In this document: piece after piece, positions 1 through 64,000 of the stretch
Layout of the letters: each line of letters begins with the position of its first letter
Position numbering within the stretch: the first letter of the stretch is position 1
Assembly: GCA_022457155.1 (NCBI GenBank)
Contig: JAJGOT010000038.1
Location: 1,204,501-1,268,500, forward strand
DNA length: 64,000 nt
Reading direction: 5' to 3'
Source: Cladopsammia gracilis
Lineage: Eukaryota; Cnidaria; Anthozoa; Scleractinia; Dendrophylliidae
The notes under the pieces: generated by a model
Seen by the model: only the letters and a program-made list of their open reading frames with translations
Told to the model about the DNA's origin: nothing
The model's database searches: none
Translations under genes and position numbers: made by a program

Positions 1-104
1 CTGTTCCCCCCCCCCCATTTTTCAAGGCTTGCTATGGTCCTGGTAACAAAGCATTGACGATTGTTTTGTTGTTTGTTCTTATTCCTTTGCTTTGATTGAT
101 GCAG

Positions 105-1389
105 TTTGTTTCGGAGTACTGGAATGCTCGCGTCCAATTTTGGACACATGATGAAGCAGCTCTTTCTATCGACATGTTTATATCTGCAATCAAATCTGAG
201 AAATCACTCATTCATATCATGTGTCTGATATTGCTTTTCAATTTTGGATTGATCATACAGTGGAACCTCCATTTGTGACCAGCTCTTGTAAATGGTCCAC
301 CCCCAACCCCTCCCCACAAGCGACTATTTAACTTTTCCAAGACATTCCCTTTAGTCCAAGCCTTAGTTAAGTAAAAGACCACCCTCTTGATAATGACCAC
401 GATCACTTTCAAAACTAATGATTTGTATTTCATTGTTTTGTTTTTAACATCTGTTAACTAAGTGACCACTCCCAAATTTCTCAATGTAACTACCAAGGCC
501 AATAATTGCATTGGGTGTAACAGTACAAAATGACAATTTTGTGCTGTAGGCATTTAAACTTAATTATGACACAATATTTTGTGTTGATTATTGCTTTGTA
601 TATAAAAATGGCTTCAGGTATAAAACATGTGGCCTGACCACCTCCTTAAGCGAACTACCTTGGCTTTTCATTTTGGGGTGGTCGCTTATGGGAGGTTCCA
701 CTGTATTAAGACCTTTGACTTCATAGCTGGAATAACTTTGTACCTATTGATGAAACAATTGAACAAGAAAATACATTTATTGATCAATAGATAACAAAGT
801 TTCCCCCTCTTTCTTTTTTTAGGAGATACGACAGTTTCAAGGATCCTTCCTGGACATTGACAAATACAGGCCAAGCAACCTGCCTGTAAAACCTCAGGTT
901 AAGGTAAGTTTATATTTAATCAGTTATCTTATGACTGTAAAAGACATCTAAAGGAGATTACTTTATTAAAGCTGTGTAAAGCAAGGAAAACCTGTCAATA
1001 AGAAGTTCATCATATATATAATTTTTTTTTACCTTTTCAGCATACTGAGCGAACCCATGAATCATGGGAAGGAGAGGACTATTGTCCCAGCATTTCCTTA
1101 ATGCCACCAATGATCTTTTGTTATAAGAAGGTAACTGATATAACTAAGGATACAAACCATTGCCATGGACATGAACATATAATAATTATATACTTGATTT
1201 CATTACATTTGCATAAATGAGAATACCAAGATTTAGAAAGGCCAGTATTTAACAGAATGTTTGTTCTAAATTATGTGTTACGTCATGCACATATGTAGTT
1301 GGAAGTATGAATGACTAGTTATTGCTGACACATTGCAGGCTGATGCATCTAAAGAAGCCCTGGATAAGGAGAGAGCTAGAAGAAAGAGG
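105..1389 (+). CDS. Exons of an unidentified host gene (partial)
   Basis: Three short exons have clean splice signals and are all phase 0: 823-903 (27 codons), 1041-1130 (30 codons) and 1339-1389 (17 codons). Each follows a pyrimidine tract and AG and ends at GTAAGT or GTAACT. Joined, they read without a stop; the last encodes a basic, charged segment ending ERARRKR. A fourth candidate exon starts at 105 after GATGCAG and encodes FVSEYWNARVQFWTHDEA; its donor (GT at 221?) is uncertain and does not match phase 0. The gene must begin upstream of the window. No further exon was found before the DIRS remnant at 1716. I do not recognise the protein and assign no function. Confidence 0.6.
258..703. 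mobile_element. pogo/Tigger-type MITE, 446 bp
   Basis: The ends are inverted copies of CAGTGGAACCTCC (258-270 and 691-703), flanked by TA at 256-257 and 704-705, the target duplication expected of Tc1/mariner/pogo elements. It encodes no transposase and lies in the intron between the first candidate exon and exon 823-903 of the host gene. CAGTGGAACCTCC-type termini are typical of pogo-like elements. Confidence 0.85.
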
Positions 1390-1715
1390 GTAAGTGCACA
1401 CTTACAATACAAGATTTCACAATATGCTACTGTGAAGACTTGAACAAGTAAGTTTAATTCTGTTTCATATACCTTCTATTTAATACAATACAATACTTAC
1501 AATACTTTATTTTCACATTTCCATGACATTTTTGTTACAAGAAAATATATATCTAGCTAAACTAAAATTACTAAAACAATAGGACGAATAACTAAATATA
1601 AACAACATTTGAGGAAATGCCTAGCGTCTAAGTTAACCATACAGTTTTCTAGTTAGACACTAGTCTTGTATAGTATCAATTCACATCTAAAGGAAATTAC
1701 TTAAAAATATCAAGA
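1390..1715. other. Intron/intergenic DNA, no gene seen
   Basis: The stretch is AT-rich, with a run of imperfect CAATACTTA-like repeats around 1480-1515. It separates the last host exon from the DIRS-like remnant. Nothing else was recognised. Confidence 0.5.
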
Positions 1716-2690
1716 GTGCTTACCACAGCACCTTATATATTTACTAAGCTTCTGAAACCTGCGGTAAGTCACTGGAGAAGCTTAGGAATTAAGGTATGCA
1801 TGTTTTTGGATGATGGCATAGGTGGCAATTCCTCATTTGAGTCTGCATCAGTCGATGCCAAAACAGTGGAGACAGGTCTTTGTTCGTTAGGCTTTGTTTT
1901 GAGCAGTTGTGAGTGCAACTGGCAGCCAGCATTAGTTCAAACCTGGCTCTTCCATGTTTTTAATATGTTAAAGAACCAGTTGTTTGTTACTGAATCCAGG
2001 ATGAGCAAATTAAAAAAAATTCTCTTAAAATTGTCTTGAACAACCCAGCCAAAATTACAGCCAAATGCCTAGCCCAAGTTACTGGCTGCATTGTTTCTAT
2101 GTCCAAGACCATTGGTTCAAGTGTCTATTTACATACCAGACACGTGTATTATGCCATAGAAAGCAGACAATCCTGGGATTCAATTATTTCTTGTTCTCCG
2201 AAATTGATGGAAGAGCTACATTTTTTGGATGCAAATGTGGATACTCTGAATGGTACAAAATTGTTTGATCAACCCCAAAGTTTTGATTCAGTAGTATACT
2301 CAGATGCTTCAGAGCATGGTTATGGTGGTTACATAGTATCAGGTAAGGAGAGATTAATTTGCCAGGGTCAATGGGCAAGTGATGAAAAATCCAAGAGTTC
2401 CACCTGGAGGGAGCTCAAAGCAGTACATAATATGTTACTGTCTGCTGGTAGTGCAACTATTCAAGTTACTAAGAGCAAAACAGACCAATACAGAAAGGGC
2501 GAGGAAGTGGTTATCACTCGGTCAGGCAAGGTGACCTGTCCCGTTATGAACCTAGAAAAGTACATGCTGTTGACAAATATTGATACTTCTAAAGTAACTT
2601 CAGATTATCTGTTCAAACCGTTAGTCAAGGTGAAGTCTGGTTACAAACTTATCCAGAAAGTTAAGCCATTGAGCTATACTAGAGCATTCC
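1716..2690 (+). pseudogene. DIRS-like retrotransposon pol remnant (RT, RNase H, recombinase piece)
   Basis: Two overlapping frames (1716-2039 and 2036-2830) give a decayed pol. First comes the C-terminal half of a DIRS-type reverse transcriptase (TAPYIFTKLLKP, then the active-site motif FLDDG). RNase H follows, with VVYSDAS and STWRELKAV. Around codon 140 of the second frame the sequence jumps to a tyrosine-recombinase segment with the box SKTDQYRKGE, then VTCPVM and LSYTRA. The RNase H C-terminus, methyltransferase-like domain and recombinase N-terminus are missing, so this copy is 5'-truncated, internally deleted and frameshifted. It stops at about 2690, where Polinton polymerase sequence begins on the other strand. 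The HxxR and tyrosine part of the recombinase is absent. Confidence 0.8.
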
Positions 2691-5371
2691 CACATCACTT
2701 TAATATTGTACCCTCGAGTGCGCAGAAACTGCATCTTTTGCTCAGTGAGTTTGTAGATGTCGTCCATGCAGCGGTTCAATTGTCACTTGTGCGGTTCGCA
2801 ACGATTCGGGTAACATTTTCGAACTCGTAAACAGTGTTTGTTGTCTCATCGTATCCGTCTACGAAATAACGAGACTCCGGGATCTTATATTCCCTGGCGT
2901 CGCCCACGTGTTGGATACCTGTCTGATGCAACGGATGAGCGCCATCATTATGGGCCAATTCCATTAAATTGAAAACATCGCGATCCTCTTCCAACATGGT
3001 CATGTAAGCTTGTGATTGAAGGCAATGTTCCTGCCAATAAAGCCATTCTAGCGCTACTTTTGATTGATTCATCTTGTTTTTCCAGCCCCACAAAGGTTCT
3101 GTGGTGATACTGTCCGGCACCATGTGATTCATACGCAGATCTCGACTACAGGCGGAGGCAATGGTCATATAGTCAAAAGGATTAAAACTCGTTTGCACTT
3201 CAAACAAACGTTTAAAGGTTAGGCAGCCTTCATTTAACAGTTTTACATCGCTTTTGCAATAAGCCAACAGTTCATCCTGAAAATTAAATTCCTCATTTTT
3301 TTCACGCTGTTTCTTGTGCCATTCTTCTAATTCTTTACGCTCCTTAGGCATCATGTTTTCTGGCATGTAATAATCTAAAGCCGGTACCGAACCCACATAG
3401 TCCTGATGTTCGGGTGTGTTAAATAAATGAAGGAAATATCCCTTTCTTAGTTCAGTGATTCCAAATGTTTTTGGAAACGCTGATAACGGCATTTGAAAAA
3501 AACTGAGCGAATCAATGAAGCGTATGTTATTGTTTATCTGGTCAAATCGCCGGTTCTGCTTGCGATATTCTTTCAGAATGTGGTAACCATCACAGCCTTG
3601 AAAATTGTGGGCTGACATCAGTGGGCGGCCCTCTTCAGCAAGATCAAGCCAAGCAATAAATTGTTCCACACAATCCTCTCCTTTGAAATCCACCGATCCG
3701 TCGTCTTCCTCCGTTTCCGCTACAATTAAATTGGCTTCGTGTTTTTCGCGTTCCTGCATAGCTTCCACATCGAAAAAAACGTGACGCAGTGGCTTATCTT
3801 CGATGTCCATGTCCTCGTCGGCTTCCTCTTCCTCACAGTCGACAGCCGCTGCTTCTGCTTGTCTAGCTCGTTTTTGGGCCTTTTTCCTTTCCTTTTGTTT
3901 TCTTTAAGTTTGCGTGCCTCTTCGTTTGTAGGTGCTTTCTGGATAAAACAACGGTGCGTTTGAATGTTAACATACTGTTCACAAGAGGCGCATTGCATGT
4001 ACCCACAATGATGATGTTTTATGTCAAACAAACCCTTTTCAGTCTTGAAACAACTGCCACACCGTTTGCGATAGCTGCACACAGCCAAGACCTCCTCGTC
4101 CACTTCCTCTTCTTTCATACTAAACATGCAATGATTCTCTAAGCAGCTCTCTTCAAAGAAAAACTGATTACAACTACCACAATGAAGTTTAGCCGTTTCG
4201 CCTGGTGCCCTGTTTTGAAAATCTTCAGTCTGTTTGGAAGCAAGCGTTGCAGCTAGCAACTCGATGTTGATGTTCGTCTTTATTGTTGTAGGGTTTGAAA
4301 CATTCCTTACACCAATAACTAGCACCCGAAAAATCCGGCATCGATTTAATTACATCAAAATGTCCATCCATATGCAACAAAATCAGTTGAGGACAGTCTT
4401 CCCTCTCTTTGGTAATGTTACAGGGGCTAAAACCACGATCAGCATCTACAATGATAATTTGGTAACCCTCTAAAGTCTGCGTGTTGGCAAATTTCACCAA
4501 TTCGGGATAACCGCACGGTCCAATTGGTACTCCTGCTTCCGAATGCAATTTACCCGCTTCTTTTCCTTGTGTGTGTAAACCCCACTTGAAACGCTCTAAT
4601 TTAGGGTGTTTGTCGGTATGGGCTTTGGCTGTGACTAGTGCTCTCGCGCAGCAGATTTCATCCTTGTTTTTGACGGTAATCACTGTTCGTTTAATTTTAC
4701 GAAACACGTCAGGATGTCGGCGTCCAGGTTTAAGCTTGTGTTTTCTACCAGATCCGCGCGGGTTGCTTGCACATGGACAAACATAACATTGAAAGAATCA
4801 TTGAGTTCAAAGGATTCGTTGCTGTTTAACGAATTGGCCAGTCGCTGAAAATCTCCCTCCACACGCCTTGAACCATTACACCAATTGCGCCCTCTCAACT
4901 GCCAGCTACCAAAGTTGTAATTGAGCCGTTCGAACTCAATTCAAAAAACAAACGGTCGTCATCTCCCACTTGCTCTTGTTCTAAGAGATTGTTCATGGCC
5001 TTTCTCAAGCCATTTTGTAGTTCGCGCACGAGGTGGTGGTGTTGAATAACGTTGCCTGTTTGACGCAAACGAGTGGTAAACCGTCACTGTTTAACCCCCA
5101 TTCGCACTGTAGTTTTAGTTTCCACGGGATTCAAATCAAACTGAAATAAACCCTCTTGGTCGGCATTCGTAATACCCCCACCGCTTTGAAGGAGTTGATT
5201 TTGAAACGCTTCCACCCTTTCAAACATGGCTAGAGCATTTAAACAAGCCCAATCGTCTCTTAAATCATCCATTGCTACCAAATTTCCACCTTCTAAGCTT
5301 TCAGTAGTGTTTAAACAAGCGCGGTCGAGCTCACAGTCATCTATCGGCACCAGATTATCAGCTGCTTCCAT
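2688..5371 (-). pseudogene. Polinton/Maverick protein-primed DNA polymerase B, N-terminal part
   Basis: Minus-strand frames at 5371-5084, 4898-4680, 4707-4225, 4325-3726 and 3810-2776, plus a short continuation to about 2688, together resemble the N-terminal and exonuclease regions of the protein-primed family B polymerase of Polintons and adintoviruses. The exonuclease region shows FFDVEAMQ (Exo I-type D-x-E) and SAHNFQGCDGYHILKEY (Exo II-type). A cysteine-rich zone at about 4180-3950 (CGSCNQFF, CGSCFKTEKG) looks zinc-binding. At least four frameshifts or stops separate the frames, including a stop near 5084, so it is dead. The end at about 2688 comes just after a MWEC motif, where a DIRS recombinase fragment is joined; palm and thumb domains are missing here. 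The likely start is the ATG at 5371. Confidence 0.85.
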
Positions 5372-6130
5372 TTTTTTTCAGAGTTTTCGGTTGCACTGTG
5401 GACTAAGCGTTCTCAAAGCGAGTTATGAAAGACACTCTAGTCACTTTCTATTTAAATGGTAGCCGTCATGGTACAGTGAAAGAATGGTATGATAGTCATC
5501 TTGGTTAAACAATAGGGTAGTATGTTTAAACATGCCCTGTTAGTTGTCGGTCATGCACTTTCTTGAGATTTGGTGGGGTTTGTTTTCTAAAGAGTCTACT
5601 GTATAGCGTGGGAAAAGGGGCTAGGTGATAGAGTTCAATCATAAGAAAGAAAATAATAGAGATGGGATTAATAGTGTTGGCATGCAAACTGAAACAAAAA
5701 GAAAAAAATACAGTTGTCATTAGCAGTCTACTGTATAGTGTGGGAAAACGGCAACCCTCAATAGAGAGTGTATAGCGTGGGAAAATGGCAACCCTCAATA
5801 GAGAGACCATTGGTGTCATTGTGAATAAAAGTAATGCGGTCACTTTGTTCGCCTACTCTGTAACATACAAAAGGTAAGCAGGGGGGCCAGGTGAATAGAG
5901 ATGAATCATAAGAAAGAAAATAATAGATGCAATTACAAACGAGTGGATAGCTACATCTGGAATCCCACAGACAAAGCAAATGTGATTTGGACTCTTTTGA
6001 CCATCTGTCAATACGAAGGTCTCAATGAAAACAATCACAGTAAAAAAATATATATCATATATGTATTGTACGATAACGTTTCTACTAAGCGTCACTAAAA
6101 AGAATATACTCCGTTTGAACTGTAATTTCA
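5372..6130. repeat. Non-coding DNA with short direct repeats
   Basis: No gene is evident. A short unit containing CTACTGTATAGCGTGGGAAAA and GGCAACCCTCAATAGAGAG recurs near 5589-5616, 5722-5768 and 5769-5805. This could be the upstream region of the adjacent polymerase fragment. Short ORFs here are AT-rich and do not resemble proteins I know. Confidence 0.5.
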
Positions 6131-7230
6131 CAAACTAAGTGCAGTATGTAAATTTAAGTCAGTTCTTGAAAAGCGCGGTACGCAAAAGATAAATCTAAAC
6201 AATGCATGGCAGGTGTTCCGCGCATCAAAACGACATACCATCTGGACTAAAGATAAAGAATCTCAGAAACTAAGATTGAACTAAAAAATGTCACTAAAAC
6301 CTAATTCGTCTGATCAGTACTTTTCACAAACCGCTACAGCAATATACACATTCATCTCAGTTCCTAAAGAACGCAGTGCACAAAAGAATTCGCGAACACA
6401 GACTTGGAAGCACATATTCTATCAAACAAAAGAATTTCCTACGACATGTTTAATAAAGACCAGTTAATGAGTCCAACTTTTGTGGTCTGTTTAAAGTTCT
6501 AGAAACGATGTAAAAACAAAAGAAATGCTGACCCATGCTCAATTAACGGGACGCTAACATGGTTAAACTGAAGGAATGCTGAAACAAAAACGATTTGGGT
6601 TGGATGGGCGAATCTAAACACTGTTTGGTTTAACGTTCTAACAATACACCACGTGTAAGAGAGTTTAAAAGCGCGAATTTCAAATGTCATTTTTTTTATC
6701 TTTTTGCTTGCTTGCTCGCTTGCTCGCTTCAACGCTTTTTATAAAATGGTCCGTGCATAACGAACAGCTTTACCTTTTTTTTCTTTTCTGTCTTAACAGG
6801 GCGCCGTATGTAAATTTAAGTTAGTTCTTTAAAAAGCGCATTGCACAAGACATTAAACAAACAAAATAACACGCAGCAATAGAAATACCATCTGGAAAAA
6901 AATTTGAGAAACAGTCTTAAAAAACTAATTCGTATGACATGTATTTTTTCCACCAACTACCACAGTTAATTTCACATTTCCCTAAAGAATTCACTACATA
7001 AAGGAGTTCCGAACAAAGACTATCAAACAAAAGAATTCCTTACCGTGCCGCTGTTATGCGGTCAATTAAAGGGACGCGAAGTTGGAATGTGAATTAGTGT
7101 AAGAGAGTTTAAAAGTGCGAATTTCAAATGCCATTTTTTCATTCTCAATTTTGAGTCTACCCATCGTTTTTGCTTCTCTCGTGCTTAGCGCTCCAGTTCC
7201 AGCATTTCTTTTTAAAATGGGTTGTGTCAA
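6131..7230. repeat. Tandem segmental duplication upstream of the RING gene
   Basis: About 6131-6767 and 6797-7230 are diverged direct copies. Shared blocks in the same order include GTATGTAAATTTAAGT, ACCATCTGGA, CTAATTCGT, TATCAAACAAAAGAATT, and AAGAGAGTTTAAAAG followed by GCGAATTTCAAATG. Both copies end in a T-rich stretch, then CTTTTTA and an ATG. In the second copy that ATG (7218) opens the RING-like ORF; in the first (about 6746) the ORF is destroyed. The unit therefore seems to be promoter plus first exon, duplicated. Confidence 0.7.
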
Positions 7231-8669
7231 CAACGTTCAATGTTACTTCTGTCTGGAAGATGTCGCATCCATAGAAGACACTACTGCGCTGCAATGCTGC
7301 AACAATATAGTTTAAACCACATGGCTAGAGGTTTATGGCGAAAACAGATGCAGGCTGTGCAGGAAACGACTCCCTGGCACTGAAAACCGGATGGAGCCAG
7401 TGATAGTTTTTGTATTGTTGAATAAGAGAAGCATGTTTAAGGTTTTTTCCCGACCTTGTTTTTAAGTTGGTAAACTAACCGTAATTATTTTCGTAGATGA
7501 TGATGTTCCAGAGCCAGAGGTAGAGGGCGAAGAAACAGACGGAGAAAAAGAAGAATTTGAATTTGGTAAGAATCTCTTTGAAATACATTATTATAAAAAA
7601 AGCGAAACTTGATTCAATTATTTTCGTAGACGATGATGTTCCGGAGCTAGAGGTAGAGGGAAAAGAAACAGACGAAGAAGAAGAAGAATTTGAATTTGGT
7701 AAGAATCTCTTTGAAATGCATTATTATAAAAAAAAAGCGAACTTGATTCTTTCTCGACCTTGTTTTTTGAGATAGTAAACATACCTTCACATTTTTTTTC
7801 GCAGATGATGATGAAACGATGGACAAATCAAAAGATGAAAATGACAACTCAATTGTCTTATCTCCATTGCCATCGCCATTGGAGATAAGACAAATGAGTG
7901 ATCAACAAGCTATGCAGTATTTGCAGCGGATGGTGCCTGATAATAGGCTCTCAGCACAGCTCAAAGCGGTAAGTCAACCTTTTTTTTTTATTTGTACCGC
8001 AACTAGTAAGCGTATATTTTCACCGTCTTTTCTTACTACCAAGTTTCACTGAACGTATTACTCCTGTTCATTCATTGAACCTTCACTGTATTTTAAATAT
8101 ATTTTATTGTTGTTGTTCAATCTCTAGTTTGACGCAATCAATTTACTTTTGGCGGCAGAGGTTATCCGAAGAGTGTCCTCTTCGTCATCGAGAATTTATT
8201 TTTATGTTCAATGTTCTTCGTCACATTATGATTTATTTGAATCTTTGTTTCGTTTACATTCAGTTTTTAGTTTTAATATTTATGAATTCAGATGTGTACA
8301 AGACCGCAATTTTATTTTTTCTATAAAAATCTTAAATAACACCTTTTCCTTTAATCATTATTCCTTTTCTTATCATCCCGATGACGGTTTTATATCAATT
8401 TAGTTACGTTTTCACCCTTATTTTTGACACTTTATTTTTTGTTCTTTTTTTAGTTTGATCCAGCGACTATTTTAAAGCTGTGTTGTCAGCTCATCAATTT
8501 TAGAAACTCTTTTCCTTCCAATCATTTTTTTAAGTTAAGTTTTTGTTCATATTCTATTTCTGATTTTATGTATGTCAATCAATTAGTTGAAACTTTTATA
8601 CCTAATCGTTATTCATTAGATCATTTTCATTTTACATCTTTTTTGGCTCGTAAATTTTTCTGTTTGTAG
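7218..8669 (+). CDS. Spliced RING-finger-like gene with acidic duplicated exons (one in-frame stop)
   Basis: The ATG at 7218 starts an ORF with a RING-like cysteine pattern: CYFC, then QCC, then W...CRLCRKRLPGTENRMEP. An in-frame TAA at about 7313 breaks it. Downstream are exons with good splice sites: 7497-7565 and 7630-7698 (both 69 nt, phase 1 at both ends, acidic DDDVPE...EEFEFG) and 7805-7968 (starts DDDETMDKSKDEN, ends at GTAAGT in phase 0). Two candidate terminal exons both begin TTTGAY-CA after AG: 8128-8403 (FDAINLLLAAEVIRRV...) and 8454-8669 (FDPATILKLCC...). A polyadenylation-type AATAAA lies near 8865. RING proteins are usually E3 ubiquitin ligases. How the RING exon connects to the acidic exons is inferred. 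It may be Polinton cargo, given neighbouring polymerase fragments. Confidence 0.5.
7497..7735 (+). repeat. Tandemly duplicated phase-1 exon with its intron
   Basis: A 69-nt exon plus following intron is repeated about 133 bp apart (7497 and 7630). Both copies keep TTCGTAG before the exon and GGTAAGAATCTCTTTGAAA after it. Each exon is 23 codons, phase 1 on both sides, so duplication keeps the frame. Confidence 0.85.
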
Positions 8670-8689
8670 CTTTTCTAGTTTTCCTGTTC

Positions 8690-8870
8690 TTTTTAGCTTT
8701 CACTTGCCAATGTATTGTAACTATATTTTTTTAGCATTCACTTGATAACATATTGTAAATAGATTTCTTTAGCTTTCAGTTTTCAAATTGTAATTTTCAC
8801 TAAATAAAATATTGTAAATAGATTTTATAGCTTACACTTTCTATATTGTACAAACATATCGTAAATAAAG
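8690..8870 (+). repeat. AT-rich direct repeats ending in a polyadenylation signal
   Basis: Three to four imperfect copies of a unit like TATTGTAAATAGATTT...TAGCTTTCACTT run through this 3' flank. An AATAAA at about 8865 could serve the upstream plus-strand gene. Confidence 0.55.
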
Positions 8871-9157
8871 AATTTTTTTCATAGAATCAAATGTTTATGT
8901 TTATGAGTGGGGGTATTATAATCTTATTGTTTTTTCCCCATATTTTATTCGTTTATACATATCGTTAAGGTACTGACGTTTCATGCGTAAGAACTCAATT
9001 AAAAACCTGAAAGCAACTACAGAGCATGACATCTTGTAAATAAGACATGATTTTAATTTTTTATGCGTGAATAAAACAGTTTTACATGACTTCTTTTTTG
9101 AGTTCTTTTTCATAAATTGATCGGTTCCACAAGTTTCTAACGGCTTCGACGTTCAAA

Positions 9158-9544
9158 TCACAATCTCCTTTTTGGCATGATGACAAATGAATAAAAAGCT
9201 ATTTCGTTTTCCTTTTTAAATTTTTCTTTCACATGATGTTGCAGTTGAGCGGGGTCTTTGTGTTGTGCAAGGCACGGTAATTTATCCCATTGCTCTGTTT
9301 GCAGCCATTCTAGAAATTCGTGTCTCTCTTCTCGTGATAAACATGTATTTTGAAACCAGTAGTAAAAGGCAAACAAAATACCTCTATGCATGGGTTGTTT
9401 GATTAAATATTGCCACAAGGCTTTAGGATCCACTGGTGTGTTGAACATGTTTTGAATTCCTGGCATGTTTGCTATTTTTTCTTTCATATCATTGTAAATC
9501 ACGTCGAGACAGTAGAAATAGAACGAGGCGTCTGTTGAATCCAT
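9158..9544 (-). CDS. Intact small ORF, 128 aa, unknown
   Basis: The ATG at 9544 opens a 128-residue ORF. It is rich in aromatic and charged residues (MDSTDASFYFYCLDVIYND at the start, FYSFVIMPKRRL at the end). No signal peptide, membrane helix or known domain is evident. It is divergent from the gene starting at 9719, with 174 bp between the start codons. Location between two Polinton polymerase fragments suggests an accessory gene of a Polinton/adintovirus-like element, but this is context only. I do not recognise the family. Confidence 0.5.
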   Translation of the reverse strand: MDSTDASFYFYCLDVIYNDMKEKIANMPGIQNMFNTPVDPKALWQYLIKQPMHRGILFAFYYWFQNTCLSREERHEFLEWLQTEQWDKLPCLAQHKDPAQLQHHVKEKFKKENEIAFYSFVIMPKRRL

Positions 9545-9718
9545 GTTTTAAAGTGAACGCCAAGTCACACGTTACTCGCATTTATCACGACAATAAACAA
9601 TAGTAGAATTATGCCTCAACTTGCCCTAATGACGTCATCTCATTAATACCCAATCGGATTCAATCTTATATGTATTTAAGGAAACCATTATCAAACTTTG
9701 TCCCATTCTCACTTAACA
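9545..9718. promoter_or_regulatory. Putative bidirectional promoter
   Basis: This 174-bp gap lies between divergent start codons. On the plus side TATATGTATTTAAGG (about 9667-9681) is TATA-like and sits about 45 bp upstream of the ATG. A CRE-like TGACGTCA lies near 9632 (AATGACGTCATCTC). Assignment rests on position and motif resemblance only. Confidence 0.4.
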
Positions 9719-10123
9719 ATGTGTAGGTTTGAAAATATGGAAGAAAGTCTGCTTGAGTATACAATTCAACTTTCCTTTGCTGTTCATTGCAAGGCATGGG
9801 TAAACGAACTTAGCACAAATAACTGTTGTCAAAGAGAATGCGAATACCTCATAACGGATCCATGGTTTGACTACTATGATGACGCCTTAGAACGTCTTGA
9901 CCTAAGAGAAGTCTTACAATGTGCAAGAAATGTAAGTGTAGAGCTTGGTCTAACACCTCCTGAAAAGGTATGGAAAGCCTATCTTACCGAGTTAAAGAAA
10001 TGGCCTATGACGCACGTTTATTTGCTGGTGTTCAAAATGGATCAAGTCGGTACCCAAAAAGAACGATTTGAAGCAATACTCAAGGCAGCAAGTTCTTTTA
10101 CCCAAAGACAGAAAAATATATGA
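9719..10123 (+). CDS. Intact small ORF, about 134 aa, unknown
   Basis: I place the start at the ATG at 9719 (MCRFENMEESLLEYTIQL), downstream of a TATA-like box; a second in-frame ATG follows at 9737. The protein is acidic and cysteine-containing (NNCCQRECEYL), with helical-looking C-terminal segments, and ends ASSFTQRQKNI. No known domain was recognised. It immediately precedes, in the same direction, the Polinton polymerase C-terminal fragment (10161-10425). It could be an accessory gene of that element. Confidence 0.5.
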   Translation: MCRFENMEESLLEYTIQLSFAVHCKAWVNELSTNNCCQRECEYLITDPWFDYYDDALERLDLREVLQCARNVSVELGLTPPEKVWKAYLTELKKWPMTHVYLLVFKMDQVGTQKERFEAILKAASSFTQRQKNI

Positions 10124-10160
10124 CTTTGCCCCAGGCTTGCCTTATTGTTGTTCACTAAAG

Positions 10161-10425
10161 AGAACAAACCTATGGAAAGAAAACAGCTAAAGGCATTTCC
10201 AAGAACGTGACCAAGCGGGTGATTTGTCACCAGGACTACAAGAGCTGTCTCTTTGAGAAACAGCTACAGATGGCACGGATGAACCAAATTCGAAGCGAGA
10301 ATCATCAACTCTATTCTGTGACTTTGAACAAAACAAGTCTATCTCCCTATGACGACAAACGCTATATTTTACAAAACGGATGCGAGACACTGGCTTATGG
10401 ACATTATAAGATCAACGCTTGTTAA
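10161..10425 (+). pseudogene. C-terminal fragment of a Polinton-type DNA polymerase B
   Basis: An open frame after the TAA at 10158 reads through to the stop at 10425. It contains the pattern typical of the extreme C-terminus of Polinton polymerases: KNVTKRVICHQDYKSCLF, MNQIRSENHQLYS, LNKTSLSPYDDKRYIL and, just before the end, ETLAYGHY. The rest of the catalytic core is missing, so this is only a tail. It is on the opposite strand from the N-terminal part at 2688-5371, so the element has been inverted or assembled from two copies. An AATAAA at 10575 could be its polyadenylation signal. Confidence 0.75.
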
Positions 10426-11099
10426 CATTTGTAGCTCGGTAAAAATATACACCTACAGCTAATTGAAAATTCGCTAGATCTTTTTGTTGACACATTTGGG
10501 CTGGCCAACTCTGTCTGTTCCTTTCCAACTAAGCTTTTAAATTGCCTGTATAATTATGTACTTGTTTGTTATCAATAAATATAGTTTGAACTTAACAAAG
10601 TGTGGTTTTATTGTTTTAGCGCGCGCGTGAAATTGGTTGCTTTGTTAATTTTCCTAGGTGTTAATTTTTCATGCAAATTTATAGTTCAGTATTCGCATAA
10701 TTAAAAGTTTGAACTTTGAAGCTACCGGAAAGTCAGTGATAAATAAAGAGTAGACATCGTCGATTAAAATACACCACAATTTATGGATCGAATGGCCTTC
10801 ATAAAACTACCAACTCATAGAATTGAATGGTGCAAAAACCATTTTTAACCAATCGTCTTCTAGAGAGAAACAATGTTTTATTAAGATTAACTTTTACAAA
10901 GAATAGACAGCGAACACTATAAAGACGAAAGCATATATCTACTCATCTCTGCAATATGATATAATTCTACAATACAATTATGTCATTGACAATAGACAAC
11001 AGCAGAAAAAAAAACACAGTCAAGACAGCTAAAACAGTTAAAATTTATCATATGTCGTATTTTTAACTCCTATGTCATACTTTACTGACTCGGGCAAGC
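10426..11099. other. No gene seen
   Basis: AT-rich flank containing AATAAA (10575) and a GCGCGCGC stretch near 10620. No coding signal was recognised. Confidence 0.5.
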
Positions 11100-11471
11100 T
11101 TGAACAGGCCCTCTAACCCTATTGTCTACGGCGATGACCTACTATTTACATATTACATCTCTTATTATGCAGATCCGCATGATCCGCCCGTCGTAAAACC
11201 CCCATTATATATACTACTAAAGCCAAATGAGAAAGATGATTCACCCTGTCTACCAAAAAAGAGAGCAAGCCTTGAAGGAAAAGAGGCAGAAAGTACCATT
11301 CTAAATCTCATGAAGGCACAACAAGGAGTCATCGAGAAAGCAGATGAGAAAGACGAACAGATGTTCGAGGCTTTGTTAAAATCCCAAAGCGACTCTCCAC
11401 AAAGATACCAGACACAAAGACACCAGGAATTTACTCTGTCCTGGGCAAACTGGGTGGATTTTCTCTTCTAA
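11100..11471 (+). CDS. ORF fragment with charged C-terminus; possible transposon DNA-binding protein
   Basis: A 123-codon open frame begins weakly (a TTG-type start, so probably an exon or pseudogene piece). Its second half (KKRASLEGKEAESTILNL followed by MKAQQGVIEKADEKDEQMFE) resembles the charged, coiled tail of Myb/SANT-like DNA-binding proteins that accompany Harbinger-type transposases. No Myb repeat is visible upstream, so this is only a suggestion. It lies about 350 bp upstream of an ISL2EU-like transposase relic and could belong to the same element. Confidence 0.35.
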   Translation: MNRPSNPIVYGDDLLFTYYISYYADPHDPPVVKPPLYILLKPNEKDDSPCLPKKRASLEGKEAESTILNLMKAQQGVIEKADEKDEQMFEALLKSQSDSPQRYQTQRHQEFTLSWANWVDFLF

Positions 11472-11819
11472 AAAAAAAGAAATGTTTTCTTAATGGTATA
11501 CAAAGGCACCAAGCGTGAATTTTAAACCATTTTATATACAATAGGACAGAGGAATGTTCACGTTTTTTTATTGATAGATTTAACTTTTACAAGGAAAATT
11601 CATGTGATATTATTGACTCTCATCATTTTTAAATGCTGCCATTAGGTATGGCCATGTTACAGTTTTGCATCAGTTATAGTACAGAACATTCACGAAAAAC
11701 TTGAAAGCTTGTATGATTATTATTGAACCTGTAAATTCAGAAATAGAAATTTTAATAAAAATAGAGTTTTATAGTCAAATGTTGTGATTAAATGGGGAGT
11801 ATTTAAAATCTCCAAAACG

Positions 11820-12965
11820 TGTTTATTCTTCGAGTGGAAATTCTAAAAGACAAACAACAGAAGCAAAGTCTAAAACACGGCTCCTCTCCAAACAGTTTTT
11901 CCCGCAGCTGATAACTGGTAGAAGCCAGGTCTTCAACAGTGAATCCAGTGAACCCAAAAATATAAACAAAATTATAATCTTAGTTGAGTTAAGAAAACAT
12001 ATTGAGGACCTTGAGGTAAAGCTTTTATCAGCTCAACAGGAGCTGACGAGTCTTCCTGGAGAGAAAAATGAACTGAAGGGAAAGCAAATTGAAAGATCAG
12101 TTGTGGATACAAACTTTTATATAGACCTTTCCAGTTATGCTACCTTTATGTGCATTTTTGAATATCTAAATTCTGGTGATGATGGCGAAAACATTTATCC
12201 TGGAATCAGAGGAGTTTTACAACTCAGACTTTAATGAGGAGGAAAACACCAAGAAACCAAGAGAGGACATTGCCAAAAACTTAAGCCCAGTTGAGGAATT
12301 TTTTATTGTTTTATGTTGCTTAAGAAAAGGGTTTTCTGAGACTAACCAAAATGGTGTTGCACAGTAAAATGTAAGAAGAATTTTCAACCCTTTGATAAAT
12401 TTCATTTATTTGAAATTTGGCCAAGTCTGTATTCTGCAAACTAAGACACCTGTACAAAATACTATGCCTGCAGATTCCAAGGAGAAATTCCCCTCAAGAA
12501 GGGTCATTATAGACTGTACAGAGGTTTTTACTGAAATAACAAGCAGCTTGCTTCTGAACTCTGAGCTGTTCAGCTCTTACAGTGTATATATAAGAATCGT
12601 GTGGCATTAAAAGCCCTGGTTGAAATTGCCCAAGTGGTGACATCACATTTATCAGCCAGCTTTACACAGGGAGTATTTCAGACAGGGAAGATGTTCTGCA
12701 AAGTGGCATATTGTTGCAGGCATATGAAGATGGTGATGCACTTATGGCTGACAAAGTTTCCAAATTTAAAGGCCCATGTTCACCCAATCTGCTTTGCGCA
12801 CACGGGCTGATTTTCGCAGATGGAAAATCCAAAAATCGACATGCCAGCCAATCATAACGCTACAATGAACAATCGAACTGTTTCAAAACAAAAACACAAG
12901 CGCGCAAAGCAGTTTGGGTGAACATGGGCCTTTAAGACATTTTACCCCTGGGTCCCGTGCCCTTA
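11820..12965 (+). pseudogene. ISL2EU-like (DDE_4 family) transposase relic
   Basis: Fragments in several frames follow the order of a DDE_Tnp_4-type transposase: a coiled N-terminal segment (LRKHIEDLEVKLLSAQQEL), FYIDLSSYATFMCIFEYL, SPVEEFFIVLCCLRKGFSE, INFIYLKFGQ, VIIDCTEVFTEI (the first catalytic Asp region), LLLNSELFSSY, and a degraded ALMADKVSKF...DILPLG stretch. The match to family motifs is from memory. Stops and frameshifts throughout show it is inactive. A 162-bp MITE (12770-12931) interrupts it just before DILPLG. Confidence 0.8.
12770..12931. mobile_element. piggyBac-like MITE, 162 bp, TTAA target site
   Basis: Ends are near-perfect inverted repeats of about 28 bp starting AGGCCCATGTTCACCC (12770 and 12931), flanked by TTAA at 12766-12769 and 12932-12935. 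TTAA duplication is the signature of piggyBac-type insertion. It sits inside the transposase relic. Confidence 0.85.
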
Positions 12966-14665
12966 ATTATTATTAAGAGGACAATTTAATTATTGTAGGA
13001 GCCACATAGTAGTGCCAATGAATAGGAGTTGTTTGTCCCCAGGTAAACTGCCTAAGTAAACACTAACTTAGGAAGCTAAAAAATCACACAAATTGTACTT
13101 GATCATAAGTGCTATGTTGTTGAACGATTCATTCACTTTTTCAGGAAGTAAAGGAAACTATGAAGGACTGTTTGAGAGTTTAATTTTTCCTAAGCTTAAT
13201 ATCTAGAATAACTATGCCTGTAAAACCACTCCACCAAGAAATACGAACATACCATAACATTAGCCCAACTTAATGGCACCTACTGTAGTCACAGTTTATT
13301 GCAAGGACCAAACATGACAAACATGGAAGCAGCTGGGGGACCCGACAACACAGGAAAGAAAATAAACAGTCAGTAGTCTTCTGTCCCCAATCACATTACA
13401 TTGCCTTCTTATCCTTTACAAAATAATGGCCTATCAAGTGGTCTTTGTAAGGGTGCATTTATTAACCACGGCTAAGTAACACAATGTCTGTAGCAAACAC
13501 GGGATCTATGTTTTTCATTAAGTGGATGCCAAGAAAAAGGCTCTTGCAGTGTTATGGAGGTGGTGGCGATCCACAACGCACCCTTTTATTACCCCAGATG
13601 ATCTTGTGAGGTATAGTCATACGTTAGGAGAACAGAAACACTGGATAGTTTATTTCTACTGGTGAGCTGCAGAACGTGCAGTTTTATGTGTCTTCCATAT
13701 ATTCATGCAAGATATTACCATTTTTTACCTAGCCCCCTGCATATCCCAGCTGATTTTATCAACAATTTCTGCATGGAGCAGGCTGGACAGACCTGCATTG
13801 AAGTTTGGATGAACACCAAGAAATTATTATAACAACTATGAAACTTTAATGCTTTAAAGATTTTGACTAGTATGTTGTTAGGGTTATAGCCTTGAAAAAC
13901 GATTTTTCATGTTTTTGGTCTGTTCATGGGCTGTAGGGAAAATGCATTTTGACTAAATTTCGGGAATTAAGAGATAACACCAAGCACTTAGTGCCCATGC
14001 CTCAGGTTGTAACAACTAAAAGATGAGCAATGGCACAAGTGCACATGCGAACGAATGCACTTTGTTAATAAATTGACAAATATGAATCCAAATTCTCAAG
14101 ATACCTGCTCTAAAATTTCTTTTGTTATGTTTGTGGGTCATTTTGAGCTTTTTTACAACGAAGAAATGTCGTAAAATGAATGCATGAAGCCATAGAACGA
14201 GTCTGTGAACAGGCCGCCATCTTGGATGCTTAGTAACCCAGCTAAGCTCGAACACCAGAAACAAGTAGCCAGAAGCGCATGCTCATGTCAAGTGTGCGGT
14301 TACCAAGTTTCTAGCGTCTTGTCAATTGATGAGCGATCTGTTTTCTTCAGAAGTAGTAGTAGTCATGGATTTCAAGCACAAAATAACTTCAAACTTGCAT
14401 GCATTGAGCGGGAAAATCGAACATTTCTAATGACAAATCCCTAATGTGAAGAATTCACACTCATAAAGGTAGGAACATGTATTTTGCTCGGAAAGTGAGA
14501 CCAAGATCGATTGTTGCTCCTTTACTGCAGTAAATGTCACTTCCATGTTAATCTCAGGGTGTCATTGTTATGCTAATTTTGTTATGAACCGACAGCTCTT
14601 GAGTTTTGGCCGGTGTATAAGACAAGGTTGATTTTTGGGGCAACCTATACACTGGAAAATATGGT
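12966..14665. other. No recognisable gene
   Basis: About 1.7 kb of AT-rich DNA. A GCCGCCATCTTGGATGC motif (about 14213) resembles a YY1 site in reverse. The 14205-14444 open frame has no family resemblance I know. The stretch may hold a decayed tail of the ISL2EU-like element. Confidence 0.45.
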
Positions 14666-14965
14666 ATAATTACAGATTATGCAAGAGCCTCTTACAGCCC
14701 AATGTATAATTAATTATTATAGCGTGAAAGCCCGCGTGATATCTCCTAATTCCTAGCTGACGAGGAGTGCTCAGTGGCATGCGAGGCGTTATGGGACTGG
14801 GGGGCATGGTCACATGCCCTCTGTTTCATTCACATTTCTGTAAACATTTCATTGTTTTGGAGTGAAATAAAGTGGTGTTAAATTGTTATATCTCGCCTCC
14901 TTTATCTTTGTATAATTCATATTATACCTCACGCCACAAGCAGCCCTTGCATAATCTGTAATTAT
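14666..14965. mobile_element. MITE, about 300 bp
   Basis: Inverted termini ATAATTACAGATTATGCAAG (14666 on) and its complement ending at 14965, with extension into an imperfect GGGCT/GAGCC pair. No coding capacity is present. Confidence 0.7.
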
Positions 14966-15279
14966 TTAAGTATGAGATTGAGATTTAAGAAAAATAAAAG
15001 TAGACTTCTCAAGTTACATTTCCACAGTCTGAGATTTTCTTAAATTAATTGTTGGCACTTATTACTGACCAAATTCTGATCTATAAAGTTCTCCTTCATA
15101 TATGCGTAATATCATTGGAACTTTGAAGAGTGGACTAAAAAATCATTCACACAATCCCTAGATTTTTGTACAGCTAAATGGCAGATTGGGTCTAATTCAT
15201 ATTGATGAACATAGGCAAACTTCATATACATTGCAAATAATTAGTCTTTAATTTCCTCTCTCCGGAACCATAGGTCTTA

Positions 15280-16300
15280 ACTATCATTGTGTTACTGTCT
15301 TTCCTTTCCTTTTTGAAGGGCCTTTTGATGGCATGGACCTTAAGGTACATTCCCCTTTGGAATTATCTGACTGAGGGGTCAATTACAATTGTGCAAAAAG
15401 TTATGAGTTGCCTTTCTTCTGGCCCAAACCAAGTGGATAAGAGGCCTGGCCTATACCCTTCTTGCCAATGCCATGGTAAGTTCAGATTCTCTCTTTATTG
15501 TCACCAGTCAAATTTGCCTTGAAATAATTACAAAAAAATAAGAGCTGTTAAAATTATGACTGACTGTAATCGAGTTATCAAACTCAGTTGTGTGGGGCAC
15601 ATCCAGAAACATCTTGGCGAAGCACTTTATGGTTATTAAAAATCTTCTGCAAAGGTGGAAGATGGGAAACCTGTTAAGAGTAGAAATGGGAGGCTAAATT
15701 TCATCAACTGAAGAATGAGATAAAGCTGTGCAGCAAATGAGAAGAGAAATAAAGGCTGGCCTTTATCACTGTTTGAGGTTGTCAGCAAAGGAGAGGCATC
15801 AATACTGCCCTGCAAACTCTTGGTGCAAGTACAAGAAGGGGCTACCATGTGCAGACAAACCTCATCATCTTGATGCTTGTTTCGAGAAACATGTTGAACC
15901 CCTCTATGACCGCCTTAGTGTACCAGCTCCCCTTGTCAGGTGTTTGCCAGTGTACACACAGAATTCAAATTATCAATGCCCTAGTGTGGAATGAGTTACC
16001 CCAAAGTAAATAGCAAAGCAGAAAGAGGATCTTAATGGCAGCATGTGCTGCCATATTGCACTTCAGCCATGGTGCTTCAAAGAAGGAGCAAATTATGTCA
16101 AAGGCTGGATTGCAAGTTGGACATCACACAAAGAGAGAAGTTAAGAGGGATGTTAAAAGAGTGAAACATATCCATAAGAGAGTAGAAAAGCAATTCCAAA
16201 AATACGAAACTGTCAGAAAGCAAGCCAGGCAGAGAGATGAAGAGTTAACACTTAACAAACCGAGGTGTCGCATATGAAGCAGGTGGCTTCAATGATCTTG
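15280..16300 (+). pseudogene. Mutator-like transposase relic
   Basis: Broken frames resemble the Mutator-like transposase domain proteins of cnidarians and arthropods: TDCNRVIKLSCVGHIQKHLG at 15558, then HQYCPANSWCKYKKGLP (the SWCxY signature), EPLYDRLSVPAPLVRCLPVYTQN and WNELPQSK. After a frameshift, a C-terminal part has GLQVGHHTKREVKRDVKRV. At least three stops or frameshifts separate the parts, and the catalytic N-terminal half is poorly preserved. Family name is from memory of the conserved strings. Confidence 0.65.
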
Positions 16301-16499
16301 GAATCTGCAGCCACTGCCAAGAAAGAAGATAAAGCATTGAAATGAAATACAAACTGCTCCCTGCTGTTATAATTTGTGTTTAAAACAACATTATAGGTTA
16401 AGAAGTAAAGACAGCAATTGACAAAATGGAGAAAATTTTCACAGTGTTTGCACTTTTGTAAGTGTTTAACAGCACTTTCTTAAAAAAGACTGCAGTCTT

Positions 16500-17140
16500 T
16501 TTTGGCCAGAAAGTCAAGCGTCCATGACAGAAACTTGGCTGGGTACAAACTGGTACAAATACTGCCAGTCAATGCAAGAGCCAAACAGAGTAAAGCAGTT
16601 GGAGTTCAGTGAGAAGTGCCTGAGAGAGAATGAACAATTTGATGATGTGATCTTCACTGATGAATGTTCAGTTCTGATGGAAAATCACAGCAAGGTCACT
16701 TTCTATCATAAATTGGAACAGCCAAAGATAGAGTCGACTGAAGCACCATCTGAAAGTGTAGTTTGTATGGGAATCTCCAAAAGAGGACCCACAAGGCTGA
16801 TGGTTTTGGAAGGCATTTTGGATGCTGAATTCTACAAATCAGAAATTCTTACCAACAGGTTGCTGCCATTCCTTCACAAAACCTTCCCTGAAGGTCATAG
16901 ATTCCAGCAAGAAAACGACCCAAAGCATACAAGCCATCATACTTGAAACTTCATGGAAGACAACGGTATCCCTGAATCCCCAGACTTGAACATCATTAAC
17001 TGCTGTGGCACGAACTAAAGCATTTCCTAAATCATGAAGCCGCATACCAAAGAAGAGCTGGTCAACAAATATGTAATTTCTGACAAAATTATTATTCTGA
17101 CAGCACAGTACAGCAGCTCGCTTGTCTTCAAGGGACAGCT
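16500..17140 (+). pseudogene. Tc1-like transposase relic
   Basis: The 16524-16946 frame gives NRVKQLEFSEKCLRENEQF, VIFTDECSV (first catalytic Asp), CMGISKRGPTRLMVLEGI, FYKSEILTNRLLPFLHKT and RFQQENDPKHTS (second Asp). After a stop, NFMEDNGIPESPDLN carries the third-motif region, and then HELKHFLNHE-like and KEELVNK-like pieces occur in shifted frames. This is the DDE_3 order of Tc1 transposases. The N-terminal paired-type helices are missing and several stops occur, so it is inactive. Confidence 0.85.
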
Positions 17141-17210
17141 CAGGACTATTTAAGGTTTTGGCAGGAGATATGTCTTTATGCTCGTACGTTTTCTGCAATG
17201 GTATTTTGTT

Positions 17211-17600
17211 TACGCATTGCGTACCGCATTCAGGCGTGTTTCACACGCTCTATCGTTTGCTGCATTACAAAAATACATTGATCACATATTTGCCTTCACT
17301 TTAGGACAGTTCAGTGCCTATTTTTCGACCGTCACTTAGTTTTTTTCTTATTATTTGTCCAAGGACTGAGAGGCTTCCAAAGTTTCCATCGCTTCCAAGG
17401 CCATTAAGCGTCGCAACAAAGTCAATAGAATTGCCGACAAATCTGAAGCTGGTTGGGCGGCTGTTGATGAATACTTGTCAGACGAAGTTGCTTAGGGGTC
17501 TGACAACGAAAAGAAAATCTGTGCTGCAGAAGAGAGCCTTAAAGAAAAAGAACAAACACCAAACGCCCATGTTGCCCCGAAGGCAGGACAGAAGTTGAGT
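17211..17600 (+). pseudogene. 5' leader and gag fragment of a DIRS/PAT-type element
   Basis: A leader containing CATTCAGGCGTGTTTCACACG and TTTGCCTTCACTTTAGGACAG is followed by a decayed gag. The gag part (RIADKSEAGWAAVDEYLSDE...GSDNEKK) is clearly related to the gag of the well-preserved element at 47147-47945 (RLADKSAAGWDLVNEYLSDE). A TAG interrupts it. Downstream the element is split by a hAT-like insertion. Confidence 0.75.
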
Positions 17601-17866
17601 ATTTTTGTTTGTTACAACATTCTTTTATTTTTTCACTTTGCCCATTCTTTATTGTCTTTATTGTTTTTCAGGTCAAATATTATGGGCACTGCTGTACCTA
17701 TTCCTACCATATACAATAAATTCATTGTTATTGTTATATGTTGTGTGTTTATGAGAGAGAGTTTAGAGCATAAATAAAATACTTGCTCGCAAAAAGAATG
17801 TTTATGTCTTTCCTCGGCTTGTTATGTTTTAGTTGTGTTATGAGAGGGACTGGTTTGGGGGAGGAC

Positions 17867-18848
17867 CAGGCGGTGTGCGTCACGACTTGCATTGCCCCAT
17901 GGGTTAATTTGTGGAGAGGCTCATTTTCCCTTCGTCTCGATGGAGTGAGCATCTCCTACATTTGCTTTATTTAGCCTGAATTTAAATCTAGCGCCTTTTC
18001 TTTGGTAAAGTAATCAAATCTACAAGTCTACAAACGCAAAAAGACTTCGTAAAGGCTGGTTTTTCTTTTTCTCAGCGACACTATTCTGATTTGAATCGAA
18101 ACATGCATTCCGTTAATAAACAAGACAACCGGAAAGATCAAATTTATGCACGGGTCAACGCCATGAGGCCTGAATCACGCAAAGACCGCTCTACGTGTTA
18201 TACAGAACAAACACTGCAAACGCCGCCAAAAGATGTCACTCAGAACATCAAAACCTGTAAAAGTTTGAATGTTTTCTTCCTTCAACTATAATTGAGGAAA
18301 AATAGGCCGAAAAAAGATCAAACAAGAAGATGATAAAGGACGCGCGTGACCGCCGCGTGGGCGCAGAAAATTATTGTTTCTCACCAGGAGACCTAGGCGA
18401 ATTGGTGAACTTATCAATTTTGAACGGCTTCAACCAAGAAAACTAAAAGGGGTAGACCCGGGTAGACCCCGAAATTCTCAAAGAAAGGCTAAATTAACTG
18501 CATGTCCCAAATTATTGACGAAAAACAAACGTGTAAAGGAATGAGAAGTCTAAGAAAAGGTGTGAAAGTTCAGTTTACGATAATGTGGCAATCGAACCGA
18601 GTAGGTTTACTTTGAGATCAGCTAAGGCAGTCATTGTGCTCGAATGTAACATTTAATTGTAGCCATGACAAAGAAGGGATATCTCTCTTTAATTCTGCCT
18701 GAAAACATTTTTAATTGGCATCACTGAAATCCTTGAAAAGAAACAATTTTTTCAACTCCACGCGCTGAAATAGCTTCTTGTTTGCCGCGGGGACTATTGT
18801 TTAAACAACGGCTTGCTATTGGTCAAATCTCGTGACGCACACCGCCTG
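17867..18848. mobile_element. Non-autonomous hAT-like element, 982 bp
   Basis: Termini are inverted copies of CAGGCGGTGTGCGTCACGA (17867-17885 and 18830-18848). Flanks GGGGAGGAC (17858-17866) and GGGGTGGAC (18849-18857) match at 8 of 9 positions, consistent with an 8-9 bp hAT-type target duplication. No transposase is encoded. Confidence 0.7.
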
Positions 18849-19163
18849 GGGGTGGACCCAATGAGTATAGGTGCATTTCCCCTCTAAGAATATCTGCTTG
18901 TCATGCAATCCTAAAAGACACGTGTGTCATTCATCTCGGGTCAGCTTGATGTCAAGATGTGCTTTGGTTATTCCCTCCTCCTCCCCTAACCAAGTCCTCG
19001 TTTATTTAAGGTGTCTAGTAATAATTATGGTATTCACCAATTTCTGCGTTTGTAGTGCCCTCACCCTTACTGGACCACATGATTTATCAATCATTTTTAG
19101 ATGAAATTTGATATAAAAATAAATCTGGCTATGAGCCTGTGCTCAAAGCCATGAAAGTCCAAC

Positions 19164-19560
19164 ATGCGTTCTGCATTCAGGCGTGTTTCGCACGCTCTAT
19201 TGTTTGCCGTATTACATTAATACGTTCATTGCGTATTTGCCTTCACTTTAGGACAGTTCAGTGCCTATTTTTCGACCGTCAGTTTTATGTTCCCTCCATT
19301 TCCTATAGGCCATCACACGTTCAGCACCATTATCTGGCTTTGCATCTGTCGCCTCTATTTCACCAGGGAAACTTCAGTAATTTTCGTCCTCAAATGTTGA
19401 AGAACAGTTTTGGGAGAAGCCGGGATGACATCTGCTTTGCGTGCGGCAAGACCGGCCACTGGAGGGTCAATCGCCCAAGCACCAACTTGTATTTCACAGC
19501 CGGATCATCGTACAAACAGCTCCCCAACAAAAACAGCGGTGCTACTGGGCAGCAGTGACT
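19164..19560 (+). pseudogene. Second leader copy and gag zinc-knuckle fragment
   Basis: The leader at 19164-19293 repeats the one at 17211-17333 (shared GACAGTTCAGTGCCTATTTT and CATTCAGGCGTGTTTC). It is followed by a gag piece with a zinc knuckle, CFACGKTGHWRVNRP, in which the last cysteine is replaced. The knuckle corresponds to CFACGRQGHWRSQCP in the element at 47 kb. The gag is internally deleted. Confidence 0.7.
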
Positions 19561-19619
19561 CCATATCTAAGCATAAAACAGAGAACCTCTTGAAGGTATT
19601 TTAGATTATGACCCTGTTT

Positions 19620-22285
19620 TCGAGGAATGTTTTGAATTTGAAGTCTCCCAGCAGTACTCCAACAGTTACGGGTACACTCAGAGCTCATTATAAATTTTAT
19701 CAGAAAATTTAGGGGCAAGTGATTTCATCTTTCGTATTATTGATAAGGGTTATAACATCCCATTTATCGCTGTTCCTCAGAAGGCTTTTTTGGGCAACAA
19801 CAGCTCAGCCCTTACGCATGCTGATTTTGTATTGGAAGCTATTCAGGAGCTCTGTCATTCAGGCTTGGTCATTGAGGTTCCCAGTACCCCACCATGTTGT
19901 CAATCCCCTATCTGTTTCCATACAGAGTTCTGGTTAGAAGAGGTTGATTCTGGACCTCAGGCATGTTAATAACCACATAATAACCACATTTGGAAACAGA
20001 AATTCAAATTTGAGGACATTAGGAATGCTTGCATTTATCTTCCATTTGATCATCTCATATTTAAATTTGACCTAAAATCTGGCTACCATCACATTGATAT
20101 TTTGCAAGAGGACCAAACTTAACTAGGGTTTTCTTGGGTCGTTAATGGTGTCAGGAAGTTTTTTTGTTTTTACAGTTCCCCCCTTTGGGTTACCTCAGCT
20201 CAATATTTTTCAACTAAGGTGGTTCGTGTTCTTGCCAGATACTGGAGGAGTCATGTTGTTAGAATTACAGTCTACCTTGATGACTGACTTGGTTCTGCCC
20301 GTGATTTCGCTCGCTGTGAAGCTGCCTCCAAAATCACTTACATTTTTTGTTTCCTCCCCAATGACAGTAAATCGATTTGGCAGCCCACCTCGTGTTTAGT
20401 ATGGTTGGGTTATTGTATTGATTTGTCCAGTCACATCATTTCCATCCCCTCAGAAAGGATTCTCAGCGCCGAGCAGGTTATTGACTCAATTTGTTCTCAG
20501 TATCCTTCATGTACTGATAGAAAACTGGCCCAGTTTGTTCGTAAGATTACCTCTATTGGCTTTGTATTTGGTAATGTCACTCATATAATGACCAGGTATT
20601 CCCATTTTGATATTTTGCGGAGTTCTACTTGGGATAACAAAATTTATCTGTCAGTTTCAACTTTGCTTAACAGTAAGTGTCTGTTGTCCTTACAGTCACA
20701 TTACCATGTATGCTATTCAGATGCAAGTTCTACAGGTTGTGCCAGTTACATTCCAGAACTCGGAAACACCATTTCTCACAAAATGTGGAATGTTGAGGAA
20801 ACCCAGAAGAGCTCCTCTTACAGAGAACTCAAAGCCATTTCCCTGGGTCTGGAGTCATTTTTACATTTAGTAAAAGGGCACACTATTAAATGGTATACTG
20901 ACAATCAGGGTGTCTCTAGAATGGTTGAAGTGGGAAGTATGAAAGAAGACTTGCAATATCTTACCCCACACATTTTCAGCATGTTTGCTTAACAGCATCA
21001 GGTTGGAAGTCGAATGGATCCCAAGATCGGCTAATGACAGAGCTGATTTTCTGAGTAAAGTCATGGATTACGATGATTGGCATGCCAAGAGGGATTATAT
21101 CCTTATGACCAAGGGCAATTTGGGTCCTCATTCTGTGGACCAGTTTACAAATCATGAAAATACTCAGTTGCCCCATTTTAACAGCAGGTTCTGGTGCCCG
21201 GGAACAGAGGCAGTCGATGCTTTTTCTGCTTCTTGGGCGGGAAAATTTAATTGGCTCGTTCCACCTATTTTTCTCTTCTCTAGAGTTCTCAACCACCTTG
21301 TCAGGGTGTTCATTAGGCATCGGAGATCGGAGAATTCTCCGTCTACTATGCAGAATTCTCCGGCTAAATTTCGATGGCAATATGTAGCTAGCTTCGCTCT
21401 TTCATAATATTCTCCTGTTACTTTACACTATTCTCCTGCTACTACAATTCTTAATGAAAACCCTGCCTTGTTGGTTCTGGGGGTTGGGGCACTCTTGTTG
21501 TCCACGTTTGGCCTTCCGCCCCTTTTTGGACTATGATTTTTTACAGACAAAGGGTTTGTCTCCCATGTTCTCTGATTTTTTCGAGATCCCCATGGGTACT
21601 GATGTTTTCCTTTTGGGAAACTACCAAGATGCCCTCTTTGGATCACCCAATTTCCATCCAGAGGTCCTGTTTTTGAGACTGCAGTTAGGGCTTGACATTG
21701 CCCCCTTTTGCCATATAAGGGTAGCACTGCAGTCTGAGTACAGAGGACTTTTTCAGACGTTTTTGCGGGTGTTTGATTCTGGGACCATCTGCACCCTTAG
21801 TATAAGTTTTTGCAGCATGTTTTTGCTCTGGGACCACCTAGACCCCTTTTTAGTTGATTTTCATGTTTTTCGTTGATTTGTTGTTGATTTAGCTTTTTGT
21901 CCGTTTTTCTCTGTTTTTTCCTTCAGATGTTTAAGCGGCAGCCAGTTGGACAACCCTGCGAGAAGCTTTGGCTCTTTGCTTTTACTGCTCTAGCCTATAA
22001 TACAATTATCAATTATTGTAAAATGTTTTGTAAGTTTAAGGCTTGGTACTTGCATTGCACCAGGGAGTTCTCTTTTCTCCCAGCTTCTCCCATTTAAGTT
22101 TCCTCATATCTCCATATCTTAGTGGAGGAGCTACCTCAGCAGCAAATCTGAATCTTCCAGATCAACTTTTCAAAGTCCATGGCAGGTGGAAATCTGACTC
22201 GGCTAAAGATGGCAATGTTCACGACAAAGTCAACTCACATCTGCCACACCTTTGCACATTGGGATTTAATTTAGGTTGTTAGTAA
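19620..22285 (+). pseudogene. DIRS/PAT-type pol and recombinase relic
   Basis: Fragments are in the order seen in the 47-51 kb element. The RT covers about 19700-20400, with many frame changes. RNase H (20405-20992) has CYSDASSTG, SSYRELKAIS and WYTDNQG. The methyltransferase-like part (20985-21290) has GPHSVDQFTNHENTQLP, FNSRFWCPG and NWLVPP. About 150 bp of foreign sequence with repeated AATTCTCC then interrupts it (about 21305-21460). A recombinase relic follows: SFRYN-type N-terminal piece at 21925-22095, then GGATSAANLNLPDQLFKVHG and HGRWKSDSAKDG at 22120-22280. The HxxR motif is lost. No terminal repeats were found on the 3' side. Confidence 0.8.
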
Positions 22286-22539
22286 AACACGTAACGGGTA
22301 ACGGCGTAACGAGAATCGGCGTAACAAGATTTTGTTTTTTTTTTTCATTTTCTTTCTCATTTCATTGTTTGATTTCATTTATGGAATAAACATAAGTGAT
22401 CAAGGATTTAATTAGGGCAAACAGAATCGTATTTGGCGTATTTCATCTAAGATTTTCGGTGTTTTTCTATTAGCATCCCTACGATTTATGTAAGTGGATT
22501 TTTCACCATTTAAGGCTTGGTTGTGCGTATTCTTTGTAG

Positions 22540-22909
22540 GATGAAACGCCTTTACCTGTGCGAGACCTGTCACCATTTCTACTTAAGTATGTGGAGGCTG
22601 CTATCGAAGGTGATCTTGTGGAAGGTGCACAAGGTGTAGCTGTACACAATTTGAAGAGAGGTTTGAATCAGCTTACAGATCCTAGGGGAGAAGGTGGACT
22701 AAGTGATCATGCTCTGAAAGTTCTTGACAGTGCCTCCAAGATGCAGGAAGCTGATGCTAATGTAAAGATTGTGGCTGAATTACTGCTTCCTCTAATGAGA
22801 GGCTTTTGTGAGTTTAATATGAGCCATCAGAAAGCACTTCAAAAGATACATGGCCATAAAAATAACATGTTTCTACCTCCTTCAGTTAACTGGAAAGGCC
22901 TTGCCCTAG
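22540..22909 (+). CDS. Single exon of unknown gene
   Basis: After TTCTTTGTAG the frame reads DETPLPVRDLSPFLLKYVEA onward for 123 codons with no stop, to a plausible donor at 22910 (G|GTAAAT). The protein is helical and balanced in charge (NLKRGLNQLTDPRGEGGLSD, ALKVLDSASKMQEADANVK). I do not recognise it. It could be a host exon or an upstream exon of the hAT gene that starts to be recognisable at 23862; nothing in the sequence decides. Confidence 0.5.
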
Positions 22910-23861
22910 GTAAATGAATTATCTTGTTCATGGTTTTCTTGTACAGGTGTTTATTGTTGTATTTTTAATACAGTCAGACCATGTATGTTACAGGGGAGTG
23001 CGGGGCTGAAACAATAGCAAAACAATGGAATATATTCACCTCAACATATTCCCCCGACATATTCCCCTCTCAACACCCAAAGTTGCAATCAAAAATAACA
23101 GCAAAGCAAGAAAAATTTTTCACCAACTTTAAGGATTCTTACATTTTGAACACAACTGAGCAATTAATTTTGTTAAATTGAACACAGATGATGATCGTTC
23201 CGAAATACTGGATTACTGGATTCTACTTACTGCTGCGATATCTTGACATTGCTTGGCATCTTCGAACAACACCTCAGCCTTCTGCAATGCTAAACTGCGC
23301 GTTATCATAAGCACCTCGAGGTTGTTCAGTCGCAAGCTCCTCGTCTAGCTTTACTGCTTACATTTAACAAACCACTGAAACTGTTCCGAGTACGAAACAA
23401 GTCGTCTGCTGAGTCACTCATGTCTTCTGATCTTGGAGTAAAGAAAGCTCAGACATGACGCAAAACATGTTTGTTCTGTACTAATTTACCACGTCGAAAT
23501 CCCAGTGCGTACGTTCAGCATTTTTATTCTATTGTTCTCCACACATACAAAGGCATTCCGATATATGCATTGCACAAAAGCGTTTGTTTGTCATTGGGCA
23601 GTCAACCTCTCCCATGTGGAATATAAGCCGGTTATTTTTAGGCAACGAGGGAATACGTGATTTATTTCCCGAGGGCGAATAAATCACGTATCCCCTCGTT
23701 GCCTAAAAATAACCTTTACATACATTTTGTGCTGAGTGCCTGACACGGGAATTTAAATGATATGTTTATTTGTAGGGCAAAGAATTTTTCTTCATCTTAT
23801 AACAATCCAATCATATAACATCATGCAACAGGCAAGTTAGATGAACGATCTCATTTCAGGT
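22910..23861. other. No gene; contains a 37-bp-arm hairpin
   Basis: Mostly non-coding. 23630-23714 is a near-perfect palindrome: arms begin GGTTATTTTTAGGCAACGAG with one mismatch, and the loop is about 11 nt. Probably a small foldback MITE. Confidence 0.6.
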
Positions 23862-24083
23862 GTTGCTGGCATCTTTAAACGTAAAATCCTCACCTTGTTA
23901 ATGTGCACTGTGTGGCACACAAGTTGGCGCAGTTTGCAGTTCACAAGCTGCTGAAAACATCCCAGGACTCAAGCAGCATCAGCAAATCCATACTGATCTG
24001 TTTTACTACTTCAAGGCTAGTAGTAAAAGAGCAGCAAAGATAAAGCAAGTTCAAGAACTTCTACAGAATCCTATCCTCACTTA

Positions 24084-24284
24084 CTATTGATCCCAGACGT
24101 CCTTTCAAATGGCTTGAATTTTGCGTCGCTTCACGGACCGTTGATTTCACTCTGCGGGTTTCAAAAATACTAATCACGTGACTCAAAATTTGAGCTGGCG
24201 CGCCCGCTAAAATGAAACCCGCGGCAACGAAAAGTTAGACCGGCGGCAAACGAAAACTGATTGCGTCAGTTGTTTACATTTTAG
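24084..24284 (+). repeat. Left terminal inverted repeat, 201 bp
   Basis: Begins CTATTGATCCCAGACGTCC after a TA. It contains an E-box palindrome (TCACGTGA near 24173-24180) and a GC-rich part (GGCGCGCCCGC). It ends TTTACATTTTAG, 27 bp before the ATG of the PB1 gene. Confidence 0.97.
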
Positions 24285-24311
24285 ACCTGCCTGGCCGTTT
24301 GCAGGAAAAAT

Positions 24312-25769
24312 ATGGCGACGGTGCAGATAAAGATTTTTTATGGCGAGGAGTTTGACAGATGCAAAAATTTTCGTATGTCTAAGACGTGGCTTGAACTTAC
24401 CAATTATGAAGACTTCGCCAGTACAGTTTTAGAAGCCATCAGAGTTTTCTTCGAAGGAAAGTCGCCAAGTGATGTCAGAATGCAATATCGAGATGACGAG
24501 AACACGTTTGTTCATTTGACCTCTGACGACGACCTCATGGACGCGTTTAGATGCTTACAGCCAGTCCAGAACTGTGATGAATTGTACAGGTTGTGTCTTA
24601 GGGTACATGGATCAGCCACTCCCGTTCCTTCGCATGTTGCAGCAGAGAGAACGAATGAATCGAAGCGAAGATTCACGCTGCCGCCCAAACAGTTGAGTTA
24701 CCCGGAAAGTATGGCAACCAGTTGTACAAGTGTCACAAGTAAACCTGAAACAAAAAAATTCCAATCTCCCTTGGATGTGTTCTTACAAGAAAAGAGGAAA
24801 GCAGTGGATTACCAAAAGAAACGAGTTTCACAACTACAAGCTGCTGTAATCGAGTCTTCATTCAGTAGCGCTGGTTCCACGCCGTACACGAGGCGTACAC
24901 GAAAGCCAGTTTGTACCAATTGCCACATGGAAGGCCACAACAAGCTTCATTGTGAATTTGGCCAGTGCCTTTCTGTGCAATACTGTAACCTGCTCGAGAA
25001 ACATCCCGACGAGAAAAAGAAATTGGCGAACATGAAAAAGCAACTGAAAGTCGAGGAAGGCAAACTGGCACGACTAGAAGAAGAACTGCAGGCGAAAGCA
25101 GCAACAGCCACATCAGTCCAAAATCGCTTCTCCTACAAAGTCCGAGAAATGTTAATCAACAGCTGCCCGGAGACGTATTTGGTAACAACCAAAGATGGAC
25201 GGAGTGTTGAAAACTGGCATGCTATCAATCGGGATTCAAAGAAATTGGAAAAACTTTGTAAAGGAAAAATCCCCGAGTCAACTTCGGAAATGATCCAACT
25301 GCTTTCAGAGGGGGATATTGATGACAGCCCCGTTAGGAGCAAGTCTACATCTGTGAGAAACCCGTATAAACGCTTGTGGGAAGAAAGGGGAATTATCTGG
25401 CCTTCCGCGACCACGCGATTCTCGCCCTACAGTAATCCACAGCAAGGTGCAATGAGTGTTCCACAGAGACCGGAGGATTGTTCAACTGATGTGCTCAGGG
25501 AACAGGAGGAATTCCTTCTTAATATGGCAATGAAAGAGAGCCTTAAGAGCTGCACAGGGTCAGCAACTGTGTCTCGAGCCCGTGGGTCTGGAGAACTTGC
25601 TAACTCGTTCAATAACTGCGATCTGGGTGAAGAGTTGCGCGTGGTTCCTGATGAGTACAGAACCAGCCCCATTCGTAAGGAGGGGCAAGCATCTGGTTCT
25701 GGACTATCGTTGCTTGTGGATGCGGTTGGCTTGATCAACAGCTCAACTGACACTGGAACACTTAAATAA
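24312..25769 (+). CDS. Transposon-borne PB1 / coiled-coil / zinc-knuckle / UIM-like protein, 485 aa
   Basis: Intact single-exon ORF starting 27 bp inside the left TIR. Residues 1-100 look like a PB1 domain: VQIKIFYGEEF at the start, and an acidic OPCA-type stretch YRDDENTFVHL...SDDDLMDAF (59-79) near the end. Residues 155-185 and 230-265 are charged and probably coiled-coil. A CCHC knuckle (C201, C204, H209, C214) lies between them. REQEEFLLNMAMKESLKS (396-413) fits the ubiquitin-interacting motif pattern, with acidic residues before an Ala and a Ser spaced by three. PB1 domains mediate paired or oligomeric protein contacts; CCHC knuckles bind nucleic acid. No transposase function is visible. 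Role is unknown: it could assist transposition, bind DNA or engage ubiquitinated host proteins. Domain calls are by eye. Confidence 0.85.
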   Translation: MATVQIKIFYGEEFDRCKNFRMSKTWLELTNYEDFASTVLEAIRVFFEGKSPSDVRMQYRDDENTFVHLTSDDDLMDAFRCLQPVQNCDELYRLCLRVHGSATPVPSHVAAERTNESKRRFTLPPKQLSYPESMATSCTSVTSKPETKKFQSPLDVFLQEKRKAVDYQKKRVSQLQAAVIESSFSSAGSTPYTRRTRKPVCTNCHMEGHNKLHCEFGQCLSVQYCNLLEKHPDEKKKLANMKKQLKVEEGKLARLEEELQAKAATATSVQNRFSYKVREMLINSCPETYLVTTKDGRSVENWHAINRDSKKLEKLCKGKIPESTSEMIQLLSEGDIDDSPVRSKSTSVRNPYKRLWEERGIIWPSATTRFSPYSNPQQGAMSVPQRPEDCSTDVLREQEEFLLNMAMKESLKSCTGSATVSRARGSGELANSFNNCDLGEELRVVPDEYRTSPIRKEGQASGSGLSLLVDAVGLINSSTDTGTLK

Positions 25770-26610
25770 GCTTAGCGGTTCTCTGGCGGTAATATACGTT
25801 GTGTTAGATGCATGGCCAATTAAATTTTTTCTTTCCAGTATAGATCAGTCTATTTATGACAAATTGAGTTACTATTAGTGTTTCTGTCAAAGAGCATGGT
25901 GCACGATGCTGTATAAAATGCTTTGTGTGAGACATACATCGAGCCAATCAAGGTTGAAATAACCGTTGATTCAGCTGTTTCCCCGGCCGTAATCATGTTA
26001 GTTGGATTATCATAATATAGTTTCAAAATGTAAACAGAACAAATCAATGCGTATGCAATCGTATAATTGTAACTGATGAAAGCTTTATTGTTGTATTTCG
26101 ATATATTCAAAGTTAAGTTAGGGCATGGTCGCACTACAGTCAAAAACAAAAATCCGCCCGTGCAAAAATCGAGGAAAACAAAAGAAACCGCTCCGGTGGG
26201 ACACGCTTTTTGTGAAAAGTTTTTGTTTTTATGTCATTTTGCACGGGCTAATTTTTGTTTTTGACTGTAGTGCGACCAGGCCCTAAATCATTGTTGAGAA
26301 AAGGCAAAATGAAAGATAATGTTTAAGTTTTAAAATGCTTGTGCTTAATCTGATATGTTTCCTCATCAGTATTAAAAACCTGTTAAAACGTTTTCACTGG
26401 CATTAAGTTTGACAATTTGAAGGCGATGAACTGATGAACGTATCAGCCTTCCTGGTGCTAAAAAATGTGCCAGAGCTGCCAGAATATGTTAAAATTCAAC
26501 CCAAACAATGAATTGCTCGCCTTTAAGCCCCCCCCCCCCCCACCCCCCAATTGAAAATACGATCCGCCGTCCCTGTTTTCACACTCGTGCACTGAATAGG
26601 TATCGTTTTA
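25770..26610. other. Gap between convergent genes, with nested MITE and poly-C run
   Basis: The space between the two convergent stop codons contains the 163-bp MITE at 26121-26283 and a C-rich tract at about 26529-26550. No further gene is apparent. Both 3' UTRs and polyadenylation sites must lie here. Confidence 0.7.
26121..26283. mobile_element. Palindromic MITE, 163 bp, nested in the transposon
   Basis: Inverted ends GGGCATGGTCGCACTACAG (26121) and the complement of GGGCCTGGTCGCACTACAG (26283), extending about 45 bp with few mismatches. TA occurs on both sides (26119-26120, 26284-26285). Confidence 0.85.
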
Positions 26611-27687
26611 TCAAATAGCAATGTATCCCGTTTTTCGGTAGAATCCTCTCATGTCATGCTCTGTTATCTGCTCGACACAATTGTACACCCCAACATGTAT
26701 GTTCCGATAAAAAGACTGACGAATGTTCTCCCATTTTGCCACCGTTTTCATTTTGTTGAAAGCCAACTCAATGGGGTTAAATTCTGGCGAGTATGTCGGT
26801 AAATAAACAACTTCAATTCCTTGCTCATCCATCCACCGCCCCAAAGCATACCCTCCTTCATTATGATGAGTCGCGTGGTTGTCGAGTACGATGTGATCGC
26901 CATATCGAAGAACTGGCTCCCCATTTGGAAGGAAGTTCTCGGATGCCTCACCGAAAAAATTGAGAAAATCTACTGTATCTGTTGTTCCGTCAACGGTATT
27001 TGCGTACAGTATCCCTTCCAAACCTGCGAGAACCTGAAGAGTCACATTTGGTGTGTTTATATTTCGGGCGACTTCAATACACGAAGCGCCAACAAGGGAG
27101 TGACCGTAATTTGCCTTGGCAACATCGGGTAACTTAAATCCTGCCTCATCGAAACATTTGATCTTGTATGGATCTACTGCAGACATGTACGTTAGAAAGT
27201 CTTGACAATAGTTAATATTTTCAGGGGAAAATTTGTCTATAGGGCGAGTCGACGTTCTTTTCCAGGACATTGGACCGCACAACAATTTCGATCTTATGGC
27301 TCGGCTGATCGCACTTCGCGAAGTTCCACCGTTTACATTACAGTGTGTTTCGACCACATCTTGGATTTTCTTTAGGGGCATCGACGGTGTACTTTGTTTC
27401 AAAACTTCCATGACTTCCAACGCAGTTTCGGTCAAATGCGGCGGATTTTGACCTCCTTTTTTATCTCGAGGACCAATTTCTCCACCCTCACAGAAATTTA
27501 TCCAAATGTTCTTTACAGTTTTCCCGCTAACGTTGAATTTTCGTCCAACATCTGAATAGCTACCTAGAAAGACACTCGAAAAATAGTCTCCTCCATTATG
27601 AACAATGGTATCGATAATCCCTCGCCTCAGGTCATCAGACAATGCCTTTCCAGGACAAAATGTACGCCCCATGTTGGACACTGACAT
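26611..27687 (-). CDS. IS630/Tc1-type DDE transposase, DD37E, 358 aa
   Basis: Intact ORF from the ATG at 27687 (an alternative in-frame ATG lies five codons later), starting 60 bp inside the right TIR. The N-terminus has helix-turn-helix character: GKALSDDLRRGIIDTIV (13-29) and SYSDVGRKFNVSGKTVKNIW (43-62). The RNase H-fold core has D180 in KCFDEAGF, D269 in HIVLDNHATHH and E307 in YSPEFNPIE, with 37 residues between the last two (DD37E). The length is usual for the superfamily (about 340-360 aa). It should cut at the TIRs and insert at TA, matching the observed target duplication. All catalytic residues are present, so it may be active. Confidence 0.93.
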   Translation of the reverse strand: MSVSNMGRTFCPGKALSDDLRRGIIDTIVHNGGDYFSSVFLGSYSDVGRKFNVSGKTVKNIWINFCEGGEIGPRDKKGGQNPPHLTETALEVMEVLKQSTPSMPLKKIQDVVETHCNVNGGTSRSAISRAIRSKLLCGPMSWKRTSTRPIDKFSPENINYCQDFLTYMSAVDPYKIKCFDEAGFKLPDVAKANYGHSLVGASCIEVARNINTPNVTLQVLAGLEGILYANTVDGTTDTVDFLNFFGEASENFLPNGEPVLRYGDHIVLDNHATHHNEGGYALGRWMDEQGIEVVYLPTYSPEFNPIELAFNKMKTVAKWENIRQSFYRNIHVGVYNCVEQITEHDMRGFYRKTGYIAI

Positions 27688-27746
27688 TCTTGCTTGACCA
27701 CGAAAGCAGATTACAAGATCCTCGGAATTACTAGTAGTCTCTGCGA

Positions 27747-27947
27747 CTAAAATGTAAACAACTGACGCAATCAGTTTTCGTTTGCCGCCGGTCTAACTTT
27801 TCGTTGCCGCGGGTTTCATTTTAGCGGGCGCGCGAGCTCAAATTTTGAGTCACGTGATTAGTATTTTTGAAACCCGCAGAGTGAAATCAACGGTCCGTGA
27901 AGCGACGCAAAATTCAAGCCATTTGAAAGGACGTCTGGGATCAATAG
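27747..27947 (-). repeat. Right terminal inverted repeat, 201 bp
   Basis: Inverted copy of the left TIR with one mismatch, ending GGGATCAATAG before TA. Its inner edge is about 60 bp from the transposase ATG, so it probably contains the transposase promoter. Confidence 0.97.
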
Positions 27948-28937
27948 TACAAGGAGTTGCACTCCGTACGATGGCTTTCATACTTCAATGCATTGACTGC
28001 AGTGTACAGAACCCTAGACAGCCTTATAACCTATCTGGAAGCGGGCACAGTCAACAAGGATCCAAAAGCTGTTGGTCTAAAATGTAAAGCGAGTCCCATT
28101 GCTCAGGTTACATGACAGGTCAGGTTATCACTCTCAAACTAATAACATGGCATGATGATCTTATAGATTAACACAGACAAGTTCATTTCCACCCCTTACC
28201 TCATGATGGAGGCCATGTCACCAGTTGCTATTCTGTCACAATTTTTTCAGAAAGGAAATGTAGATGTGGCACTAATTAAGGTATTTTGATTAATATATAT
28301 TATGCTGTTGCTGTGTTCTTTTACCAGCTTTTGTCTTATTTTTAATTACTTTAAACACCGGACCTCACTACTAGTACTGTAAGTACAGGCTACTAGAAGC
28401 TTCTTGTTCATATCATTTTTTCCCAACCTTGATTTACAGGAAAACTTGAATTGTGTGTCACTGACCTTCAGCAAGTGAAGACTACAAACACCACACTTAC
28501 AACAGCTTAGAAAAGACCTGCAGACAGAGCGAAAGGGTTCCTTTAAAGGCCAACATGAGGTTTCACTAACAAACTTCAGTCTTCAGAAGCTGGTTCATGA
28601 TTTTGTTGACAAGTTAGTTGAGAATATTAAATGAAGGTAACGATGCCACAAAATAAATTTTATTTATTATATAAAATATTGACTTGCCTTCTTGAAAGGG
28701 TCACATGACCTTCATGTTGCTCACGGTACATAAATAACCATACATCTGAATGGATCATCATGTTACCCTACCTTGTAATTATTAATGCTTCACCGTTTTT
28801 AAGCTCAATTTCACAAAGTACTGTTGTAATTGTCTGTGGAATTTTTTAGTGAGATTCCAGTACTTAGTGCTGTACAGATGTGTACTTTTCTTTATGTTAA
28901 ATAAAAAGCGGGCATAAGCAATGACGTTGACGTAAAC

Positions 28938-31482
28938 ATGGAGCAAACAGAACACCACAAAGAAATAGAGCTATTTGACCACAAAGAATCCCAAGAAGGC
29001 ATTGAACCAAGCCAAAAACCACGAGGCAAGAAAACAAACACTGAAGAGAATGCAAGCCATAAACACAGAACAGACCGTAGCCATAATCACGGAGGAAATT
29101 GGACCAGTCAAGAAGACCAGACCCGCCGAAGAGACCAGACTAGAAAATGCCGCCACAGCGAAACGCTGGAAGAAGTCCTGATTGAGCGAAGTGAAAAGGC
29201 CATTAAGGCCCTTAAAATACATTCTGACAGCAAAAGTTGCCCTAAGACCCTACAGTACAGGGCATGTGCTCAAATCAGAGCGGACAAGGACTTCAAAGAA
29301 GAAATGAAATGCATTCGCAGCCAAGCAGAACAAGGGATCATAGGAGCTCTCACCAGATTTCATTACCGACAAATAGAAAAGCATAGAATTGCTTTAAAAA
29401 GTCAAAAACGACCTTTACCTCCATTGGGCACGAAAGCAGCCCATGGTACTACTGTTAATAAGGTTCATTCGAAACGAACATCGCACTCGGCGACTAGTGA
29501 AACCAATGTAAAACACTCTGTAGCTAACTTAGCCGAGACCATCCAGGATAAATTCAATGAATTCAACAAAATGCTGTTAAAATTTCAACAGTATATATGT
29601 CTGTTACCTGAACTCCATACCATTAATAAGGGTGAACAGGTTTATAAAAAGCAAAACATTGTTAACATAAAACGAAAAGAACGCATAAAAGACAAACGTA
29701 TATATCTCGCGAACGAGACCCTTGACAAAAATAGAAAACACAAAAAATCTCTCAAATAAAGAACTGTCAAACAACCAAATTAACCTTGTGTCGAAAGGAC
29801 TTAAATTCATTCCTACACCCACTACGAACGATAATCTCATTGGATGCCAGCTCTTGCGCGATTTTCAGAATTTTGCAAGACGAATGCACCAACAATACAT
29901 ATTTCATGGGCAAGGTAATGAACCACATCCTTTCCATGTTAAATCTAACTGGGAACCACCAGTGCAGCCATCAGTTGCTTTAGAGAGCTATCTAGAAAGG
30001 GTCAAATTCGAACTCACAGAAGTACATATCACAAAGCCAAATAATAATCTGCCTTCAGCTGAACGCAAAGCACTAGGGCTCTTAAAAAACAACACAGACA
30101 TTAAAATCAGGAAAGCTGACAAAGGAACCACAACTGTGTTCATGAGCCTAGCTGACAAGAGAAATGAAGGGCCAATTCAATTAGAGAACAGAGAAAACTA
30201 CAGGCCTCTTGCAGAACCTATGGTTGAAGAGACATCACGTAAAGAACAATTGATTAATGAACTTCCCGATAAACACCACATTGACAAAATGACTAAAAAA
30301 TAGCTTTGTCAAACACCAAACCCACCTCGAATTCCGGTATTCTACACCCTTATGAAAATCCACAAACCGACCCCGGTCAGCAGACCAATATTTTCCGGAG
30401 TTTCAGGCCCAACAGAGAAATTATCAGCTTTTGTTGATAAACTACTCCAGCTCATAGCACAACAACAAAAGTCATATCTCAAAGATACAACTAACTTTAT
30501 TAATTTCATTGAAAGAACTAAAGTTCCAGAGAACACAATCCTTGTATCAATGGACGTAACGAGCCTATGTACTAAAATCCCACAAGCGGAGGGAATCTGT
30601 GCAATATGCAAAGCATACGGCACTTTCTATAGACACACGTCCAATTCCCATGCATTTACTTGTCAGGCTCTCAGGCTATTATTTCAAGAAAACTCGTTCC
30701 AGTTTTGCAGTAAAAATTACCTACAAACGCACGGCACCGCCATGGGCACTAAAATGGCAATCACTTTTGCCAATACATTTATGGGCAAAGTCGAGACAGA
30801 AATCCTTAGCCTCGGCACATTCAAACCTCTCATTTGGAAACGATTCATTGACGATATTTTCTCAATCTAGGACACCAACAGAGAGGATTTAACTCAGTTC
30901 ATTGTTCAAGCGAATAACCATCACCCTACTATCAAGTTTATGGCTGAAATTTCTGAAACAGAAACTACTTTCCTGGACACAAGCGTTTACAAAGGCAAAC
31001 GATTCAAGAAAGAATCAGTACTTGATATACAGACCCACTACAAGCCAACTGAAACATTTCAGTAAACACATTGCTCCTCACGTCACCCACCAGGAGTTAA
31101 GAAGGGCTTCATCAGACGAGAGGCACTCAGACTGCTTAGAACTAATTCCTCTAAAACAGTATTTGAGGAAAAAATCAAACATTTCAAATCACGCCTTACT
31201 GAGAGAGGTTACCCAAAAAATCTAGTCAAAAATACTCTCTCTGAAGTGATTTTCAAAAATAGAAAACAGGCCCTCCAACCTAAACCTAAGACAAACAAAA
31301 GAATCCTGCCTTTTGTTATGCAATAACACCCATCAGTACCTAACCTAAAACAAATACTCATGAAAAACTGGCATTTAATAGAACAACAACCATTGCTCAA
31401 AGAAATATATAAAGAACCTCCTCTAATATCGTACAAAAGGGGAAGGTCACTCAAAGATATACTTGTGAGATCAAGACTATAA
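28938..31482 (+). pseudogene. Penelope-like retroelement, decayed
   Basis: An upstream frame (28938-29759) encodes a 273-residue, very basic, charged protein. An overlapping frame (29722-30303) continues with the N-terminal RT region (KIRKADKGTTTVFM, ENYRPL). After a TAG, 30304-30870 carries the RT core: VFYTLMKIHKPTPVSRPI, ENTILVSMDVTSLCTKIP, THGTAMGTKMAITFAN and WKRFIDDIFSI. A TAG follows where a Trp codon is expected. The rest (FLDTSVYKG, HPPGVKKGFI, ISYKRGRSLKDILVRSRL) is interrupted by more stops. The order and FIDD active site are typical of Penelope-like elements. No GIY-YIG endonuclease motif follows, so the 3' end is missing or belongs to an endonuclease-less type. It sits in a hAT intron. 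Confidence 0.85.
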
Positions 31483-32118
31483 AAACGACTAAAACACGTG
31501 CGCGAGCGTCGTGTAGGCCTGTCTACTTATTTTTATCAATAATAACGACTTCTAGATTCCCTTCTGATGACCTACTTTCCTTCTACGCTGTGTTATCAAT
31601 GAGACCCATAAGCCTTTTATCACTTGAAAAGCTTGAAGGGTATAGACAGAAAGAGATCCAAACTCTCTGCAACTACTATGGTGCTTCACAAACTTCAAAG
31701 TGGAAGGAGAATGGGGTCCAGAAAGAGAAAACAACCTCACCACTAATTAATCCAGAGAAAGCTAAAGACGAATGGGGCCTGTTGAAGAAAGTAGTGGTGG
31801 CAGAACAGTACCCAAGAGATTCCATGTGGGAACTTTGGTATCTAATCAACAAGTTCCACTCTAGTGATTTCCCAAACCTTATTACACTAGCTCAGCATGC
31901 TCTGACATCTGCTGTACACACTGCTGGCTGTGAAAGGGGTTTGTCCTTTCAAAACAACATCTTAATGCCACTGAAAAATCCCTCAACAGTTGATGTCCAG
32001 CACAAATTAATCAGTCAAGCTTGGTCCAGAAAGAACCAACTTCAATTTTGATGCAGCATTAGAAAAATGGCGCAAGGGGAAGGACAGGCGGATCTATGAA
32101 CTTAAATTTAAGAAATAG

Positions 32119-33409
32119 CTAAATATGTGCATTTTGCCAGCCTCCATTCAAAAGTTATAATTTTTATGACATCTTAAACCAATGAATTACTTGGCATATA
32201 AGCCTCAGAGCTGGAAAATAAAATCAAGATAAAATTAGATTAACAACTGAAAAGAAAGTGTATTTGCTTTTATGTAAACAGTAATATTAGAACTAACATG
32301 TGCCTCCATGTTATTTATGCACAAGGGTACCGGACTCATATAAAATTATATGGGTCTGTATCTCACACTCTTGACCCTGGAACTCGTAGTTTTGTGACTG
32401 TGTGAGTCCCAGGACTCACTACAGCCAATTTCTAGATGGATAACTGAATTGCCTAATTTTTCTTCACTGTTTTTCCTCATTATAGTTTTTTCAAAGCAAA
32501 CAATGGAAGAAGCTCAATTTAACCAGATCACAAAGGCCAATAATGATCTTCTATTGAAGCGGATGTCGGATTTGAGTCGACTCAGGTTTCCTCCTTAAAA
32601 AGACCTGCAAAAGACTCAGCTACAGTCAAATCCCTATAAGCGGACACCCTCAGAACCAAGGGTCAGTGTCCGCATACGGGAGGTGTCCGCTTACAGGAGG
32701 TTGAAAAATAATATAATGCACCAGTACATGTATTTTAAAGCTTTTAAGACCACCTGTAATTGTATTATCTATCACAGGGTTGTTGGATGTTGCTTTTTAT
32801 ATCACATAAATTTAACACTAATTTAAAAACTACGGTTCAAGATTGAAAGACTTGTCACTAAAGAAATGCATATATCTGTGAAGCTCTCGCATTGCCATCA
32901 CTCAAACTGATGTAAGCCATTTAAAAACATAACATACTCCATCCGCCATATTTTGGAGGTGAACAGAACAGAAGTACAATTTTATGTACACTACATAAAA
33001 GCTTGGACTCGAATTTTCAAGATGGCAGGAAAACAAGCATGCAAAAGGCTATTGGGTTTTCTTCCAATCCCCAAGCCATGTTAGAGGGGCTAATGAAATG
33101 CAATTTTGGGGGGCATTGATACAAGCAGTTTTCCAATGGTGAAGCCATAATTTTTGTAAAAGTGGCAAAAATTAGAGAATGATTGGAGTTAATGCACTGA
33201 AATTTACGTTCCAGAAGAACCCCCAAAGTGAGTGTTAGTGAGCGAGACTCTATTCTCTTGCTATCTTCTTTCTCTGTCCCTTACAACATGTATCAATGGT
33301 GGAAACAACGCTGGAAATACCTGTGTAACATCTCAGAAATGCCTTATGGATATTTCTTGAAGAAAACTGGCAAGGAAACCCACTAATTTGGCATTTTCAA
33401 GAAGAGTTT
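32119..33409. other. No gene; pogo-type terminal remnant near 32626
   Basis: 32624-32700 begins ACAGTCAAATCCCTATAAGC and contains GGGAGGTGTCCGCTTACAG, an inverted motif pair like the ends of pogo/Tigger elements. No matching far end was found. The remainder is featureless. Confidence 0.45.
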
Positions 33410-33673
33410 TTGAGATCTTGGCTCTTTGACTGCATTGGAATTAGCGAGTCTATCATTCTACTATGGGAAGACAACCGCATAATTGACGCAACTCAACTTG
33501 TGTTAAATGAAGGGTCTTTCGTTCACTTCATCAAGAAAAGACAAAGACGGAGCAGGAGTCCCAGTGCTTATTATGCTAATAGCACCGCAACATTCCATCC
33601 ATTGCTAGAAGGTGATTTGGTTTTCAAACTGAATCCTGGCACTGGGGACCAAGGCACAAATTCTACTCACTGA
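33410..33673 (+). pseudogene. Possible LINE ORF fragment with 2A-like motif
   Basis: An open frame of 87 codons ends ATFHPLLEGDLVFKLNPG followed by TGDQGTNSTH. Non-LTR retrotransposons of marine invertebrates often carry a segment of the type LLxxGDIExNPGP near ORF2 starts; this is similar but has extra residues and lacks the final proline. Weak assignment, from memory of the family. Confidence 0.3.
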
Positions 33674-33806
33674 AGACTACATGTACGAGCTTGTCAAGCA
33701 AAATATTATTATTAGATTTCTTTGTTTGACAAAAACCATACCATTTTCGTCTGACATCTCTTTGATTTGTCTTTCTATTTATATATTTACATTCAACTAA
33801 AAAAAA

Positions 33807-33977
33807 ATGCCTTTTAGAATGGATTCAAAGAAACGTTTCTCATTCGGACTATACAGTCGCCTCAAAAAGGAGCGAATGCATGAAGAACTGCAAAAGAAAT
33901 TAGATTTTGATGAGCAAATAAAAGAAATAAAGTCTCAACTGGAAGAAAAATCTGTCAAACTTAAAATTGCAGGCTGA
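33807..33977 (+). CDS. Small coiled-coil ORF, 56 aa
   Basis: ATG at 33807 opens MPFRMDSKKRFSFGLYSRL, followed by a heptad-rich stretch (EELQKKLDFDEQIKEIKSQL). It is too short to classify and may be a fragment of a longer spliced or decayed gene. No domain was recognised. Confidence 0.3.
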   Translation: MPFRMDSKKRFSFGLYSRLKKERMHEELQKKLDFDEQIKEIKSQLEEKSVKLKIAG

Positions 33978-35123
33978 ACATCACTGCACAGAAGAGTGAA
34001 TCCGTCAGAGAAAACTGAAGGTAGTAAAGCTTAAGTAAATGTATATTACAGTCAAATACAGGTCACAGGGATTTAGTCAAAAGTGAAATATTCAAATGTT
34101 CAATTTTGTCAACCTGTCATTTTGGCCCTTTCCTTGTCAGAATGGGAGCAGAACCTATTTTTGTGTGAAAAATGAGCCATTTGTGAACACATGTTGAATG
34201 CCGAAAGCTACCAAACTCTCCTTCCTTTCAGTTATTTTATTTTTTAGATGGACTAAAAATTGATCAAATAGCATAGAAACACTGTATAAAGATAGAACAC
34301 AACACTGATAAATGTTTCACGATTTTATTCAGCAATTTTGATTTTTTATAACTATTGCTTAAAACGTTTTAATTCAAAATGCCATATGTCTTCTATTTTC
34401 AAATATCATTATCATTACACTTTGGTGTCTTGTGAGCGAACAAGCGAGATTCATGAAATACGAAATGTAAAGAATACCTGGAAGTTTGAAATGCTGTTCC
34501 GTTCAGTAACTATGAGTTTCTTATTCCCGAACAATCTATTTCTTTTTTTCTTTATTTTAAACAAGCGGTTTCAAATCTCAGTTAATCAACGTGTTATTTG
34601 CGAAGCAAGCAAGATTTAAAATATGATAACTTTCATTTACGTTTTCATACCATGCAAAATTTTCAGATTTTTGCTTGTTGGCAGCCACTTTTTCAGACCC
34701 AGATATTTCTTTGTTTTGCACAATGCCTCACAAAGCAAAGTTATGCCAATAAAAAACAAAAGCATAGACGTATATGAGAGAATGCATATACCAGTACACG
34801 TAAAATGTGTATTGCGTCTGGGTATTCGATATTCACTTAATTTTGGCCTGCAATGTATGTTCCTTTTTCACAAAGTGGTTTTTGGTTTTTGTATCTTGCG
34901 GTGTCGTACTTAGGTACGTTTATGAATATCAATCTCTTGTGATACCGAGTATTGAAGTTAAGTGTATGTTGATAAGTTGACGGCAGTCTTGCAATAAACT
35001 GGCCATGAGTTCATTGGTGGCCTACAGGCCCCTGTATCCACACAGTTGTGCATGTCTTTCTGGGTAGTGTAGGAAAAATAAAGTTGAAATAGTTAAAGTA
35101 CTTCACAAGGCATATACGACATC
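33978..35123. other. No gene seen
   Basis: AT-rich DNA. The 34338-34913 open frames are hydrophobic and low in complexity and look like chance ORFs. Confidence 0.5.
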
Positions 35124-35430
35124 TTGCCAGAGTGCTTATCTAAGAGTATCGTTAGAATGCGAAATAGTTTTTACTCTTTACGTGATCAGGATGCAGCTTT
35201 GATCCCAAGATACAATAGTAGATTTATGCAAGATTCACTAGCCTATCATGGATCAGTTCTTTGGAACTTAGTTGACTATAATGATAAAATACCTAATTTA
35301 AATTTTACGGAATTAAAACCACGTCTCACTGCCAAAGAGTACTTTGTAAACTTCATTTTTGAAAGCTTGACTGCTCCACATCTCGTTATAGAGAAAGTGA
35401 TTTTGTGTATTTTTAGTATTCTATAGCTGG
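35100..35430 (+). pseudogene. LINE 3' terminal fragment
   Basis: The frame 35124-35426 reads MRNSFYSLRDQDAALIPRYN, SRFMQDSLAYHGSVLWNLV and, further on, LKPRLTAKEYF. The pattern YxLR...PRxNSR...SxxYxGxxLWN is characteristic of the extreme C-terminus of CR1/L2-type non-LTR retrotransposon ORF2. The fragment is 5'-truncated, as is usual for LINE insertions. Confidence 0.75.
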
Positions 35431-36412
35431 TGTATCTTATCTTATAAATAACAAGTACTTGATTAATTATTTTTTATTTTAATTATATTAATTAATATTT
35501 CTAAACCATAGACTTTTTTATTGTATGTAAATGTAAATAGTTCTTAATAGTGCAAGAGCCAGGGGGTTGTCAGTACCACCTGGGGGGACAAAGGCTAACA
35601 CTACTTTTTGAAAAGTAAATTACCTGTAGTTAACAAATATATGTGATAGCAATCTGTTACTTGAAAATATTTTAATATGATAAAAGTATTTTAATGCTGT
35701 GTTATGCAAAAATATGCCAGAGCGTGCGCTAATGGTAGCATACGCTGACCACCTGATAACATGCTTCTGTGGAAAGCCACGAGGTAAGAACTAATGAATT
35801 ATTTGCAATTTTTTACTGTTATTGATGTCAAAAACAAGTCTAAAATATGTCTTTTAAAAGAATTTGCACTTTAGAAGAGAACTATTGTAGATGATATAAC
35901 CAAAAAGCACTTTATTTTACAGATAATTCTTCTCTGTTTTCACTGGAAGTTTTCAAGATGTCGGCTGGCTAAAATTTGTTTTTGACAGTTATAAAGGTAG
36001 GAGTTGCATAGCATATCTTTACTTATTTCTAATTTATTGGTGTCTTTGAAGTTATAAATGAAATAAGTGTACCATAAAAACTTTACCTGAAACACAAAAA
36101 GCATGTAATATTTACAGAATATGCTATGATAGAATTATGGATAAGAAACACTCTAAGGATTACAAATATTTTGCTTCATTTTGTAACAGTTTTTGATTGA
36201 GTCTACAATTGATGCGAGTTTGAGGTATCAAAAGTATTCAGGAATTGACGTCATTGCTTTAAGGTTAGTTTTGTTCAATTCTATGGCTTTGATACAAAAA
36301 TGAAGCCATGATGTAAACACATGTATAGACTCAAGACATTTTAGCGTCTTTTTTTGTATCAAGAACTAAAACAATGTTTTTATTAACTGTTTTCAGTCTT
36401 TATTGAACCTCT
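35431..36412. other. Upstream region of the large gene-family copy
   Basis: No ORF of note. CAAGATGTCGGCTGG (about 35956) resembles a degenerate YY1 site, and a similar motif lies upstream of the second copy near 57288. It could be a promoter and 5' UTR remnant. Confidence 0.35.
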
Positions 36413-38990
36413 ATGTCTAGCAAACCAGGCAACCACACATGTATCCTTCATTCGAAAACTGTTGCAACTGACTCGGACCATCATCTCATCAGCCCCCAAA
36501 GTTATGAATCATGGTTGACACTATTTGAGGCTTCCAAAATTCATAAGTATACACCTGTGCTAGATGTCGCACAAAATATGGAAGAGCACGAGGTCCCTTC
36601 AATATTTTACCATAGAAAATGTCGAAGTATATTCACCATGAAAAGAGACTTGGAAACAATAAAGAGAAAGAATCAGAACCCCCATTTCAAACCAGCAGCA
36701 AAGAAAAGATTTGTAACAACACCAACACAAGTGTACAGCAAAGATTGTATTTTCTGCGGAAGAGTGAAGTACATCCACTCAACCTCTTCTCAAGAGCCCC
36801 TAGTTAACTCAGAGTCGACATGACGCTAAGAGAGAAAGCCCTCGCCAAATGTTACCAGTAGATTTTAGCTGTTACCAGCAGGGATATCGTTGCTGCAGAA
36901 ACACACTACCACCGATCATGATACACAGAGGTTTCATTAGAAGCCGGCAACCGGTGAATTCCGCCGGCTACTTCCTAAATTATTGCCGCCTAGTTTTCGA
37001 TTAATTTCACTGAAGTTGATGTCCAGAATGCTGGAAATGCCATTTCCTAGTTCCTATTTGCCGTCTATTTTATAAATATTGCCACTTACTCTTAATTTTA
37101 TCGAAAACCCTGGTTACAGAGAATATTTAAGACCCGAAAAAACCAGCTCAAGTTCTTCCTCTACAGATGAAGTAAGGGATGATGCCGAGGAAAAGGCTTT
37201 TAGTGATCTATTCAAATACATCCAGTTAGAAGTCATTGGAAAAAAAATCAGTTGTTACAATGACAGAGCTTACATCAAAGTTTGAAGTATTAGCGCAAGC
37301 TCGAGGAAAAGAGAAATTGAGTGAGGTAACCAGAAAGCATATACGGAGAAAAATAGAGGAGGAGTTTGGCTCTACTTTATTAATATTTCCAGATGACAAG
37401 GGCAAGCTTATTGTTGTTCCATTTTGAGTGTGGAGGACATCGTGAAGATGAATTTGGCCATGAAGAAAGAGCTTGACATTCTGAAACATCATTCGAGCAA
37501 TATTGATAAGATAATCGACCAGAGTTCCACTTACATCTGCAAGTCCATCTTGGACATGAAATGGAAGTCACCATGGCCAATACATCCATCTGACGTAGAT
37601 ATCCGGTCATTTCCAGTCCGAGAGAGTCTGAAGCGTTTGTTGACGAGTGTGCTTACAGCTTATGTAGTAATCCATCACAATGAATCGTGAATCTTGTCTG
37701 CTCTTCTAGTCAAGACATCGTCTATGCTGTAACATGTGGTAAAACAAAGCCCCCAAAGCAAGTTCTTTTATCATATGGTGTGAAGACCCTGACAGGCAAT
37801 GTTGAGCTTTTGCAAATACTGGTAGTTTCTTGGTGTTGCGGATGGTGTGATCACCAAATGACGTAAAACAAAAGATTCAAAAGACACTGAACAATACCCA
37901 CACCACAACACAAAAGATAACCAACAATGGCTTCCGCAACACCAAGAAACACCCCAAATACTGAACAGGTTCGGACATGGTATATCATACCACCAGCTTG
38001 AGGAAAATGACACAGCACTTTGTATAGAGAAAATTGCTAGTAATCTAAACCAAAGCCCAATTATTCCCAAAGCTATTCAAGCCAACCTTTTTACGAACTT
38101 AGCATGGGATAATTTGACCGTTTAGGGGAGACGCTAACAGGGCAAGGAACGACTCATCGTGTAAACGGTATCATAGTCCAGCCTCAAGTGTATGGTCCAC
38201 ACCTTCCTACTGCAGCAGCACCAGTTATTGAGAAGCGTAAACAGAGAACAATCACACAGGAACTTCAACCTATCAACCCTTACATATCAGGTGGAAGAGT
38301 GGGACCACAATCACTTACGACTAGTGGTGCAACTGAAGACGAGAAAGACCAAAGTAAACTTGCGCTCAAGAAGAACTTTCTTTGGCTGCTTTCATGAAAT
38401 ACCGACTGTGTCAACCAGAAGATACCAGGATGGACTGGTTTCAACATCCAAGCATGTAATGATGAGGAGATAACGAAAGACATAGTTGGATACCTTCCAA
38501 CTATAAATGCACTTGCTACTGAGATGAAAACCGTCAATGAAATTCTTTGCAAGTCGGATGAAATTAGAAACGTGCTGAATCTGAAAGAAATAGTTGTTGT
38601 CATGGATCATGGATCAGCAGAAATCAAATGGCAGCATCCAAACACTTACAGCATCATAATCCTTAGACTTGGAACATTCCACACAATTTGCAATTTGATG
38701 TCCATTATCGGAAAACGCTTTGAAGACGCCAGACTGAAGGACTTGTGCATTGAGTCAGGAGCGATTGCTGAGGGATCTATTCAAAATGTTTTTACTGGAA
38801 AAATGTATAATTGAGGCGTAAGAGTTCACAAGTGCATACATGAAGCTTTGATGAGGTTAGCTTGGAAACAGTTTGCCCCATGGGTAAATGAGGTACATCC
38901 AAACAAGTTAAGGCCGATTCGCACTAGCGGACAAGTTTGAAATGTCATGACATTTTTGACAAAAACAAAATTGTCAAAATTATCAGCAAA
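36413..38990 (+). pseudogene. Decayed copy of a large uncharacterised dispersed gene family
   Basis: Fragments in several frames read along one long protein: MSSKPGNHTCILHSK and IFYHRKCRSIFTMKRDLETI (36413-36823); EKAFSDLFKYIQLEVIGKK (about 37185); MTELTSKFEVLAQARGKEKL and RKHIRRKIEEEFGS (37260-37420); SSNIDKIIDQSSTYICKSIL and SPWPIHPSDVDIRSFPVRES (to 37690); HGISYHQLEENDTALCIEKI (near 37975); KIPGWTGFNIQ, then VGYLPTINALATEMKTVNEI, MDHGSAEIKW, ILRLGTFHTICNLMSIIGKR and ESGAIAEGSIQN (38410-38815). The part around RLGxFH and AEGS aligns by eye with 55900-56290 of the minus-strand copy (KWAYPNEFEDVTIRLGGMH). The C-terminal nuclease region is absent. Many stops show it is dead. Confidence 0.7.
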
Positions 38991-40199
38991 ACCTCTCTGC
39001 TGAACACCGCTTACATTAAATAGCACTGGCTTAATATGCACTAGCCAATTAATTTTCAAGACAGACAACTTGATGGAGAAGTGAACCTTACAACTCCCAG
39101 ATATACTTTGAAAGAGTGGTTTTAGCTGAGTGCTTCTCATGTTTGAGCGGTACTGTATAATGGGAGTCTCGCAAAGCGGTGTGGATGATAATCAAGGCAA
39201 ATCAGTGCCCAAAATACATGTATATCCATGTTCCCCCTATAATTTTTTTTATGATGCACATGCAAGTTTCCACTCTGTTGCTTAAATTCTCATCAAGTCA
39301 TGAATCATCTTGGGTTATATAATCCTTGTATTGAGAAACTCATTCTAGATCTGTCAAATTGTAGTAAAATTTTTATTAGTTAATAATGTAGGAACTGCAT
39401 TTCAATGTCAACAAAATAATGAGCCCTAAGAAAATAATTATATTATTTTTACTGCTTAATTAAATGTTGAAGTAATAATACTATACAGTCCAATTGAACG
39501 GGATTTCTCAGTGGACGTATTGTGAGAGGGTGGTCATTAGTGGAAGTTTGGATTAGGATTGCTGTATTCCTGTCATGTTAAAATTGATCTATTTAAGGAC
39601 ATTCATATTCCTTCCTACTTCCTTACTTGCAGGGTGCATTAAAATCAAGTTCAGTGACAAGACTTTGGAGAAATGTTGGAGTGACATTTTGCACTTCAAT
39701 GAGCCAAAAGTGCTTGGATAAATCAAAGTTTTTCAGAAGAGTTTTATTGCAGACAACTGATTCTTAAATTATAATAAATTTATATAATGTATTGTTAAAG
39801 AACAACAAGCAACAACAAGAACATTTTGCTATAAATACAGTAATAATAATAATGGGCAATTCCACACGAGACATTGAAAAAGTGAACGTTTTCAAAATCC
39901 AATTTCTTATTGAAACTTACTACCAGTAGAAAGCTGATAAACTGGCCTGTTTGATATGAACAAGATTTTGTGCATCTTGACCATGCCTACTCAGTGGGAG
40001 GTGGAATTTGGGGCTATTTGAATCTCATTATTTGGAAAATGTTGAAGGGAACTTAATAAAAGAAAGTATATCAGAATCACTAAAAAGATCACAATAGGCA
40101 TTAGAGTATGTGTGCATAGCCTTTACCTTTAACAATCATGAGGCTATTAATAATTACCCAACTACTTGTTTCTTTCTGAGAAAAAAGGGATTTAATTTG
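38991..40199. other. No gene seen
   Basis: AT-rich. CAGTCCAATTGAACGGG near 39486 resembles a pogo-type terminus without a visible partner. Confidence 0.45.
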
Positions 40200-42683
40200 T
40201 GTTGCGGACATTACGTAATGTCCGCAACATTGAGACATTTTTTTGTTAATTCTTTAAAAAATTTACACTATTTTCAAGTGATATTTATGCTGCTCTTGTA
40301 GTTTGATATGAACAGTATTTTAGTCAAAGAAACGTACCCATGCAGGTTTCCTGTGTCTAGAAATTAAGTGGGCAAAAGTGTTGCGGACATTACGTCGCGG
40401 ACATTACATGTTCTTACTAATTACTTCAATTACTTTTATGACAAATTAAAAAGCTCTGAACAGAATATGATTTATTTTTAAGCACAAATGTTATCAAAAC
40501 ACAATTAAAAAGGAGCGTTCTACAGTGTAATTTACAAGAATCAAGGAAACCATGCTACACTGTGGCTTTTTAAATGCATGTAAATGATAAACTTTCAGTG
40601 TAAATTACATGAACTTAACTTTTTAACAACAGAACAATCAAGTTAACAGTATTCAAGTGTTTTCAAGCAACAAAACATGTGCATTAAAAACAACTGCATG
40701 ATTAGGTCATAAATTATGTACAAATATATACAGTCACAACATCCTACTGCTCTGGCCACTTCAGACATACCGGTACACCATCCTGCTCAATCAGGTGTAC
40801 ATTTAAAGTTAAATTAGTGGATGGTACTGAATATCTTGTCAATATCATGCTGCACACAGTCAGGAAGAACAAAAGGACCTGTATCTTGAAGGACAATTGC
40901 ACCAAAGAAAACACAAGACACATGCACATGATCGATGTCATCAAATACTCCATGCATCCATGCAAGAACCTGAATTTCATGAACTGGTTTACATTGCTGA
41001 GTGCCCAGCCTATGTAGAACTTGTTTAGATAATCAACAGCATAGTACTCCATTACTATGGCTGGTGGTATCTCATGCAGAATTCCTCTTGTGCAGACTAA
41101 ACAACATGCATTGCCTTAATTGAGGGATGCAAGCTTCCTGGATCATTGGCCCAAGCCCTGCCAGACACCTTGCATAGAGACAAGAGTAGAAACCACAATC
41201 ATCGATATTGCTCTGCTGAGGAATGTCATCGTTAGTGTTGCAAATGAAAGCCCACTCTTCCAAGTTACAGCCAAGATCAATATCCTTAAACACAGAGCCC
41301 ATTTTATAAAGTCCCTTCCTTGTTGTCAGTTTTACAAAGTCACCAGCTAAACTATCTAGGGCAATGACTAATTTCGTCTTTGGAAGAGCTGCTAGAAAAA
41401 ACCAGTGCTCTGAACAGGTTGTGTTATAGGTTATTAGCATCAGATCCTGGGTGTCTTGTCTTGTTGTAAGTGCTTAGCTACAAGAGAACTCGTGCACTTT
41501 TCAAAAATCTTCCAAGATATGGTTTTCACTTTGACATCATTCTCATGACTAGCAGATTGGATCAACTTAAAGTATTCATCCATGACAAAGTTTGTTAGAG
41601 ATTAGGGTTAGGGTTTCCAAATTGCGCATGCTCAAAATTGTTTGTGAGCATGCTCTCTGGATAAAACCACTGACCAGCTGTCAATCTCCTTTTTTCCTAT
41701 TCTGCCAAAAGCAACCCTAAACAACTAATGAGCATCTGATCTAGATTCAGTTATATAGCATTCACTGGTAATGCCTGACTAATAATATTATTGTTATCAT
41801 TTAGATTTATTTTACAAGTCTTAACTCAATAATAAAATAAACCCATTCCATTTTAAGACAGCTGTTAATGATTATCTCCTTGCCTAAGTAAGAGTAATTA
41901 TCATTATTTTTATTTGCACTATTATATTATTTACATTCTGCACTTTGCACTGAAACTTGCTGTAATGTCCATTAGGATTTTGCAAGTAAATCATATGTAG
42001 ATGTAGATGTTGATGAGTGAGTAATAAAAATAATGTCATCTTTCTTGTCTCCCAGTTAAATAATACTGAATTTTAAAGTTTTTCAAAACAGATTGGCTGA
42101 TATTTTTTTTGTGGTAATATGTAAATAAAATAATGTCAGCTGCAGGAGATTTAGAAAATGATAAAAGTAAGTCATTTAGAGCTTTGTTTTCTGAATAAAA
42201 CACTTAAAAACATATACAAATACCTAGCATCAGCCAACAGACTAAAATAAATATGATTTCAAATACGTTCCCAAAAATGTAATGTCCGCAACAGTTTCTG
42301 TGTAATGTCCGCAACACAAATTTTTGTTTATAGAATCAACAAAAGTAGGACATGTACAGTTTTTTCATAGTAGTTGGAAAATTTCATCATTATCAAGTTT
42401 TTAAAGAACAATTATTTTCTTGTTAAGTTTTTAAATTCACAGGAAATTAGATTTAGGAAAGTCCCTTGAACATTGTGGTTGTTTTTTGCTGTAATGTCTG
42501 CAACATATTTTCTTACATTTATTTCTCAAAGCTACTGAGAACAAATTAAATTGCTTTTGAATAAAATGTAAGGGGTCATTAAAAGTAATTCAATACATAA
42601 GTTTGAGCCCCTCAGTTAGCTGTGCAAAGATTTGGCAAGAGGTTAAAATTCAAATTTTTGTTTCTGAATGTAATGTCCGCAAC
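40200..42683. repeat. Field of repeated GTAATGTCCGCAACA motifs flanking a Ulp1-like gene
   Basis: The 15-mer or a close variant occurs inverted on the left (40200-40214, 40379-40393, 40394-40408) with one forward copy (40215-40229), and forward on the right (42279-42293, 42302-42316, 42491-42505, 42670-42683). The outer flanks also pair loosely (GGGATTT...TGTTGCGG on the left, complement of GGGTGATTTCACGTTGCGG on the right). This looks like the subterminal inverted repeats of a DNA transposon about 2.5 kb long. Confidence 0.6.
40744..41597 (-). pseudogene. Ulp1/SENP-like (C48) cysteine protease gene, decayed
   Basis: The minus frame 41440-41072 reads a Ulp1-type protease core: SEHWFFLAALPKTK (catalytic His), IALDSLAGDFV (Asp), then DDIPQQSNIDDCGFYSCLYA (Gln and Cys). 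Upstream, after a frameshift, MDEYFKLIQSAS and WKIFEKCTSSLVAKHL (41597-41450) fit the N-terminal part. Downstream, 41052-40744 begins EYYAVDYLNKFYIGWALS, a C-terminal domain seen next to Ulp1 domains in cnidarian transposon proteins as I remember them. Ulp1 enzymes cleave SUMO-type modifiers; such domains are common accessory modules of KDZ/Zisupton, Academ and similar elements. Frameshifts make this copy inactive. The transposase part is absent. Confidence 0.7.
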
Positions 42684-42719
42684 GTGAAATCACCCTAATA
42701 ATAATACCTGTGTTTAGTG

Positions 42720-43095
42720 TGAGAACACAAATATCGCGGTAAAAGGAAAAATTGATTTATTGGGTGTAACAGTTGATAACAAGTTGAAGTTTGAAAACCA
42801 TATCGCCAAAATATGCTGCAAAGTTAGCCAACAGATAGCAGTACTAAATAGGATGAAGATGTTTCCATTTGACACCCGTAAGAGACTCTATGAAGCGTTT
42901 ATTAAGCAACACTTTAATTATTGCTCAGAGTCATTGCATTTCTGCAGCAAGAGAGCAACAGAAAAACTGGAGAAACTAAACAAGCTCTCTCCTCGATTTG
43001 TTTGGCGAGATCACGGCTCTTCATATCAGGCCTTGTTAAGCAAAAGCAAACAAACAACCCTAGCTAACCAAAGACTCTCTAAAATTTTAAGTAAA
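42720..43095 (+). pseudogene. LINE reverse transcriptase C-terminal fragment
   Basis: The frame starting about 42745 reads LLGVTVDNKLKFENHIAKIC, FPFDTRKRLYEAFIKQHFNY and, after a short gap, FVWRDHGSSYQALLS. This is the typical post-RT region of CR1/L2-like ORF2 (LGVxxDxxLxFxxHI...AFIxxxxxYC). The match resumes after the SINE-like insertion at about 43440-43585 (YGLRS-type region, LWNSLPDNLRTATSFKSFKT). It is 5'-truncated. Confidence 0.8.
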
Positions 43096-43335
43096 AGTCG
43101 GGCACCCGAGCCAGAAGGCTCATAACGGCCGGACCTTAAACCCAGTTTCTATAGCATGAAGCGACTAGGAATATTGCTACTCCCCCCGGATGGGATGCTA
43201 GTCCATCGCAGGGTTACCGCCAGCATTTTGTCGCCGGTACCCATTTATACACCTGGGTGGAGAGAGACAGTGTGGAGTAAAGTTTCTTGTCTAAGGAAAC
43301 AACACGACGGCAGAGAAAATTTTAAGTACCATTTT
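43096..43335 (+). mobile_element. Conserved SINE-like repeat fragment
   Basis: Contains CATGAAGCGACTAGGAATAT, ATGGGATGCTAGTCCATCGC, GGTACCCATTTATACACCTG and GGGTGGAGAGAGACAGTGTG. I recognise this from a short dispersed repeat seen in many marine invertebrates. It interrupts a LINE tail, with LINE coding sequence on both sides. Confidence 0.6.
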
Positions 43336-43439
43336 TAAAATAGTAAACTGTACTAGTGATGTAGCTTTTAACGCAGTCCCTGCAAGTCTTTTAAATTTAA
43401 TTAACCTGAGGTACTGATATTCTTACTTTACCGAAAGTA

Positions 43440-43600
43440 AATGGTACTACATACGGACTACGCTCCTGGCAGTATACTGCAGCAAAATTATGGAACTCGT
43501 TACCAGACAATCTCAGAACAGCTACTAGCTTCAAGTCTTTTAAAACTAAAATTAGTAAACTTGCCCTCTCCGGCATGTAATACTTGCTATTTATATTATA
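43440..43600 (+). pseudogene. Continuation of the LINE tail
   Basis: In the frame around 43460-43585 the sequence reads TTYGLRSWQYTAAKLWNSLP followed by RTATSFKSFKTKISKLALSG, the usual last segment of CR1/L2-like ORF2. It belongs with 42720-43095. Confidence 0.75.
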
Positions 43601-43784
43601 GGTGTATTTGTATAATTTTCTTTTTCGTTTTGTTTCAACATTTTTTTATTGGTAATACAAGAAAGAGCAATCCTTAGACTGTAAAATAAATGTAGCTAGT
43701 GTGGATATTTGAAATACACGTTTTATATGCTTTTATATTCTGGGCTTTTTATGGACACTGGTTTAGCCATCATTAGTATAGTTA

Positions 43785-44217
43785 CAGTGAAAACCTGCAA
43801 GTAAGAACCTAGTTTTTAAGAACCTGTTAGGCTAAAATTTGCCAGTTGGACCCCTCTATACAAGAACCTGTTTAGCCTAAAATTTGAAACGGGTTCTTAT
43901 TTTCCAAAATCTATATAAAAAATGTGTACAGTGCACTTGGGAAAATAAGAGACTACCTGTATATAATGTTATGTTATGTGATCAGTGCTTCAAATTTTCT
44001 TATTATTATAGTCATTTTTACTTGTTATGCAGATTTTATATAAGGAATAGGCTGAATACCACTAAATTCTATTAGCTAACAATATAATTTTTTCTTCAGG
44101 AAATAAGAACCTATTTAAGAACCTGAATAGACTAAATTTGTGCTAATTACCATTTATGTAAGAACCTGTTTAGGCTAATTTGGGAAAATGCAGGTTCTTA
44201 CTTGTGGGTTTTTACTG
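43785..44217. mobile_element. pogo-type MITE, 433 bp, with internal repeats
   Basis: Ends CAGTGAAAACCTGCAAGTAA (43785) and the complement of CAGTAAAAACCCACAAGTAA (44217), TA on both sides (43783-43784, 44218-44219). The interior repeats AAGAACCTGTTTAGGCTAA-like units. No gene. Confidence 0.85.
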
Positions 44218-44499
44218 TAATTCGATTGTATAATTTTATTCTCTGCATCATGGAATTTGTAATTTTATAGAATTTTGAATTTTTATTATAAATTATTTCT
44301 ATTTTCATTATGTAATTAAGATATTTTTTAAATTGTGAATAAAGTTTCCTTAATTTTTTTAATAAATACATACGATATACATGTAGAACTAACAAGAAGT
44401 TAAAAAAAATATTAAATATAATTAATCACAATAATAAAGCAAATTACATTACATTACATTACAACAGGGAGGTCTTAAACACTAGCTGAACAGAAAAAA

Positions 44500-44935
44500 G
44501 TATAATAAAAGGATTGGAATTAATCGTCTCTCAAAATAGGGAGAAGATTTGTCCACTTCTTAAAGTGGCACATTAGTTTGTCTCTTTTTTGGGCAATTTT
44601 ACTTTCTATTTTTTCATAAAATCTGAGTTGGTTGATGAAAAGTTGAAGGCTAGGAATTTGGCCACCAGATCTAGACTTATAGAATCAAAAGTTTATACCA
44701 TGTGAGAATAAGGTTTATTACTGGACTGTGTTTTCCAGTATTGACACCTAATAATTCAATTCTGGCAGAACAATCCCAGCAGAATTGATCCAGATACTTA
44801 TATCCCAGTGTTCACAATGGACAAATGCACGATCAATTGTTTCTGAGTACATCAAGCAGAAAGAGCATGTAGGAGACTCAGCGATCTTGAAACGGAATAG
44901 TTTGAAAATGAGAGCCCTGTTTATATATAATACAA
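44500..44935 (-). pseudogene. L1/Tx1-like LINE C-terminal fragment
   Basis: On the minus strand from about 44930: NRALIFKLFRFKIAESPTCS, then FCLMYSETIDRAFVHCEHWD. This matches the zinc-binding tail of L1-like ORF2 proteins (CxFCxxxxET..H.F..C...). Further on, LILTWYKLLIL and, after a break, IESKIAQKRDK and HFKKW match the following segment. Frameshifts are present. Confidence 0.65.
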
Positions 44936-44939
44936 GTAA

Positions 44940-45780
44940 ATCATAAGGATCCTGTGTAAGATTCTATAATTATTTTAATGAGCAGGATCCTTATTGACGT
45001 ACAAGATCCTATAATTGAGCAAGACCCTATACACGATCCTGTTATTTGAGCAGGATTCTATACAAGATCCTTTTAATTAAGTAGGATCCTATACAAGCTA
45101 GAATGATCCTATAAATTGAGCAGGATTCTGCATAAGATTCTATAAATTGAACAGGATCCTGTGTAAAATGCTATAAATTGAGCAGGATCCTGTATAAGAT
45201 TCTAAAATAGGCCATTTCCGAGATTCCTTTAACTGTTCTATCAAAGGGAGACAAGGTGCGAAACGTTTCATATGAAAATGAGTTTTCATTCACATGCAAA
45301 TAGGTTTTATTTGCATGTGAATGAAAACTCATTTTCACATGAAAGGTTTCGCACCTAGGCTCGCTTTGATAGAGAGGCTAAAGGCAACTCGGAAATGGCC
45401 TATTGAACAGGATCCTTTGTAAAATCCTATAAATTGAGCAGGATTCTGTACAAGATCCTATAAATTGAGCAAGATACTGTATTAGATCCTATAAATCGAA
45501 CAGGATCTTGTGCAAGATCCTATAAATTGAACAGGATCCTGTGTAACATCCTACATGTATAAATTGAGTAGGATCCTGTGTAAGATCTTAATTAGGATCC
45601 TAAAAAGGATCTTGTAAGATCCTACTTAGGATCCTATAGGATCCTACAAGATCCCAGACAGGATCCTGTAGGATTCAACAGGATCTTATAGGATCTTAAA
45701 CAAGATCCTACAGAGGATCCTACAGGATCTTGGGTTAGGATCCTGTTAGGATCTTTAACAGGATCCTAAGTAGGATTTCC
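44940..45780. repeat. Minisatellite, about 31-bp unit rich in GGATCC
   Basis: Imperfect tandem copies of a unit like AGGATCCTGTGTAAGATCCT with ATAAATTGAGC run for about 840 bp, becoming shorter and more palindromic after 45590 (TAGGATCCTATAGGATCCTA). A MITE (45207-45403) is inserted in the array. Confidence 0.85.
45207..45403. mobile_element. Foldback MITE, 197 bp, inside the minisatellite
   Basis: Inverted ends ATAGGCCATTTCCGAG, and an internal long palindrome with AATGAGTTTTCATTCACATG pairing with its complement. Arms cover nearly the whole element. Confidence 0.85.
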
Positions 45781-46995
45781 ACCAGGGTATGCAGCAACTC
45801 TGCAGAGCTTTGGTGAAGTCAGGAAATGCATGTACATGTACTTACTTGAAAGTTACAATCCTTTTCAATGCAAATCTTCAAACTGATCAACTGTCACACA
45901 TCTCATACATGTACATGTACTAGATGGGTTCCATTCACCATCATTACTTGTTTCTTCAGGAGAAAGAGAAAGAGAAAGATTTGTGAAAATTTAATTAGCA
46001 TTTGATACATATCCAAATAGTTTATTATTTATTTTAGCTTCACTGTTAAGAGTGAAAATAATGTCAGCTACCAGGTTTTCCTCCATTAAATATCAAACAA
46101 GTTAAAAGTTGTTGGTCTGAAATCAAAACATCTTCAGTTCCTACAGCATTCAGAAATGAACAGAATATTCATACAACCTTTAGACAGCATTCAAAGACTT
46201 TTTCAAAATCTTCAGAAATAATAGACAGCTGCTTGGGGAGAAATTTCTCTTCCCATCTGTATATTATTTGAACAAGTCCCTACATTTATATTGTATTCAC
46301 ATTTTGTATAGCTTTATCTATTTATACATGTATCTTTATTAATTTATTATTTCATTTTAAACAGGGCCATTCTGAAAACCACTCCAGTGATGAACACGCC
46401 CTGTTTAAAGATTATTAGAAATTGCATATCTCCAGGCACCCTTGTATTTTCTTCTAAGTATCTTTCTCAAACTTCTTAATTAACCATGATGTTACATGTA
46501 ATTGCCAACATTACACCTTATTCTGATCAAACAAACAAGTTTAGAAATCGAGAACCACACATGCTGGGAGTAATACATGTATATCAAACACAAGGGACAG
46601 TGTTTCAGCAGGATTTCCAAACACCAAGAAGTGGGTTGAAAAACTAGGTACAGCCAAGTTTTTTAACCCACTTCAAGATGTTTGGATACGTGATGAAACA
46701 CTCTTTGAAGTGTTAGATATACAGGTGTGTACATGTACATGTATGTAGCTTCACAAATTAATCAATGTCGCACTTATGATTTTCTTTGTTCAATAACGAG
46801 TTTGAGAAGAAAAAATCAAATAGGTGTGTAACAGAGTAAAATCATCCTTAATCTACATACTCATCATATAGCACCACAAGTAAGAACAAGCCTGAATGGC
46901 ACATTTTTTCATTGAAATATAACATTAGAATGTTAATTGCTACAAGAACAACTTCATCCTATGGTGGATGAGAAGATGGAAGCAAAAATTAGAAA
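45781..46995. other. No gene; palindrome at 46579-46723
   Basis: 46579-46723 is an imperfect hairpin of about 145 bp: TGTATATCAAACAC pairs with GTGTTAGATATACA, and TTCCAAACACCAAGAAGTGG pairs with the CCACTTCAAGATGTTTGG side. It is probably a small foldback element. The rest is AT-rich. Confidence 0.6.
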
Positions 46996-47147
46996 TGTAT
47001 TTATCATGGGTTACGTAACCTCATTTTTGGGCGTTTGTGACACTTTGTCACAATGCTTCATTAGCAGGGTGTCAGATATATATACGGTGAGGCCTTCATT
47101 TGTATTCATTCGAGTCATACAACCGCACTCTGTTCGCCTCTAAATTA
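46996..47147 (+). repeat. Split direct repeat A1
   Basis: 152 bp, beginning TGTATTTATCATGGGTTACG and ending TCTAAATTA. It contains TATATATACGG, a TATA-like box about 60 bp upstream of the gag ATG. Its last base is the A of that ATG. Confidence 0.92.
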
Positions 47148-47945
47148 TGTCCGACACTGGAAACGGCGTAGAATCAAATCTTGAGGTTCCTTTTGACGAC
47201 TCTTCACAACGGACTCCTATTCCGCCTTCTTCGTCTCCGCTACAACAGTCTCCTGACTTAGCATCGACGTTTTCTCTCTTTAAGTATTATTTTGACAAGA
47301 AATTGACCGCGTTGAAGCACGACATCCAGGAAGACTCCTTAAGCAACAGTGATTCTATTGCTAAGAAGTTGAAAGGACTCCAAAATATCCTTCAAGTTTG
47401 AGGGGAACAACAGGCAGTTCTACTTCAATTCCGGCCTTGCAGAGAAGGTTCAATCGGCTTCCACCGCTCTCGCTAAAAGGAAATTTGAAGTCGCCCGCTC
47501 TTATCTAGAAGAGCTAGACGCTGACATAAAGAAACGCAACAAACTTGTCAGATTGGCCGATAAATCCGCTGCCGGTTGGGACTTGGTCAACGAATATTTA
47601 TCTGACGAATTGGCTAGCGGATCGGAGGACGAAAAGCGAATTCGACGCGCAGAGCAGAGGGCCCTTCGCAAACACAAAGATCGGCAGCAGCAGAAAACGA
47701 AGTCCGCAGCCAGGCAGAGTCAACCATCTGCAACCACCACTTCTTTTGCTGGCCAGCGTCAGTTCAATTTTGCTTCTGCTTCTCGTTCCTTTGCACCCGC
47801 TAGTAAAGCAAAGCCTGGCAATTTCTGCTTCGCTTGTGGTCGGCAAGGTCATTGGAGATCCCAGTGTCCTGGACATTCCCAACCCAGACCTTCAAGTTCC
47901 AGCCAGTTGAATTCCGGTTTCTCCTCAAACCTTGGAGGTAAATAA
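47147..47945 (+). CDS. Gag-like ORF1 with zinc knuckle (one frameshift)
   Basis: ATG at 47147 at the edge of A1. The first frame (to 47401) is acidic, then Ser/Pro-rich (PFDDSSQRTPIPPSSSPLQQ). A one-base shift near 47385-47398 is needed to enter the frame that continues FKFEGNNRQFYFNSGLAEKV to the stop at 47945. The C-terminal part has basic RRAEQRALRKHKDRQQQ and a zinc knuckle CFACGRQGHWRSQC. It should package the element RNA. The shift may be a mutation; no slippery heptamer of the classic X-XXY-YYZ form is obvious. Related fragments lie at 17.4 and 19.4 kb. Confidence 0.85.
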
Positions 47946-47988
47946 AAACCTTCCCAAGAACTTGGAGTAAAAGTTAAGTATTTATTTT

Positions 47989-50016
47989 GTGATTATGGAT
48001 TTTTCCAGCTTAGAGTTTTTCAGAGAAAGAGACTCTAGTTCTTTAGTCGATTTCGATTACGATCGAAATCTATTCGAATATGAACAGAACTCTGTTTTGC
48101 CTGTACTGAAAGGCAGGCTTAAGGCCGCGCTCCATTATTGGTATTCTATTGGCGCCAATAGCTTTGTTACTGATACTATCAAGTTCGGTTATCGCATCCC
48201 TTTTCTCAGTACCCCTAGCAGGGCGCTTTTTCGTAACAATAGGTCAGGTTTGGACAATGCGTTGTTTGTCGAGTCGGCTATATCTGAATTAGTTTGCAAT
48301 CACTCGGTGGTTGAGGTACCCTCTGTCCCACACGTTGTTAACCCGCTTTCTGTGTCGATTCAATTGTCAGGCAAGAAAAGGCTTATTCTCGATTTGAGGC
48401 ATGTCAACCAGTCTATTTGGAAGCAGAAGTTTAAGAGCGTAGATTGGAGGGTCTTGTTATCATATGTAAACAAGGGTGGTTTCCTTTTCAGTTTTGATCT
48501 CAAGTCTGGCTATCGTCATTTTGATATTTTTCCAGATCATCAAACTTTTTTGGGGTTTTCCTGGAATTTTTCTGGAACTGTCAGATATTTTTGTTTCACA
48601 GTTCTCCCTTTCGGCCTTAGTTCCGCCCCGTACATTTTTACCAAATGTCTCAGGCCGCTTGTTAAGTTTTGGAGACTTAGTGGCATCAAAATAGTCGTGT
48701 TTCTCGACGACGGGTGTGGTGAGGGTGATTCATTGCGAATTGCTAAGGATCATTCATTGCTCGTTCGGACATCGCTGGGTTATGCAGGTTTTTGTCACTA
48801 ATTCCGCTAGTCTACTTGGGAACCTACGCAGTCACTTGTTTGGTTGGGTTTGAACTGGAATCTTGTTTCTGGTTCGTTTTCTATCTCTGATAGGCGTATT
48901 TCCAATTTTATTGTTTTTTTAGAGAAATTCCTTCAATCAGCTCCGTACGTCACTGCTCGGGAGTGCGCCTCGATCGCAGGCCATGTTATGTTAATGTCAC
49001 CAGTCTTGGGTAATTTGACTCGTCTTAAGACCCGTTTTTTGTACAAGGTCATAGACTCCAGGTCTTCGTGGGATTCTCAGTTCAATATCGGGCTTCATAA
49101 CGATTGTCTTTCGGAAATATTTTTCTGGGAAAACAATATCGCGAGCCTTAATTCTAGACTTATAGTGCCTTATCAGGCGCCTTGTTTGCTTAGTTTTTCA
49201 GATGCTAGTAACGTAGCCTGTGGGGCTTACCTTGTCGGTACTAGCCAAGTATGCCACCGTATGTGGAGTCCATGTGAGGCTATGAAGAGCTCTACATGGA
49301 GAGAACTTAAAGCCGTGTTTTTTGCTTTAACATCGTTTAAGGATTCAGTTCAGGGCAAGTCCGTTAAATGGCACTCTGACAATCAAGGGGCGGTCCGCAT
49401 AGTTGACATAGGGAGTCCTAAAGCAGAATTGCATTCTATTGCGCTTGAGATTTTTGATTTCTGTAGGATTTTTAATGTTCGTCTTGTTCCTCAATGGGTT
49501 CCCAGAGAGCTTAATGTTTGTGCTGATGAAATTAGCAACATCATCGATCACGATGACTGGTATACTACCCAGGGGTTTTTTGCCCATTTAGATTCTATCT
49601 GGGGTCCCCATACTGTTGATAGGTTTGCTAATGCGTCCAATGCCCATCTCCCTAGATTCAATTCTAGGTTTTGTGTATCAGGCTCAGAAGCTGTTGACGC
49701 TTTTTCAGTCTCTTGGACGGCAGAGAATAATTGGCTCGTTCCGCCAGTACATTGTATCACAAGGGTGATCCAACATCTTGTTTCATGTGGCGCCTTTGGG
49801 ACTTTAGTGGTCCCTTATTGGCCATCTAACGTTTTTTGGCCTTTTCTATTTGCGAGCTCGCTTGATTTTCAACCATACGTTGTTGGGTCCATTTACTTCC
49901 CAGATCCCTCGGGGATATTTGCTCTTGGGTGTTATAAGGATTCGCTCATAGGCTCTGATAAGTTCAATAGTGCGGTTCTAGCTGTCAGAATTGACGCTAG
50001 GGGTCACAGTTCTTAG
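47989..50016 (+). CDS. RT, RNase H and methyltransferase-like polyprotein (two in-frame stops)
   Basis: ATG at 47989. RT motifs in order: HVVNPLSVSIQ, LILDLRHVNQSI, FSFDLKSGYRHFDI, LPFGLSSAPYIFTKC and the active site VVFLDDG. Stops TAA (48799) and TAG (48811) lie in a window of about 25 nt that looks out of frame, consistent with two compensating single-base indels; afterwards the same frame continues STWEPTQSLVWLGLNW. RNase H has LSFSDASN, SSTWRELKAV and WHSDNQGA. Then GPHTVDRFANASNAHLPRF, VDAFSVSW, NNWLVPPVHCITRV and GTLVVPYWPSNVFWP, the phage-like N6-adenine methyltransferase-type domain of DIRS/PAT elements. It makes element cDNA. Confidence 0.92.
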
Positions 50017-50286
50017 GCATGGCGTTTTTTCTTTTATGCCGAGTGGTTTTTTGACTGCAGTGACGTTCGCACTGGTCAGTGGTTATGTTCGTGAGTTCAA
50101 GAAGTTTCGTCTGCTTGTTCTTTGACTGTGTTTTGAATGAAACTAGTTTGCCGAGTGGCTTGATTCTCGCCTAGTGGCGTTCTGCAGATTTGTACAGGAT
50201 TGTACAGGGTTGTTTTTTGCGTTGTAAATTAGTTTCACGTTTGTTATGATATTTATTTTTGCAATGCTAACGTTGTTCCCATAGAT

Positions 50287-51296
50287 TTTGTCAGAGGGGC
50301 TTTACAGCCTGGTTTTCAACATGTTGAAGACAGCCGCCTCAAGGTATTAGCTCAGGAGCTCCCTGAAGTTCTTCTCAAGAGCAAAAGCGCAAATACAGCT
50401 AAGAAGTATGAAAGAGGTTTTAATGCATGGAGAAAATGGGCTTCACAGTTCAAGGAGATTGTAATTTTTCCCGCTTCTAGCGTTTATGTTTCTTTATTTT
50501 TTCTTAGTTTGATACAAGAATCGGTTTCTTGTAACATTATTGACGAAGTCCATTACGGGCTTAGGTGGTTTCATGATTTAGCAGGTCATCCCGACCCATG
50601 TAATTCACCTGTTGTTATTCCATTATTGGAATCTGCCAAAAGGCTTCTTAGTGTTCCGATTAGAAAGAAAGAACCAGTTACTCCTGAAGTTGTTCAGCGC
50701 TTGTTTGCGCATTATGGCTCCGCTTCCGCTAGTTTATCTGATTTACGTTTGCTCAGTTTGTGTGTTTTGGTTCATGCGGGATTTTTCCGTTTCAACGAGT
50801 TAGTTCAATTGCGCAGGTGTGATTTTCTATTTGAAGATTCTTTCATGAGAATTTTTGTTCAGCGTAGCAAGACGACATTTATAGGGATGGAGCTTGGGTT
50901 GTCATTGCTAAAACCCTAAAGCCTACTTGTCCTGTTATGTAAACCCTTCGTTATTTTTCAGTTGCTTCTTTTTCAGAAGACAGTGAAGTTTTCATTTTCC
51001 ATCCACTTGTTTTCTGCAGCAGCAATGGATCTTATCGTTTTCGTGGGTCTGCCCCATTGTCCTACTCTAGGGCGCGCGAGATAGTGCTTTCCGCTTTTGA
51101 GGCCGTTGGCCTCTCCAAACAAGATTATGGGCTTCACAGCCTTAGAGCTGGAGGCACCTCTGCCGCGGCAAATGCCCAGATTTCTGATCGTTTGTTTAAG
51201 AGACACGGACATTGGAAATCAGACAAAGCTAAGGATGGCTACATAAAGGATAATACTCTTGCTTTGTTGTCGGTTTCATTGTCATTGGGTATTTAA
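50287..51296 (+). CDS. Tyrosine recombinase ORF (two breaks)
   Basis: An open frame from about 50287 (no clear ATG; preceded by a CCCATAG acceptor-like site, so it may be spliced or frameshifted from pol) to 50919. It has a SAM-like N-terminal region (KSKSANTAKKYERGFNAWRK) and the first catalytic Arg in HAGFFRFNELVQL. A shift near 50880-50890 and a stop at about 50938 break it. From 51057 it continues to LHSLRAGGTSAAA (HxxR), the HGHWKSDKAKDGYI region (His/Trp and the catalytic Tyr) and the stop at 51296. The residues R, HxxR, H and Y are present across the pieces. It should integrate circular cDNA. Confidence 0.88.
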
Positions 51297-51319
51297 TTTA
51301 CTTCCCGTTCTTTTAGTTC

Positions 51320-51419
51320 GCCCGTACACGGCTCGTGTTGACACACCCCATAAGTGGTTGCTTATTACATGGTAAATGATTTATATTCGGTTGAGCGGGG
51401 GAGCGTATTAGAATATAAA
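51320..51419 (+). repeat. Split direct repeat B1
   Basis: 100 bp, GCCCGTACACGGCTCG to GAATATAAA, identical by eye to B2 and directly abutting A2. Confidence 0.95.
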
Positions 51420-51571
51420 TGTATTTATCATGGGTTACGTAACCTCATTTTTGGGCGTTTGTGACACTTTGTCACAATGCTTCATTAGCGGGGTGTCGGG
51501 TATATATACGGTGAGGCCTTCATTTGTATTCATTCGAGTCATACGACCGCACTCTGTTTGCCTCTAAATTA
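51420..51571 (+). repeat. Split direct repeat A2
   Basis: 152 bp, five differences from A1, following B1 without a gap. Confidence 0.95.
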
Positions 51572-51782
51572 AAAGCCAATGGCTATATTAGCATTCAGGA
51601 GGTTTATTTTTTCTATTCTTGGCTTGCCATGTTTGTTTTGTTTTTTCACATTATACTAGATTATGTTGTGATCGTAATCTTCATGCTAGACATTACAGTT
51701 ACTGCTCTGTTATTATTTTGCGCCACATTGGTTATGGACATATATCTTGTAATTTAATTGACATGGAGGAAATAATAAAGAG
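51572..51782. other. 211-bp spacer between A2 and B2
   Basis: Unlike the contiguous B1A2B2 arrangement usually described, A2 and B2 are separated by this AT-rich stretch. It contains GGAAATAATAAAGAG just before B2, possibly a polyadenylation signal. No gene. Confidence 0.7.
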
Positions 51783-51882
51783 GCCCGTACACGGCTCGTG
51801 TTGACACACCCCATAAGTGGTTGCTTATTACATGGTAAATGATTTATATTCGGTTGAGCGGGGGAGCGTATTAGAATATAAA
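51783..51882 (+). repeat. Split direct repeat B2 (element 3' end)
   Basis: 100 bp, identical to B1; the element ends at GAATATAAA. Confidence 0.95.
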
Positions 51883-51891
51883 GTGACAAAT

Positions 51892-52084
51892 GTGCAGTTC
51901 CAGAAAATATCCATACTACTCCCATGGAAGGTTTTTTGTTTAGCACCCCAGTCCCCTCAGGAAATTCCAGTTTAGCTTCATGCTGTACTTTGCTTCTAAA
52001 ATGTTGGCTTTTAAGACCCCCCTCCCCCTAGGAATTTCCATTGACCTTCCATGGGGTGGGTATGGATTTTTTCTAGAGCTGCAC
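51892..52084. mobile_element. Foldback MITE, about 193 bp
   Basis: Inverted ends GTGCAGTTCCAGAAAATATC and the complement of GTGCAGCTCTAGAAAAAATC, with inner arms including CCCATGGAAGG/CCTTCCATGGGG. It begins 10 bp after the PAT-type element. Confidence 0.75.
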
Positions 52085-53542
52085 AATGATTTTCTCAACT
52101 GCTTTGTAAAAGGCAAGCTAAGTGGAAACTTCAAGGAACAAGACATTCATGTTTGGCATTCCATGTGTCTTGTCCTAATCAAAACACACAAAATGTCAAA
52201 CTTGAATCTTGTTTCTTGCAGCTTTCAATGCTTTCCTTTTTTGTTTCATTCTCCTAGTCCACTGAAGGTTTCATTCATCTTGAGGCAATAGAAAATCCAG
52301 GATAACAACTTGCACATCATGGTATTGGATGATTGAAGGCCTTTGCCCTTTTGTCTTCAAGAGTATAGACTGTTCACAGTCCCCTATTTTCCCATGTGTT
52401 TATCATGGTGCACTAAAAACTAGGGATAGTACTGTTACACGTATTTTTTACAATAACTGTGCAAATTCTCGCACGCTGATTGGCTAATTTTTATTATCAA
52501 TAAGAGTACAGACGCATAAAACGATAAAACTGACGCCATCAGCGAAAGTTTTTCCAAACTTGTCAGCGCTGCGCTTTTTGTGGCGAGAATTCTTTCACAA
52601 ATCCAGAATTGTTCAATGAGGAAATCGTCCAAAATAGATGAGATGAACCTCAAGAAGCTAAAACACAACCTTAAAGCGGAAAGATGAAGATGTTTGTTGA
52701 GAATCCAGACCTGAAAATTGGTGGTGAGCAGGATTATAGTGCTGTGAGTCGCTGAAATAAGCTTTACCGGAGGTGAACTGAACCGTGTTTCAATGGATTA
52801 TTTGAGAACAGTTTTAACCGGAATAAAGGTTAGTTCAAAATTCCAATTTTTCTATGTGTTTTTGACTTCCTCTACTAGTCCGGCAGCAGGCCACAAGAAC
52901 CTTGCAAATGCGTCCATACGATGTTTTATTGCAAATTCTAATAAGAATTATGCCCTTTAGAAATAATCCGAGTGATGATACTTCATATCTGTTGGGCATC
53001 TTGATTTACAGGGGGGAGGGGTGGGGTACCTATATATGACGTCATACATATAGATTTGGTTAGAATATTAGACTTTATGACTTGTTTTTTTGTTCTTTTG
53101 CCATTAAAATGTAATAAATATTGCATTTGGAATATATTTTTTGTATAGTGCACATTATGAGTGAGTAAGGGGGAAGGGGGGGTTAGGGACTGATGACGTC
53201 ATATGAGATAGGCGATAAATATATCAGATTTACTTTGCTTTTCCTCGGGTTTTTTTTTTCAATTCCGAATTAAATGTTTCCTGAGCACTTGCTTCACTAA
53301 TTGAGAATAACAGAGAGACTTTTGATGATGACGTTATATTTATTTCATTATATCTAAAGAGACGCTTCTTTCTGCACTACAGATCTGCACACGTCACTTA
53401 TGCTGATAATGAGTTTAATCGAAGGTCCCTGGAAATCTCTTTCCTACTTTCAGTGGTTAAGCTAATTCTAACTATTTGATTAACAATACTAAAGTTTGTT
53501 TTAAATCCGGCTTAACAACAGTGCATGATTTCATGTAAACAG
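52085..53542. other. No gene; possible remnant of a foldback MITE near 52480-52540
   Basis: The stretch TCAATAAGAGTACAGACGCA, followed shortly by AAACTGACG, resembles part of the palindromic element at 57801-57990 (AGAGACGCATAAAA...ACTGACGTCA). Otherwise AT-rich and featureless. Confidence 0.4.
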
Positions 53543-56500
53543 TTACTCAACGACCTCCCTTGGTGCGCCTACGGTCTTGGTAAGCTCGTTCTGGCAATCA
53601 TTCTCACCATTGCATCTACAGAAAAAAGTACACGGTAACTTGTTGCGGCTGCACCTGCATCTCATGTTCCTACAAGGTGTATCGTCACCACAGTTACACT
53701 TGATCAAGTCCATGATCTCATATGGTGCCAATGACACACCTTCAGCTACCTTCTGGTACTGTCGTAGGTAGTAGTGACTTTGATGGCTCGTGCCTTGTGT
53801 AGCCATACTCGGTTGGATCAACCTCAGGTGGATCCAAGGCCATTGCGGTCTTCCATATGTAGGTTTGTAAATGGGATCTCTTTACATTTTCCGCAAAGGC
53901 TTCGGAGGTAGGAGGCAGTGATTGGATCTTTGATGCCGCGTTTCCAAACTTCGCTGCCGATATCTTGTATCGTACATCAGACATGGTCTTCTCGTTCACT
54001 TTGTTACTGTAGCAACTACCGATGAACATTGTAGCTTAGTGAATGACCTCAGGTAGTGGTGTATCTAAGCATACCAGCTTTGACAACGAGCTTGGAGCAG
54101 CAACAAGATTCTTCAATACAGTCCCTTTACCAATACCGAATAATGTAGGAACAGTGTCGCATCCAGACAATACTAATACTAAACTACCTGCTGGTAGGCC
54201 AGGTATGATTGCACGATGAGCTTGAACAGTGGCCTTGATGTCGATTAGGGATCTTTGTTGGATGGGCGAGCCCATAAACATATCACAAGACAGGCGCTCC
54301 ATCAAGTAGTGGTAAAGCAGAAGGATAAAAACATCTGTATCATCAGCAAGCACAGCCACAGTACAGCTAGGCTGGGTCTTCGCACACATGATGGTCTGTT
54401 GAGCGACGATGTTATCGGCTTCTTCATGTGATGTCGCAATGTCCTGCCTTGTGATGATAGCGCCTTGGTGGATTTCTGTTGGCGCATCTTCACTTCCTGT
54501 AATCACTAGCTTGTGACTCATCGTGTATTTGCAATGGAACGAGGTATCCTTGATTATGTTCTGGCAAATGGTGGACATCAGGTGCTTTTTGTTGGCAGAT
54601 ACAGTAAGAACCGCCTTCTGTGAGGGAAGAGGTGTGGTCTCTGTCAGTTCATACGCCCTGCTGGCCTGACATGATCTCCCATCTCTTGTGGTGCTCTTGG
54701 TGCTGTACTCGAGATATCGATCAAAGATCAAGAAAACATCTACTTCAAGCAGTTTCTTCGATAGGTACTCCATGAAGTTGTTGACGTAATCAACGATGGT
54801 ACCCTTAGCAGGCCAGTGCACAACCCACAAGACAGCCGAGGCATCCAGCACAACTGACCCAACCTCTGATGCACTAAGTCGTGATGATGCTTCCTTTGCG
54901 AGTCTGCTTTCCAAGTCAGATTTACCTTTGCAGATCCTCATTGTTCCAGAATCGTGAAACATGGACGTTGGCACCGGAGACAGCTTATAGTGGCTAAGTA
55001 CATCCTGAATGTCGATGTCTCTGGAACTTGCTTGTATTCCTATTACTCCGCTGTATATCAATGAAGTGTCGAATACTTTCTTTGATCCAACTGTAATGCA
55101 CTTCTTGTTGCTTTCTGCGACAGTCTTGACTATCTTCTTGATAGTACTTCTGAACTCCTCTGGCCAGCTCATTTCAAACTCTTTCATTTGGGATGTGCCA
55201 ATTTCAACTGAGTCTTGGCAGTTAACTGAGCCATCTGACACTTGACCTGTCACAATATTCACCATGGTTGGTGGATGTGATGTGGCATCCAGTGGATCAA
55301 TGCTCAGGGTCAACTTCTCTCAAATGCTTCCTCGATCCGCACTATCTGATACTATTCTTGCCTTTGTCTCCTCTTTGTGTGTTTCCTGCATTCTTTCTTG
55401 CTCATTTCCAATTACGTCAGTGATGTCCTGCTCCAAACGAGAGCAGATGTGCAGGGCCCACGTCTTGAGCGTCTCAGGCTTAAAGGTTATTCCGATAATC
55501 CCCCAAGGTCCATGGCCATAGCGCATGAAAGTGGTTTCGATAAACATGTCGCTCCAAATGCCATTCCACAGCCCATCCCAGGAACATGGTGCATCACGTG
55601 CTCTCCTTTCATGAACTTCGAAAGTTCTTCTCCCAAACTTTCCATTGATCGTAGATAGTAAAGGCCATATCGAGCGTAGTTAACATGAGCAGACGCGAAA
55701 AAATACGGTAGTATTTGCTTTACAGCTGCCAAATGCAGAGGCCAGTCACCCTCTCTTTCAGCTCGCACATACAACATAATGAAAACAGGCTTGATAAAGC
55801 AGATGACCCACATCTTAGAGGTCCTGCTTGCACTCGCAGCTTGCTCAAGTCGCGCTATCAGCTCCTCCATGGTAGTGACATCGTTGCCATCATTTATGAT
55901 TCCTCTAAGTAGCTCTTCTTTAACTAACCTCATCGTTCTGACATTCTGTGAGAATTTCTTACCAGACAGCATTTTGTTTACTCCTATAAATATTGACTCC
56001 ATAACCTCTGCGAGTCCAGATCCTTCCATAAGAGTGCCAACTGCACCAACAAAGCTCATCATCATGTGCATTCCTCCAAGACGTATAGTGACATCCTCAA
56101 ACTCATTTGGGTAAGCCCACTTCACTTCCACAGCAACTTTGTAGAGTTGTTGATCACTAGTGAAAATCGCATTCTTCTGGCCTCTTTCCTTGGTTAGCCG
56201 CTTTGCCTCGTGGAGTGCTGTCATCATGGTATCTGGGTCTGATGGTGTCATGTCGATCAGAGGTAGATACACTGCCTTCGTCTTTGGCTGCATTGATACT
56301 CCTTGATCTCTAGTTACCTTGGTGTTATAGCCATTGTATTCTGGGCATGTTTCATTGTTGATAACGATACATCCAGTTCTCTGGCTCTTCGTTCAGAAAT
56401 GATAGAGCTACAAATGACCTTAAGTGGAAGAACGCTGTTTAATGAATCTTTCTGTGGCATCGGTACTGTCTTTGGACCCTGATAGCGGTGCACCGGTATG

Positions 56501-56709
56501 TCAAAGTCTATAACTTGAGACATTTCAGGCTTACTTATCCTGGCGATGGTATTGTCGTTGTTGGCGTTACTAGTTTCATTCGCAGGCTGGGTCATAAGCA
56601 TGGCAAGTGAGTGTGTCGTCGTCTTTCCATTTTGAGAGGAGATATCAGCGTCAAAGTTATCAGCAACAGCTTGGATGAGCCCCATACCCTCGTCCTCAAT
56701 CCCACTCAA
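53543..56709 (-). pseudogene. Large gene with FEN1/XPG-like nuclease core and CXC-like tail (several breaks)
   Basis: Minus-strand frames 56709-56314, 56293-55487, 55547-55320, 55313-54036, 54029-53742 and 53821-53543 follow on as one long protein. The middle part has DQQLYKVAVEVKW, VTIRLGGMHMMMSF and NKMLSGKKFSQNVR, shared in outline with the copy at 38.5 kb. The 425-aa frame has, in the order of flap endonucleases, D157 (VVLDASAVLW), D198 (VFLIFDRYLEYSTK), E297/E298/D300 (SHEEADNIVAQQ), D324/D325/D327 (VLADDTDVFILL) and D386 (LSGCDTVPTLFGIGKGTVL, like the helix-hairpin-helix entry of FEN1). The tail has CNCGDDTPCRNMRCRCSRNK and PCTFFCRC, a Tesmin-like CXC pattern. At least four frame changes or stops (near 56314, 55500, 55315 and 53800) make it probably inactive, though introns could explain some. 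The nuclease call is by motif order, not by search. Confidence 0.7.
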
Positions 56710-57300
56710 CTTGGTGCCCTTTGTCGCTGCAAGCTCTATATGTATAGAATCCTTGTACTCTTTGCTAAAGTGTGATTATTTCAATACGAGCAGGGCCGGC
56801 ATGTGTTCTATCCGTCTTGCCATCACAATCAAATTTGCTCTTAAAAATGCACTCCATTCTAATCACGGCTTTATGCAAGCCACAAGGATAAAAATGATGA
56901 ATACATTATTATTGTTTCGAACTCTTTCAGAATAAAAACTGACAAAATAAACAATAATTTTGATTTTAAACCCCCATTGAAACAATAAAAACGTCGACAT
57001 TTATCACTCTGAGACTCAATTCAATAATAAAACAAGTGTTACAGCTAAGATATTGGGTTCTTTAAGCAGAAAAAAAAATCAGCAAATGTTGATTCATCGT
57101 TAGAGCAATTTCAAATTAAAAACGTCAAAATAAACAGGGATTTTTGTTTCAAAACATGATAAAAACAATTAAAATAACGACATTTACCACTCTGAATCCC
57201 AATTCAATAAAAAAGTAAGTGTTTTAGGCAAGATATTGTATTTTTTTAGCAGATATACTTACAGTTCTGACAGAACAGCATGGAGGCCGCCATCTTGGAT
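56710..57300. promoter_or_regulatory. Upstream region of the minus-strand gene, with direct repeats and YY1-like site
   Basis: Two diverged direct copies of about 135 bp (56936-57070 and 57117-57255) share ACATTTA-CACTCTGA, AATTCAATAA and AAGATATTG. GCCGCCATCTTGG (57288-57300) is a reversed YY1/initiator-type motif. Read on the minus strand, a donor-like GTAAGTATA follows at about 57268, so a non-coding first exon is possible. Confidence 0.4.
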
Positions 57301-57800
57301 TTGAAAAACCGAGGGTTCCTGGGTCCTAGTGTCCATTAATTCGGTTACTACCGGTTTTGTTTGCGTTTTTTCTTATTTTTTTTTTTTTGCACCGCATCAT
57401 CTATTTTTGTTAATAATAACACCTAGAATCTAAACATAATTCATAAAACTCGGCTTACAACTTTCACCACAGGGTACCCAATTCTATGCATTCAGATGTC
57501 TGTGTAGGGAAAAATGATTGCTTGATATCTCGAAATGCCCAAGAATTATGGGATGTCATCAATCGGATTATGAAAGACAATACCTAAGACTAAAATAATA
57601 TGCATTAAAACATTGTATGGACCCATTTGCAAGCTTATGGTAAAAATCAGCATCTGGCTGCCGGACTATACTCAAACTTTTAATTTACGAGCCCGTGTTT
57701 CTCCGAATTATGGCTATGAAATTCTGGTTTTGTGGCGATCGCATCTTGCATTTCCTTCCTTCATTTCAACATCAGTTTTGGCGTTTTGTTATTGTAAAAA
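57301..57800. other. No gene seen
   Basis: Contains a T-rich run near 57372-57390. The 57613-57810 open frame shows no recognisable protein. Confidence 0.5.
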
Positions 57801-57990
57801 AACAAATTGACGTCAGTTTTTTAATGCGTCTGTCCTGTTATTGATGATAAAATTCGCCATAACATTGTCAAAGTTTGCTGTGGATCCACTCGCCTGCAGC
57901 TCGTGGATCCACAGCACTTTGACAATGTTATGACGAATTTTATCATCAATAACAGGAAGAGACGCATAAAAAAACTGACGTCAATTTGTT
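57801..57990. mobile_element. Foldback MITE, 190 bp
   Basis: Almost a complete palindrome: AACAAATTGACGTCAG at one end and its complement at the other, and arms through TGTTATTGATGATAAAATTC to GTGGATCCAC. The central loop is about 14 nt. Confidence 0.88.
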
Positions 57991-58746
57991 AAATTGCAGT
58001 TTTATAACAATGTTCTTTAGGCTTAGACAGTCCTCCTTCTCTCTGATGTGCTGTACACAGATATCAAATGCAGCTTTTTTAAATATTCAAGAATTATGTT
58101 GACTTTGCATCAGTCATCCATACATGTAAGCTTGGAATACCGTACCCAGGAAAAAAATTAGCAGTGGTTTGATGGGATAAACAGAAACACTGCAATACAA
58201 ACACTTTCCGACAAAACATTATTCTGTCCAAAAGCATTTTCAAATTTCTGCTTGTTTTAATCCACATGTAACACCATCTTTGAAGTGAATATAAAGGACA
58301 AATTACCATTAAGGCTGAGATGATTCACAGATCAAGCTTTTCATTCAAATGCAGTTTAAAAAGTGAAAACGTCAAGCAAAACTGCATTTGAATGAAAGTC
58401 ACTCTCTTTACTGCCGAGGAGTTAGTCAGAGCTATTTGCATGGAGTAATAATATAAGTCTGAGGAAATTTTCTGTGGTAATTAAATGATACATGTAATTT
58501 GTGAGACTTATGGAATGTTTTGACCACTTACATTTCAAACATGAAAAACATGTGTAAAAAATGTATTAGCGAATTATTCAAAATCAAACGGTTTAATTTG
58601 TTTGAAATTTTCCCATTTAGTGTGCTAGACTGTGTTGATTATAGCACATTTATTCGCTTGAAAGGCTACATGTAGCCTGTGAACAAGCTCCTCTTTGGGG
58701 ATATTGGGTTAAAAGCACAGATTGAGGAAATGGGAAGAAGCGGCGT
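57991..58746. other. No gene; small hairpin at 58337-58397
   Basis: 58337-58356 (TTTTCATTCAAATGCAGTTT) pairs with 58377-58397. Nothing else was recognised. Confidence 0.55.
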
Positions 58747-58938
58747 CAATAGGCCATTTGCACAATGACGTCATTTGACTACTATTACCAGAATCCTTCA
58801 GTTTTTTGTTTTGTAGTGCAAATTAGGGCTAGTGTTATTTAAACCGCACTGGGATTACAAAATTTTAATAAGAAAGGAAAAACGAAATGAATTCTGGTAG
58901 TAGTAGTCAAATGACGTCATCGTGCAAATGGCCTATTG
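58747..58938. mobile_element. MITE, 192 bp, with CRE-like termini
   Basis: Inverted ends CAATAGGCCATTTGCAC and a following ATGACGTCATTTGACTACT, about 48 bp long with two mismatches. The outer AATAGGCCATTT is shared with the MITE at 45207-45403. No coding capacity. Confidence 0.88.
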
Positions 58939-61548
58939 ATCAATAATAATCGATTACATGTAGTTAAAATATCAATCAAAATTGAAAATCACTCAATTTT
59001 GAGGGACATCCATTGATTTCATCCACTTCCATCAATTATGAAAATTCTCGGATGACCGAAGGACATCAAGAGAAATCAATCGCTCAACCCTGTTGAAAGT
59101 GTAACTTAAGGTGATGTTACACGCATGTGTTAAAAATTGTGCCATGTACCACAACACACTGGCCGATTATTAATGCAACAATTTGTTGCAGAAACTTGTT
59201 GCAAGGGTTTGAACCACCTAAAAAAACATGTTGCCACAAAAAAAAATCGTCCACGGGCTGTTACACAGTGTCAATTTAAGTAATGATCCGCATAAGAAAG
59301 ATAGTGCTGAACGGCAATGCACAATGGAATGTCAACTTTTCTCATTGTTACAACTAGTGATCTCATTGGCCTAGACTCAAAAACCACTAAAAAGTTAAGA
59401 TTCAAGGTGCATTAAGTCTGTTTTTTATAAGGATTCAAGTATTTTGACACCCAATCACACAACATGCAATTTTTCAAAAATATTGTATTTTGGGAACTTC
59501 ATCAAAGAAGCAAAATTAGTAGCTATTGTCTTCTGCTATTCTGATTGGTTAAGCATGAACATTTCCTAAAATATATTTCACGCAAATGGATTTTCTGTAT
59601 TTTTATAATAATATAATCAGCCCCTCCTCTATTCTTGAAATCAAAGATATTCTATGTGGAAAAGAGCCAATGCCGCAGAACAATGAAGTTTACTATAGTT
59701 CTTATGTGAAGCATTACTTAGAAGTGCTGAAAACATCACTGTTACAATAATAACAAGACGCTGTGGGAGCGTATACTTGGGCGTCGTTGTATTAGTCATA
59801 TTGGAAAATAATTGTCTTGGGAATCTGCATGCACGTTATTTCACGGGTATCCGGTAGTGTGAGCAGTCTAACGAAGAAGCGCGTTAACCATCTAAAACAA
59901 GAAGACACAGTACACTTAGCGTGCGAGATCGCACGCAAATTATTAAAGTAGTGTGTCCACTGTGTCAAAAGACGAGTACATACTGAAAAATACAAATCGA
60001 TGCCTACTTTGTACTTACCGTTGAAAAAAAAGGCCGTGTGTCAGAGTTTCCCGATTAGATGGTTATTGGTTTTAGCTAAATCTTGTAACTAGCTGGTCTG
60101 TGTTTCCGACACTTCCCGCCGTTATTATAATAAAGTTTGAATGAAACTTATAATCAAAGTTAACGACAGAAGTGATAATTTAGGAGGAGAGAAACAAATT
60201 TAGCCATTTGAAATATATTTTTTTCAGTCAAGGTAAAAATGTTGCAATTTGCATAATGTGAAAGTAATTTGAAACCTTTCCAGTAACGCATAACGCAGCT
60301 GTTTCATAAAACATCTCGCAATCAGACACACGAAAATATATCCAGTTTTTATTCCTCTGTATCCGAAACACAGAAAATAAAATTAAATGAAAAAGTGATC
60401 GCTTTAAGGTTATTTTCGCCCGAGAAACATTCACTAGCGGAAGCGAAACTCGCAAGAAACGTATCGCAAGACACGGCGTGCATTGTTTACATCTTCTCTC
60501 GGCGGTGAATTTTCAGTTGGCTGTTCTGTTCCTTCAACTTCACAAAATAAAAATTAATGAAAGGCAAACAACCGAAAGAAGTGAAATTAATTAGGATTCC
60601 TACCACGCTTATATTTCTTCCTTCGCTGTCCACTGTTCACTTCTTATTAAATAAGCGCGATGTATGTATTCGTCTAAATTATCTTCTTCATGTTCGTTTA
60701 AACATGTTTTAGCGGGCTTCCGTCATGAACGTATCGTAGAATTAAATCGCGAGTGTCAAATACTTTCGCAGTGTCTTCTTGAGTAATTTCCTTACGCATA
60801 TTGAATATGAAACTGTTAGATGCAACAGAGAAAACACAACTCGCACTTTGTGACATTCGCCTCGCATCAACAAACAACAGGTTACTCCACCGCTGTCAAA
60901 CGAGAGAAATTTGCGAAAGTTAACAAAAGTACTTCAAAGTTAAGGTTGTCATTTTCACTGTTTATTAAAAATTTCATATATTAACAATACACTGTCAACT
61001 CACTAAACGTTTTGAAAGTTTACAAAAAAAAGTTCTAAGCCTTTGAAAACTATGAACCGCAGAACTCAGGAGAACTGTCGGCGCCATTTGCCAACACAAT
61101 TTTGCTCAGGCACGAAGCGTTTTGATCAGTTTTCAACGATCGAAAGAAGCTCGTTATTTTGAGCCGGAAAGATGAAAAGATAGTTACATAAACTAATTAT
61201 TTTATACATCCTTGCCCACGTTTCCACTTAATACTAAATGAATCCCACCAAATAAAACGAAAAATGCCTCGGGCGTGTGATCGCGGTGAAGGTTTGAACA
61301 ATCCCGCCATCCCCAGAGTTGCGCAATACTGCACATTTGTGGACGACCAAACTGCATTTTAATACTTGGTCGCTACGCCCAAGTAATAATAATAATAATA
61401 ATAATAATAGTCTTCATTGTTTCAAAAGAAAAAATTACATGTTACTGTATGTTACAAGGGGTAAAAAACAGCAAGTTAAAATTACATAACATCACCTATA
61501 AAACTAAGAAATAATTACTATAAAGCTGAAACATATTTAAGTATTAAG
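58939..61548. other. No gene; AAT microsatellite
   Basis: About 2.6 kb without a recognisable gene. 59110-59290 (GATGTTACACGCATG, CAACAATTTGTTGCAG, ACATGTTGCC) looks like part of a low-copy MITE. (AAT)n lies at about 61384-61410. Short ORFs on the minus strand (59792-59995, 60228-60455) show no family resemblance. Confidence 0.5.
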
Positions 61549-62535
61549 CAGGCGCGTAGGAGGGGGGATTCAAGGGATTCAAACAAACCCCCTTTGAAGA
61601 TCAATAATAGCGGACTGAAAATGAAACGCTGATTACTTAGCATTGAAATTATGTCCAGATGGTCAAACTAGAAGAAATGTTATTCAAGAAAGCCAGGTCA
61701 CTGCTCAGCAGCTCACTGATTTAGTGGATCTTTATCAAGATGACCTACCCTCTCCTCAGTTCTTTTCCTTCGAATTTCAAAGGTGGAAGATTATGGTACA
61801 GAACAGGCAAATTGCAGCTGATTCGTGAGCCTCGGCACTGAAAGCATGTGATCCTGACAACTTCCCTAACCTATGCGTGTTCCCGAAAATTGCTGCCACC
61901 CTACCAGTGACCAGTTGTGAATGCGAACTTTCGATAAGCACAATGAGGAAGATGAACAATTACATGAGATGTACCATGGGAGAGAGTAGACCCTCCTCCC
62001 TGGCTCTAATGTATATCAAATACGATATGCCTGTCAATCTAGAGGAGGTAGTGAATTTATTCGAAGGCCTTCACCCGAGGATGATGCAGTTTGGCAGCTA
62101 TTTTTTTTAGTGTATGAACAGATTTGAGAATAACAATTGAAGAATAATTGACAGACAGGAACGTGCATTGATCTTTCTCGTTTAAGAATTATGCTGTCGT
62201 AGATGTTAATTTTAAGTTAAAAAACAGTTGGAATTTGACAAAGGGGTCGCAAAATGCGTAACTGTATATCAAACTGACAAAATCTATCTGTAAGCACTAA
62301 AAATATACCCATCATTTTACACTTATATTAATCGACATTGATTTTTTTGACGAAATATCTTGTGGAGAATGCTGAAAATAGCATTTCCGAGCCTCTAGAC
62401 TTCAAAAATTTCTAGGGAGCATGCCCCCATGCCCCCCATAGAGGCTCGCGCCTCCAGCGCTCACTGCATTCACCCCCATTACAAAACCTTCAGATAAATA
62501 CGAACACCCTTTCTGAAACCCCAGCTACGCGCCTG
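61549..62535 (+). mobile_element. Internally deleted hAT element with transposase tail
   Basis: Termini CAGGCGCGTAGGAGGGG (61549) and the complement of CAGGCGCGTAGCTGGGG (62535) are typical of hAT elements. TTAAG flanks both ends (61544-61548 and 62536-62540), a short or decayed target duplication. Inside, 61643-62110 encodes the C-terminal part of a hAT transposase: VTAQQLTDLVDLYQDDLPSP, FPNLCVFPKIAATLPVTSCE, CELSISTMRKMNNYMR and SSLALMYIKYDMPVNLEEVV. This is the dimerisation domain of the P52rIPK/ZMYM-like hAT family. One TGA (61826) breaks the frame, and the N-terminal two thirds are missing. Confidence 0.85.
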
Positions 62536-64000
62536 TTAAGTGATCGATAAAAAAGTTTTTAAACGCATACTGTAGTATTTATTTTTGGCCTGTAACTGGT
62601 CTTTTTTCTAAGATTGTAGTTAGGTGATTTTAATAATACATGGCATAATTGACAAGAGTGGCTTATTCACTGCTTAACCTTGCTATCAGCAGCAGTCTCA
62701 GCTGGTCTCAATTGATACCAAATTGATTGACTAATATCGATTAGTATCGAAATTATCGATTTGTAACACCCTGACAAACGTGACGGATCAGAATGTCACA
62801 CAGCCAACTGTTCGTGTTTTCGATATTCTTTGAATTCGTGAAAATACAGCCACAATATTCAAGTAAACCAACAAAGTTAAAAAGAAGTAACAATCGTTTT
62901 ACAGCCGGAAAGTTTATTAGGTATGTGAGGTTGCCTAAAGTTCGTTTCATTCGAAAGAAATGGTCACATTCCGGAATAATTCCGTTGCTAGCTCAGCTCA
63001 GCTGAACCCGAAAGCACACGTGTTGACAAGCGAGGTAGAAGCGAGGCGACATAGTTAAAAGTTTAAATTCTACTCACCGTCATTGAAAGGCTGCCTTTTT
63101 ACACCAGGACTATAGTTTTGCAAGCTCTCTATTCAAGGAGAAATAAGAACAGACCATCACTCAACTGTTTTGCTGCGTGGATGACAGAATGAAGGAACTC
63201 ATCTTGGGACTGGGCCTCGACAAAAATACCACAATGCAATGCGTCGATGAGGGCGTCATCGTGTGATGTCGTGGTAACTGTTGCGCAATAGCGAAATTAT
63301 AGAGATTTGTATGGGGAAAAATCGCTCCGAATTTGAGCGTAAAAATGGCTCATCTGAACTTCTTTGTATGTTTACTTGTGTTTTAAGGTTACAGTGTACC
63401 TTCAGATCGAAAATTTATTGAAAAATTTTTTTTGGCGTTAAAATAAAGTTTACAGAATGAACTTTCATCCAAAAAAAAATTATCGAAAAATAGTGAAAAT
63501 TGACGGAGAAATGACGGAATAATTTTTGTGGGCGGAGTTTGTTTATTAAGCAAAATGTTTTTTTAAGCGCTGTTTTCTCAAAGTTAATTTTTCGCTTGTT
63601 GGGGACACTTTAAAGAGCTACAACTCAAAGGGAATTTGTTCGATTTTCCTCAAATTTGGACAGAAGCTAGGCTAACATATAATCAACAAAAACGTGTCGG
63701 CGAATTTCTTAATTTCGAAAACTTTTTCGTCAAGAGCCATTTCCGTGCGATTATTCCAATTTTTTTTCTCCCTTTTTAGAAAATATTCTGTAACTTTTCA
63801 CTGCAATTGAATATGGGAAATCGCCGACACGTTTTTTAGCGCTTCGTGTCCGGAAACTCGAGAACAAATCAAATTAGCAAAATACAATAATCGCTTTGAG
63901 TTATAGCGTTTTAAAGCTGATTCGGACGTTCGAATTTAGACGTCGTAAAAAATTCGACAATTCATTTTATTACCAAATGGTTTCCATATTTAGATAGCCA
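62536..64000. other. No gene; diverged inverted repeat at 63688-63836
   Basis: AAAAACGTGTCGGCGAATTT (63688 on) pairs with GGGAAATCGCCGACACGTTT (63815 on), so an element edge may lie here. No coding signal. Confidence 0.5.

Follow-up and report, generated by a model that had tools for sequence, protein, structure and literature searches.

Within the window, a stretch of 64,000 nucleotides from the genome of the coral Cladopsammia gracilis, positions 24084–27947 are occupied by a two-gene element of 3,864 bp, bounded by terminal inverted repeats (TIRs), flanked by a TA target-site duplication and containing two intact convergent ORFs (Table 1). Left and right TIR differ at a single position (TIR position 114). 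An earlier note on this DNA had described 201-bp TIRs with one mismatch, a TA duplication, two intact convergent ORFs, a DD37E transposase and a PB1-domain partner, all of which were recovered; it had placed the start codons 27 and 60 bp inside the TIRs, and the first figure (partner) was reproduced, whereas the second (transposase) was measured as 59 bp. The longest stop-free frames of the element span 494 and 393 codons, as opposed to a maximum of 270 codons in 500 order-1 Markov sequences of equal length, which rules out chance ORFs. When the flanks were joined without the element, an open frame spanned the insertion site. The TIRs, the target-site duplication and many relatives likewise rule out a domesticated single-copy locus. 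The left TIR holds the inverted 10-mers GCGGGTTTCA and TGAAACCCGC and an E-box-like CACGTG; single-strand folding of the TIR was nothing special (z −1.4). A repeat similar to the MITE-like one nested between both genes was also seen in the related stretch L057.

Table 1. Features of the two-gene element (positions in the window).
Feature	Position	Strand	Evidence or content
Left TA target-site duplication	24082..24083	.	Flanking sequence and joined-flank (empty) site
Left TIR, 201 bp	24084..24284	+	Inverted-repeat comparison
Partner gene, 485 aa	24312..25769	+	PB1 domain, coiled-coil-like helices, Cys/His module, UIM-like motif
PB1 domain, partner residues 3-93	24318..24590	+	Pfam match; K7 and D61 kept in 11/11 aligned partners
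Cys/His module C201-x2-C204-x4-H209-x4-C214 ... C219 ... C225 ... H231	24912..25004	+	Family alignment
UIM-like motif EEFLLNMAMKESL	25506..25544	+	Below Pfam cut-off
Palindromic TA-flanked MITE-like repeat, nested between both genes	26118..26286	.	
Transposase gene, 358 aa, DD37E, IS630-like	26611..27687	-	
Right TIR, 201 bp	27747..27947	-	Inverted-repeat comparison
Right TA target-site duplication	27948..27949	.	Flanking sequence

The window transposase matched the DDE_3 domain (71.3 bits, Pfam cut-off 28.6), and its catalytic D269 and E307 are separated by 37 residues, within the 34–41 residues of DDE/D domains of the IS630-Tc1-mariner (ITm) type. Among the 10 of 16 transposases caught by the motif script, this spacing was 37 in the window protein (W), L040, L041 and L050, and 38 in L060 and L062–L066. 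The N-terminal paired/HTH part typical of ITm transposases is present as a PAX match (23.8 bits, Pfam cut-off 22); PAX was also above the cut-off in L053 and in all nine DD38E members scanned (48–85 bits), and was not recognised by the Pfam scan in L040, L043, L045, L047 and L050. Full-length alignment of the window transposase with three bacterial IS630 proteins gave 22–23% identity, and the protein scored barely above the cut-off of the bacterial NCBIfam model transpos_IS630 (100.6 vs 100 bits). No relatives were found in phage DNA or in most searches of viral contigs; one search of viral contigs gave 28 distant matches (25–41% identity over parts). AlphaFold models of both proteins, computed without alignment, were poor (mean pLDDT 33 and 43). 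With its DDE_3 domain, paired/HTH part, TA target and TIRs the element resembles ITm elements, but it differs from them in having two genes where one ORF is usual, according to the accessible parts of PMC8533490 and PMC10379824. That single-ORF habit is not strict, as exceptions occur in ciliates.

PB1 is a domain of head-to-tail assembly. In the window partner it was recognised as Pfam PF00564 with 34.3 bits (cut-off 23.6). When 12 partner N-termini were scanned, five passed the cut-off (W, L040, L047, L060 and L063), four stayed below it (L043, L050, L057 and L062), and three had no Pfam PB1 match (L045, L052 and L056). A profile of 10 partners matched the PB1 domain of Cdc24 at 3.8e-5. K7, D61 and most Cys/His positions are invariant in the 11 partners aligned; the PB1 lysine is replaced by Q in L050, which lies outside the alignment, and by M in the frameshifted L046. 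Self-associating (type-1/2) PB1 domains are defined by a conserved β1 lysine and an acidic OPCA core (PMC7051960, available part). The lysine is present in the window protein (K7), and the full acidic core (D-x-D/E-x-D/E) in 4 of 11 partners (L043, L060, L062 and L063); the core of the window protein is partial, and its self-polymerisation is therefore not assured. A conserved Cys/His module is common to the partners, and most of the members read also have a PB1-like N-terminus. A search of plasmids for relatives of the partner returned none. In the partners of L065 and L071, a SAM-like N-terminus was seen by eye, which is a hint only: L071 reached 13.3 bits with SAM_1 (Pfam cut-off 23) and had no PDB match, and L065 had no SAM-type Pfam match.

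A search of the element's own genome, in which only the best candidates were scored, gave at least 117 transposase and at least 89 partner matches. A partner lay within 5 kb of 46 of the 108 merged transposase loci listed, with ∼0.10 expected by chance, and all 46 pairs were convergent. Reading of 35 stretches, which include mutual near-copies and are thus not independent (L042–L044, L052–L055 and L060/L061/L067/L068), revealed a partner in 30, convergent in 29; the pair in L071 is doubtful because both genes are on one strand. The paired transposases were 27–75% identical to that of the window, and fragments up to 87%. Inverted repeats flanked the genes in 23 of the 35 stretches; each of the 22 inverted-repeat elements measured was bordered by TA on either side, and at least 32 of the outermost 40 bases matched in 20 of them. 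The read stretches without a partner were L048, L049, L070, L072 and L074, the last three of which were read for 3.0–3.4 kb beyond the transposase. For 62 of the 108 listed transposase loci, most of them unread, the single-sequence search gave no partner match within 5 kb, and several of these fall into groups in which a partner emerged on closer reading. Conversely, no scored transposase lay within 5 kb of 37 of the 83 merged partner loci listed. For ten of these, a transposase match of PAX type was found within 6 kb, and the transposase was frameshifted in the two that were read (L067 and L068); a further three or more are deletion derivatives bounded by TIRs. The PAX-type loci, 85 in number, were selected chiefly for an open frame of at least 340 aa, supplemented with loci having a known nearby partner, and 134 of the 150 matches used for typing scored less than 100 bits; because of this choice, 35 of 85 should not be read as an unbiased rate.

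The transposase and partner trees of the 11 elements whose partner was readable as a single ORF had 7 of 8 splits in common (Mantel r 0.71, p 0.0001), several of the branches being weakly supported. L041, L042, L044, L046, L048–L051, L053–L055, L058, L059, L061 and L064–L066 were left out as broken, split, near-duplicate or without usable partner, and L067–L074 were fetched after this analysis. Of seven pairs compared, only L052/L056 had a usable dS in both genes (partner dS was saturated in the other six); there, dN/dS was 0.155/0.728 (∼0.21) for the partner and 0.050/0.572 (∼0.09) for the transposase. L052 is identical to L053 over 3,537 bp, and L060 to L061 over 3,076 bp, at different sites in both cases, and the identity stops at, or a few bases from, the TA-flanked ends. 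This points to mobility of both genes as a unit.

The earlier note had proposed a distinct lineage with a second conserved protein and, as a check, had asked whether dN/dS of both genes lies below 1. The invariably convergent pairs, the recurrence of the partner in the stretches read and the shared tree splits bear out this proposal, as does dN/dS below 1 for both genes in the one usable pair. Copies of the TIR family that carry the transposase and never the PB1 gene, which that note would have taken as a refutation, were not seen; the one close copy without a partner, L048 (∼90% in the transposase), is broken, as its transposase contains stops and it retains a single TIR. Nor was the PB1 gene recognised as a host gene outside TIRs, the other refuting observation named there, in a non-exhaustive search that left the remaining partner loci unread. 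The spread of the lineage far beyond the family of the window element, and its Pax-like branch, had escaped the earlier note.

The DD37E families L18, L31, MS (Mosquito) and TRT, compared by description only, have the same D-to-E spacing as the window transposase. L18 has been studied in cnidarians, MS elements have TIRs of 19–203 bp and in some cases exceed 4 kb (both PMC10379824), and L31 was grouped as the sister of Tec from ciliates (PMC7325037); the accessible portions of these two sources mention no PB1 partner for any of the four families. The ciliate elements Tec, TBE, Sardine, Thon and Anchois likewise combine an IS630/Tc1-type transposase with extra ORFs inside TIRs, but these encode a tyrosine recombinase, a zinc-finger protein or unknown products, and no PB1 protein is named among them in the available text of PMC7325037 and PMC3464196. 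These multi-ORF precedents had been missed when one transposase was given as the norm for IS630/Tc1/mariner elements, which holds as the usual case. Harbinger, too, is a two-gene DNA transposon with congruent transposase and partner trees, both genes being necessary for transposition (PMC9179366, in part). It differs in its transposase superfamily and its Myb/SANT-like partner, whereas in the element described here the target is TA and the partner combines a Cys/His module with a PB1-like part; no Myb or Myb/SANT-like domain was among the matches listed in Pfam scans of the window partner and other partners. In MUSTANG-B, a domesticated plant MULE, a PB1 domain is also tied to a transposase-derived protein, but as an added 5′ exon of the domesticated gene, rather than as an independent gene within a mobile element (PMC3435246, available part).

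The reading favored here, with a probability of roughly 0.57, is that the element represents an ITm lineage with two convergent genes, in which the partner would be a self-assembling cofactor of transposition. The IS630-like DDE transposase, of type DD37E in the window element and DD38E in a sister branch, would bind the long TIRs via its paired-type domain, cut, and then insert at TA, and the TIRs may double as promoters, one for each gene. The partner would self-assemble and hold several transposase/TIR complexes together, and perhaps carry the transposase into the nucleus. By analogy with the Myb-like protein of Harbinger, it may be needed for efficient transposition.

Other roles of the partner are conceivable. 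Like Gag or ORF1p, which join a self-assembling part to a CCHC-type knuckle, it could serve as a chaperone or packaging protein for the mRNA or DNA of the element rather than as transposome cofactor; the C-x2-C-x4-H-x4-C pattern, which appeared in 3 of 20,000 shuffles of window partner residues 95–485, indeed adjoins helical, coiled-coil-like stretches and the PB1 domain. This is unlikely, however, as RNA packaging is unneeded by a cut-and-paste element, and as the second half of the module (C219, C225 and H231) misfits a plain retroviral knuckle. Less probable again is a regulator that limits transposition, e.g., by sequestering the transposase, with truncated PB1-only copies adding to the limitation. 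Three TIR-bounded derivatives of 1.16–1.18 kb do keep partner residues ∼2–206 without a transposase match, and one of them (C1061) has an open frame of 241 aa, but the other two carry stops and may for that reason be plain internal deletions, and need accounts for the lasting co-divergence of both genes more readily than self-limitation does.

The partner might also be a p62-like scaffold, joining a PB1 polymer to a ubiquitin-binding motif, that protects the transposase against degradation or counteracts a host response. UIM-like motifs are found near the C-termini of the window partner (RAP80_UIM, 19.6 bits, cut-off 27.3) and of L050 (UIM_2, 15.5 bits, cut-off 21), and W, L040, L045 and L047 all contain a corresponding pattern. 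No ubiquitin-interacting motif exceeded a curated cut-off, however, 6 of 8 segments had no Pfam match at all, and the pattern, which was written after the motif had been seen, is absent from 7 of 11 partners, including all three aligned partners of the DD38E branch; among the roles weighed here, this one appears the least plausible. Transposons do capture host genes. The PB1 domain of plant MUSTANG-B proteins is thought to be an example (PMC3435246 and PMC8616336, in part), and the element could accordingly be an accident, a transposase with a captured host PB1 gene or with an unrelated neighbor. This is barely credible, because the same genes recur in the same arrangement beside widely diverged transposases; a one-off capture or a chance neighborhood is ruled out by the 46 convergent pairs out of 46, the 7 of 8 common splits and the identical two-gene copies.

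The paired domain of the DD38E transposases resembles that of Pax. L063 and L074 matched four solved Pax chains over ∼118–128 residues (E 8e-17 to 8e-22). Nine DD38E members and Pax formed a single clade (support 100/99); monophyly of the DD38E members by themselves was not rejected (AU p 0.23, 0.18 and 0.13), in trees built without the paired domains of Tc1/mariner. In these trees, L041 was omitted as a near copy of L040, L072 stood for its 97% relative L066, and L057 was used with an incomplete N-terminus. Pax genes, six of which were read, were found in the same assembly and point to an animal genome, Pax being known as a gene family of animals; they differ from the DD38E transposases in having no DDE part. 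A Pax-like transposase is not new in itself, because PAIRED-like transposases of acorn worm and oyster have already been used as outgroup (PMC4901127, accessible part). Joining this resemblance to the cofactor reading gives a tentative and rather doubtful picture, in which the Pax paired domain may have been taken from the DD38E branch of a two-gene lineage whose members were recently mobile in an animal genome with a self-assembling partner. The N-terminal module of that partner would be exchangeable, with PB1 in most partners and perhaps a SAM-like module in those of L065 and L071, and with selection keeping assembly and the Cys/His module.

Tc1/mariner-type transposons are textbook one-enzyme elements. 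The retention, in a deep lineage, of a second protein that bears a self-assembly domain would mean that some of them need help, and this help is assayable, as intact, recently multiplied copies exist. To our knowledge, polymer-assisted transposome assembly has not been described for eukaryotic DNA transposons and, if the joint picture is true, would be a mechanism new to them. The DD38E branch offers concrete, close living relatives for testing the old proposal that Pax originated from a transposase.

The anatomy on which the earlier note was based, with 201-bp terminal inverted repeats (TIRs) bearing one mismatch, a TA duplication and two intact convergent ORFs, was seen again in every part (see the table below). 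The start codons lie inside the TIRs as claimed, by 27 bp on the plus strand and, for the second gene, by 59 bp rather than 60. The gap between the ORFs measures 841 bp, and the stop-free frames of the element reach 494 and 393 codons, compared with a maximum of 270 in 500 Markov sequences of equal length. Its CpG observed/expected ratio is 1.01, whereas 525 overlapping outside windows of equal length average 0.63 (12 of them were as high), which fits a young insertion. A palindromic, TA-flanked, MITE-like repeat sits between both genes (26118-26286), and a similar one is found in the relative L057 (5931-6064).

Features of the two-gene element, in window coordinates
Feature	Coordinates	Length	Strand	Remarks
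Two-gene transposon	24084-27947	3,864 bp		bounded by TIRs, TA on either side
TIRs		201 bp each		single mismatch at TIR position 114
Partner ORF	24312-25769	485 aa	+	intact
Transposase ORF	26611-27687	358 aa	-	intact

When the flanks are rejoined with a single TA, an open frame of 115 codons spans the junction. The reading frame interrupted by the element (about 23900-24083 and 27950-28100) looks by eye like what we take to be a hAT-type transposase; Pfam gave no hAT-type match for the joined frame. Elsewhere in the window, ORF 2776-3903 (-) scores 54.7 bits for the DNA polymerase B type 2 domain (cut-off 25.8) and may be a Polinton remnant, and an ORF run at 47373-50919, one member of which has weak reverse-transcriptase RNase H matches and another a CCHC-like knuckle, may be a DIRS-like element.

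In the window's own assembly (878 Mb), at least 117 transposase and at least 89 partner matches were found, merging into 108 and 83 loci, respectively. A partner was present within 5 kb at 46 of the 108 transposase loci, convergent in all 46 (chance expectation about 0.10). This single-sequence search found no mate within 5 kb for 62 transposase and 37 partner loci; at 10 of these 37, a transposase match of PAX type lies no more than 6 kb away. Of 35 stretches read around such matches (L040-L074; 33 picked for a transposase match and 2 for a partner match, with several near-copies among them), 30 contained the partner (18/20, 7/7 and 5/8 in three sets), in L059 merely as a 63-residue fragment. 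The genes converge in 29 of the 30; L071 has both on one strand, and its pair is doubtful. Among the partnerless stretches, L048 has stops in the transposase and a single TIR, L049 holds several partial transposases, and for L070, L072 and L074 the sequence covered just 3.0-3.4 kb beyond the transposase. L072 shares 97% transposase identity with L066, whose partner match starts more than 3 kb from its transposase. The convergent loci and the 30 stretches bear out the proposal that a second, conserved protein belongs to this lineage. In L067 and L068, from a multiplied family, the transposase is frameshifted and the partner still open. On contig C169 (174129-211058), a PAX-type paired domain accompanied by a partner match occurs three times, ~17.2 kb apart, reflecting either tandem duplication or an assembly artefact.

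Of the 35 stretches, 23 show inverted repeats flanking the genes (L040-L047, L050-L057, L060-L065 and L073); none were found in L048, L049, L058, L059, L066-L072 and L074, some stretches beginning or stopping inside the element. A TA was sought at both ends of 22 elements, and the outermost 40 bases match at 32 to 40 positions in 20 of them; end placement is poor for L044 (15 of 40 matching) and L047 (31). Automated placement sometimes settled on an inner TA; it did so for the window element too, for which the rejoined flanks identify 24082-24083 as correct. The aligned repeats of these relatives measure 50-189 bp, compared with 201 bp in the window, and terminal sequences vary by subfamily (CTAT..., CTAC..., CAG...). 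L041 is a 2.5-kb deletion derivative retaining the transposase and roughly the first 227 partner residues. The window TIR has at least 56 genome matches at ≥86% (best 40 of 124 candidates scored). Sixteen close head-to-head pairs among those listed are MITEs (15 spanning 466-494 bp, one truncated), and pairs on contigs C1263, C1061 and C552 span 1.16-1.18 kb around a partner fragment (about residues 2-206). Within this list, the pair in the window is the only one with two intact genes between its repeats.

Both genes have evolved and moved together. Transposase and partner trees of 11 elements whose partner is readable as one ORF share 7 of 8 splits, several branches being weakly supported (Mantel r 0.71, p 0.0001). 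Of seven pairs for which dN/dS was attempted, L052/L056 alone had usable dS for both genes, and there both ratios are below 1 (partner 0.155/0.728, transposase 0.050/0.572); for the window and L040, the transposase gave 0.163/1.745 and the partner a dN of 0.336 with saturated dS. L052 and L053 are identical across 3,537 bp and L060 and L061 across 3,076 bp, at separate genomic places, the identity stopping at, or a few bases from, the TA-flanked ends. Thus, transposase and partner have recently been mobile as a unit.

The window transposase matches Pfam DDE_3 (71.3 bits) and, slightly above the cut-off of 22, PAX (23.8 bits). The spacing of its catalytic residues D180, D269 and E307 makes it DD37E. 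It scores 100.6 with the NCBI bacterial IS630 model (cut-off 100), and plasmid-borne relatives, several annotated as IS630 family transposases, are 21-27% identical (best 15 of 689 records); three that were fetched align over the full length, C-terminus included.

The window partner combines a PB1 domain (residues 3-93, 34.3 bits), a C-x2-C-x4-H-x4-C pattern (residues 201-214; 3 in 20,000 shuffles), helical coiled-coil-like stretches and a UIM-like motif under the Pfam cut-off (residues 399-411). The PB1 beta-1 lysine, D61, C201, C204, H209, C219, C225 and H231 are invariant in 11 aligned partners, and C214 is kept in 10; outside the alignment, the lysine is replaced by Q in L050 and by M in the frameshifted L046. 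Of 12 partner N-termini scanned, Pfam PB1 exceeded its cut-off in the window, L040, L047, L060 and L063, fell under it in L043, L050, L057 and L062, and gave no match in L045, L052 and L056. In the PDB, a 10-partner profile matched two PB1 domains, that of Cdc24 at 3.8e-5 and that of NBR1 at 0.009. The acidic PB1 core is complete in 4 of the 11 aligned partners and incomplete in the window protein; PB1 domains having both faces, and likewise SAM domains, can associate head to tail, according to PMC7051960. In L065 the TIRs enclose both genes. Its partner has no Pfam PB1 match and an N-terminus that looks SAM-like by eye, with no SAM support from Pfam. L069 matched neither PB1 nor SAM in Pfam. 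The partner's Cys/His part in L073 (1545-2066) weakly resembles the IS91 zinc-binding domain (Zn_Tnp_IS91, 21.1 bits, cut-off 26.3).

Judging by homology and anatomy, the transposase would bind via its paired domain, cut via its DDE residues and insert at TA. Each TIR may drive one gene, given the position of the start codons; a simple scan found no TATA box. Co-divergence, constraint, joint mobility and the analogy with Harbinger suggest that the partner aids transposition. Harbinger likewise keeps a second protein with its transposase; there, according to PMC9179366, it interacts with the transposase, binds the TIRs and lets the two proteins enter the nucleus together, and transposition needs both genes. 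That helper role is shown for Harbinger and predicted here. Weighed against an RNA/DNA chaperone, a ubiquitin scaffold, a limiter of transposition and accidental gene capture, a transposition cofactor appears the somewhat favored reading, at a probability of roughly 57%; the lysine replacements in L050 and L046 and the uneven Pfam PB1 scores count slightly against it.

In the sister branch, DD38E, the paired domain is Pax-like. Against the PDB, L063 matched Pax8 (8.6e-21) and no transposase chain (E up to 1), L074 matched Pax8 (8.1e-22, 81 bits) and Sleeping Beauty (23 bits), and a host Pax domain found no transposase chain (E up to 10). Of 150 PAX matches scored in the genome, 16 reached at least 153 bits and 134 at most 90, many of the latter coinciding with transposase matches; six of the 16 were read, all Pax-like, and the other ten were assigned to Pax by score. 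Strong matches are clustered, five on C1074 (four inside about 53 kb) and seven on C987, which suggests expanded or tandem Pax genes. In IS630-rooted paired-domain trees, which left out Tc1, mariner and other families, Pax and nine DD38E members form a single clade (100/99). The best trees place Pax among DD38E members, and DD38E without Pax was not rejected (AU p 0.23 in one tree; 0.18 in another, or 0.13 when L065 is omitted from it).

PubMed Central full-text searches for PB1 in transposons, judged by titles and abstract openings and with subscription journals, preprints and Repbase outside their scope, listed no PB1 gene in a Tc1/mariner or IS630 element, and a 2021 review (PMC8616336) describes PB1 as "usually not associated with TEs". 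Acorn worm and oyster transposases of the PAIRED-like type have been published as an outgroup (PMC4901127). What is new here is therefore not such transposases themselves; it is the partner and its coupling to the transposase.
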